From Protonemura montana (lineage: Eukaryota; Arthropoda; Insecta; Plecoptera; Nemouridae), in assembly GCA_947568835.1 (NCBI GenBank), contig OX387605.1, positions 18,170,418 through 18,234,417 on the forward strand: a DNA stretch of 64,000 nt, given 5' to 3'. The translations under genes were made by a program, and so were the position numbers. Shown piece by piece: positions 1 to 64,000 of this stretch. Each line of letters begins with the position of its first letter. Positions within the stretch are counted from its first letter, which is position 1. A model generated the notes under the pieces. The model did no database searches and was not told the origin of the DNA. It saw only the letters and a list, made by a program, of their open reading frames with translations.

Positions 1-3000
1 CGAAGCCACGCGATCATGGTTTTCTAGCAGCTAGTCAAACGGTATATTGCAAAGACAGAGGAACTCGAAAATCTATACGTGCCATTTACGACTTCGACGT
101 GGACACAATCACTTGATATTCATATCACTGACATCGTCGTCGTCAATCACCGGATATACTCATTTCGCAATTAATCATTGCGATCTCTTATTTGGAAGCA
201 CTGCGCGACACATCAATATAAACACTTCGTACACTTCCGTCTGCATTTGGCTGTTGAACGCATGGCTCTCCCATTACGCTATACTATTTACAAAGTTCGC
301 TGTTGCCCTTTCGAGATATGGTGAGAGCAATATTTATATTGTCATAAGGCGTGACATACAAAAGTTACCGTGACATGGCTAAAATTTAGTCATCGTTTTA
401 AACACCAACTCCGTAATCAGTAATCACTGTTATTTTTTGCTCATAAAATAACTATGCGAATATTCAGCCTAAAAGACAAATTCTTCAAAGATTTGTCTTG
501 GTCTGGTCTTGTCTTAATAAAATAGCTACAGCCTAGAAGTGACCAGTAATCAGTGTAGCATGCAGACACATAGACATAAGGAACATGAGATGGACATTGA
601 GAACATGTTACCGACATACTCTGATTCTTAGCCGCTAAAGTGCAACAGCAAATAAGAATGGTATGGCATCTTGGGAGATTTATAAGTCGAGACGGCTCAT
701 GCAATCTAGACATGATAACAATATTTTACGTTTTGAAGAAATTACACGTTATTTTGGTGTGTCACTCTGGTAATATTTGATCTACGTGACATAAAATTGT
801 GGTATAAAGTATAATGTTACTATATTTGAAGAAGACTTTCAGAAGAGTTTTGTTGACTGTAACTGTGTAACATAGCGATGTTGTAACAATTTTTACACCT
901 TCTTTATGAATAATGGAATCACGCAGCCATTATTTAGAAAGAAAGATGTTGAATAACAAAGCAGCAGCGGCATCCGACCACATTGTTGCCTACCAACAAC
1001 AATTGAACGTCGTGGCACAGAGGCCGATTGTTTACGGCATCAATTAAAAGCAAAGATGCAAGTTTTTCACCAGGAGTGATTGACAACTAGTTCCATCTTC
1101 AGATCCTGTTTCGATCGCGCGATGAGTTTTATAAAATCTAGAACGCACTTTTTTTAAATTTGGTAATTACTAGAATATCCTCATGTTTGATGTAAAAGCT
1201 AGCTAACAAATTCAATGAGAGGGGAATGATTTGATCATTGAATAAGGTCAGTAGGTTTACTTGGAAAATGGCGTATTAACGCGGCATGGAGAAGGCTTGG
1301 TTATAGCCGTAGGTTTTGTTAGCCGGAAGAAACAGCAGGAAATAATCAATTAGACTCGTCTAATTTCTATAGTAGCTAAATGAGATATCGTGGCAGGTAA
1401 TCCCAAAAACGACTTTTTTTTTCCGACGTTTTTCAAAATAACGACGGCGTATTATTTTATTTGTGAATTCAAGCGTGCAAGGGAAGGACACTTTTGTCAC
1501 GCAAATGCGTAAAACGGCCACAAAAAAATTAACAAGAAAAAATGTGTGTTATTATAAAATAGCCTGCGGCTGGGCGTATGAAATGAAGGTAGCCCGGGAT
1601 CTCTCAGCTAGGTTGTGATTTTGGCCTGTCGGATATGAACTATCATGCACCTAGTGCGCACCAAGTGTAATTAGGATGGGCAGCGGTCACATGGGCGCGA
1701 CGTCATGCATTACGTGTAATTATGCGTCATGCGTTATGATATAAACTCATAATTCTTAACACGAAGAAAGCTTCGCGTTGTTTTTCGGCACGTCAAAAAT
1801 ATGTGTAAGTTTAGGCGTCCAGTTATCGCATAGGATCTCCTATAAAACATGTTATTGAATATGTTTACCGTTAACTCGAAAAAAGGCACATATATATTTT
1901 TTTATATAACTGTGAACGAATTTTAGTCATGGCACTAATTGCTCGGAGTTATTTGGCACAATTAATTTTTCGTTCGGCAACGAGTAATTTCGCTGTTAAG
2001 GGGGATTGTTACAGCACATAAAGTCTATTGCGATGTGGAATTGGTTAACACATTGCTTATTGCTAAGAGAGAAAGCAAGAAGATGAGCATATTGTGCCTC
2101 GAGCTGATTTATTAAAATAATTTTGTGAAAAATTGATTTGACATTTGTGGTAATAGTTTTAACTTCCGAAGCTACCGTAAAATCAACGAGAGAAAACAAT
2201 TTTTTTAAACACTTGATGTTTTGGCTATCAAGTTGTTTGGTGCTTCAAATGGGCTCATGGTACCTACCTGATCCCATATCTGATATTAATTCAAATGTCA
2301 ACCCCGGAAATGTAAACGTAATCTTCGTGGCACATATAATAAGTAGGTTAAAGATCCATTCCTCTATCATTCGCACATTATTTCGGCAGTCATGAAAGAT
2401 GTAACATTAGTATAATACTCCTTGCATTTCCTGGCCATGCCGCATACCCCCTCGGCACGGCGTTTGTCCAACAATACTACATGCCATGTCTGACCGGTTT
2501 CTCGAACGCTTTACTTCCGTTCCTCAACGTTTCAAGAAAATCAGAACCAGTAAATCACTCGCATGTGTATAAGGAAAACACGTTGGTAACCATTCTTCTA
2601 CCGACCTTCGTGTACGCTCAATTGCAATCTAAAACAGTTATATACCATGAAGAAATACAGTTTTTCTCTGGCGTTGACCAAAGAAGTCAACTTTCAATTA
2701 ATTGTTTGATGGAATTGTGTTCGTATCGTGAGTGTTTGTAAGTCCTGGCCAATAGCAGACAGCCGACCGCTGAAAACCCTGTCGCTAATCAACGAATCAA
2801 CGGAATTTCACGGTCCCCCAGTCGAAAAAAAAAGTTCCCTCAACGGCATCATCAGCCTGATCCCCATCAGCGTCCCTCATCAAGCTTCCCTCACCAAGTG
2901 TCCTAAAAATATAATTACCATCTGGCTCACTGAGTGGCATTTTCTTGATATAGGTTAATATTAATACTAAACAAGCGCCATATTGCCCTGATATGGATAA

Positions 3001-4352
3001 ATTTACCACTTAAATAAGTGATATTATTAAATTATTGTAACCCTCTGAACGACGCATATCCTTTCTCAAGCCTTGCTGTCACTTATCAATTTAGAACCTG
3101 CTTGCCAAGAATAACAATTCGGGAAAATAAAACCAGGTGACATAACTGCAATTGAGTGCCATTTGCGATGTCCGTTGAAAAAATTTCATTTTAATTCACT
3201 TCCCTTCCCAAAATTCGCCGCGCGAGTTCAGCTACTCGCGAATAGCAGCAAGAGGCAACTCGCGGTTGTTGCCTATAGGTCCTGAAAAAAAAGCGGCCGC
3301 TACGAAGAACGAGAAGGCGGCGACACATCGCACTTTCCCAAAGATCAAGTCTCCCTTTCATTAAGCTGAAGAACGCCGGCTAATTGAGAGTAGTCGATGA
3401 AACAGGTGTGGCGGTGGCCCGTTGCCAATTTTTGGCAGACGTCTAGGGTGTGGGTCACTCACTTTCATCCACGAGCCACGGCTGGATGGACACGCGAAGC
3501 CCTATGGTGAAGTATCGAATGGCGCTCGGGCAGAAACAGAAAAAAATGAAAATTATACGTTTCGAGACGATCGTGCCAATATTTTAACGCCAACACGATT
3601 TGATATCATAATTTATTGATTGGATTTCAAAGCGCGAGAATTTCACGCGAGTGTTTTTTTTTCTCTTTAACTGATCCGATTTCATTGTTGGATTAAAGAT
3701 TTGCTATTCTTAAGAAAGCGTTTTAGCAAGAGCCGGTGGCACCCTCTAGAGAAATCAAAGTATGATCTAGAGGTCATGATTCTCACCGTTTGGCATCGGA
3801 AAATGAATCAAAACTAGTTGTGTGCAAACAAAATCGAATCCAGTCCATTGCCTTTAGATGATGAGTCCCATTTGACCCACACTCAACTTAAGGTAGGAAA
3901 TGGAGAGGTCCATATTGGCGGCTAAAAGGGGAGTTCGTTGCCCTTCTACCTCGCGTCTCACAACCCAAACACGCAAAACAGTACACCTACACGTTCATGA
4001 AATCTTTCTTTCAAATAGAAACAGAAAATTATCTAGTTTACATGCACATCATAATGTGTTTTCTTTTAACAAATTGTCGGCAAGTTTATTTAAAAAACAA
4101 CCATTTACAACGCTGTTATGGTCCCTTGCAAGTAACTGTAACATAATGGTTATCACATTAATAACATCACCTATCTGGCTATTAATTCAGTAGACAATGA
4201 CTTACGAAAGTGCCCTAGCTAATTGCACTTGTTCACAGATGATAAACACGCGAGTTACTGCACTTTTTATGCGTTGCAACATGACTCTGAGCATGGCACA
4301 TGCACTAAGCGGGCGAAGTGAAAATGAGGAAAACGTTATAACGTACGTCGCT

Positions 4353-4520
4353 TGGGGCCGGATCCAGAAAGAAGAGCTTTTTAACCCCCAGAGTTTAGGA
4401 TGTTTTACGAATCACAAACGAGTTATTCAAATGTTCAGCGGTTGTTACAACTTTACCCCCAAATGTATGAAGTTAAAGCGTAGCTCTGCAACTTTGATTC
4501 AAAGTTGCTGCAAGATTTTG
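4353..4520 (-). mobile_element. MITE-like non-autonomous DNA transposon remnant (copy 1)
   Basis: One end carries GGCCGGATCCA followed by AAAG, close to the end of the element at 51,539-51,681 (CCGGATCCACAAAG). Read on the minus strand, an inner block, ACATTTGGGGGTAAA, occurs in both, with similar flanks (GCTTTAACTTCAT here, GCTTAACCACATA there). A perfect 10+1+10 inverted repeat, GCAACTTTGA-T-TCAAAGTTGC, lies near 4,486-4,506. No transposase is present. The exact ends are uncertain, and the superfamily cannot be told from two copies. Confidence 0.4.
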
Positions 4521-6767
4521 CTAACAACCAAAGTTGCAAGAATGAAGTTGCTCACACGTTCAACCCAAACAAAAACATTAAACCATGCATGTAAATAACT
4601 GTTTGTTATTTGCAGAGCGGTTTCTTGAAATGTTTTCTTTCACTCGCTTGGACACCACTCGAGCACACCTTAAAATTGATTTTAAAGGTGACTACATCTT
4701 CTTGCCAGCGAGAGTAGATATGAAAAAAACAGTTTTCCATCTTTCATTGAAACGGAGTTAATTTCACAGTCAAGTTTATGAATGATGAAGAGATTCCCAC
4801 ACAAATAGCTATGAATATGCTAGTAATTATGTGTCACGTGCTTGAATATTTTTTGCACATCCACGAAAATAGTCGTGTAATAACACTTTTGAGCTCCTGT
4901 CCTCCATTACAGCGGGTCCTCCACGTCAACCACATAGTATTCATACATGAAGTTCAGCCCGGAACTACAATAGGGCAGCAAAACGCGGAGGTGGTGTTTA
5001 GTCTTGGTCGGTGGTCGCATAGCGTTTCCCGGCGAACCACGGCTTGGCGGCACTAACAAGCGGGTTGACGGGTTGTTTTCACTTTTCACGACACCAGACA
5101 CTTAGACCTGAATTTCAGACGAGAGTGGGCTAGGAACTTGTCAAGACTATTTTGTTGGCGAATCAGAAAACCGAATTTGAAATCTTGTCTTCAGAAAAGA
5201 AGGACCGCACATTTCGCTCCACGCACCAGAATTCGCTGTAAAATATAATAATTACTCTTTTAGAGACATTGGAATCTATTTTCTTCGTAGGTTTTGGAAA
5301 GTGTTTGGGGTAGAATAGAATAGCGCGTCAGTGTAGTTTTTTATTATGTGGCTGCACGTTTGAATCATTTAGCTAAGCTATTCTACTTCCAAAAAAATCA
5401 TTTCTGGCCTACAAAGTTGGTCAAAATACACTATTTCCGATGAGCCGGCATCACTGTACCGGCACGAGACACCATTTTGTACAAAGGAAATTCGATTTAT
5501 TATCTTTTATCACTCTCTCATCTTTATATCTCAACAAATTATCGCGGGCCTTTCTCCCATGTATTTATAAAATAACCCCTTCATTAACTCCGCTACGTAT
5601 TACAATTAGAGTATGAAGGTCCATTCATAAAATCGCTCTCGGCGAAAACACAAACAAAACCAGTGAACAGTTTGCTTAGCGTCCAATGCAAAGAGTCGGT
5701 ATTTAGAGTAAATCATTAAAGGAGAGGCAATGAGCATTTAATGGAAAGAAAAGATGTGCAGCCGACAACAAAAACTCGGTGCATCTCTAAAGCCACGGCC
5801 GATTAAAGACATCGCGGTCAAAACTTTCAAAGTCGTCGTTGTGCGGAGAGTACACACGGTTGCAATCTGGGCCATCGATAATTTCCCCGCCGAAAACGGC
5901 GTACGAACTCGTTTGGATACATATTACCTATGCGGCGGGAAGGTTGACTTTCATTGGGACCTACTTATTAATGCAGATGTACTTTCGGTCAAGAGCATCG
6001 GTCCCTTGCGGCTATCGGAGGAGGAAATGCAGACCAGTCTCCGATTTATGATGAGAAGGGTTATTTGAACCAAATTTAGAGATAAAACTCGGTTTTTTTA
6101 ATCTTGAACGTAAAGGATATTTCTCAACTGTATGCATTTTGACTAGAATTAAGAACGAATTGCTTCACAGTTTACGAGTCCAGCCTACGTGGGTGGTTTC
6201 TCTTCGTGTATACACATAGTTCATGACTGTGAGAAATTGGGGAGCACTTAATTGTTGTACCACCTAATGAGACTGATAGGAAAATTACTGGCGATTCTCG
6301 GGTAAAATGTATAAATTAGCACCGCTTTTTGTCCACCGTAAACAGTCATAGATCATTACGACCGTGTGTTTGTTTTCGATTTCAAACGTTTCAATTAAAA
6401 GCATAAAACTCGACACGCACATCCGCGTAATTTTATACGCGTTCCACGAATTCTCTGCGAGATAATTCTATGTCATTACGCGCTGTCTTCTTTTTTTTTT
6501 CGGCGATCTGAAACGATATGAGATTTCGTCTAGCGGTTTCGTACAAAACCTGGACAACTTTAAAATTCATTATTAGATCGCGATTTTTTTCGGTTTAATA
6601 CAATAGAGAAATCTCACCGACAAGACGAACTAGCGTTCCGCTGGAAAACATGATGGGTGTCAATTATTTAAACATCAGCAGACAATGCAACCAGTTGTTA
6701 CAAAGCGAATTTTAATAAATGCCCTGAATTATACTTATGAACGCGATGAGCAGTAGGTACGGCAAGC

Positions 6768-6799
6768 CTCTGTCTGTCTGTCTAGCTGTCCGTCTGTTT
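6768..6799. repeat. TCTG-rich microsatellite
   Basis: A run of TCTG/TGTC units, interrupted once by TAGC and once by CCG. It is not inside any gene I can support. Confidence 0.7.
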
Positions 6800-9700
6800 T
6801 GATATTCCAAATCGTACGCCCCGGGTTCGCAAACCCACACAACATTTTACCGATACTGATTCCACCACTCCAACGATTCATCGCAAAAGCATATCGCGGA
6901 TAAAGCCCACAAAGCAACTTTGACACAAGTTGTGTACAAAGTCCGAGTGAAAAGTAAAAGTGAAACAATTTTTCCGAGAGTCTGAGTGCGTGACAGGAGC
7001 CATATCGCACGCATCAACTGGCTGGAACCATGCAGAGATGATTGCAGATGACAGCATCTTCGACTGGTCTGCTCGGTCGGCCGATCATACCCGCGAAACC
7101 GCAGGCTCACTTCCGTAAGACGAGACCTCTCGGTATCTGCATTACACACCTGGATAGTGGATCACTCTCTTCGTGATTGCACACTGTTCGATTTCGAGGC
7201 CCATTACTAGAAAGAACCGGAAGAATGGATGCTTGAAAGAATGGAATATATCATACAATATTATTATATGATTTTTATTGAATACTTAATAACAGGTACT
7301 GCGCTTGGCGTCCAATAAAAGGATTTCTTTCGGAAATTACGTAGTAGGTGGGTATAAAGCCTCGATTGTTGCTCGATACTTTATGTAGACTTTCTTTCTG
7401 TCTTTCTCAAAATTTGAATCATTAAAGGCACTGCGGGGTCCATAGAAAAAAATCTGTGGATGTAGCGCAACTGCGGGTACAGCTCAATTCACAATTAAGA
7501 AAGAAACTGCATAAATTATTCACTAACTTCAGAAACAATAGCACATAAAGGGATTATTAATTTTCATTTTATAGCACCCAAAATGATGTATATAAAATTT
7601 TAGCAATGCGATTGTGCCTTTTATGGTCTTTTAAAAGCACGAACGTGATAAGGTCATTGTTTTCAAGACGGTTTGTTAAAACGCACTTGTCGTAAGTGTG
7701 CTTTGTTTTACAAGGTTTTCTTACATTCCCTGTGAATTCCACGAGCAAATGTAAAAGTTATGTCAGCATTACAAAACATTCTAGTGCTACAGAGCTGAAA
7801 TAATTGGACCGAAATGGGCAGCTGACGACGGGCACTGAATTGCGATACTCGTAGGTCGTTAGGGCCCCAATTAATGTACACGAACTCACGTCGTTGCACC
7901 AATATCACCGCGCCGTATCATTCAAAGCAGATAAATAAACTCAAGTCCCCTTCCTCATTTTCATACCTTTCAACCTATCAGCACCATGGCAAGACACCTA
8001 TAGACAGAAAGTCGAGATTGCAGCCGGTCTGGTCAGGCGGGTTTACAAGCAATCGAAAACCAGGCCAAAAAAACGAACATTGCTATTCAAGAGAATTACT
8101 TTCGGTTTAAGAATATGCTCTCCCGGGGGGCAATTGAGAACAGGTAGAGCTAAAAGAAGCGTGTTGGAATGTTACGCCCTAAAGGTATGAGCCTCCTGTA
8201 GATGCAGGTGACCTCGCGCTCACTGGTTGACCAACAAGCTTTAGCGCGCAGGGGGGGTCATGGGTCAACAGTCATTCTGCGATTGACCTGTGTCTTGGGC
8301 TAGCTATCATTGCATCACTGCTAATTGCGTTGAGATGTTCGCACGGTACATGCGCATCTTGATCATGGTGGGCTCGGTGTAGAGGTTAAGTAACGTGTTG
8401 TGGACAAGCGAGGGGAAATTCCGGATAGGTGCGTGCATCAATTTTCACATGAACCTTGCATCTTGCACCTTTAACTAAACGCTCGTCGGGCTTCCATTTC
8501 ATGGGATTCAAACCGTCAGATTTAATTAAACAACCCGCAAGAAAAATGGCCCCAAAAAGGGAGCTCGCTCACCACAGGCAAGAAACATTCTTACATAAGG
8601 GCAAAGTCATTTACGAAACATCTACATTCCATGTCGTCGTTTAAACGTTCTACAAAAACCAATTACTTCATTATTTCCTAGATCTCATTTAAAAATTTGA
8701 CATTTCATGGTCTGTGGAAGCGGTGTGAAAAAGAAGACGGATCAAGTTCAATTGCCGATAACTGCAGTTGAGAATTATCGAAGCACAATACAGCCAAGTC
8801 ATGCAGTGCAATTGTACTTGCACATAATTATGCAAAACAAATTGTAAGCTCGGTTTTCTTCGACTGTAAGAGTGCAAGAGTGTACGGTTAGCCGAGTGCT
8901 CCGCAGACGGCGAAGTGCAGAAGAACACGATAACGGGTTGGTCGCTTTGGTAAGTACGCCGACACGGGACGGGAATCTTTTGTATGAGCGACGAAGAAGA
9001 TGTAACGTTTTCTGTAAATTCAGAAGTCGGGCATTGAAATGAAAGGTAACTGAAATTCAGCAAGATTTTAATGAAAGGGCAAACACGATTTTCAATACAA
9101 AACAACCGTTTTACGACCGCGGTATTTACTTGGTGCTTTCTACTGTTACGAAAACTTTAAGTACAGCACTAAATTAATAATATTTAGTGTATAGTGCATA
9201 TAAAGTATGTATATAGTATGTTACTTTTACATCCCCGTACACCCCATTTGGTAAAAGATGTTTTCTTCAAATAACGCCCGAATGACTTTATCAGTATGTT
9301 CATAACTAGTTTAATTAAATGTCTGCTCGGGGATATGTGGTCGAGATCGTTTTGAAACAACTTAACACGATCGGTGAGAAATAGGTGAAATTCAGTTCGC
9401 CATGCAAATGTGAACTTAAGTTCTCACATTGAGAAACCAAAAAATTAGACCAACTTGATCGAAACTCGAATGCACTGGTCACGTGACGATATAATCACTT
9501 TTGCAGAGTAGCCACGTGCATATTTCGAAGCTGTTTACAAAGCCACCTCATCTCTGAAGCACGCCGCAAGTGCGACACCATAACATGGCGCTTGTAAGGA
9601 AAAATACACAAACAACCGCAGACTCATTTCGCAAGGAATGCCTTTTGGATACTAAAATTGATGAGCATCAGACTTCAAATCTCATTGTTTTGCGGTCTTT

Positions 9701-12700
9701 AGCGTCAAATAGCCATTACCCAACTACACAATTTCCGCATCGCTTGAATTTTAACGGGTCTTTTTTATTCGACGGTTTATTTTATTCGTGGTTAGATTGC
9801 TGCCACTGGACGTTGGTTAAGCCACTCAAAGAAGAGAAGAGTTCAACAGAGTTTTGACATGTTGCTCTTGGAGCTAGACCGACAATTGAATTGTTTGAGT
9901 TCAAGTAGAGCCGCCCCGAGAATGATCATTGTACATCAAGACAGTGATTAACGATCACATGGATGCTACCAAATTGTCTTCTCATGGACTCCGAAGAAAT
10001 TCGGAGAATTCGAGAGATGCTTCCGCGAAAGAAAAAAACATCTCGATAAAATGTTGACATGCATAGCGACCGTTCAGGATCAACGGCATTCAGAGCAGGA
10101 TAAATATCGGTTGCAGACGAATTATAATGACGAATAAAACGAGCGACGCAGGTGAAAAAATAAAAATAAAATGAAATGTAGCGACCGTCAGAAATTGTAT
10201 TATTTTTTTTCATAATCTAGCTGAATCATTTCGTTCACACTCATAGGCAGTTAGAAAAAGTTTTACGACAACATGACCAAGCGAAGGAAATGATAAGTCG
10301 AAAGTTTATCGGAGAATTTCGACTAGCTTGTTGATGCTCGGGATCGGACAGTCTAACAGTCAGTTGGAATTTTTAGCTCCAGCCACACATAAAAACAGTT
10401 TTTAAAGGCAAAAACGTATTACTGGAAAAATACAAAATTAATCTTCTCAAATGTATACCAACACAGCAAGGCGAGAAAAACTCCATGTCGGAAGTAACAC
10501 AAGGGCGTCCAGCGGCCAGAACACGGTGTCGAGCATTAATTTCTGCATCCAGACACACAAAATCGGCAGACAATCAAACCTGGATGTTTTGCACGAAACG
10601 GAAATTTTCAAACGATTAGAATGTTTCCTACGTCGATGAATAGAGCTCTCCCAAAATCTTAATTAAAGTCATTGTGTTCACTTTCTAGGCAAATCGCCGG
10701 TGCCTATCGCGAAGCTGAAGCCACCGTGTAAGCTGTCAAATCAAAAAAGCGAATGACGTAAACTACAATACGTGCTTCTGTGAGTGACATGACGTGAAAA
10801 TGGAAAATCTTTGCCATACCGTTGCAGAGTACACATGGGCACAGATTCGAGGAATGACAATGAATAACAATTTCAATCGGCTACCAAAAGTTGGGTCAAA
10901 AACGGACCGTAAGACCTCACTTTCCAAACGAAGGAAAAAGCACCGGATATGAGATGAAAAAAAAAAGTATTCAGCTGGCTGCATACGGACGATATATTAT
11001 GCGTAAGAAAAGTGTTCTTACATCTTCAAATTTATAAAGGAGCCTTCCACATCCAAACTACACTGGAAGTAGGTAAGACACAACATACAACAACAGAACG
11101 TTTTTAGAGTCCTTTCTCTTCGCAATTTTCGCATGGCTTTACCAAATAAGGTAAACAATTAAATGGCAAAGCCCTAGTGGAGAGCGATCGGTGTGGCTTG
11201 AAGACAATATAAACTGCTGACAGGGTATATTATTTCTGAAGAATTCGTTCGCCAAGAAACTATAATACCTGGCGTTGTTACCATGTACCCAGTATACGTA
11301 CACTACACTGTAATGAGTTTCTAATTATCTGTACCTTTCATCATACATCTATCTAAGCGCATTCCCATTGTTCTATCTCAGGTGAAACGCACAGAATCTG
11401 TACAAATAAATGTCTACTCTGTAGTCGAGAAAAAAAATCGATTGAAGACCTTGCATATGTCAATAAAAAAACCGTGGTAATTACTCTGCAAAGAAAACAA
11501 TTTACACCTTTCGCTATTCTTGAGTTTTATTAATGTCCCACAAATAACAATCCAGCGACTACAACTTAATGGGCTCTGATCACAAACCTTTCTCTCGTGT
11601 TTAAACGATTTAATTGAAAGCAGAGCGCACATTATAATCGACCATTTGTCATATTTGTCGAATCTTGCGTAGGTTATGATTTAGTAAACTACTTTTTTCC
11701 ACCCATAGCAATGCATCGAAAACAAGATATTACCGCAGATATTACTCTGTAATTAAAAATAATGGCTAAAAAGCATGCCGAGGAATATGAATTCTACCGC
11801 CAATTAGGTAGTACATGTTAAAAAATCTGTACACCAGATGGGTCAGAAAAATAACGTTCATCTTGTTTAATCGACAAGAAAAACTAGTTTGCATTTTGTT
11901 TTCCAAGGAAATAAATGCCGATTGAAGCAGCAATTATATTCAAGAACAAAATGCTATTAAATCTGTATTATCAGGTCGTAGCGTAAGATTACCAATTATT
12001 AAGAAGTTATACCGAAGATGGTTTTCACCTATCGCTTCACCTAACTAGACTGTGGCAAGGAATGAGGAAGAGACCAGCAAGTACCACCGTGATATGAACC
12101 GCGGCAAGTCGCTCCTCTCACTTCTTACCGTTGTCGTTAAACTAAAGACGTCTAAAAACCATTTCGCGACGCCGAGGTAGCACAACAATTGTCATCTGTA
12201 GACGAGACCGAGCGGCGACAGTGAGAAATGAAGAAGATCTTAGGGATGGGCACCGGAGCTTGAACCAAGCACTTCACAACATGAAAGTACGTCGACCTCC
12301 ATACGTTTACCCCTTCCTATATTCTTGAACGCATGATGACTTATTTACACATCAATTAAAATAGATGGTACTGCGCTAAATTATTTGAAAATAAAACACT
12401 TTCTTTTAGTGTTTGTTTTGGATACTCGTATTCGGTTTTCTTGCAATGATAGAGTGCCTTTCTTCTGATCTGAGGAATGGGAGAGGTACAAATCTAAAAT
12501 GCCTCGCCGGCCGTATGTGTCACCTCGCACTCTTCAGCGTCAATGATATGTGGCCCACGACTTTCTTCGCAGTTACTTTTTTAAGTAACTAACCAAATAG
12601 TAAAACGCATTGGCATTTAGTATGCATACTAAGAAGATAGGTAAAAGTAGGACATGAATTTGAAGTAATTATCACCGAGCATTTCACGACTGTAAACTGC

Positions 12701-15700
12701 ATTATAATTCTCAGCTATAAAGTCATTCCGCGCAATAAAAAACCTAAAAGTATCTACGAGTAGCTGTAGTAAAACAACGTTTCTCAATGAATCTGCACAA
12801 CAGGTGTCGTATCATTCGCGCATTACACCGCGTCTCGAAGCTGGAATATAATTATATTCAAGTTTGACATAAAATTAATCACCGGAAGGAATTCTTAGAA
12901 GATGAATTACGTTTAAAAAAAAACAGCATGAGAAATTTTCACTCGAAAGTCACATGCGTTTACGAGTTTAAACACCTCGAACACGTGTGATTGCACCGCC
13001 TATTGTCATTTAGTTTTCCGCGGGGCTTATAAATGTAAATATTACTGAACAACTTTTAATTTCTGTACACTCTCGTTTTCTCCGTCGGCTAGGTGTAATT
13101 AGACAAGCCCACACCACACGATGACAGTTGGTATAACTCACGCAAAGACAAAGGACAACTACACTCATAACACCCAGTAAAAGTACCCACTAGAACCGAT
13201 TTTCTCAGGAGCAGGTAATTCTCGTACGAGCGAGCACGCAGTGAGAGCCAAAACAATATAGCAATTTACCCAAATCTTAAACATTTTCCGAGTGAAGATG
13301 AAAGTGAGGTGTTTAATTAATATCTCGTAGTTAAAGCGAGCTGCGTGAGATTAGTCAGCCATTGTTGTTTTAAACTAATGTTAACTTTCATTTACGCATA
13401 TTAATTGAATTATAATGATATGTTCTGAAGTAATTTCTATTGTGCCTTAGCACTTGACTGAGCCGGTGTTTTAAAGTGCAACAACCTTAAATCAATACAT
13501 AAACAAAGTATACGAGACAGTACCTTTACCTGGTGACGGTATGCTTGAGGAACTGAGTTGGGCAGAAGAATTATTATATATCTAGCACAATATCATTCTT
13601 GCGCTTTGTCTTGACTGTATCATTTGCGATGGTCATTAATGAGGGTTGGGGACGAACCTAGCACCGGCAAAAAGGTCGAAACGCCCGGGAGCAAACTTCT
13701 GTTGGAATACACTATTGACCATCTTGTAGCTGTTGTTATCATTACAAAATTCCGAGGTGTTCACCAAAAGCAGGTGCTTGGATCTAAGGTAAAGCTTTAA
13801 TGACTTTGATATAACATACATTTAAGCGAAGATCGCACGTTTTTGTTTAAACTAAAATCCGATCGCAAGGATAAGATGGAGTTCAGACAACCCGGCACGA
13901 CCACTACGTGATTACAACCTTATAAAACACATTCCGTGGGCAATTTTAAAAAATCTATGTACCGCTGGAAATGTTGGAAACTTCAGCTATGCTTTGTTGT
14001 TATGCGTAGAGATTTTTTTTGTGGTCGATTCGAAATTGATTCGGCTGATTCGCATATAAATCAATTTCCTTTTTGCATTCTCCGCATCGTTTTAGCAATT
14101 TTCATGAAGATTAGATTTTTTTGTTTGTTGCTTAAGCAAGACGAGAAAATATTTGACGCAGAGAAATTTTGACACTTTGCAAATACACAGAAGAGTGTTT
14201 CAACTAATTCACACCGGTACGCGTCGCAACAGTAAAGTGTCTGTCGTGGTCACTCACAAACAGGAACTGAATACGAGTCGGCCGGCATTTATTTACATCA
14301 ACATAGTAATGTGTTGTGTTTAGAAGTAAACAAAGCTAGCACGACGAGGAAGGTACACCGTTCCACCAAGTACTGTTAAAATACAGGAAACAGATACGAC
14401 GCGTTGATTACCATTCGCATATATGCAAAGCAAAGTTGCACGCAAAGATGCCCCATATCGAAACCGATGGGTCTCTAGTTAGATTTTTGACTCGAGAGCA
14501 ACAAGCTCATGTCGTTCGTGTAAAAATCTGTTCTTGAAAGACTCGATGGGTTCGAGCAATATTGTAGTGGCGCCCGACGTCGCGCTCCGCTAGTTTTGCA
14601 AGAACAAGAAAAACACAAGCCGAGAAGGGAGAAAAACGACGTACATTGTCGGACTCCGCGCTGTGATTGTTCATTCTACGCTTCCTGTGGCTCGCTGTTT
14701 GCTCATGTTATGTCGAGATGATGTCTTTGGAGACGTTGAGCGACAAGCAACTTCATCGCAGTCGGTGGGAAAGATGGGCGAAAAAAAAGGGCTGACACTT
14801 TTGCGGTATGGTACACTTCCAGTGTAATTGACAAAGAAATCTTAATCGTAATCGTTTGTCGTGGTGCAGTCATCAAGGCACTTGAGCATCGCATTGTTAA
14901 TTGCAGAGAGGTATCAGTCAGTATTAACGGGCAAAACAATACATTTTTACCAGTGCCATGTCGCCTCCTACAGTGATGCTCATGTGGTGTGGGTGTCACG
15001 AATAGCTTGGTATGTGATGCATTGCGAAAGCGACATTCCATGTCCATTAAGTATAAGGTATTGCACATGATATAGCGTATGTTCTGCACAGCTAATCAGA
15101 AGGTGGGGATTGTAAAGCTCTTGGCTCTAAACAGGTGGTAAGGTATGCAACGATATGTAGATAATAGCTGGAGATACTGAGATGGTTTGCGCAAAGAACG
15201 TACAGAGATTTTAAAGAAACGTGTAGCTAAGCGTATGCAAGTCTGAAGATGTATGTTGCTGTTGAATATGCGCAGCAAGCCATGTGAACCCAAGGTCGTG
15301 GGCAGCCTATTTTTGAAGAACGAAGCCTTGAGTCGAACCTAGGACAGCCTCTGGGTGCGAATGATCAACAAACGTTGAGCGCCTCGTGCATATAATACGG
15401 ATACCAGCGGCTACAGATCGCCTCTCGCAGCCGATTGACGGTACGCTCCGATATTAATATGATTTCTGCAGCCCGCCAACAACTTTCTCCGACACGATTG
15501 GCAATCACACGAAAACGAATTAAAAATTTGAACATTTTTAACGTAAAGTAAATTATAATAATGCTCGTTCCCATTTTGCTAAAAACTAAAATACGAGTCA
15601 CCGTGGGTTTGAGATGCATCACATCGGTGCGATTAGTCGGTTTTGTTAGCGATTTGATCAGGTTTTCAACTGGCTTTGTCACAATTCCCATGGTCTAGAA

Positions 15701-18054
15701 TTGTGGGTGGTTATTAGGATAGCCTTCTTAGCTATGGCCAATCAATTATTATGGCGAATGCTCAATGTTTTTACGCATGAATGAGCTACAAGAGCTAGCC
15801 GGCTAGCGCGTTCAAGTCACCGCTCCGCTCGCTAATGGCGTAGAGCAATTAATTGATAATAATAATATTATTGCGTTGAGGGTTCATACGGAACACATGA
15901 TTCATTAGAAGTGAATCGTTTGCGTCGTATTACCATCATATTATGAAGCAGGCACAACGACCTCCAAAGACCATTAGATGAACTGACCATTAAATCTAAG
16001 TACCTACACCAAGGCTGGATAGGGTATGCCATAAAATCATCCACAAGATTGACTTGGAGACTCGATAACTCTTTGATTATTATTTTGGCGAAATACCACT
16101 ATGTTTGGTAGCAGTAAGGTTGACATAAGAAGTTAGCATGCCCGGAATAAATATTCACTGAACACTCGGCTACATTTTATAGTGCGCATATGACACGGCC
16201 GGCTGCAATGCAATTTCCCATGCCTTGCTACCATTCAACAGATAACCGTACATTCACTATGCACATACACAATTAATTCATCTGAGTACGCTATTTAGCT
16301 GAATGGGATCGCGTTAATGTACATCGCAATTTATTTGTATTTTATTTTCTTACTTTATAATAAGAACGTCCAAGATGACTCAGTAAAAAAAAGGCGCGGA
16401 TGTATATCACAAAGATTTAAAATTCCTTCTGCTTTTACATCTAATAAAAATCGATCGCCAATTTAACTTACCGATTACATGGAGCTGTCCACTCTCCAGA
16501 CGTAGCGAACAGTTAATCCCACTTGGTACATCGACGAAAATTAAAAAAAAAATCACTTGTCTCGATAACTAAAACCTCTATCTCGAACCTTTCTCGTCGC
16601 ACGAGCACTATATGTGACGCAACAATACGTGCACTCGCCGCCGTAACCAGCACACTATTGAACACGAGAAAAGTACAGACAGGCAAGGCAAGGTAGAGCA
16701 GGTAGAGTCCTCGCCGCTCAGCGCTGCGCAGAGTTTGTTGCGCGTGGACGAATCAGTGAACAGGTGAACTTGTGTATTAGTCGGCGCGGAACAGACAAAC
16801 GAGTGGAGAAAGTACAGCTCGACCCCACGGGCTACCATACCTCCTTATTTCCTTTCTTGCCGTGAACCGCGGTCTTATCAGGTGATGCCGCGAGGGGGAG
16901 ATTTTGATTCATTTGCTAACAGAATGCAGACCACACGGAAAATGTATAGGTGATTCATTGTGGTTAAACGACCTCATATAGGAAGAGGATTTTTAGGTGG
17001 TGCGTAGCTTCATATTTTCTTGTTGTTTTAGTCTAGATAAATATGAGAAGTCAACGATAGCACTGACCCAGGAGAGCATTTAAAATGTTAAACGCCGTCC
17101 TGCTATATAAAAGGAATGTTTTGTTCATTCATTTTGTTTGAAATCCGCAAGGCTATTGGAACACATACCGTTAAGGTGTACTCTAAGTGAAATTGCCAAT
17201 GTTAAATTGCCTAGACTTCAACCAAAGTAGCCTGCAAGGAATTCTAATGATGGCACTATTGATTCTCAATCGTCAACTATTTGCATCACACAATGAAGAT
17301 CGAATTAAGATCGCACAGCCAGTTAGCTCCAATTTTCGTATCAATTGGTTGTCAGGCTCTAATTTGATAATTGCAGCGTCTACAATGCACAATAGAAAGG
17401 GTAAACGCAGGGAATTACAAACCACTTTATGGGTGTCCCTCGCAAACGATGAATTCAGACGCAAGCATCCATGCGAATTTATTCGGGTATCGCAGAACCC
17501 TTTGGGTAAACTTGCAGCAATTGATTCTAAAATAGGCGACTCTGCCCCACGAGCATTAGCCACGTATTATCACAAAACAATGACTCTAGCTTTTTGAAAC
17601 GCACGATTGAATTACCTCTATCAAGATTGTTGAAAAGCTTAAATTTGCCTTGAAAAGACGACCGCACGAGAACAAGACGCTAAGACTCGGTTGACAGATT
17701 TCACATCTTTCAATTGAGACTGGAGATAACGGCGATTTGTCGAGTTGGTCACCCTTCTTTTGATGCCTTCAACCATGGTCTACTGTCAAAATAATATTTC
17801 TTTAAAAATCCGCATCTTTTAAAATTCTATCGGTACGAATTTGTGCAAGAGTCAATAATAATTTATTGTCTCCGACTTGTACAGAAAAAAATGAAACAAA
17901 AAGTATGCAGTGATTGTGACAAGTGCCAGAATGTGACACTTTAGTTTGCGAATCCCTTTAATAGTTATCGTAAGACGAATTTATATAGAAACTATATTTG
18001 TTACTAACCAATGTGTCCATATTTATAATCCAAATTAAATTTTAATTCAGAATC

Positions 18055-21000
18055 ATGTTGTACTCAAGAAAAGACCAGCGATTGTACGACGAGGTTCTTC
18101 ATTTACGCAAACCAACCGTGGTCGATGAGCTAGTCAATGCAGTTTCCAAACCCAGAGGATACGTACCCGTTCGTGGGGGACTACCAGTATGGAAAGACAT
18201 GCGTCTGGATGCTAAATTAACATTCCCCACTGGGCCAAAGAGTGAACTTGTGTTCAGTCGTGACAAACTTGGACGGAAGGTAAAAACTTAAAAAAAAACG
18301 ACAACGAAAAGAAACCTTGGCCTTGCCATGACCATCAGGCGCTATATCAGGTTGCATGGCTAAAGGCAAAAAAGTAAAACCTCCTTAGACGATCGACAAA
18401 GCAGATCCCGCAATTAAGTTCAACTAGGTTGTAAAACTTTCGGAATATATGTGATTGCTTGTACCAGCTGGCTTTTAGCAGTAGCACAAGCAGGGGCGTA
18501 TTTAAGATTCAAGATGTGGTCAGCACACTTTGAGTGTGGGTTTCATCATTCACGGTGATCTCTGAAATGATCTTGTGAATGTGTAAAATTTCTTTAAGCC
18601 TATGCAAATTTTTCTCGTTCAATTTTGGTGTTATTACCCACTTTTAGTGCAGTTTTGACTTTCTAAAAGTACCCAAAAGAGTGCATGGGATATATGTGCT
18701 TACAAAAATGGACAACGTATATTGTTCATTTTTAAAAATCAACGAAACAATTTTATTGTGAAGCGTAAAATTAGGAAACATTGTGCTAGATCCCAAAATT
18801 GTTCAAACATACCTGCCCTGGCACATGAAGGTAAATTACCTTTGCGAATGGCACTAAAAATGCACCATTACATATTTTATGTGAATTAAAATCGAAGTGC
18901 AGTTCCCTAATTCCATTGGGTAGGACGAAGGTCAAATTTTTCTTGTAAACAGCACGTACTACAGCCAGCACAAATAACCAACTATTTATAACCTATCATA
19001 GCCTTACCTAGTATGTACACACATCTAAAAATTATAATCAATACTTATATCCTAATTTCTTTCTCCCAGTTATGGCGCAATCCAAAAGGCAAAGAGTTCG
19101 ATTTGACCGATCCCAACTGCTACAGCATCTCGTATCATTATGAGTCTCTGCACGACGCTCACCTACGGCCGTACTTCAGGAGAAAAGCGAACAACGACAG
19201 GGTTCATGAATTAGGTCTCGTGAACGAATACGAAGAGGCTTTCTGCGACTTGAAGGAGTTCAACACCTATCGGAGATACCTCTATAACGTTCACGCGGAT
19301 AACATCAATCGAGAGAGATCGCGTCAAGTAAGCCGGATCTCAGCGATTTGTCGATTAATTTCTTAACAGATTATCAATTTGATTTCTTAGCGTCATTACA
19401 AATTTGTTTTCGTCTAGGAAGCAGCAAATAAAGAAGTGGTTCTCCTTCAAAAAGCGGAGAAAAGTCTTGAAGATGACATTATGCGGCAAAAGGCATCATG
19501 TGATAGAGTGGAGAGAATCAGAAAAAACCTAAGAAATGTCGAAGCAGAATACAGAAAGCGTCGCCAAACGTATGTTTGTAATGTAGGGGTGGACACTGAT
19601 CTTCCCCTTTGTTAGAATAACGTAGACTATGTTCTACGGAAAAAGCACCACCACATACAGTTCTGTACAACGTTAGGATGGGTGGCCATCCTTGCTCCTT
19701 TTGATCCTTTTGATGGGTAAGGCAACTTCATTCGCCTTACTTATTCATCTCTCGATAGCAAGAATTTATGGAGGAATCAATTGTTGTCTGCGTTGTACCG
19801 TTCTTAGGAAGTGACGTTCGGTGGCCCCTTTGGTACCCTTCGACAGGAGTAGGCTACGTACGTGCCAGCACCGGGCTTACCCTCCTCCCTTCTAGGCTAG
19901 GTTATCATCACCCTTTCATTTACCGATGCAATTATAGACAAGTGCCACAGGGCCCGTTGTCCAAACAGTGTGTCGATAACCAAGAATTCATAAAACTAAC
20001 GCATATGAAACAGGAACGTCACTGACAGATCTGATATAGGTAACCCTATGATGTGCACCTCTGTGACAACTGTCATCAAAGCAAAATTGTAACAATTTTT
20101 CTGTCTACATAGATGGCTTGATAGTATGCAACACCACGAAGTTCGGCTGCAGGAGATCGCCGAGGAGAATAACGTGAAGGCAATACGTCGTATGCGCAAA
20201 GGCCAGATGTTCAGCGAAAAGGTTCGATCTCGACTGCAACACGGTGCCGAAATAGCAAGGAACAAAAGGGTGAGGACAGTGAACAAGAGGATTCGTGAAG
20301 ACAACGCTCGGATAAGGAGGCTGAACCGAGAAGCAGAAGAAACGCGAAAAATGAAGGAATTGGAGGTCAGTGAGAAAGTCGGGAAATAATTAGCAATTGG
20401 GATTCGCGTGCTTTCATTACCTCTTTTGAATGTCCGATACTCTTCATGACTCGGTTGAAAATTTGAAATAACCGCAATATATTTTTCATCGTATCCGCAA
20501 ACCATCAAATCTTATATTTTATAGGTACTAACTTTCATTGGTTCACAAGCGCAATCTCTTTCAACTTACGTCCTTATATTTATTGCTATTGCTTCTGATG
20601 TAGTTTTTAAACGTACTGCTTATGACATAAATAAATGGCACATAAGGTAGGTGAAGATAAGTGTATAGCACTTTGTTTGCAGCTTATGAATTACTGGGAG
20701 CTCAAAGTGCGCACCCAGTTGGCGAAAAAGGAGCGGCACCAAAGGCTGATCGACGCGTATGTGAGTGACATGACCGGCAACGTACGAAAGCGGTCCAAAA
20801 TTGTGCGCCGCCAGTGGGCCATCATGGATGGTACGTGAAACAACAAAATAAGGGCACTAATAACCAGTGCACGTAATCATCAAAGGTTGCTAGATTTGTT
20901 GAGTGAAATTTTCTGTTAACAAGTGTACCTCGGCTGTTACCATAGGCGGTGGAGGGGGAGGGAGTTTTTTGACCGATCAATGGACATTTTGGTAATTGTT

Positions 21001-23726
21001 GATCGTTTGAAATTCAAATGTTTATCAAATTATGGTGCCTACGGTCCTATAATTCCATGATCAGGCTTCTGGTCCAGAAGCTTTCGTGATAGGGCTGACA
21101 GTTCGGAATATTTTCATAGTGATTCATTTAAGACTTTTTCAAAAACACAGTTAGCTTCATATTGTGAATGGCAGAAGAAGAAGAGCACACCCGATCTTAT
21201 TGATTTGATCTTGGCCTGCTGCAACTCCTGAATACTTGGGTTTACTTGGCTTAACGCCTTGCCTTTCGGTATACATTGTGCTGGCAACGTTTAACAGCTA
21301 ACAAGGCAGTTGGCGCTCGCTAATTCTTCACCGTGTTCTCAGATCTGATAGCGTGTGAGAAATCGAATAGATTGCGGCGCGACTCTGAGAGGAACAACGT
21401 GTGGACAACGGATGCCATGGTGAAAGCATTGACGAAAGCTTGGGAAGAGGAAAGAGTAAGTACCATCCATCCATCCATCACCGTTATGATGCCGTACTGT
21501 AATATATGCCAAGCAAGGTGATGACAGGACGACCGATCAATTCAAATTCAAATTTTGTTTAGGGAACAATCACCGACCGCGACCGAGAGAAAATTGTTCA
21601 GGCGATAAAAAATGAAATAGCAGAATGCAAGAACAAGCCAGAGGGTATGTATGCACTCTTAGAACAATGCACCATAAGCAAAGTTGCACGTTCATAAAAA
21701 GTCCTTGGATTTTTACATTATTATCACAATATTTTGCATACGGGCGAAGATTTCACTTAATCGGTTTTCTGGTTCTTAATTGATGAGCCAGTTAAGTGTA
21801 GTCTGCTGATATAAGTGCTATGATTTTTTCTCTAGGCAAAGAAGTTCTTTCCCTTCTTCAAGAGGCTAAGAGAAAACTCGATAAGGAGGTTGATGTGGTA
21901 ATGAAAACATTCTGACAGTAAATTTTTAGCTGAGCGAAATTTCAGATGAAAATTTGTTCGACACTTGAACACTTTGTTGGACACTTTGCAGCCAGAGCCC
22001 GTTAATATTGCGGTGGATGCCCTACTTGACAAAGTCATGCAGGAGTATGTACGGAAGAAGGTCGACGAGATTCTGCGATCAGTGGGGGAAAAGACTCTGA
22101 ACGTAAGTGATTTAAATACGTAGGTAGGGGATGCAACATATTAAAAAAGAAAATCGTAGAGCATCTTGTTGTGATACGATAAAATATGTGCGAAAGAGCA
22201 ACAAAGTTTTCGGTATTTTGAGCATCGTTTCCTTCGATACTTTTGTAGATATCCACTAAAGTATCAATGAGGCTTCATAGTCCTGAGCTTATCCATACTT
22301 GTAAATATCTTCCATACATTAGTCGAGTGCCTGCGTAATTGTTAAAACTAAGGTTTTCTTGTCAAGATACGTTAAAAATAAGTCCGGGCAAAGAAAATGT
22401 ACACCAACTTCTTTTGTTTTCATCGCTTTTAATGGGCCTAGTGTGCCAAGGAACTGGAGCAAATAATGGCGCAGAAGGATAAGATAGCGGAAGGGGTGCA
22501 CGACGGCGGAAGTTCCAAGAATGTGGTAGGTTCGGAAGCAAACTTGCGCCGAGGCTTAAAGATGTCCAACCAAGTGATCCGAACCCCAAGTAAAGTGGTA
22601 AGAACGTTATTAATATTTCCTACAAGAAAATTTAGTTCACAATGCAGGAATTATTTATCATTTTTACTCTTTTCTAGGCAAGCCCGAGTGAGTCGAGAAT
22701 GTCTCGATTGGTCAGGTGGGTCCTCAAGTATTGCCAGCTAATTAAAATAGTTGATTTGATTCCCAGAGGTAAATATCAGTTCACTGATGAAAATGTATAA
22801 CTTTGAGTCTACAGATAGATTTCGTTTGATTGAAATGGGGAGACTGGCAATTACACTAGTGAAATTCAGAAATATAGGAATCAAAGAAGTAAATTATTTA
22901 ACACTTAGATACATAAGAAGCTCTAAAAGAAATCCTGACAGGAATCTTGTAGTTTTTCGTTCGTTTTGTGTTGTTGGACTTCAAAATTGTAAATATTTCC
23001 GCCACGGTAACCTTATGGCGCCAATGGAAGATATGAAGTCTGTTAGCGTTGAATATGTATTTTTTTTTCTTAATTACCTAGCAAGGTCACAGTTTAAAGC
23101 CCGTTAATGATGTGATCAGTATCGGAAGGTCTCTTTCGGAGACCTTTCAGAGAACTGCCTGATTTTATAATTTCTTTTATTAGCTTTGGAGGAATTGAAA
23201 CCATCAAAGAGAGTGAGAGTCAAAATGGGAAGCAACAGGAAGGTTTACTACGAAGCAAAACTCGGCTACCAACTCCTGTGGTAAGAATTTTTGGATAATA
23301 AGTTTGATCATGGCAGTCTGGCAAAGGCAAAAATATTATCATCATTTTTTTTACTTTCAGCCCTCATTGACAGACCTTGTGGAAGCGGTCTTTAAAGAGC
23401 CCGTCTACTTAGAAAGGGACAGCGCAACCGCTCATGACGAAAAGAAAAAGCTTGACAAAGAGCTGCTAGACTTTTCCAAGGACCTTCTAAAGGCTACATT
23501 AGTTAAGGCTGAGCAATCTTTGAGAGTTAAGGGTGCCGAAAACAAATTTGAAAGAAAACGATCGAAGGGTGAAATCGACCTTGATGCTATTTCTGAGGTG
23601 GTCACTAAACAGATACTTAACGAAGAAGATCCCAAACTCATGGAAGGTTCAAAGATTAAAAAATTGTGTGATAGATTTGTTCAGGACTTGATCATGAAGA
23701 AGAAACGTAGTGGTGTAGGAAAGTAA
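18055..23726 (+). CDS. FSIP2: FSIP2-like protein (fibrous sheath-interacting protein 2), compact form, 13 exons
   Basis: Coding exons: 18055-18279, 19070-19327, 19418-19569, 20113-20365, 20683-20830, 21343-21455, 21563-21644, 21836-21897, 21992-22102, 22442-22597, 22678-22715, 23184-23280 and 23361-23726. All junctions are GT-AG and keep one frame, giving 686 aa. Residues about 50-160 match the N-terminus of vertebrate FSIP2: DLTDPNC (86-92), then YESLHDAHLRPYFRRK (99-114), against FSIP2 NLTDPYC and YKSLHDPHLRAYYKRK, followed by a Tyr-Arg-rich LKEFNTYRRYL helix. Residues about 165-330 are Arg/Glu/Lys-rich and look coiled-coil; the rest is charged and helical. FSIP2 binds AKAP4 in the fibrous sheath of the mammalian sperm tail, so a flagellar role is inferred. 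Mammalian FSIP2 has nearly 7,000 residues; the long repetitive part is absent here. The start ATG follows an acceptor (taattcag/AATC), implying an untranslated first exon upstream. It could be called FSIP2-like rather than an ortholog. Confidence 0.85.
19825..19920 (+). repeat. Dispersed repeat, copy A (in an FSIP2-like intron)
   Basis: TTCGACAGGAGTAGGCTA, a GC-rich middle ending in CCGGGCTTACC, then CTCCTCCCTTCTAGGCTAGG, and a CATCA-rich tail. The same series occurs at 49,660-49,735. The CATCA-rich tail suggests the 3' part of a SINE, but no box A or box B is visible. Confidence 0.55.
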
Positions 23727-24137
23727 GCCACGCCATTGTAAACGATTACATATTTGGTGAACATATGCAACTGGTTCGATACCTTCATATTGAATTGAAT
23801 AAAATAATTAATTTAATCTTTGCAAATCGGAATGACTTTTTTAAATTGCTTCTACCGTTAAAATATGATTGGAGTTGGTTATTAATTAAGAATTCAATAG
23901 TTACTTCTATGGTTAGATTCTAAGGCTAGAATTTTATTGTTACATACAATTATTTTAATTTAATTATTGGAGCAGGTAACCATAGTTTGCATGTTAAGGA
24001 CCTTTTGAAAGGCATTCCTGCAAATTTGTCGGTAGATATGATTTCTTTTTGAGAACCTACACACCTCAATAATTAAAGGTGAACAAATTTTGTGAATAAA
24101 AACAGCCATACCTTTTAAAATTTCCCAATCTCTAACA
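23727..24137 (+). terminator. 3' end of the FSIP2-like gene and short intergenic spacer
   Basis: An AATAAA polyadenylation signal lies at 23,798-23,803, about 70 bases after the TAA stop. The rest of this 411-bp spacer is AT-rich and must hold the promoter of the next gene, but I see no clear TATA box or initiator. Confidence 0.5.
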
Positions 24138-25603
24138 ATGAACACCGAAAGTAACCATTTGCTAATGGATGTAGCAGAACCACCTGATATTATTCCTTGC
24201 TTCAACGGTGAAGAGATGGACATAGATAAAGACTTGGTCGACGCTTGTCTAACATCTATTTCATTTAAACATACCCCAAAAGTTGATGAAACAACAAAAA
24301 AGCCCAGCGAAGATTCTATGTTTTCGGAACGAAATTCATTCCTCAACATACACCGCCCCGAGATGACAAAAGTACCTGCCGCTCCCAAAACTCTTCGCAA
24401 AATAAACGAGTACTTCAAAGATGAAGCAGTCAAATTCGGGCTAACAAACCTCAGCGAATCTGTTTCTAAAGGTAAGTTGCAACTTCATAATCATGCTAGT
24501 CATTTATACAGTACTTACTATCACTCAGTAGTTCTTTTATCAAAGCTACTGTCTTTGAGAGAAAAAAGCTTTGTCATTTTGATATGCCACTAATACTATG
24601 CTAATACTGAACAAAAACTTCTTTAATGGTGTCCAGTTGATACGATCTTTATAAACAAAACTCAATTCCTCAATGCATTTCTACAATCAAATTTTTAATA
24701 TGGCAGGACTGAATAGTGAACAACCTCAAGAAACAGATAACATCCGATGGTTGCTTCAAGCTCCAGACTCTTTCTCCAGCACCACTGATGGAACACTTTC
24801 TTCTGAAGCAACCGAAGAGCGTATCATTAAATGCTCCATCCCTTTGACCGACGAGGACTTGAGCCCAGGCGAAGTTCCTAGGAAAAGCCGAGCACAGTTC
24901 TGTGTCCTAATGCGAGGCTTCAGCAATCTATCACAGGAGACATCAGATTTGATGTATGAGGCCGCAGACAGGCTGCTCGAAGGTTCTACAGATGCAAAGT
25001 CATTTGGCTCAAATACGGACAAGGTGCGTTGAAATTTAATGGCAAATTAATCACCTTTAAGAGTTTGAAGGCAACCCACTGTCCTAGATTATGCAGGTAA
25101 ATTTCAGATATCTCAAATTAGGTTGATATAAGTAATTAAAACTCAGCAATGGTATAACTCAAGCTTCTCCCATAACCATCACATGGAAAATATCAAGATT
25201 GAAGGTAACATTTTTTAATCCCCATCTTTACTCTGTAGCCTAACTTTTTCATACCCATACAAATATTTCTGACAACTGGAACCTCTTTGAAGAATTATTT
25301 ATTGCCCCATGACCTTCCAAAATTTCTACCTGAGCATACACTTTTCACATGAAATGTCACTTCACCTTTCCTTTGCCAGACCCTGGAAAATATCCTATAA
25401 GCCTATATTACTTACCTAGTTTGAGTGCTGGTTTAATCGACAAGGATCTTCCCCAGAAATATAAGGCAAACGACGCATCGATGAGCTCCCCTGGCTCATT
25501 ATACGGCAAAGCAATGCCAGAAACTGACTGCCTACAAGAAATCAACGCGTCTGTCACAGCAAAATCTTGTACGACTACTCAGAATCACGACAAAGGGAAA
25601 TGA
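24138..25603 (+). CDS. Unknown protein, probable 4-exon gene (289 aa)
   Basis: I do not recognise this protein. Model: 24138-24471, 24707-25023, 25062-25096 and 25420-25603. Phases join without a break (334+317+35+184 = 870 bases, ending in TGA). The first two exons have strong splice sites (AAAG/gtaagt and tatggcag/GA). The product is acidic and Ser/Thr-rich, with no signal peptide or membrane segment. Its most structured part is in exon 2: IRWLLQAPDSF, then a Pro-rich DEDLSPGEVPRKSR, then a helical FSNLSQETSDLMYEAADRLLE. A shorter variant is possible: exon 2 joined to the strong acceptor at 25,379 would end after six codons (TLENIL), 223 aa. It lies 411 bp downstream of the FSIP2-like gene on the same strand, so shared testis expression is a reasonable guess but no more. 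Confidence 0.55.
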
Positions 25604-26208
25604 ACCAATATTGGCCAGCTCATTTCAAGGTGAAGTTAAATAGTTCAAAATAAGCACTTGCTAAATTTTAATAACACTAAAATTCTTACCTCAGTCATTG
25701 CACTGCATCTAGTACTTTTCTGAGGTCCTTCAGAAACGTACCCAGACTTTAAATTCATTGATAGGTTAACTTTCCAGCCAAAAATTTGTCTATGTAACTA
25801 GTGCTGCCATCTTGAAATAAACCAAATTATATGTGTGGCATGTCTACTTCAAAGATGAAAAAGGGGTAGCAATAATTTTTTTTATAAATATTGGTTATTT
25901 ATGGTACCTAGTTATAACGACATAACATAATTTTGAACTCTATGAAAACCCTGCTAGCAGCTATATTACAAAAGTGTCTTGGTTGTGTAGTCTAGACAAA
26001 CAAAAAGTAGCCTAGATTCTACAGCAGTACAGAACCATAATTTCTCTAAACAAAAATTTGCTAAAATCAATTCTCTCGAGGTTTTGTAAAAGGACATTCG
26101 TCAACAAAATGAAACAGCCATCCATTAGTATTCCTGCACTCAGTATTACATACACCATCTATAATAAATAGTTTTATAAGAGTATATGCTCATTGTTTTG
26201 ATTGCAAG

Positions 26209-26731
26209 CTTGAAGAACACTCCACAGTTCAGAGCATCCGATTCGCAAGCGGCAGGGACAAGGTTAGCTGGAATGTTTTGAGTGCCAACTGGGAATAAAG
26301 TTCCACATCGCCCAATGCGCGTGGCATAGGCAAGTTCACTGGTACGTGAGCCGTCACAATTTGGGACGATGCTAACACTGGGGGTCAGTTGCAGAGTCCC
26401 AACACAATAGCTAGCTGTCTAAGCGAACATCACAGAACGATTCAACAACGAAATTTAGAAACCAATGGACACTATCAAAGTGATTAACATGTCACACTGA
26501 CATTTTATTATTAATTTCTATAATTTAACGTTTCTTTTTTATATAAGTTGTATTCGTAATTATTTCTTTTGACAAGGCTTAAAATTGACATCTTCACTTG
26601 TCGGCAAAGGGCTAAAAAACTCGGTCGCTTGGGATATCAACACTCGGCTGCTCTATTATTGGGTTACTCGTTACCGGAATTGAAAACTATTAATGAACTG
26701 GTACCATACCCACAACCCAACTGCCGAGAGA
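26209..26731 (+). CDS. Candidate partial gene: two exons in matching phase
   Basis: Two exon-like blocks, 26209-26262 and 26577-26731, have plausible acceptors (gattgcaag/C, cttttgacaag/G) and donors (ACAAG/gttagc, GAGAGA/gtaagtg), and their phases agree. The second encodes a readable stretch with CRQRAKKLGRLGYQHSAALL and then LPELKTINELVPYPQPN. I do not recognise it. I found neither a start nor a last exon, and the gene would have to fit before ARF6 on the other strand. It may be a pseudogene fragment or a chance frame. Confidence 0.25.
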
Positions 26732-27261
26732 GTAAGTGTGAACTAAAGCGGACTTCTATTTAAGCTGTCGCAACAGTTGCAGGCATTTGCAACGCGCAGC
26801 GACAAGCACTTAGTACGGTGTGCGGACGTTTGTACTAGTAACGTAATCCACATCATCTACAGCTTTAGATAATTATCCACGTTAACTCGAAAAGGAAAAC
26901 GTATTAGTTCTCAGTGTATTGTCCAGAATTTTTCATTTCGGAGAGAAAACAGTCCATGATATCGGTTCGTTTTGATTCTCCTTTGGCTTTTACTAGATCA
27001 CTTCATTTTAAACAAATTGTGGATTTTAATAAGGGGGAACAATAAACTAGTAACAAATGAAAAAAAACACCCGTCGAAAGCTCCCCCTCTGCACACTTCC
27101 GACGAGACTAGCAGTCCACACGGCTATCGGCCGCCGCGGAATTCCCGCCGCGTCGAAGTCCGCGTCACAACGTCGGTAGATTGTTCGTGTCGTTCGTAGC
27201 TCGTAGAGTGGCAGTCGCGCCCTCAGGGGGGCGACGCCGACGAGTCGAACGGGGCCGCGGC

Positions 27262-28930
<1,669 letters not shown>

Positions 28931-28955
28931 CTCGACCGCAGTGAGTTTTCAACAC
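28931..28955 (-). other. ARF6: ARF6 5' untranslated exon segment
   Basis: On the minus strand, tttgtttcag precedes GTGTTGAAAACTC, 25 bases before the ATG. This is a good splice acceptor, so the 5' leader is probably spliced. The upstream leader exon and promoter would lie at higher coordinates; a CpG-bearing stretch around 29,600-29,850, with a GGGCGGGC box near 29,759, is a candidate. Confidence 0.5.
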
Positions 28956-31900
28956 CTGAAACAAAAATCTTATGAGTGAATGGAAAGACAATTGAAAAGC
29001 AAAACAGATAACTGATTACCAACAGAATTAGACTGTACATCTCAAGGCAACGCCACAAAGTTGTTGATAAGATAAATAATTCCAGCTTTATACTATTTCT
29101 TAGACATACACAACATAGAATTGCAGGGGTAGAGCTAAGTAAGCCTCTAATCTTTTTTAAGGGTGATGCACTGCGACAACCCTCACGCAAGTTTAATTAG
29201 AGATGCAGTAAATCTTCACCCCCCACAAAAAGTTCATACTAACAGGGAGACGTCTAGTGAAGTCACCCCTAAATCTTGGCTACATATCTCTTCCAAATGA
29301 AAGATCTTCATGTAAGTTTCCCTACTTCGTGTTGCACACTTCTCAGTTTTATTAAGGTAAGTGGAAACCACCAGGAAAGTGGAAAACATCAATATGGCAT
29401 ACCTGTTGGTTGAGAATTTGAGAGAGAAAAGTATGTTGAACCGAACGAAAACGAAAAAAATTGCTGCCAGTACGTTCGTTATTTGCCCGCTAGGCATGTT
29501 TGGTAGACGAACCCCACACTTCAATTCGGTCTGAACAAGATTTAAATTTGTCGCACAAATTAATTAAACTGTAAATCTGTTAATCTTCCACCCGAGAAAC
29601 TTCTCTACCCACCCAATCATAATTCGCGCGACACGTTGGCGTCTCTTCAACACGGCAAGATCTTTCCACACCACAGATCGCAATATACAATATCATTATC
29701 CCCTCTAATGGCAAGAGCTGAACGGCCCTCCGGCCCCACCTGTACGCAATCACATAATGGGCGGGCAGGGAGTTTGACCAAGCAGCACAGAAGCAGTAGC
29801 CACGTGCTTGTAGGTCAACGTTCTACGATCTAGTGAGGTTGCTGCAACCGGCAGGACCCGTAGCGTGCGTACTCTCTGTCAGAAGACAAGGGGGGAATAG
29901 TAGATTTAGGTGCCCAGTCGTGCTACCAGAGGTAACATGTCGCCAGGAAGCATGACACACCCCAAGGAGCAACCGGCAGACAAGTGATCTCTTTGAAAAT
30001 AACGATTGCCTCTCTCCATGTACACCTTACTACTTATGGATGGTGGTGCTGTTGATCGGCGAGCTATTTCCAGAAAGCCACATCTGCATGCATCGTGCAT
30101 GATGTATTGGCTAGGCGGTATAACCAAGGAGCTTGATAGAATAATTCGAAACGAATTTGTTTGAAATGCTTATGGCGTCCGGGGATATTTGCCACGTGAA
30201 ATAAATGACGCGAATTTATTTTATTACGACGGGTATATACATTATAGCAAAAAAGCTGAAACAAGCCAGTGGGGAATTCGATACTTTCGTCACATGCCAA
30301 TGCTCATTTTGAATACATTTCTTCAGCACGCAATTTGAGGCTGATGCCGTGGCCGGACCAGAGTAATATTTCTCTCACGTAGGAAGAGTCACTCGATGAG
30401 CCAGAGGACACGTTTCTAGTTAGGCAAACGCCGGAGATGAAGAACCTAATCAAGAGCCAGTGCATTTTGCATGTAGTTTACAAATTCCACGTGGTTTCCT
30501 CGCAATTCCAAGCTCCACTTTTTCAGTTTCGCTGGTTTCACCTCCCGCACTAGACGTACTCAAATGGTGTCTAGACGTTACCAGTACTCCAATCGTCGAG
30601 TGGAAAATGCATTCCAGTTTTCTTTGTCTCTTTTTTCGAGCACAATGGTACATGGGTATCGCACTAGCTTTGGGATACTTACACTGCTGGCTGCTGCCTG
30701 TTAGATTATACGTTTCTGAATTCTGATGCATTTCAATATGGATCTTTCGTTGTCCTCTATATGTCGTCTGGCATATACGGCGTTGTAGGCGTATGGGGAG
30801 GCGTCAAGGAAGGAAACACTCTAAATAATATTACACCATGGTCGTTCCAAACGAATGGCTCTTCTGCTCGGCCACCCAAAGAAAGAGTGCACTGCAACTT
30901 CTAGCACCAAAAGGGCAAGCAGAAAACGACATGGGATGGATTGCTTACTGCAGTCAATTCATGTCCGCTCTCGAAGGGAGACATTGTTCAAAGAGCCTCC
31001 AGATCCGAACCGAATCTATCAAAATCTAACAGGTTTATATTCGAGTGAAAAGAAAAAAAAACCATGAATGTCGATTCGATGGCGTCAGAGAAGAAGTTGG
31101 AACACTGACAACATTTCAGCGCTATTAGAAAAACAACCCCATGGGCTATGGTGGTAGATATTCGGGTGCTAAGCATTGACGCAACCCGCACAGGCATGCT
31201 GTATAGTAAAATCGGAAATTTCTCTTCAGTGCTGATTAGGAGTGACGGGCGTCACGGAATATTGAACAAATAAATTACGACGGTGTGCTTCTTAAAGGAG
31301 AGTATTTATAAGGTACTTTATGGCCTAAATATGGTGCCACCAAGACTATTACGGTAAAAGGCAGTGGAGCTAAGCAAGGAAGCAGTAAATATGTATCTTA
31401 ATCATTCAATTACGAGATTTAAAATTAAATTACCCAGGTACTACGGAGATTGTATCCAAAAGGTATTCCTTGTAAAAGGAAATTGTCGCGAATCAATTGG
31501 TTCGGTGGTTAAATACACAAGTAATTAACATTTAAATCTTTTCATAATTGAAAACGATCTGCCTACACACATTTCACACTCAATTACATCAATTACTACG
31601 TCGTTTAAATATGCAAGCCTTCGTGACGTCACGAAAGTTATGTTCTCGGGACGTACATATTTATGAAGTGGTAAATGTGCACGAGTCTAGGAAATGTGTA
31701 GTGGTATTGCTCTAAACCAGCATTGTTTGGAGTGGCATGGCTACTGCAAGTAATAACATTAGCGCAATGTAGATAAGCATGTTGGGCCACGCTCGGCTTT
31801 CCAGTTACCATCTCATTGGCATTGGTTGGGGGTGGGTGGGGCGTTCCCCTGTTAAATGACAATAATAAACCAATCACACTACCCACGGGGGGACGATTGA

Positions 31901-34900
31901 AAAAAACAGATACTGTTGCAGCTTGTAACTATTCTATTGCCCATGTTAGGACTTAGAAAGAGTGTAATGAACAAGATTCTACAAGAAATGGGTTACTACC
32001 AAGTACGACAATGGGAGCGTAGGGTTCCACTTGGAGAAGGGTACGCAAGGGGCGCTGCTCCCTTGCAATGGATAGATTTGGGCACGCCACAGGCACAACC
32101 AACACGGTTGATTCATAAGATGCGGCCTCAAAGTACGGCAAGGACGTCGACATACACTAAGGTGTTGTCTGCTTTAACAAGGTTACTAAGTACAAAATCA
32201 TGAGCCATGGTGGGTTTGAGCAAAGCACACCTTGGTTTGGTTTAATTCACCTCATAGCGGGGTTGGGTTCTTAGATATGTAGTGCATTCTGCAAACCGTT
32301 AACATTTTGGACTCATGAAAATGCATTACGTCGCGCCCAGTGCAGGCTGTCCCAGCCCCCCTTCACCCACCAACGCTTACGAATGGAATCTTGAATTTCC
32401 TTGCTAACACACCTCAACGATGGATTTCATGCGCAGACGTAGTGAACTTTGTGCGGTACCGTGAGCCTGCTTCGGTTAGATTGGCGGGGCAAGAAATATT
32501 AAAGACACAATGTTTCTATGACAGCAACTCCGTAACCAAATGCATGCCAAATTGTTGACAACATTTCTACAATACCCGAATGGATGATATACAAGTGATT
32601 CTCGCATATTGTGACGATAAGCGAAGTGGTAAAGTTTACAATACTAACAGATAATCGTCTGATCAGTATTACATGGTTTGATAAGGCATGGATGTGTAGG
32701 GTTAAAATACTAAGCCTAAGCTGACGGATATCAATAAATCGCTCAGTGTATATGCTTGAGAATGCACCTAGGCTACAGATACACAGTAAGCTACAAAAGT
32801 ACGAAAGTTTCCGTGACCAACATGAACAGGACTGTAGTTGTGAGATGTTTTTTTGTTGTTGTACCAATTGACATTTAAGATGATGTCAACCGAGGGTTTC
32901 AAAGGAAACGGCTGTAGTTTGGTTGATTTGGTGTTGAAATTGATGTTTCGTAGCCAAGTCACGATTGTGCAAAGGTCTAGTACTGTTGATAACAACTGTC
33001 ACACCTGGGCGTGATGCTAGATCGTAAACTAGCGCGACACAAACCATTCGTTTTGATAATCATTCGTAATCAAAATCGATTGCGCACTTTGCTGATCAGC
33101 TGACAGACGTGCAAATTACCAGCGAGCCAGCAATACGATACTAATATTATGATACAACATACTCGGTGACGACATTATCATAAAAAAATTGATGTGTGCA
33201 TGCTAAAGATAAGTACCAGCCAGATCAATTTACCGATAAACCTAACCAATAAACCTAATTAAACGATGTTCTATTATAATCAGAAAACTTCAGAAAATCT
33301 CTGTGGCTGCACCAGCTACGTCGCTTGTCCAATCAATTTTTCAGGCCAATTCACGACATCCTCTTTAAAAACAGGCCAAGTTTGCACAGCCCCCCTTGCC
33401 ATTTCCTGCTGTTGTCATACTACTTATCATTATCATGGGTTTTGAAAAACAGAGTTACTCTCTGTGCCTATCGCGGAGTGTGAAGGCGGACGCACATTAT
33501 ACGAGAGTGCGAAAAATACCCCCGTTTTGAAAGAAACATGAGAATAGAAAGGATCCGTTTTTACGGATACGAATAAAAAAAAGGGAATCAAAGCCTAAAA
33601 CGACAAAGCTGTTAGTGAGTCCTCTCTGCGTTTCACGTAGCTACTTAGGCTAAAATTGCTCCGGTGCGGTGACATGTTCACGTAGTATCGCGGGAGATCA
33701 ATATTCATTAGCACGACGAGGTAGGAGAGAAAAATACTAACAAAGGGCATCGCTTGGTAGGGCAAAATGTTAGACTGATTTGGCTGTGTGAGCAGAAAAG
33801 CAACTCCTTATGATGAGGACACCCCTCCTATAGCGATAGTCACCCACGCGCACCACAGCAGCATATTACACAACCTCAGGCGAAGCGCCGTGAAAAATTA
33901 TGTTACATTTAATACGGCCGGATGGTACAGGACGAGATGTCACAAGATTGAAATTTAATATTGTGTTGTTGATCAGCCGGGTGATGATGTTAAGATAGAT
34001 GCTGTTTATGAATAAGACAACTGACAAGAAGATTGCTCGTGATCTATGTCAAAGATGACAGTTGAGAGTTGGTCGATGAACAATCGGATGATGGTGGTCA
34101 ACTCCGATTGTCATGCCGACGAGAGTCGGCAATTGAGATCGTGAAAGAATGTCGCTGCATGACGATGTTGAGAGAGCAAGCTGGCAAGCTAGTGAATGGC
34201 AGGGCGGTCGAAGAGGGGACACACATTCTCATCGCAAGGGCACCAAACCATGTACGAAGTTTGAAAAGGCAATATTGATACGACGAAGCGAACAGATCGT
34301 CACCTTCGGTACAAACTACAATTGTCGCGAATTTATAGCAAGCACGCGACTAGAATGCAATTATTGTGTAATTTACAAGCATCCCGTGAGATTACAGGTC
34401 GTGACCTTGTGTGTATGTAAGTCATCTGTCGAGATTATAAACAAGAAATGGTCCAAAGACATTGTCTGTTTTCAACACTGAATTGCAACACTAACATTAG
34501 CTCAATTATTTATCGCAAATTGGGCGCGCCGTCTTATCGATCGGCCTGTTTGCTCCAATTTTACTGGAGGACTTTTCAAACTAGATGGTGTTTGTTGTTC
34601 TTTTCTTTGCAATCGCAATGCACCATGAAACCACCAAATGATATGCTCCCTGGAAATTCACTGCAGTCTCCAGAGATTCATCAATCATAAGGCGCGGGGT
34701 ACGTCGCCATTCAAGCGAGACCACAGAGTATGCAATATCAAGCATGAACCATCGTGGGAAATGGGAGATGGCGGTTTACACGATAAATCCAAATGCATGA
34801 ATCTGATAGCGAATGCAGTACCCACGTATAGAGGTATGCAAAGCAACGACGCTGATAATGTCCAACTTGGCGTCGCGTCGTGGCCCCCACGTGGGGGATG

Positions 34901-37900
34901 ACGTCCGTGTATTGATCACTAACATGGTGTGCCGGCGGTGTTGGAGATGGAACAGAAAAGGTGGCTCTCTCAGAATGGGCCCAGGTTCGAAAGAGGAGGG
35001 GCCCAATCACTATGACCCATATCTGTTTGGAGGATACTTTTGCATTTTTAACGTCAATTAATCTTGTCAGCTGAGGATATATATGGATCTATAGACTGAT
35101 ACCGGATTCGTTGCATGCTTATGGTCTAGTAGGCATTCGACGCACACAAATGTTATGTTCATTATACATGTGTCGGATGTGATAGATTCTTGGTCTGCGG
35201 TGCAAAGGTGTGGACATCGACGTATATGGGCCTATTTGACATTGAAATTTTTTCAGGACGAATGAATAATTTAAATAATCCCCGACTAATGCATGGCTCA
35301 TGGCAAGTGAATAGTTTACAGTGGGTTTTGTGAATGCTTTCGAAAGATCAAGATCAATAGTCGTTAAATTTAAAAGCACTGATAAATCGAGGCATGTCAC
35401 AGCTGAGGGTTTATTTTAAACCAGACGTTTCACAGTATGGAAAAACTTCATGGACCATTTTAATATGCCACCAATAGCACTCAACCTGATGCAGATAAAT
35501 GTATGAATCTGGATAAATGTACAAATCAGGTAGATTCTTTCGGGTTCTGAGTTAATTTCAAATCAATGAAAAACGCAAACAAAAAAGTTTTTGGCAACGG
35601 AAAAAACTGGCCATTTCTGGCAGACTGCTTGCAATTTAGATCTTGAGATGTAAATGAATTTTAGCATTTGTAGTAGTGAGACATCCGATGCTTTCGTTTC
35701 ATTTAAGTGGTTTAAAAATTAAATTACTCGTGCTCGTTACTTTCATCTCGTACCTTCAGGAACTTTCGCCAGTTTGCAGTTTCCCATCCTAAATTCATAG
35801 CCCGACTTCCTCATCCCTGCCCTCAGACACATCTGGCAAAAAAATTGGCATCTAACAAATTGTAACAAATCATTTATCTGACAAAATTTAGGAAGGATTA
35901 ATACACTTTGTACGAATCAAATAAAACATTGAATCATTTCTACTGTGATGCTCAATTTTCGTGGGCTTGCGATACGTATCCCGCTATTAGTCATTTAGGC
36001 CTAGCCATACTCGGGCGGTCACCTAACGGAAACAAATCAATTGTGGCATTCTCTTGAGCTCAAAATATGTACTATAGTGTGTCAGGTTCATATTGAAGAG
36101 TTTCAAGAACTGCTCATTTACTACGTGCACGTACAAATGAATAATTATCTTACCTTTAAACATTTACAATTGATGATGAATTTTATAGCACAAACACACT
36201 GACAAGGAAGCGAGCGGCGGCCATCACTGCTGGGTATCGACAGGCCCGCACTCTGGGAGCCAAAGTCTCGGCCACCTGAACGCAACTCAACCGCTACACG
36301 AACTCATCTAGCGGCAAATACGGAACCATGCCGACCTGCAACCTTGAACCCAAGTGAGTAAAAGTATTTGAAAATATTATATTGGATCGTGAAAAAATTA
36401 CAGAATAAAATGATTCCAGCAACATTTGATGGAGTGTTTTAAGCTTTATTCTTAATCTTTCGCATACTGTTTACAGAAAAATCATTATCATTTATTGGTT
36501 CCAACAATTGAAGGAAATACTGCTCTTGATTAGACATTTCCGAATTTTCTATGGGATGTGTACAGTATTTTCAAGCACTAAAATCTACACAATTCATAAC
36601 AATACATTGAAGCTAACAACCTCTAAGATTTGATGCAAAACGTTGCAATAAACTCTTTTTTCCACATAATCAATAGTTAGACAATTTTCACCTTGAAGGA
36701 AAGGAAAAGCATTTTGAATGTTTCTAATTTACAGTGAGATCAACTTTTTTTTTTAATAAACTTGTTAAAGACATTGTTTGGCATGACAAAGCTTATATTC
36801 TTTTTATGTTCGAGTATGATAATACCAAAAAATAATTTTCATTTAATGATATATTATAACTGTGCAGCCCTTGCCTACACCTTTCCATTTTCCATGACTA
36901 TTGCTCTGAACTACTGCTTCTCTAAACTCCCGTAAGTTATTTTTATAGGTATAATATATTAATACATGATTACTTTCTTTAAATTATTATTTTTATAAAT
37001 GGAAGACTTAAGCGTTTGCTAGAGTTAGCAAACAATCAACAGGCTTATATTGGAATAAAACCCAAACTTTCTCCAATTTAAGGCATCGAAACGACTTGCT
37101 ACCCCTGTCTTCTTGCAATCGCCTTCGGCGGACAGCAAAAAGCACCCCAAGTTGGTAAGAAAACATTCCAATAGCGGTAAAGAAAACGTTAAGAAAAACA
37201 TACCATTGTTTTATAAGTACACATTACATAAAGTCCTTTAAAAAAATCAATTCGGATCCAAATCAAATCCACGCGAAGACAACTCATCGTCTTTTCATAG
37301 CTTCTGTTTTGCCGCCGAGAATTTCAGCACTTTATAAAGTGTTATGGATTTTTCAGAAGTTGTTTACGCTAGCACTGCTCACGTTAGTTTTTTTTATACT
37401 TCATCGTTTAAACTTCGTAACACAAACATATTTTCTTTCGGTCACGGAACTGTTTTCGTTCTTCGACTGGCTCTTCCGTGCCGCAGCCTACGTCGAGTTG
37501 TTAATTAGTATCCGAAATTCGATACCGCTTGAGGTAATAATAATACCAGGAAGCAATCAATGTATAAGAAGTAAGAACACATTTACGCGATATGTACATG
37601 TACGTGACACTAGTACGGTAGAGTACGGTGGAGACACACAAACACAATAAAATATTATATATGCAATTACAATTGGTGTATAAGATTTCCATCAATGATG
37701 ACAATTTTTTAACAAACCACTGATTTTTTTTACAACAGAACATTCAAATGAAAAAAAGCAACGCTTTTTTGACATACACACAATTTTTATGTTTTTAACC
37801 AACAAGACAGGGGGGTTTCATTTCTCATCGATACTGAATTCAGTGGGAGTGAATTGGTCATTTGACATTTATATTAAATTTGAGTAAATGCAAATGCAAT

Positions 37901-39115
37901 ATCTCTAAAGTGACTATTCTACATTTCAAAGTATACAATCTTTCAAATTTGCACAATAATTTGTGATTCTGCAGTTTGATATCTCGTACGAATCTGATTT
38001 TTTTAGAGTATTGACAACTCAAATTTGCCTCATGCTGACCAATTCGGTTGTGGTTGCAATTTTAAACATGGAATTATTGTCGCAATTTTGCATACACGCA
38101 CACTCTCACACACAAAACAGATAAAATCTTGCTTACCCGCAAAAATCTTGCCATTTTTTATTTTTTATTTTTTTGAGAAACACGTGAATGTTGCAAGATA
38201 TAACAAGTTTTTAATTTTTGCAATCGCGTCTAATATTTTGAGTAACTTTCCCGGCTCTCCTGAAATATTCTATCGTAATTAATGTAATTTACTAATTACA
38301 TTTTTTATATATAAACTGGATATGTACACCAAACTGTGCAAATGATAGCTCATAGATGAAGACTCGTTACTAACAGGAACGTAAAAACATTACAACAAAT
38401 GATCAACTATTATATAAAAAAAAAATACATTATCAACATTAATTGGTTTATCATTAGGGAGGTATTTCAAACAACACTAATTTATGTCTACCTCTTCGTC
38501 AACAGCGCACAACATGATGCACCTTCATGCATGTTACTGAAGCACAAGATACGTATTGAATTTCAAATTGTGCCTCTGGATATGTCACGGTAACATTTTT
38601 TTTTATTTTATATTGTGGAGCAACCATCCTTCTCAGAACCCTTTCACTCGAGCAAATCATTGTGGTACCTTGTTAAGGTACTAGTATTGTCGATTTAGTC
38701 AGTCTCCACTCATGCCTGCAATAACTTGCCATCACACAAACTCATGATCATTCAATTATAAAATAAGTGTCCCCTGTAGGTATAGTAACCAACTGTTCCA
38801 GTTTCCCAATATGTCAGCATAAAAATTCAACTTCATTAGGTGCTTAACCCTCAAAATCCTGAAGTCAGATATACCAACAATACAAATTACTCGTCTCTCA
38901 TTACACAAGTCAAAACTGGGTGGTCCTGATAAAATAAAATCGAAGTTATCTGTATATTAATCTCTCTAGAATGATCTATCCTGGAGTCAGTAGATTTGAA
39001 AACATTGATATGGTGGTCTAAAACATGTCGTTCGTTACTCTGATCGTAACTTGGCTTCCTCCTTTCTCCGATATGATGTAGGTAATAACAATTGAATTAT
39101 CTCTAGGCCATCTCA
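28956..39115. other. Intergenic region between ARF6 and the alpha2/delta gene
   Basis: About 10 kb with no gene I can support. It must contain the ARF6 promoter near its left end and the alpha2/delta 3' untranslated region and polyadenylation site near its right end. Several exon-like scraps were looked at (near 36,327, 37,083 and 37,440) but do not join into a frame. A CCCCCACGTGGGGG palindrome, with an E-box at its centre, lies at 34,884-34,897. The remainder is AT-rich with homopolymer runs. Confidence 0.5.
34884..34897. promoter_or_regulatory. Perfect 14-bp palindrome with central E-box (CACGTG)
   Basis: CCCCCACGTGGGGG is perfectly symmetrical around CACGTG, the core bound by basic helix-loop-helix factors of the Myc/Max/USF type. 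It sits far from any gene start seen here, so function is unproven. Confidence 0.25.
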
Positions 39116-42100
39116 TCATGATGAGGGTGTGTAGGTGAGAAGTCTGCAGGCGATGGCGATGGAGACGACCCACAGACTGAGAGAGGAGCTACCGCAACCT
39201 CCACACACCTTGATCTCGCTCTCCTAGATAGGAACAGAGATATCAGCCACCAATAATGCGGGGTAAAGCCATCACCAAGCAAAGCTGAGAGTTAGAGAGT
39301 TAGTACTTAGTATTATATGTTTGTAGATCAGGCATGTTGACTCTAGAATTGGTTAGCTGAGTTTTGGGGACGAAATCACATTTGGGGCTGCACTGTGGAA
39401 AATGAAATTATCTTTGAACTTGTAGGGAAAGTTTAGCGAGCTATGTCAGACTACGACAGCGAACCCAAAAACTATGACAACTATGGCCCGGGCAGAGGGG
39501 TGAAAGAAGAGCCGACAGGATTGCCACGCCCATAATCAGCATTGCGGCCAAAAACGTCTGGGAGTTTGCAACTCAAATACTTTATATAGGTGACCGGTTT
39601 AGATGTAGGTTGGAAGTCTCTTAGGGTTGGGCTTTCAGTGGTTCGTCAAGAACCTAACAAACCGTTAAGTTGTTATTTTTTTTGCAACAGCCAATCAAAA
39701 GACGTTTTTTGTTTGTTAACGGTCCGTTCATTATCTAACTTGCCACTGAAAAGCAGTTATTTAGAGTACATTTCTTAAATCTCTTGTATGAATGAGAATA
39801 ATTAGGAATAATGTGTCTTCTACTTATGTATCTGTTTAATACGTTTATTTCATAGTGAATTGATATGTGAGCTTTGATAATTTTCACGCCTTTCCGGATT
39901 GAGCTATCATCTCAATAACATTAATAAGTAATTCTCACACATGCTGCATGCCCCGACGTCAAAGAGCCCGACCCCTGGCAACACCCGCTGTTCATCATTG
40001 TTCTCACCTCAGGATGGTAGTTCATGCACTTGCCCGGCCTCCTCCTGTACATGGCCTCCTGCGGACGACTCCTGCACGTGGGTGTGGCAGTGTCGTAGCT
40101 GACTTCATGCGGCGATATGCTCAGCTGTTTGCTGCCACATGGACACAGCGTGTCGACCACCAACAGGATCAGGTTGCTGCGAGGAATTTTCTGCACGCTG
40201 AACGGCCTGCAACGCACATAGCGAAACGTCCTCGCAGTCAGCATAGGGTCGGTTGCAATGTGGTAGGAAACTTGAACTGGTACTGCTGATTCTAATAATG
40301 TCATAGGGAATTAATTCTGGCAAGTCACTATTCAATGCTGATAGGAACTTTTTCGATCTTGATCAGCCGCGTCGTGTCAGCTTAACGCTTAAGTGGTAAT
40401 TGATCAATACCAGTATTCTGAAACTTTTTACAGAGAGATGTGATTTATCTTTGCAATCTTTAGCAAAATTGATGATCACACCTCACCTCACAGGAAAAAT
40501 GTTTTAAATGGCTTATGGTCAAGAAAGGTCCGCTATATATTCTGTTCTGGTTCATTTATTGGTTGCCAACATTGATTCGAAGTACACAGCAAGGAGTCAT
40601 CGAATTTCCACTAAGAGCGACAAGATGCTATGTACCCAGACAAAAATCAGAGGTGTTTTCTGAAGACACAAATATTCTTTTATATCTCTACAAGTAAAAT
40701 TAACCAAAATTGTCTGAAAGCTGAACTCAAATCTCAAATTCGTATTCTATTGCCTCTTCCTTGCCATTATGAATCCCGAAGATAGTTGCATGGATTTCAA
40801 TCTCTTACCGTTCACAGCCAGTGACATGGCAGTTGGTGAGCTTTCCCTTGAGAGGGTTGAACATGCCACTGGTGTTCAACCTATCCGCCTGCAAAGAGTA
40901 GAGGTCGACCCTACGGTCGCACGGCCGCGGCTGAGTCCTGTTGAACGTGGCCGATGTGGTGCCCGCAGGACTCACGTACGGCGGCATGATCTTTGGCTCA
41001 GGAGGAGGACTCTCTTCCTGCGTCCAAGTTGGCTCTTCTTTCACCCCGCTGCCCGGGCCATAGTTGTCATAGTTTTTGGGTTCGCTGTCGTAGTCTGACC
41101 CTTCGACGGGTTCTGTCGGGAGGTGAGAGAAATACATTTTTACATTTTTGGGATGGGTATTTGTTAAAGAGACAATGGTTTGTTTTACGAAGCAAAATCG
41201 CCAACTACGTTATACATCATTCGGGTGTTCGATTCTGGTGGCCTGCTATCCTGGCTTAAATATCTGCAATTCCTAACAAATCCTCCAAGCAAATTTAGGG
41301 ATTGTTCCTATGCCAAGATGGCACGACCGTATTCTTAATCCCTAACCATAGGATTGAAGGACACCCTGTCAAGCTTTAAGTGTCTTTGGTCCTAGTGTCC
41401 TCTCCCCAAAAAATATTCTCCGTAACTAAAAGATGATCCAGTACTGGGAATGGGGAACGAAGAGGTCAGTTTAATCCTGTAGCCAGACGAGACAAACTGG
41501 GATTAAATCCATTGAAGAGAGAGGAACAAAAGGAGAAAAAGTAGATTTATTTTGACCACAGTCTTATTTTCACTGGAAATATTTGCGTTTCATAATAACT
41601 TACCTTCGTCACCTGCATGAGCTTTGGCCATTTGAGGATCCCAAAGATGATATAGATTTGCTTGAATGGCTATCCACAAAAACTGACCAAAGACCCACTG
41701 AGCCAACCATTTCATAGACTGGAACGGCTGCAAAAGAGAAAAAATACATTCTAGTTTTGTCCTTTTGCACTGCAAGGGACATTTCTGCCAATGCGACGGC
41801 GTGTCGAGATCCTAAATAATAGTAACAAGAATCATTTTAATACATGGAGCAGAAACCATAGAGCTAAAAGCTATTTTCTGAATCCAATCAATAGATAAAC
41901 AATATGATCTGTCAATAAATGCTACTCACAAAAATCAAATATATATATATATATATATATATCAATATATCACAAATATTTGAGTGATACTACAAGGAAA
42001 TTGTCAATTACAGTGTATTTATATCGTGCTATACTCACCGATTTCATGCGAGTTCCTACGTCACTGTACGGATTCTTCTGTTCAAAACAAGCGCCCTGGT

Positions 42101-45100
42101 AATCGTAGACCGCCACTTTCTTGTAGATCCTATCCTGGACAAGCGAATCCATGATGGTGCCATCGATCTGGCCGAAGAACTTGCCCGTGTGGTCGGCGGT
42201 CTCAGAGAGGATGATGAACCCGTTGTCGTCGAGCACGTAGCAGTCCAGTTCCTCGGAAGCACACGTCTTCTTGCATCCAGAACACTGGAGGGAACCACAT
42301 GACACAGGAATGTAAGCATCTGGCAACTAGCCTGGAGATATGAGAATATTCAAATATGCACATAATTTAATTATCATTTTTTGTTTCTAAGATTTCTCGT
42401 TACTCTTGCATTTGGGATTTGAAGTCACTAATATATATGTGGTGCTCAGCGTCGCACTGTTTTGTTTTTACAATGGGCTCTGTGGCAGTTATTAATAAGA
42501 ATGTTCTGTCTATCCGAAGAACGGGGCAACTCAATTAAAAGGTTTTTTATATGAATCCATGTTGTCGAGTGGTTAATGATACGAATGACAAGTGAAACTT
42601 TTACGAACATCAGTTCCTCCAACCTCTCTACCAAACAGAACTAGTAACGATTTTTATGACCCCCCATCCGGTACAGCTAACCCAACACTGGGTTTCCAGA
42701 AATGCCACCTGTTCGAACACAGCATCTCTGACTGAGGGTACTTACCGTTGAGGTGATATTGAGAAAATGCGAGGCGAGCGTTGAGTGCAAGAACTGGAGG
42801 CCGACGACGCCGGCCGGGGCGCGGTGCCCCTGGTGCTCAAGGAAGACTGCGTGGGTGGCTGTGACTAACGGACGAACGGAGGTTGCTGCGTCGAAGGGTA
42901 CGGTGAACACAAAGCTGTCGGGCTCGATACTGTACTGGTCAACGGCACGCTTGTACCACACCTCATCAGTGGCGCGCCGGTTACTCTCACTGAAATGGCT
43001 GAAAGGGAATAATGGGGGAGGAGAGATAAAGCGAGATTTAGGGGAAACTATAAGAGGTATATGGAAGAACACGAACTCCATTTAATGTAAAAAAAGTGTT
43101 CAGATTTCAAACCGGGATTCTGCACATAACAGATATTTGATATAAATGGGTTTAGCCGATTTCCACTTTTGTGGCAGATCTCTGTTGACATGTCGCTGTC
43201 ACCTTTGAGATATTAGTTCATAAAAGTGTTCATGAAAACACACAAACTTAAGAACATGATTGATAATGATTTCCCATCAAGCAAAGCCTCGGGAAATTTA
43301 AGAAGACGCTAAAAAATTAATCGAAGTTGAGACGTCATCGCAGCACAATTGATTTATCAGTTCTCAAGTTAGATTGCAAGAGAAAACACATTCTTCAATT
43401 CACTGATGCCCCTGAAATTTAATGGGTACAGTGAGATAAAATCAAGGTTACAAACACCTCCCTCTAGACCAATCAGAGCCCGAGGCCACGGCCTTGGAAG
43501 ACAGTACCCGATTGGCAACGGTAGAGGGCGGCAACGTAGCCTAAACGGGAGCTAGCCCTAAATTTGGTGACTATTTGAACCTATGTTTTATTATATTCTA
43601 TGGATATAAGTTGCTTTGGGTTAGATTTTCATTCGATTTCGTTGATAAGCTTTCTCCCCTCTGATTTCTCAATGCTAGAGAAATATAAATGAGATGTGCG
43701 TATGGAAAATAATAATAACAACACCAGTGGGCAATGAGCGAAAATTTAACACGAGTCTTTGGACGATACTGCTTGAACTTACGGTGGAGACTGCTCGTTG
43801 AGAATGGTGAAAGGGGCGTGGTCTTGCCAGCGTAGCAGACCGCTTCGCGTAGCGATGAACGAAGTGGTCACCCCAAACATCTGGTAGCCTTGTCTGCAAA
43901 GACGGGCATTTCGTTAGCCAACTGTCCACAGCGAGCGCTTAAGAAGGACCAGAACTAGTGGCGCGTAAAATGCTATATAATTAATGGGGATTTTAATTGG
44001 CCTCTACACGATTTGAAATTACAACGAAGTTCATTTATTTTGTTGGAATCTATTATATTTTACACGCCACTGGTAAGATTACAAGATGGAATTAAAGAAA
44101 TCGGCACCTGTTTGGACAAAAGACATACAGTCTAGCTCGCGAGAGAAAATACCAGCCCAATTATTGCCCCCAATCATTGTAATACCAACTCACAAATGTA
44201 ATTTCAATTGTAAGTTTAGTCGCGGGATTTAAAAATACTTATAATATCAGCAAAATGATTTCCTGGATTGTTTAAGCATGTAGAAAAATTCTTATGATAG
44301 CTCGAAGTACAAAAGATCTTGACACGACAAACGCTTTAGAAGGTAAGAAAAATGGCAAAGAGTAGTTGAGATTATTTGTAGTGTTTTAAAAAATGACCTA
44401 CAGTCCGCATGTCACCCTAGAATTACCGGTGGTGCCTTTGCCGGAAAAGTATGTTCTCTCGCCACGAAGTATAATGGTGTTAAAAAATCGTGGCGCCATC
44501 TATGTTCTCGGAGATGTAAATGCTGAAAGACAATATTTGAAACTATATGCCGATTTAATAAACTGTAGTTGTAGAAGACAACATTACTATTAAATAAGCA
44601 TTCCGGTTTCATTCAAGTCACACGATTATTATCAACAGTTCCGTTGTGGTTAGCTAATTTTAAAAAGAAGATAAGCTGTTAGTATTTACACAGAAATACG
44701 TACGGTTTTTCCTGGATGCTAAGAAAGGACACTGGCCATGAAGTCAAATGCATATCGCCAACAAGCCATGAAATAATGTAAATAATGACATTTTGTGCAA
44801 ATAAGGTGCTAGTTAGGTGATGGTAAGGTTTTATGTTATGTTTTTGTGTGGTATGGTATCACCCATAGACATTTTTTAAAGTGAAGCTAGCTCAATAGCT
44901 AGACAATATTGTCTAGCACTAATCTATAAATAGCAGTCTACGTCTCGCGAAAAAATCATATTGACTATAGCAAAAATACCTTGCTTGTATTACACTGTAC
45001 ATATATATTATTGTCTTGTCCTATTAGTAAATGTCAGGTCAGCTTCCTAAATGCAACGAAAATAATGTTTATAGCAGAGTTCCCTCACTATGTCTCATTG

Positions 45101-48100
45101 GAGATTACTTCCCGAAAATTTCTGGCTTACCAAGTTTGTAAAAGTCAAAATGCAATGGGTGGCATTTATTTCCTAGGTGTATAATCCTAGGTGTATTTCC
45201 TAGGTGTTTATTTTTGCCTTTTGTTCAGTAAGTCGCGTCCAGTGGGCCATAGCGAGTGTGTTTGTTATTATGATGTTCACTTGGACTGGCGTTTTTAGCG
45301 ATATTATGGTTATTAAAAGCATTGGTTTTATGTATTTAAATGTAAGGTGTGTACTACGGCTATACTTTACCTGTGTAATAGTGCCATCAGCATTGCTAAC
45401 GGGCTTAATTGGGCCAAAACAGGAGGTACAACAGTTAGTGCAGAACATAACAGTGTGAGCATCACGCAAAGAATAAGAGAAGGCGTTAGTGCACAGGAGA
45501 TTGAAAAATGTAAGACAAAACGAAATACTGGACTCTTCAAAAATTAATTTTTAAATCATTTGAGTTTATACAAAAAAATATTTCCAAAACTTGCGAACCG
45601 ACGAAGGAAGAAAGAAAACAGATAGATTAAAAGTTATTTTAAGAATACTGAGCTTTAGAGTCTTTAATAGTGAATTGCAAGAGGCCAGTATTAGCTATTG
45701 TTGACGTATTAATGCTGATTCGAAAGTGCTTCAAAATGTGCCTACCATTTTCACAGGTGCATTAACATTGCGAAAATGCATTGCTTAAAACCAATCATCC
45801 AATTGGATGATGTGCATATAAACATAAAATAAAAATATGCTGTGCTGTGCAAAATGAACATAATAAGTTTTGTTCGGGCTGATTAGAAATATTCTCGAAT
45901 CCATGACGAAAATGGCATGATTTTTTGTGATTATTAAGTGTGTTTGCTTTTCATTTTGGTTAGTACAGCGCGTGAAACTGCAGTGGGTGCAGTTGCAAGA
46001 TGCATTTCGGTGTTCCACTCACTTTTGGCCGTCGCTCCTGCCAGTCGAGTTCTTGCCCAGGCTCTCAGTCACCGATGCGTCGAAGACCAGAGATTGCATC
46101 AGGGTTTTGTCGCCTGCAAACAGAGATACAGGAACGTCGATGCAAGACTTCTTGGTTTCTCTAGTTTACCAGACCCGGTAGCTTAAACCAACAAGGGATG
46201 AATGGTCCACGAATATTGATGAAAAAATACCCAAAAATACTTCACAAAAACTATTTATTGCTTGAAGCTCGAGTGCAAACCTCCCTAGCGTAGGTGTTTT
46301 CAAATAAGTACATGTGTTTATCTTTGTACTCAGCTTTAAAACTAAGCTTATTTTATTGAGCAGGATGTTTGGTTTCTCTGAGATGTTCTTTACAGAATCT
46401 CTGGCCAGCAAGCGATTGCGTTTTTTTATTTTATTTATTTTTTTTATAAATGAATCATGTTTAGGGAAAAATAAAAAAATAAATACGTCGATAAGGTTGG
46501 CGATGGAGTTTTTTTTTGTGTGATGAATCTGAGGGCCGTCAGTGTGGTTTACTTCAGAATTGGATTAGTTGATTTAATATTATTGCTAAAATTAAGCAAA
46601 ATGTAGTCAGGCAAGGGAAATGAGTCCTGGAAGAATCAAAATGGAGTATGAACCATCAAATGTCACAGACAACATGGTCTAGGGTCATCAGTGTCTAGAA
46701 AACTCACAGAAGTACGAATCCTTCTCCAGCTTCTTCATGTTGCTGAGGCCAGCGTCTTTCAGTGGAGACCTTGGTCTAAGAGACATCCATTTCCAGCCAG
46801 GCTTGCTGGTTTTGGTAAGAAAATGAAGCATTTGATCTTCAGGAGTGCGGAACCTGTGTTCTGAAGGGTAGTTGTATTCGCAGTATACCCTGCAAATAAA
46901 GACACTGGAATTAACAAGCGTTTAACTAAAAAACTAACAGAGAAAATCTTTACTCTTTTCAAAGTTCATATGCATCGTCATACAAATTCGTAGATTAGAA
47001 ATTGTATCCTTGAAACACTGACACGTATGCGTATTCTCAATAATTTTTAGGACAGTTAACAATCAAACAGATAAAAACAAAAACTCCTCGAAATCATTAG
47101 TATAGTAAGTAATTCAGAGAAATGATATTTAGAAAAAATCTTACCAGCTGGGATGAATTTTCCAGTTTGTACCCTTAAAGTAGTTGGAAACTGAAATCAA
47201 AGTTTTTGTGGTTAAGAAAATGTCATTTATTTTTTGCAAAAGTTTCGAGTCTTCTGATATATATATGAAGATTACCATTTTGAGCGCTGTGTTTGATCTC
47301 CTTTTCTCCTAACACTTCGTACATTCCGTATCCCTCAGGAATTGCCAGACCAAGAGAAAAGGGCGTGCCATCTACTGGGTTGTAAAAGTACTTGTGTCTT
47401 CTGGTGGTCACTCGCTTCTGCAGGCACAATAAAAAAAAGAGATTAAATGCATTCCAAATGTTTAAATAACTGGAGCTTGGTAATAGTTTCCTAGATTTTC
47501 CCACTATTCCAAGAAACTACTGGAGTGGTTCCAGCTATTAAACTAGTTTCATCAAAAGAGAACTATCTTTTCCACATCTTATTCATTTTTCATTCTCAGT
47601 CGCTTCTTCCACGAACAGTTATCTCAAAAGGCTTAACACCAATTTATGAATAAATCATCGTTATAATTCACATGTGACATTCGTCTTACCATATCATCAT
47701 AATGAACTTTGACAGAAAGCTCCATTTCTCCTTCCTTTTGATCAATCATATCATGGCGGAGCTGAAAGAAAGTTTCAAGTTCTTATTATATGCTCTCACA
47801 TATCCAATTTCCGACCAACTAAGCCATTCTGGAAGACAAGAGTCGTTCATCTTACATCGAGTAGAAGCGTGTTATTTTCCCTTGGACCTCCATCACTGTC
47901 TACCAGTTCCACTTCTGTTAGATCAACGCTGTTATACGTGGGTTTCAGCGTGTCTTGGTACTGGAAACACATCGGTTCATCCAATTATTTATTCAGTTAC
48001 TTTATTCAAAATAAATTAATATAAAAGTAAAAGTAGTAATGCAGTCTACATGGGAACTATTTTAAATAGATTTGAGATTTAGCATAAAAGTAAAAATTAT

Positions 48101-51100
48101 TTGAAAAATTTGTATCAATTTGGTGTAATGCACTGGCTTAAAACCAATCATGTACTAATCAAATCAAATTATTTTAAGAGGGATTTGCAATTATCTTTCA
48201 ATATTATGCATGTTACCCACTGGCTCTGACGTTGTTGTATTTAATTAGTTGTGTAGAAAAACTGTACTTTTTCACATCATTTTGATGAAACAACATCATT
48301 TTCAAGCTAAACTACACTTAAACCCTTCAAGTTAACAAAAATATGAAATTACCTGGCCATATCCATTATTTATCTGCAAAATTCCAAATGGAGCATAGAA
48401 AACACAAAATAATTAGTAATGATTTATTAAATACGTGCAATATAAAATCAGCAGCGTTCTCAAAACTCATTTTACCAGAGGTCGAAGATCGGGATGGTAT
48501 AGAATGTGCCCATTGTTATTCACAATGAAGGAATAACCGTTGACGCCAAGCTGAAAGCATACGACACCGTTAATTAGAGTGCTCCAATAAAAACTAAGAT
48601 ATTAATCACTTTTCCCGCCTCGCCTGTTAGTCCTTGTTGCTCACCTTATATGGCTGCACAAGCTTCTTGATTTGGTCGATGGGGACGTCCGTGCCAACGA
48701 CTCCTAGTAAATTTGCCACTCTCTCCTACAAAGTAATAAAACACCGAATCGTTGATTGTAAGTCTGCAACGTTTGACCAGTTCACGCAGAGAACCGGAAT
48801 GCTATTACAATCAAAAATGTAAGCACATCTCTCAACACTAGACTCTTAAACTATTTCTATACAACATTAAAAAATGTAGGTAATAGTCATGCCACTATGG
48901 ATGAAGCTGGGTCAGTTAATCATAGTTAGTCAGAGTCTTAACTTTATAAACTTGGTTGAAAAGAAAAATATTAATTAAATTTAAAGAAAAATGTATTATA
49001 AATAGAGGACTTCTTACATCTGCGTTGGACGACCGAACAGAGTAGTTTCTTCTGTCAAATATTGGAGTGGAGACGGAAGTCATGAGCTGGCTTGCCTCGA
49101 TGTGATCACTTTGGATACTGTCACCCTGAAACAAAGAAATACGAACATTTTCATCTAATTTAAAGACCAATAAAAATGTGCTAAATAGCGACTGACACGA
49201 TAAGAGTAAATAAGAGTAATCTATAATCACCATACCCCAATGGTACTTGGCACATATTCTATTCCATTCTCAGGACATTAAGTGTCAGTTTTCAATAATG
49301 GCTATGATGAAATGGAAGTATCTTCTTTCAGAGATTGTAAAACTATCTCTGAGCGGTCTTTCTCAGCTAGATAACTCTGCAGATGGTCTGATCGGCGATC
49401 TCACCTTTCCTCCAGTGTAAACGGGGGTCCACTGGATGGGATGGTCGTTCTGGTACATGATCATTGGTCTCGCCATTACGGTCACGTAGTTGAGCACTCG
49501 AGTGCGCGCATCACCCACGTTTGTTACCCTCGCGTAGAAACCTAGAAATCAACCATGAAAGGGGTTGATTTTAAGTGATTGATTAATTGATCGATTTGTG
49601 GGGTTTAACGAAGCACTGTTTTTGTGGTCTTGCGGCACTGGTCAATGGTGTTCTTCGACAGGAGGAGGCTATATACCGACGGCGGGTTTCCAATCCTCCC
49701 TTCCTAGGCTAGATTAGATTCATCATCATCCTTATCGTCATCCACCCCATTTGGTGTTGGTTAAATTGTTGTTTATTTCAAGTGGGTTGTGAGCAGAAAA
49801 TCTCAGATTAGTCCAACATCATCATTTGAGTGCCAAAAATTAGCCTAAAGAATCCATGGTGACAATCAAATTGACTTTGAAATTAGGCTCGAGTTAAATT
49901 AATCTAAAGTATCGTGTTCCCAATTTAAGTTAATTAGCTTGCGTGATGTTTTGTTCTTGAACTGATTGTAACTTAAGGAGACCTTTGACGCAATGCCTAA
50001 AAAATTATTGTTTGCCAGTTTGCTCACAACGGTAGTTTATTTCCCCTCTCGCCGACAGTTTGACCTGCAAAATTCCTCGAAGGTGAAATTGTAAAATATC
50101 CGACAAATCTTTGGCTATCTTTATCCTAGAAAGTTATTTCCAAAATGGGATTACTCTAATTTCATGGCGCACCAACTTAGCATACAAATATCACCGTTGC
50201 ATCTGGTCAACGCTTTGGAGTATTATGTTTAATTTACTGCCCCCAATACTGTGTCGCAAATACTTTGTCGTGATAATTATATTGTAATTTCTGACATGCT
50301 TTATCTATGACATTTATTTTATTTACGCCATGTTTAATTTTCCCATACGTCATGGTCATCGGTCATTTTTTTGCGTTTTATTTTGCAAGTAAACAAACAA
50401 ACAAACAAATATATGTTCTGCAGTAACAGCAAAACATCAAACAGTGCAAAAGGAACTTGTAATAATAAAACAACAGACGTTTCTGACTGGTCGTACAGCT
50501 ATTTCACGTTCAACCAATCGGAACACGTTCGTACAAAGAACCGGAAAGCACAAACATGCAAATGTTTTGTCTCTCACCTTTGTTGGCGCACGCCATCCAG
50601 TTCATGTTGGCAGCATTGGTAGCGTCTTTGCCGACGAGATAGGTAAAGATGCGCACGGGCATGTGAGGCCAGTTGTACGCCTTGAAGACGTGCTGGTAGC
50701 TGTCAGGGGGGCCATCCGTGATCACCATTATGGCCTGGTTGCATTGGCACCCCTGTGATGTGCGGTTGTACTGCAATGCAATAGAAAGTCAGAGTTTCAG
50801 TTTTCTATAACAAATTTTGGGATTTTTTTTAGAATTTTTGCCAACAGCTATCGAATGGTATTAGTGTATGTATTTGGTTGGACGACGCAATTATCTTTAC
50901 GATGAACTTTGCGATTTTTTTACAGCCTAATGAAATGTTACGGTGGTGTCGATAAATAGCGTGGTTGATATTAAAGAAGAAATAAACAATCTCGATGTTT
51001 TGATGTCTCAGTTACTTGGATTTCATTTTATTTCCTGTAGACGCACTAATATCACAACGGTTTTTGAGAAAATTAAAGATGGCGATAAGCTTGAGTTTTG

Positions 51101-54100
51101 ATGAATATGATGAGAAATTTATCTGAGAAACGTCGAGAATGTCGAGATACCATTCTCTGTTTTTGGTCCGACGAACTCTTCAAAACCTTTAAACACACTG
51201 AAAAAAATCTACTCACGTAAATAAGAAAAGCTATTGACAAATTTTATAAAGCTTGGCATTCTATAGGATTTTTCGCAAACCCGTTGCTGCGGTGAGTATA
51301 AAGATGAAGCAAAGTTAAGGTGATGTAATAACGTCAAACCACAGATGTCTATCTGTGGTCAAACCGTTTCTCCGTTTCACTCCGTTTTCTAGGGTGACAC
51401 GTAGTGTGACCACTACACTTCTATCTGGCACTCGCAATGCCAGAGAAATTGTGGGTATGAGGGAAAATAAAGTTTTCCGGGTTTAAGTCTTACACGCAAC
51501 TGTCACTTGAGAAAATCGGAGAAAAAAGAAAACTGGAACCGGATCCACAAAGCTTAACCACATAACATTTGGGGGTAAATAAGTTATCACCATGGTAACT
51601 ATCCTTGAAAATCGGGAAACACGATCTATGATTGGTTGATTATTTTTAGGTTCTGTGGTTAAACTTAAACTCTTCCCTGGAGATTAAGGAATGAGACGTG
51701 GAGGCGAGACTGCCAGATAAATTTTCGCGTTAGTTCGTTTTTGACATGACCCTGATTTACTTGCAAACCCGTGGCACATTTTTTCCGAAAGAAACTCTAG
51801 CGTACTTTTGCGATAGTATGTTTTTGGCATGCGACATACTCCTAGTTTCTCGAGGGTAGACAGGCGACAGCTAGTTGAAAAAATCATATTGGGTAGTTTT
51901 CCTGATGTTTCGAAGCTTGAATCTCATTCCTTGGAATTAAGCCTTGTAATTTGTACTTTGTACTTTGAATTAAACCATGTACCTTGTACCATAAAAGCTA
52001 TCAAAATAAAAGCTATCAAAGCTAAACACTGATAAAGCAGACAAGTTTTGAAAAAAAAACAGCTTTTTTTAATTTCATAATGTGTTTTTGTGGCAGAGCT
52101 GACTTTTTGCCGCCCCGCCGTTTTGTGCTCTGAATTGTGTTTCTAGTGAAATGTGCAAAAGTGTATTTTGTTACCCTGTGGAGGAGTTCGAATCCAGTGA
52201 CCAGGGCCGACGTGAAGTTGGCGATGTTCTCTGGTTTCATGTTGTCCAGGGCGTTCTTGAGCTGTCTCACGTTACCAGAGTTGGCCTGCAAGCACAAGGC
52301 GTGATGATAGTAAAGATATGTTTTAGTAAAGAGAAAAATATTAAGATAAATATATCTAGTAAAGTAGATAAATTATTTTAGGTAATGAAGAGAAATTGTC
52401 ACATCAGCCTCCAGCTGGTCGGTGGTTGACTTGGGGCAGAGATTTCCAAAACTATTAACTTTTTGCTGAAGAGTCAAAATTTTGATAATCTGGCTGACCA
52501 TACGATCTGCATCAAATACACGTGTAATATTTCATATAATTTTTGAGAACCGCGTCATTAGAAATTTAATTCAAAATTATCAATTTTTGCACAATTTTTG
52601 CCATGATACAATAATACAATTTTTGATTTAAATAAAACAGATTTGGGGCATGCAGTCCATTTTTTTTGTACGAGGCTCTTTTTAAACAAACCTGTGCGTT
52701 TTAGATAAAAATTGAGCTGACGGTGATATTCTCATCAGCTAATTTTTATCGACGTAGTTTATATTGTCAGACATTCGTGATTTATATTAATGAAACGGAT
52801 AGATTTAAATTTCCAATTATAGCGTACCTACTCAAGTCAACGAAGAACCGCTTTCACCCGCCGTTGACACATGCTGTCAATTTGTCGCAATCATAAATAA
52901 ACAAGACTATTCAGACAACATCTCTGATGTTGATTGTACGACTGAGAAAACGTAACTAAATGTGCATACTCTATCGGCATTAAAAAGTTCAATCACCTTC
53001 ATTTTAATATTATCTCAAATTTGCCGGCCCCTATTAATTAACCTCATCACAGTAGTCAATCTCAAGGCACACCTACCTGCACAAGCATGTCTCGAAAACA
53101 CGGCACCAACTCGTCAGTAACATCCGAGAACTTGAAGATATTGACAAAGTCATTGTTTCCAAGAGTGTCCAGTATGGCCGAAATGACCGCCTTGCCAATC
53201 TCACGCTTCTGCCCTGTCATCGAACCAGAAGTGTCGATCAAGATGACCACATCTTTTGGACTGGTCGCTGCGTCGATAAACCAAGAGCTCGTTCGAAAGT
53301 CGAAAACATCCTGATTGGACTTTCGTGATTCATCTGGCGGCCACTTGACCGCTGAAAAACAGGACAATTATTTCGGGATTAGTGGCTTTCGTTTCGTGCG
53401 ATATGCCGTGGTGGATGGAGATAAGCCCGAAGAGTGTTATTACCAATTCGAAGTGGATGATTACCTGGATATCTTCTGAGGAAGCCTGTAGAGCTGCCGT
53501 AATACTGCCACGAGAGAGAAGGGTCCATTTCGTAGTTGTTGACAAAGAGTGGGTCGAGATATTCTGACCATTTGATGGAGTTTAGCACTTCGGGATCTGC
53601 GAGAAAAATCAGGGCTACGTTAGAGGAAAAATTAGAGAACGTAGATTGATAGTTGTCTCAATTTTTGTCTTGGTTCATAAAGAGTTTATGTCCTATCTGT
53701 TCAGAGAGACTCAATTTAGTAAAATATGTCTCGTTAATTCAAACATAAAAAAGCAGTAGTTCTGCAGCAAAAAGCAGTTGGAAAATTATCTCTGCTCTTA
53801 GCGTTTTTGTTATTACGTTACTGTGGACCACAGTATATATAATGCATTAAGTTGAGACATTTTCTTTTCAGATTTTGTTTCTTGGGAGAGTGCCAAAAAG
53901 ATTTGAATTTTGATAGCATAAAACTGGCGAAACAAATTTGCTTCTTCACGCATTACATCGCTATTCCACTTCCACAGTAATTTAAATTTATTAAAGGAGA
54001 CTGAATTCGCAACAGCACCCACTTGATAATGTAACCCATAGACGTATGAAGTTTGTATCAGCTTTTAAACACTTAGTATTTTGTCACCTAAGTAGACCTC

Positions 54101-57100
54101 AGTGTATGAATTTCAATAAACCCTTGGCTACGTCAAGCACACATTGGTAAAACTTCTGGGCAGGAGCAACGTCCCGCAGGGCCAAGACACATTTTTATAG
54201 TACAGCTTTACTTCCTAGTACCTGGAAAGTTTCGGATACCATTCAAATTTTCAAAAAAAGTTCTGAAAGACTCAACCGATGTGCACTGGAATTCCTCAAA
54301 ACTATTTAATGAATGAAATTACTGAGTACCGATCTTTTTTTACAATCTTATCGCATCAAAAATGTGTACCCAACCGGAGAGTCAATCCCTGGTGTAACGG
54401 TAGCCGCGGTTCCCAAATTCCGATCGATTTCCCAATTGGATGCTCATTTTTGATAGGGTAGTAGCTTTAAAAGTAATAGCAAAGGTAAATGCTCTACCTA
54501 TTGCTAACAAACGGAATTTAATAAAGGATTCACTTAAATCTCAGTACTTTTTTATTATTAGGAACACTACTACCCTCTAAAAATTGATGTCCAAACGGGG
54601 ACTATCGCGGGTGTTGCTCTAATCCATTGAGCTACTTGGACATATAATTTTTGAGAGGATTTTAGTGCATTTGATGAGAATGACGGATGTCCACGGAGTA
54701 GAACCATGAGGCTGTGAATAATCACAGCCCCTCAGATTCTAGTGACATTATACCACGTCACAACCATTTAATCTCGAGTAACTCCAATTTTGACGTTGAA
54801 TGCGTTTAAAATATGTGAAATGAATAAAATTTGAAATAAATTTGAGTCCTGTTTGAAGACTACGACCAAACAAATATTGTGATTACTTTAAAAAAAAATG
54901 GTTCACTCACCTGCATCCTCGACCTTGGCTGGCATCAGGACGGAACTGAGACTCGTGTTGACGAGCAACTGGTCGAAGTGCCTGTTGTGCTGCAACGCGA
55001 CGTCGCGGGCGCCGTCGACAGGACGCCCGTCGGCGCCGAATACGTTGATCCGGCGACCGTTCAAGTATCGCACGGCTAGCGACGCGTCGAACTTGTGCGA
55101 GAGAGCGGCCTGTTCCGCCGAGTCCATGATTCGCTGCGGACAAATAGGCGTGTAGTGTGGACATTTTTATTTTAATTATACAATTGGGTGCTAATGTTAA
55201 GCATTTGGTGCTAATGTTAAATTTTATACAGAGTCCAACGCGTGGTTACGGTTGTAGCCACTGGATAGCGCTTGGGTCTGTCCACTTTAACGAACCTCTA
55301 TAATTTAATAATTACGACTCAAAATATGCGTAAACTAGTCTCAAATGCGAGTTATCTAGGAGAAATAACAAGATCACATTTTTCAAAATGACGATGACAC
55401 TTGAGTGACAATTTTTGTCGGTAGAGCAGTCACCGGTCGCCAATTTTTTGAAAGGCAGTTAAGCATTGATACTGAGACTCTTGACAATAAACTGAATAAA
55501 CTCAATGATGACACGCCACGGGAAAACAATTTCTTGTGGTGCGGTAGACATTTTGGACATTATGTGAACAGGTTGCCATTATTTTGAAGATTTACAAATA
55601 GTTTTGACAAAAATTTTAGCACGATGAACTCATCCGCACATTTTAGACTTTGCTAAATAAGCAAAATTTGTAAAAAAGGCACGGAAATAAAAAGAAAAGA
55701 CTACATTGACATCTCTCAACGATGAATCACATCATAATTTTTTTATTAGAGTTAAGCAAGAGTACCTAGATGAAATATCACAAAAAATAAAAAGGTCAGA
55801 GAGTTAAATTTCCTTCAAACATTGCTTGCATGACAAGTGGGAATTGGTCATAAAATGAAACTGTGAAGAAAGAGGATATGCCGCGATGGTTTTAAGTGTT
55901 AACGCTGATTCAAATAAGTTTCACAAGGCGTTAAGTTAAATGAAATGCATTATTTTTGCTGCCTGACGTAGCTACGGTAAACATAATGTATAAATATAGC
56001 ACGTAGGGTAATCTCTGCATGAGTTTAATTGGCGTGTTTTTGCAACAGCAAGATTCAGCTGAAACCATGGCCACCACAGCCACCTACCCCTGCCGTCTTC
56101 TTGCGATTTCCCGGCATTTTCCTCGCCCGCGAGATAAGTTTCATATTATTTTAAATATTCTTATTATCTCTGTAAATATTCAGCAGAGCCATAAAAACAT
56201 GAGACTGATGTAATCTAAATGCAAATAAAATGCTTGAGATAGAGCAATTTGTTCTTGGCTCTCGCGACGGTAGAGAGCGCCTATATCAAATTAAAGAAGG
56301 ACATGTCTTCTTCCTGATGTATAGAGAATACAAAAAGATAGGACCGAAGTTAAGAAAATCGGTTAACCTCTGACCCCCCCCCAACGAACGGTATACAAGA
56401 GAGAACTATTGGGGAGCGACGGGGAGTCACGTACAAAACGGCTATTTGGAGACATTAATGCTCTAGATATCTTCGACAAGTGAACAAGACATCAGATTGC
56501 TGGTGAATTCTATGGGATCGAATCGATGCAAGCAGTTCGATGGCTTTTAGCGAACACACAACCAGAAAGTACACCGGCCGTGTTTAGGAACGACACTACA
56601 CTGTTGTGATTTGCATGTGATGTTCCATCTGTCATGCTATTGGAATACATGTGTCAGGATAAATCAGTTTTGGAAAAGAACCTATTTTCTCTGGCTACAG
56701 CGCACCCCTGTTGATGCGTAGCTATCGGATTTGGATGTTTCGAGCGGAGTTTAAATTGAAATCGACCTGCAAGTTCACAGGTGATCGTTTATTCATTTAA
56801 TAAAAGAAAAAGACACTTTTATTTATGTAAAATCTGATTTAAATTGCAAACGTTTGCAATACGCGGGGTATTTTATTGTAAGAACACTACTACCCTCTTA
56901 GAAATTGACGACTAAACGGGAACCACACGGATTCCCGATTGGGCATCAATTTCTGAGAGGGTAGAAGTGTTCCTAACACATTGATTCGCTTCTATAAAAA
57001 TAAAGGTAATCACATTTTACAAGTGTTGTTGTGAACTACGTTACAGACCTCGTCTAGCGCGTTCCTGTTTCAACGTTTCTATAGCCCATGCAACCTGACG

Positions 57101-60100
57101 GAATTTTCGGAACGACCCCACGCATTTCATTCGCCAAATAGCCATCCCCCAAAATAACACTCCATATAAAATGATAATAGGCGTCCATGTCCGAAACGAG
57201 ATTATAATCCGAGCTCCCAGAAATGCACGCACAGTTAGTACCGTACGGTACGTACTAACCGACATTACGCATTACATCCCCAGTGCGGGACCAACGCGTA
57301 ACGCACGGGGAGCGTCATAACTTATACGTGCTACCCGCGAATTGGACCAACAGGGATGTCGTTAGCAGGGAAAACACGGCATAGATTTTCCGGGAGCGGA
57401 CGACAATTTATTTTTTCTAGTCTAGTATATGTATGAGATACAAGCAAGTAGTTTGCGGGATGTAGCCATGAATCAAAGATCATATTTACGCTTTTTAATA
57501 TCCTCTATCGGTGAAGGGGGTGGATGTGGGGTATGAGATGCGTGTAAAGACGAGGAGGTTTAACCATTGAGCGTATAGGTAGAGTCAGAGGTCCAACGCT
57601 AGTGTCTTCGTGAAAAATGACCATCAAATGACTAAACTCTACAGAAAAAAATTGAGGATGCTACTAGATGGAGACATATCGTCGATTTGAACGTTAAGAT
57701 ATTTAATTTAGATTTTTCTCATGATAACACGTATTTGAGACTGATTTACGCTACAATCGTCTGTATTAGGCAATGCAAACCTCAACGAGTGATATACACG
57801 TATTGATATTTTGAGTTTTAATTATTTCATTGTAATTGTTAAAAAAGGCTGCCGCAAGCGCCATCGGTTGGCACTTACCGTTACCACGTGTTGCCGGCTC
57901 GTTTGCTCAGCAGAACGCTGGCCCTCTGACTATATTATATAAATTCTATGGTTTAAAAGGGTGATGTTAGGTAGTGGAATCGGTAGTGTCTGTGGTTTTA
58001 GTATAAGAAGAATAAGCAGGGAAGGAGGATGAAGATGAGAAAGAAGAACGCTGGAAGAAGGGGTGGGGACCGCAGTCAGCATCTCAGAGCAGAATCAATA
58101 ACTGGAGCAAAGCGGAGACATAAGGAAGTGGCTGCAAAGACACAATAAGAGAATGGAAGAGCAGGGTGAAGAACACAGAGGTGAACCGAAAGAACGGGCA
58201 AGATGAATGGGAGAACGAGCGGGAAGGAGGAAATTACTGAGATAGTGGTGTGATCTCTGATGAGAAATAAAAGTGAAGCGAAAAAGGAAAAAAAAAACGC
58301 AAATAAAAACCGCAATTGTTTAAACAAAAATGAGCTTTGACTTTTTTTGCAATGAGTAAAGTGAGTTTGTCTTTGGTAAACGTACATTTAAAAGGACAAA
58401 AGAGTTTGCTCAACGTTTAAATAATTTAAGGAAAAATAATAGGAAAATAGAAAAACTTTTTTTTTTCGCCTCTTGCGAATTGAGTGAAATGTTTCAAGTA
58501 ACCAATTAGAAAGTTTTGTAATGATGTAGCAAAGTGATATGAGAGAGAGAACGGAGGGATTGAAAAGGATCGTCGCGAAGCGCGGGGTCGAGTGAGACTC
58601 GAGAGACCAATCGGCCTCCGTTCGTACCTCATCAAAAAACCATCGGCGAATATTATACGGGCACCGTTTGCCGACCCCGTAGCCGACCTTTTCGGATTGC
58701 CTCGACGGACCATGCATTTAGTTTGACGCCCGCAAACGCCAGACGTGATATTTCACCGTGCAAACGCCGCACGGAAACATTTTCATTAGGTAGTATCGAA
58801 AAGCAGGCAGAGGGTGCTAGATTTTCCGGCTCTCTCGCCCCAAGTCCGCGCACATACAGGGTAGAGAGGTCCCTGAGAGGCGCGCGCTGCGCCGAGATCG
58901 ATCGGCGGATGCTGGATGCTTCGTCCCTTGGAGTACGAGGGACCAAAGCAAGCCGCTCTGCCGCTACAACGCCAGTTCGTCAGAGATTTCGCCAACCGAA
59001 TGTAATGCCTCCACCTCGCCGCAGATCTAGTGCGCGATGCACAAGGTAATTCACTTCGAAACGGTTATAAAAGAAACGACTTTGCGTATATTTCGTAAAA
59101 GACACAAAAAATAAAAATTGTATAAAAAAAAAAACGTTGCAAAAATGAAGAAGAATACACTGCGAACGGTGATAATCTTTTCTCTTTTACATTTTTAATG
59201 TCAAGAGGTTGAGAAAAATGAGTTCACTTTCCTTGATTGTGTTTTCTCGACATTTAGTCCCTGCCATCTTAAACAACCTCGATGGCAATTAATCAATTTA
59301 AAAAACTGTACACTGCAAGCTAAAAGATAAATAAACCACTCGGCAAAAGTCTTCATGTCTGGCTAGATGATAAATAGAATACAAGAAGTGAGCAACACAA
59401 CAGTCGCTGTCCCCTCATTAACGCTTTTCCATTGTAATAGAATGAAAACTGTATTTTAAAGCCGAAAGGGTATACATGACCTAACAAAATGATACACATA
59501 ATATCATTTAAAGTCTGTCGCCCTTTAAACAGTTTTTTTACACCCGCACCCTTTGAAAGAAAAGCGTTGAAATGACGTCACTATAGAAGAAAGCGATACT
59601 GTAGGGGTTCACAAAAGTTCACCAATGAATCAAATAACGTCGGTGACAGGAAAACAATAGCAGCATCCAATACGGCGAAAGCAAAGGAGCAATTACCTGC
59701 GTCGATTATTGTTGACCAGTGGCAAAGCTGAGATCTGATCGTCAACTCATTAAGATCAGCGGTCAAGCATGCCGTCCTGGTATGCTACCCCTGACCGAGG
59801 CTCCAAAGGAAGGGCTGAAAATCGCCCACGCCTGCAGGCCGACCATGCACGGTACAGGGTTGGGACCGCTCGGTTGGCACTTATCCAAAGAGGCAATATG
59901 TCGTTCCTGGCTAGCTGCACTATCACCTCACAACACACAACAAGCTAGCATAGGGTGTTGGGGTACGGCAGCCATCGCCTACCTCTCGATCGATTCATTA
60001 CCGATACAAAATGCCAGGATAAACCCTTGTCTTCATATTTTCAGATTGCTAATCGTGATTCGAGGCGTCTGGAGCGGTTATCGACGCACGGTTCGATGCT

Positions 60101-60629
60101 TGTTTGACATATTGGATTATACCGATAGTGACTCATAGAAGTTAATGTTGCAAAAAGTGGTTGGATTGAAAAGAACGTTGGCTAGTTTCTGCGAAATTTT
60201 AGGCGAAAAAATTTTCAATTTTCTATATTGGATATGAAATGCAATTCTGCAAGCTCAATTCCAATAAGCCTCGAGTGCTAAAAAAAAGCATTGTACTTTT
60301 ATTTCAGGAGAACTAGCATGTAAACCCTCATAACCAGAGTTTTGAAATTTCGTCAAAGGTAGCGCCGGCAACTATCCTAAAATTCAATTGGCGTTAACAA
60401 ACTGGGATAGAAATTAAAACTAAAAAATAATCAAAATAACAACACATAAAAATCTCATGCCTAGCGCTAAGATAAACTGCTAGCTAGTTTACATTTTAAT
60501 TTCTAATCAAATCCTTACCATCACAGCGTTCATTTTGATGTCCATCATGTTCTTCACCTCGGAAGCCATCTCTCTGATCAGGATCAGGCCATCCTTGCGC
60601 GCCACCTCTGCTCCGAAACTCTGGTATCT
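39116..60629 (-). CDS. CACNA2D3: Voltage-gated calcium channel alpha2/delta subunit (alpha2delta-3 / straightjacket type), 23 coding exons, 5' end missing
   Basis: Exons in coding order: 60629-60519, 55133-54911, 53596-53465, 53351-53077, 52285-52175, 50770-50578, 49541-49405, 49125-49018, 48725-48645, 48550-48476, 47960-47856, 47761-47690, 47417-47276, 47190-47145, 46889-46708, 46113-46023, 43893-43783, 42989-42746, 42284-42039, 41727-41604, 41112-40809, 40206-40008 and 39223-39116. All phases agree: 3,420 bases, 1,139 residues, TGA stop. Counted from the first visible residue: VWA_N region 1-155; VWA domain 185-360 with an intact metal-binding DTSGS (195-199) and ITDG; Cache-type sensor region including [10 protein letters not shown] and [10 protein letters not shown]; Cys-rich C-terminal part; and a last exon with CGGCGSSS before a hydrophobic tail, as for a GPI-anchored alpha2/delta. 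The protein aids surface delivery and synaptic placement of CaV channels. The signal-peptide exon was not found. The paralog is judged from memory. Confidence 0.95.
39446..39516 (+). repeat. Inverted 71-bp copy of an alpha2/delta exon segment, inside the last intron
   Basis: This block is the reverse complement of 41,028-41,098, part of alpha2/delta exon 40809-41112, with two mismatches in 71 bases. It lies in the intron between the penultimate (40008-40206) and last (39116-39223) coding exons. The match starts and stops inside the exon with no splice site, so it is not a duplicated exon, and it faces the wrong way to be one. In the pre-mRNA it is antisense to the exon and could pair with it across about 1.5 kb, looping out exon 40008-40206. 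Confidence 0.9.
41028..41098 (-). repeat. Exonic partner of the inverted 71-bp copy
   Basis: Part of alpha2/delta exon 40809-41112, encoding the acidic Tyr-rich segment around [16 protein letters not shown]. About 97 percent identical, in inverted orientation, to 39,446-39,516. Coding sense and the surrounding frame are intact here, so this is the source copy. Confidence 0.9.
41941..41967. repeat. AT dinucleotide microsatellite
   Basis: A pure (AT)n run of about 13 units in the alpha2/delta intron just downstream of exon 42039-42284, about 70 bases past its splice donor. Confidence 0.85.
44898..44917. repeat. Perfect 20-bp palindrome
   Basis: GCTAGACAATATTGTCTAGC reads the same on both strands. 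It lies in the 2.1-kb alpha2/delta intron between exons 46023-46113 and 43783-43893. It could bind a dimeric factor or be chance; there is no second copy in the window that I noticed. Confidence 0.5.
45170..45207 (+). repeat. Short tandem repeat of TCCTAGGTGT
   Basis: Three units of TCCTAGGTGT separated by AT-rich spacers, in an alpha2/delta intron. A minor replication-slippage repeat. Confidence 0.6.
49660..49735 (+). repeat. Dispersed repeat, copy B (in an alpha2/delta intron)
   Basis: TTCGACAGGAGGAGGCTA, then GGGTTTCCAATCCTCCCTTC, CTAGGCTAGATTAG and a CATCATCATCC tail. It matches copy A at 19,825-19,920 in the same order and orientation with scattered differences, so both are old copies of one dispersed family. 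Confidence 0.55.
51539..51681 (+). mobile_element. MITE-like element (copy 2) in an alpha2/delta intron
   Basis: The left arm has AAGCTTAACCACATAAC and the right arm, read in reverse, AAGTTTAACCACAGAAC: imperfect terminal inverted repeats of about 17-19 bases around an inside of about 100 bases. It shares CCGGATCCA and ACATTTGGGGGTAAA with the block at 4,353-4,520. There is no coding capacity. Confidence 0.45.
54343..54466 (+). mobile_element. Foldback element 1 with tRNA-like core
   Basis: The right arm (GATAGGGTAGTAGC in reverse) shares ACTACCCT with elements 2 and 3; the left arm is more worn but keeps ATCAAAAATG on both sides. The core reads TCCCTGGTGTAACGGTAGCC, which fits the tRNA box A consensus, followed closely by GCGGTTCCCAAATTCC, a degraded box B. 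The spacing is too short for a full anticodon arm. Arms continuing GTACCCAACCGG / CCAATTGGATGC extend the acceptor-like stem. Probably a tRNA-derived foldback element rather than a working tRNA gene. Confidence 0.5.
54561..54668 (-). mobile_element. Foldback element 2 with truncated tRNA-like core
   Basis: The ends pair as GAACACTACTACCCTCT and its degraded partner GAGAGGATTTTAGTG, with AATTTTT on both arms. Inside, on the minus strand at 54,641-54,589, lies a 53-nt tRNA-like fold: acceptor GTCCAAG pairs with TTTGGAC over 7 bp, and D-arm GCTC/GAGC over 4 bp around AATGGATTA (box A TAGCTCAATGG). Only 20 nt remain between the D-arm and the 3' acceptor strand, so a full anticodon arm plus T-arm cannot fit. 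The flanking arms prolong the acceptor stem, making one long hairpin. Confidence 0.6.
56882..56972. mobile_element. Foldback element 3: 91-bp near-perfect hairpin of the same family
   Basis: GAACACTACTACCCTCT... is mirrored by ...AGAGGGTAGAAGTGTTC. The two arms are about 41 bases each with six or seven differences, around a loop of about 9 bases (GGGAA/TTCCC at the base of the loop). It shares termini and the inner ATTGA-GAC-AAACGGG series with element 2, but the tRNA-like core is gone. It looks like the best-preserved or most minimal copy. Confidence 0.65.
58561..59045. promoter_or_regulatory. CpG-rich, GC-rich block inside the alpha2/delta intron
   Basis: I count about 53 CpG in roughly 480 bases, in a gene whose introns are otherwise AT-rich and CpG-poor. 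Open frames run on both strands, as expected where stops are rare, and none resembles a known protein. It ends at ATGCACAAG/GTAATT, a possible plus-strand donor. Candidates: internal promoter or CpG island, antisense transcript, or a fragment of foreign or transposed DNA. Confidence 0.4.
59760..59797. repeat. Imperfect 38-nt hairpin
   Basis: CGGTCA pairs with TGACCG and AGCAT with ATGCT around a short GC-rich loop with a small internal bulge. It lies in the 5.4-kb alpha2/delta intron. No family recognised. Confidence 0.45.
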
Positions 60630-60790
60630 CTGAAACCGCAAACGAGGGAGAGCGGTTAGCAATTGCTGGTCAGCTCGCCCAGTCAGGGCCAACTTCCTCA
60701 AATAATTATCAGTCGAAAAGCCGTGTGATGGCAGTATAATGGTATGCAGAGGTCATTGAAACTTTGTAGGGTGGTCAGTATGCTCTGTTC

Positions 60791-60815
60791 AGAGAGAGAG
60801 AGAGAGAGAGAGAGA
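60791..60815 (+). repeat. AG dinucleotide microsatellite
   Basis: A pure (AG)12 run about 160 bases upstream of the first visible alpha2/delta exon. Confidence 0.9.
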
Positions 60816-63793
60816 ACATACTTTCCCGGCGCCACCGCTCGTTTTGAGTGACAAGGGGGCCAACTGTCCTTAAAAAAACACACTACAAACCATCTCCGAT
60901 AATGTTTGCCATTTTATTTTGCTATGAAGCTTTTGTCATGCCAAGATCTTTTGTTGTTCGAGCTTTACTGAGAATTGTTCTACCAATTACAAGTATTTTA
61001 AAATCCCGCTACTAAAACCATAACTGAAATGTACAAGTTAGTAACAACGCTAAGGAAGATCCATGTACTGGTGGTATCTTCACTCGCTGACTAGACTGTA
61101 GCCCAGTTCGTTGAACGTAGAGAATACGCATCCATAGTCGCGGAAAGGAAATTGAGAATGATGTCATAACTGCCAAAAATAGATAATATTAAGAGTTACT
61201 GCTAATAGCCAAACAAATATATGCCAAATTCAATGTATCAAGTAGCGTTTATTTTGATTCAGAGACTCATCACTCTTCAATACAAAATTAGTTTCAAGTG
61301 TTTTCCTATACAATATTCGTGAGTTATTGTGAGACAACATTGAAAACGTTATTATGGTATATAGAAGTAAATAACGTGCTTTACGGAACATCGCATGACT
61401 TTACACAGCCATTTCGTGGTTTGTTGTTAAGACTACGTTGCGTTTTCAAAGTGTTTCCGATTTTCGAGTAGCGTTTATTCGTATCGTCACGCATTCTCTT
61501 CCTTTATCACCGCACCGTGCAAAACAAGATCCAAATAGACGTCTCGAAGTTTATGTCTTCCGTGCCGTGCTAGAACATCGAGTACACACACACCCTAGTG
61601 TTGATAATCAGTTTTAATCACTTGCAAAGTTTACCGAATCATATCACATGCATGAATCCCCGGTATATATACCCTCATGTTTTCCAGCTTAGAATAAACA
61701 TGAACATCGCTTCGATATTAATCTACCTGGAAAATAATTAAAACTTCAATAACCCAATCATCGCATTAGGAAGTAATAATTGAAATTTACGTGGGAGAAA
61801 ATGTAAATCCGATGTACAAGCTTGCCAGTGAATAAAGAACGGGAAAGATCAGAGATCGAAAAAGATTTTAACGGATTTCCATAAACAAATACCAGATACC
61901 ATGCCGAATATATAATTGCTCCCGTGGGGGACTTAACGCCTCTATTTAGAGAGCAGTAATTAAATTAGCAATTAAAGGGTGATTTTTCTAATGAGGAACG
62001 CCGGTGATTGTTTTGTCAGAGTACCTAGCAAGCAGATGGTAATATTGATTAGTATTTAACTCGTGGGTTAGTTTATTGCATTGCATTACTGAGTGAGAGG
62101 GCAGACGGGAGTTATTGCTCGCGGAGGGAGGTTTGCGAATCGCGAGAGGGGGTGCCGGGGCGCGAGACACAGAGATTATACCCTCATTTGAATAACGTAC
62201 ACAGGCGATTCGTAGAGTCGCCGTTGACGACGGGGTGGATACGACGCGAAGGGGTTCGGTTACACAGAGTTAGGGTGAGTTAGATTTATATACGAAGTAA
62301 CCTGCAGTTTTTTTTTTACTAATAAACAATGGTTACCCGTAAAGGCAACCTCAGATCAAAGATGTCGCCAGATTGTCATGGGAATATTGCATATTATTAA
62401 GCCAGGTAGGAAGGTAGATATTATTGTAACAAAGTAATATGAATTTTCATGCGGTTCAGATTATGAGCATCCTCATTCATAGCCATGAGATTCGAACTCC
62501 TGAAATAAGGACAAACTTTCCGTGAAGACGAAATTTCAATAGAAAGTCAAGAAATTGCTCGGCAGTCTCAACTAAATGTGGCGTGGGGTATTCCTAGGCG
62601 ACGAAAGGCAGCCAATCATAAAGCAGTGTCTGGAAAAACAACTCGATCAAAGATTCCTGTAAAATTTTCTGTGCAGACAAACTTCTCAAGTCTCGAACCG
62701 CGAGGCGCGAATCGACGAATTTATTCGTATATAAAAAAAATAAACAGTGTCGTCGAGAGACGAGTTACGTTATAAAACATCACATTCTTTTTGACATTTT
62801 CGATTTTACAACATGTTTTCCCAAGTTGCGTGACCTGAATGACCCAAACCGGGTGGCAAGCCCAAACCAGCGGTCCACGCCGACGAACGGGTGGGGAACT
62901 TAACGGTAAGGGGGTATGGTGGACGAGGACTTGACGATAAAGAAAGAGAAGGAGGGAACAACGAAGACAAAAGCATTAGAGACCAAAGAGAACGGCGATC
63001 GATGGATGCTATGGTACAGAGAGGAGGCAGGAAAGCCAGCAGCAGCCCGCTCCTGGAATCTGGAATTCGAAACTTTCGAAAAGGGGAAATTTTGCGGTCG
63101 AAACTGTTCGGGTATCGTGGAGTTCTCACAAGTTGACGCCCTTTGAGGTCAACTATTGGTGAACACTAATCATCACATTGGTGATAATGATTTTGGGTTG
63201 GAAAAACTGTTTGAACGTATCCATGTGGGGCGTGGAACATTCGATGCATTTGACCAGTAAGTACGTTGGTAAGGGGTCTTAGCTTCTCGAGCGAGAAAAA
63301 AAGGTGAACATCTAAGACTTTCAAAGTAAGCAGTGTTTTCTTGTACAAACCCAAGCGGCAAGTATTATAACCTCATTGTTCAACCATGCCTCAACTTAGT
63401 GTTTAAACAGTGTAGTTTAAAAATTGCAAGGCAACATTCGTGGCAACAATCTACTTAGAAAGAATTACTCTGATCGCGTGAAAGTTAACAATTATTTATA
63501 TCTCCAATCTTTCATTGAAAGGCAAAAAAACACAAAATGTTTCATATGAAACGATGAAAATCACAAATCTTTTAACTCTGCCGTCCATTTATAATCCCGC
63601 CTAAGTGGGGAGGGCTGCGCAATGCAAACAAAACACTCTCACCAGGTCCCGAGTGTATTATGCCCTTGCGTCCTGAAGGACAAAATGTACGAGCTGGCTC
63701 GAGCGAACGAACGAACAAGGATTTATAAGAAGGACTAAGGACGATGACGCCACCGAGCAGAGCGTCGACCAGGATTAAGTCGGTGGAAACCCG

Positions 63794-63928
63794 ATGGGCA
63801 ACGGACTCGACGTAATGAATCAAAGGGAAACTAGAAAAGTAACCCCACCGCCGCTGCTGCCAGTGTCGCTACTTACAGTTGTTTACGTATTTTTGGTGTT
63901 TGCCTGCTGTTTGTGTCTGTTTCATTGA
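63794..63928 (+). CDS. Small frame encoding a 44-aa hydrophobic peptide (weak candidate)
   Basis: MGNGLDVMNQRETRKV, a Pro-rich turn, then about 22 hydrophobic residues (SLLTVVYVFLVFACCLC) and a stop. The charged N-terminus followed by a hydrophobic run looks like a signal anchor. It may be a real microprotein, the start of a gene whose next exon lies beyond the window, or chance. Two in-frame ATGs (63,794 and 63,815) are possible starts. Confidence 0.2.
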   Translation: MGNGLDVMNQRETRKVTPPPLLPVSLLTVVYVFLVFACCLCLFH

Positions 63929-64000
63929 TCAGGCGTCGAAACCGAAACGGCGTGGTGGTTTGCGGCCACAATTCCGAAGTCAAACTATCGTTTCGAGCGC

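What the first reader, a model, noticed from the sequence alone, without database searches (positions are those of the whole stretch)
39446..41098. Intronic inverted copy of an alpha2/delta exon segment: candidate RNA-editing duplex or splicing switch
Seen: 39,446-39,516 is the reverse complement of exon sequence 41,028-41,098 with 2 mismatches in 71 bases. It lies in the last intron of the same gene, with one 199-base exon (40008-40206) in between. Known: in insect and mammalian ion-channel and receptor genes, ADAR editing sites in exons pair with intronic complementary sequences, and long intronic duplexes can govern exon choice. Inferred: the pre-mRNA could fold into a duplex of about 70 bp that offers the exon for A-to-I editing or loops out exon 40008-40206, whose loss (199 bases) would shift the frame and remove the GPI-anchored C-terminus. 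The high identity means the copy is young or under constraint.
Basis: partly seen in the sequence, partly recalled or inferred. Interest (0 to 1): 0.78.

Follow-up and report, generated by a model that had tools for sequence, protein, structure and literature searches.

The report
Stray inverted exon fragment in intron
A 70-base piece of a calcium-channel subunit exon has been copied backwards into a nearby intron of the same insect gene, most likely a recent scar of DNA repair; it could fold the RNA into a duplex, but nothing found here shows that the duplex is used.

Summary
Window 39445-39516 is the reverse complement of 41028-41099 at 70 of 72 positions (core 68 of 69), far beyond chance. 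The genome search returned only these two places. The host gene is a voltage-gated calcium channel alpha2/delta subunit on the minus strand of an insect. The source lies in a coding exon, the copy in the last intron; one 199-nt exon lies between, and skipping it shifts the frame. Best explanation: a young templated (DNA-repair or template-switch) insertion of exon sequence in inverted orientation. The copy has exon-like base composition, flanks without other genomic matches, no target-site duplication and no repeat family. The editing or splicing reading is physically possible: predicted duplex -143 kcal/mol, and ADAR-type deaminase domains are encoded in the genome. But no RNA, relative or second individual could be examined, and a young near-perfect pair needs no selection. 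Incidental A-to-I editing of nascent RNA is a fair possibility; a selected switch is unlikely on present evidence. A new member of a known kind, low interest, with one cheap RNA-seq test worth doing.

The parts
41028..41099 (-). Source segment inside coding exon A of the alpha2/delta gene (reads [23 protein letters not shown] plus part codons at its ends), starting 13 nt downstream of the exon's 3' splice site
39445..39516 (+). Inverted copy in the last intron (best core 39445-39513); G+C 0.54, against 0.41 and 0.47 in its flanks
40809..41112 (-). Exon A of the alpha2/delta gene (304 nt), containing the source
   Evidence: splice-site consensus and reading frame; no RNA
40008..40206 (-). Exon B (199 nt), lies between the arms; within the stretch that matches the VGCC_alpha2 C-terminal part and vertebrate alpha-2/delta-1 chains; skipping shifts the frame
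39116..39223 (-). Last coding exon with stop; Cys-rich stretch and hydrophobic tail of the kind that acts as a GPI signal (GPI reading recalled, not tested)
39224..40007 (-). Last intron, holding the inverted copy
39618..39752 (.). Interspersed repeat with inverted ends (MITE-like; name is my reading), about 100-117 bp from the copy and not part of it

Best explanation
A short templated insertion. A break or stalled replication fork in the last intron was patched with about 69-72 nt copied from the neighbouring exon of the same gene in reverse-complement orientation (polymerase theta-type end joining, fold-back or inter-strand template switching, or a DNA/RNA patch). It is young and most likely a neutral passenger. 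As a by-product, the unspliced pre-mRNA can form a duplex of about 70 bp between exon A and the last intron until that intron is removed. Shown: the pair, its place, its near identity, flanks without other genomic matches, no target-site duplication at the match edges, exon-like composition of the copy. Inferred: direction of copying, age, repair origin, neutrality.
For: Only two places returned for a 258 Mb genome, 1.5 kb apart. Copy G+C 0.54, near exon A (0.58) and above the last intron (0.41, 0.47 and 0.36 in three stretches), so exon to intron is the likely direction. Flanks 39216-39444 and 39514-39632 match only themselves in the genome at E up to 1. No target-site duplication of 2-11 nt at the match edges. 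The only other translated match to exon A in the genome is this copy. Low-copy local duplications occur elsewhere: of 25 random 10-kb stretches, 1 holds an inverted pair (L030, 581 bp, 99%) and 5 hold direct ones; of those five, L017, L021 and L026 look tandem or like a larger duplicated unit, while L012 (73 bp at 93%, at the stretch's edge) and L040 (109 bp at 98%, 2.2 kb apart) are short and dispersed. Drosophila end joining makes templated insertions in direct and reverse-complement orientation (PMC2895639, passages); yeast fold-back insertions run from 2 to about 150 bp (PMC11724301, passages); human templated insertion polymorphisms without target-site duplication are read as break repair (PMC5110952, passages).
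Against: No short (40-200 bp) low-copy inverted pair was seen in the 250 kb of random sequence (0 of 25 stretches), so events of exactly this kind are not common. At 69-72 nt it is longer than most experimental inserts (average 5.5 nt with wild-type mus308 alleles in one Drosophila assay, PMC2895639; majority under 14 bp in yeast, PMC11724301). Junction microhomology and the empty site could not be examined, since no relative or second individual was available. The source segment falls outside the part that aligns to solved vertebrate structures, so the reverse direction, intron to exon, is not excluded; the right flank's G+C (0.47) is not far from the copy's.
Confidence: 0.8

Rival explanations
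1. ADAR editing duplex: the intronic copy acts as an editing complementary sequence, so that adenosines of exon A in nascent RNA are deaminated and some recoding reaches the protein.
For: Predicted duplex -143.4 kcal/mol against about -11 for each arm alone; the minimum-energy fold of the 1,696-nt pre-mRNA stretch keeps 68 arm-to-arm pairs; A_deamin domains at two places in the genome, one presumably ADAR and one ADAT1 (the assignment is recalled, not tested). Alpha2/delta genes are edited in Drosophila (stj, PMC4965139, passages; CG4587, PMC6369821, passages). In bumblebee brain 916 of 4,510 hyper-edited regions have a reverse-complement match within 2 kb, against 147 of 4,510 for same-strand matches and 73 of 4,510 random regions (PMC6453909, passages).
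Against: No RNA data. Complementarity is what any inverted copy gives. 20 of 26 exon adenosines are non-synonymous, so unselective editing would probably be costly. The only A-C mismatch, which may lie outside the copy, is at a synonymous site (41030). The copy leaves with the last intron, so editing must win against splicing. In the bumblebee data most hyper-edited regions (3,594 of 4,510) had no such match.
Confidence: 0.1
2. Splicing switch: the duplex loops out exon B (or crowds the exon A 3' splice site 13 nt away), giving skipped transcripts that lose the membrane-anchoring C-terminus.
For: Exon B lies between the arms and its loss shifts the frame into a tail without the hydrophobic segment. 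In human genes, exons surrounded by paired conserved complementary regions are included less often (PMC8052449, passages).
Against: No transcript data; one arm is itself inside an exon, unlike the intronic pairs of that study; no conservation can be shown. The AG in the copy (39481) is no better than several others in that intron on a simple pyrimidine count.
Confidence: 0.05
3. Hairpin-RNA source: the fold-back is diced into endo-siRNAs that act on the gene's own mRNA.
For: The duplex would be long enough (inference). Hairpin RNA loci that silence other genes are described in Drosophila (PMC10317233 and PMC10292708, search listing with abstract starts only).
Against: The loop is 1.5 kb and contains an exon; the duplex exists only before splicing in the nucleus; no small-RNA data.
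Confidence: 0.02
4. Assembly artefact.
For: Reads were not available, so it is not excluded.
Against: The contig is of chromosome size (27.2 Mb). A 72-nt displaced inversion with one or two differences and flanks of its own is not the usual kind of artefact (recalled: long adjoining palindromes or haplotype duplications).
Confidence: 0.03

Closest known systems
Templated insertions of alternative end joining (polymerase theta / mus308) and fold-back or template-switch inversions
   Same: Short sequence copied from nearby DNA, reverse-complement orientation, no transposon hallmarks
   Different: Longer (about 70 nt) than most and from a template 1.5 kb away; junctions cannot be read without the ancestral site
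Class 2 templated sequence insertion polymorphisms (human)
   Same: Insert without target-site duplication or poly(A)
   Different: Those are described as coming from distant regions; this comes from the same gene; polymorphism not tested
Inverted duplicated sequences in pre-mRNA, substrates for ADAR hyper-editing
   Same: Same-transcript complementary arms predicted to make a long duplex
   Different: Here one arm is coding exon and neither arm belongs to a repeat family in the searches made; editing not shown
Editing complementary sequences of insect ion-channel genes
   Same: Exon-intron pairing possible in a calcium-channel subunit gene
   Different: Known cases (recalled) are conserved and only partly paired; this is near perfect and of unknown conservation

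Membership tests
Templated (repair) insertion | Insert identical or nearly so to a nearby template | tested here: met
   70/72 or 68/69
Templated (repair) insertion | No target-site duplication, not a member of a repeat family | tested here: met
   (duplication tested at the match edges only)
Templated (repair) insertion | Junction microhomology and empty site in relatives | not testable with these tools
   no relatives held (statement); searches found none
Transposable element | Several genomic copies of the insert, or a target-site duplication | tested here: not met
   two places only; no target-site duplication at the match edges
ADAR-edited exon with intronic complementary sequence | Stable exon-intron duplex possible | tested here: met
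   predicted only
ADAR-edited exon with intronic complementary sequence | A-to-G changes in RNA | not testable with these tools
   no RNA data
ADAR-edited exon with intronic complementary sequence | Conservation of the pairing | not testable with these tools
   no relatives held
RNA-structure-controlled alternative splicing | Isoforms that lack the looped exon | not testable with these tools
   no RNA data
Voltage-gated calcium channel alpha2/delta gene | VGCC_alpha2 domain over cut-off, VWA domain upstream | tested here: met
   (VWA_3 and VWA_2 just at their cut-offs, VWA just under)

The most novel reading that the evidence does not exclude
A chance repair insertion has given this species a lineage-specific, nearly perfect exon-intron duplex in a calcium-channel subunit gene, which recodes the acidic linker by A-to-I editing and/or suppresses exon B to make a form without its membrane anchor: an editing or splicing switch caught at its birth.
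Probability: 0.1. Interest if true: 0.6.

Novelty: new member of a known kind. Interest (0 to 1): 0.22.

Why it matters
If passive, it is a clean example of how break repair could seed new inverted repeats inside genes, the raw material of editing substrates and hairpin RNAs. If the duplex is edited or alters splicing in neurons, it would show directly that a single mutation can create such a substrate in coding sequence, and before/after alleles might still segregate, so the question of how editing sites are born would become testable.

Tried and rejected
Transposon capture: the copy has no other genomic match and its flanks (39216-39444, 39514-39632) match only themselves; the MITE-like repeat nearby is separate and more diverged from its relatives than the copy is from its source. 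The rest of the last intron (39753-40007) was not searched against the genome. Complex multi-patch insertion: a short-word search of 39380-39620 against the window, filtered to matches of 11 nt or more within 6 kb, gave besides the main pair five matches of 11-16 nt, taken as chance. Relatives: scans of viral and prokaryotic contigs with 66 aa of exon B found none, as expected for an insect gene. Paralogues: two other alpha2/delta loci exist, but the exon A protein finds only itself and the inverted copy, so the paralogues do not help with direction. A new 3' splice site in the copy: the AG at 39481 is unremarkable against other AGs of that intron. Papers: 8 searches; the query for RNA editing, alpha2delta, intron, inverted repeat, exon and calcium channel found 12 papers with at least 5 of the 6 terms, 10 listed, and none of those titles or abstract starts reports such a structure.

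Full report
Observation. Window 39445-39516 and 41028-41099 are reverse complements at 70 of 72 positions; the higher-identity core is 68 of 69, because the last three bases, which hold the second mismatch, may belong to the flank. Shuffled windows give longest exact inverted matches of 14-20 nt in five mononucleotide shuffles; here 51 nt pair without a break. A search of the own genome (258.5 Mb, 34 contigs) returned these two places and no other at E up to 0.001, and a translated search with the exon A protein at E up to 10 returned the exon and the same inverted copy only. The tool warns that its DNA searches skip simple repeats and very common words.

Host gene. The exon with the source (40809-41112), the next exon (40008-40206) and the last coding exon (39116-39223) lie on the minus strand; boundaries were read from consensus splice sites and an open frame, not from RNA. 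The joined C-terminus matches VGCC_alpha2 just over the Pfam cut-off (23.9 against 22 bits) and vertebrate alpha-2/delta-1 chains (residues 142-232 of 247, E 0.00014 for the best); an upstream exon carries the same Pfam domain strongly (64.3 bits), and a VWA exon lies further upstream (VWA_3 and VWA_2 at their cut-offs, VWA just under). The source segment itself falls in a linker outside the aligned part. The genome is that of an insect: 129 matches to 7tm_6, the insect odorant receptor family (the family's restriction to insects is recalled). The species is not known to me.

Anatomy. In transcript order: source arm (13 nt into exon A), rest of exon A, intron, exon B (199 nt), about 490 nt of the last intron, the copy, about 220 nt more intron, last exon. 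The two arms give a predicted RNA duplex of -143.4 kcal/mol, against about -11 for each arm alone, and the predicted minimum-energy structure of 1,696 nt keeps 68 arm-to-arm pairs. Of 26 adenosines in the exon arm, 20 would change an amino acid if read as G.

Origin. The copy's G+C (0.54) resembles exon A (0.58) more than the last intron (0.41, 0.47 and 0.36 in three stretches), so the exon is the likely donor. The flanks match nothing else in the genome at E up to 1. There is no target-site duplication of 2-11 nt at the match edges. A MITE-like repeat (39618 or 39633 to 39752) lies about 100-117 bp away: besides the window's own pair, one search scored 40 further rows, all 79-90% identical (375 candidates at first look, so a lower bound; a few rows may be parts of one element), and one search set its extent with six of them. 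Its relatives are more diverged than the copy from its source, so it is probably older; whether it made the site fragile is unknown. Divergence of the copy is 2 of 72 or 1 of 69 (95% binomial ranges 0.3-9.7% and 0.04-7.8%), so the age is poorly bounded but compatible with a recent event.

Background. With one set of BLAST settings (E up to 1e-4, low-complexity filter on) and the rule that each arm has no other hit in the sample (not in the genome), 1 of 25 stretches holds a low-copy inverted pair of at least 40 nt and 85% identity (L030, 581 bp, beside tandem arrays) and 5 of 25 hold direct pairs (L012, L017, L021, L026, L040), of which L017, L021 and L026 look tandem or part of a larger duplicated unit; none holds a short inverted pair like this one. 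Without the low-copy rule, 4 of 25 (L012, L022, L030, L038) hold some inverted pair within 5 kb, in the rows shown with arms that have many hits, except L030. So the feature is uncommon but belongs to a spectrum of local duplications, and the sample is too small for a rate.

Mechanism. Short templated insertions, some in reverse-complement orientation, are a known product of polymerase theta end joining in Drosophila (PMC2895639, passages) and of fold-back repair in yeast, from 2 to about 150 bp with the majority under 14 bp (PMC11724301, passages); short-range template switching makes reverse-complement copies in great apes (PMC7954356, passages); human templated insertion polymorphisms of class 2 lack target-site duplications (PMC5110952, passages). 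The present copy fits these, though it is longer than most.

Function. Alpha2/delta transcripts are edited in Drosophila (stj, PMC4965139; CG4587, PMC6369821; passages only), and in bumblebee brain hyper-edited regions are enriched for reverse-complement matches within 2 kb (916 of 4,510, against 147 of 4,510 for same-strand matches and 73 of 4,510 random regions; PMC6453909, passages). This genome has two places with A_deamin domains. So editing of the nascent RNA is a fair possibility. Yet inverted duplications are, for most organisms of one survey, about as common in pre-mRNA as same-strand ones, while they are strongly depleted in mature mRNA; in a few species, honeybee among those named, pre-mRNA also shows stronger depletion (PMC7006430, passages). 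Having one is not evidence of use. Human exons surrounded by conserved intronic pairings are included less often (PMC8052449, passages), which makes partial skipping of exon B conceivable. Without RNA or relatives, neither can be shown here.

Verdict.

Noticed in passing
window 39618-39752: MITE-like interspersed repeat with inverted ends in the same intron; 40 further rows in the genome scored, 79-90% identical, a lower bound.
   Followed up: partly
G000:C3:24149263-24149469 and 24187031-24187213 (L033, L032): Two further VGCC_alpha2 matches about 38 kb apart on the same chromosome, covering the same part of the profile, so probably two more alpha2/delta loci.
   Followed up: no
G000:C14:1574191-1652280: Seven odorant-receptor matches with equal scores at steps of 12,986-12,987 bases: a very recent tandem array or an assembly repeat.
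   Followed up: no
L030:4653-6214: Inverted pair of 581 bp arms, 99.3% identical, 402 nt apart, beside a tandem array of about 70-nt units.
   Followed up: no
L040:2827-2935 and 5163-5270: Low-copy direct duplication of 109 bp at 98%, 2.2 kb apart: a direct-orientation counterpart of the finding.
   Followed up: no
window 44280-44460 and 60810-60983: Inverted pair, 71% identical over 182 columns, 16 kb apart.
   Followed up: no
window 27766-28170: Minus-strand ORF with an Arf-family GTPase domain.
   Followed up: no
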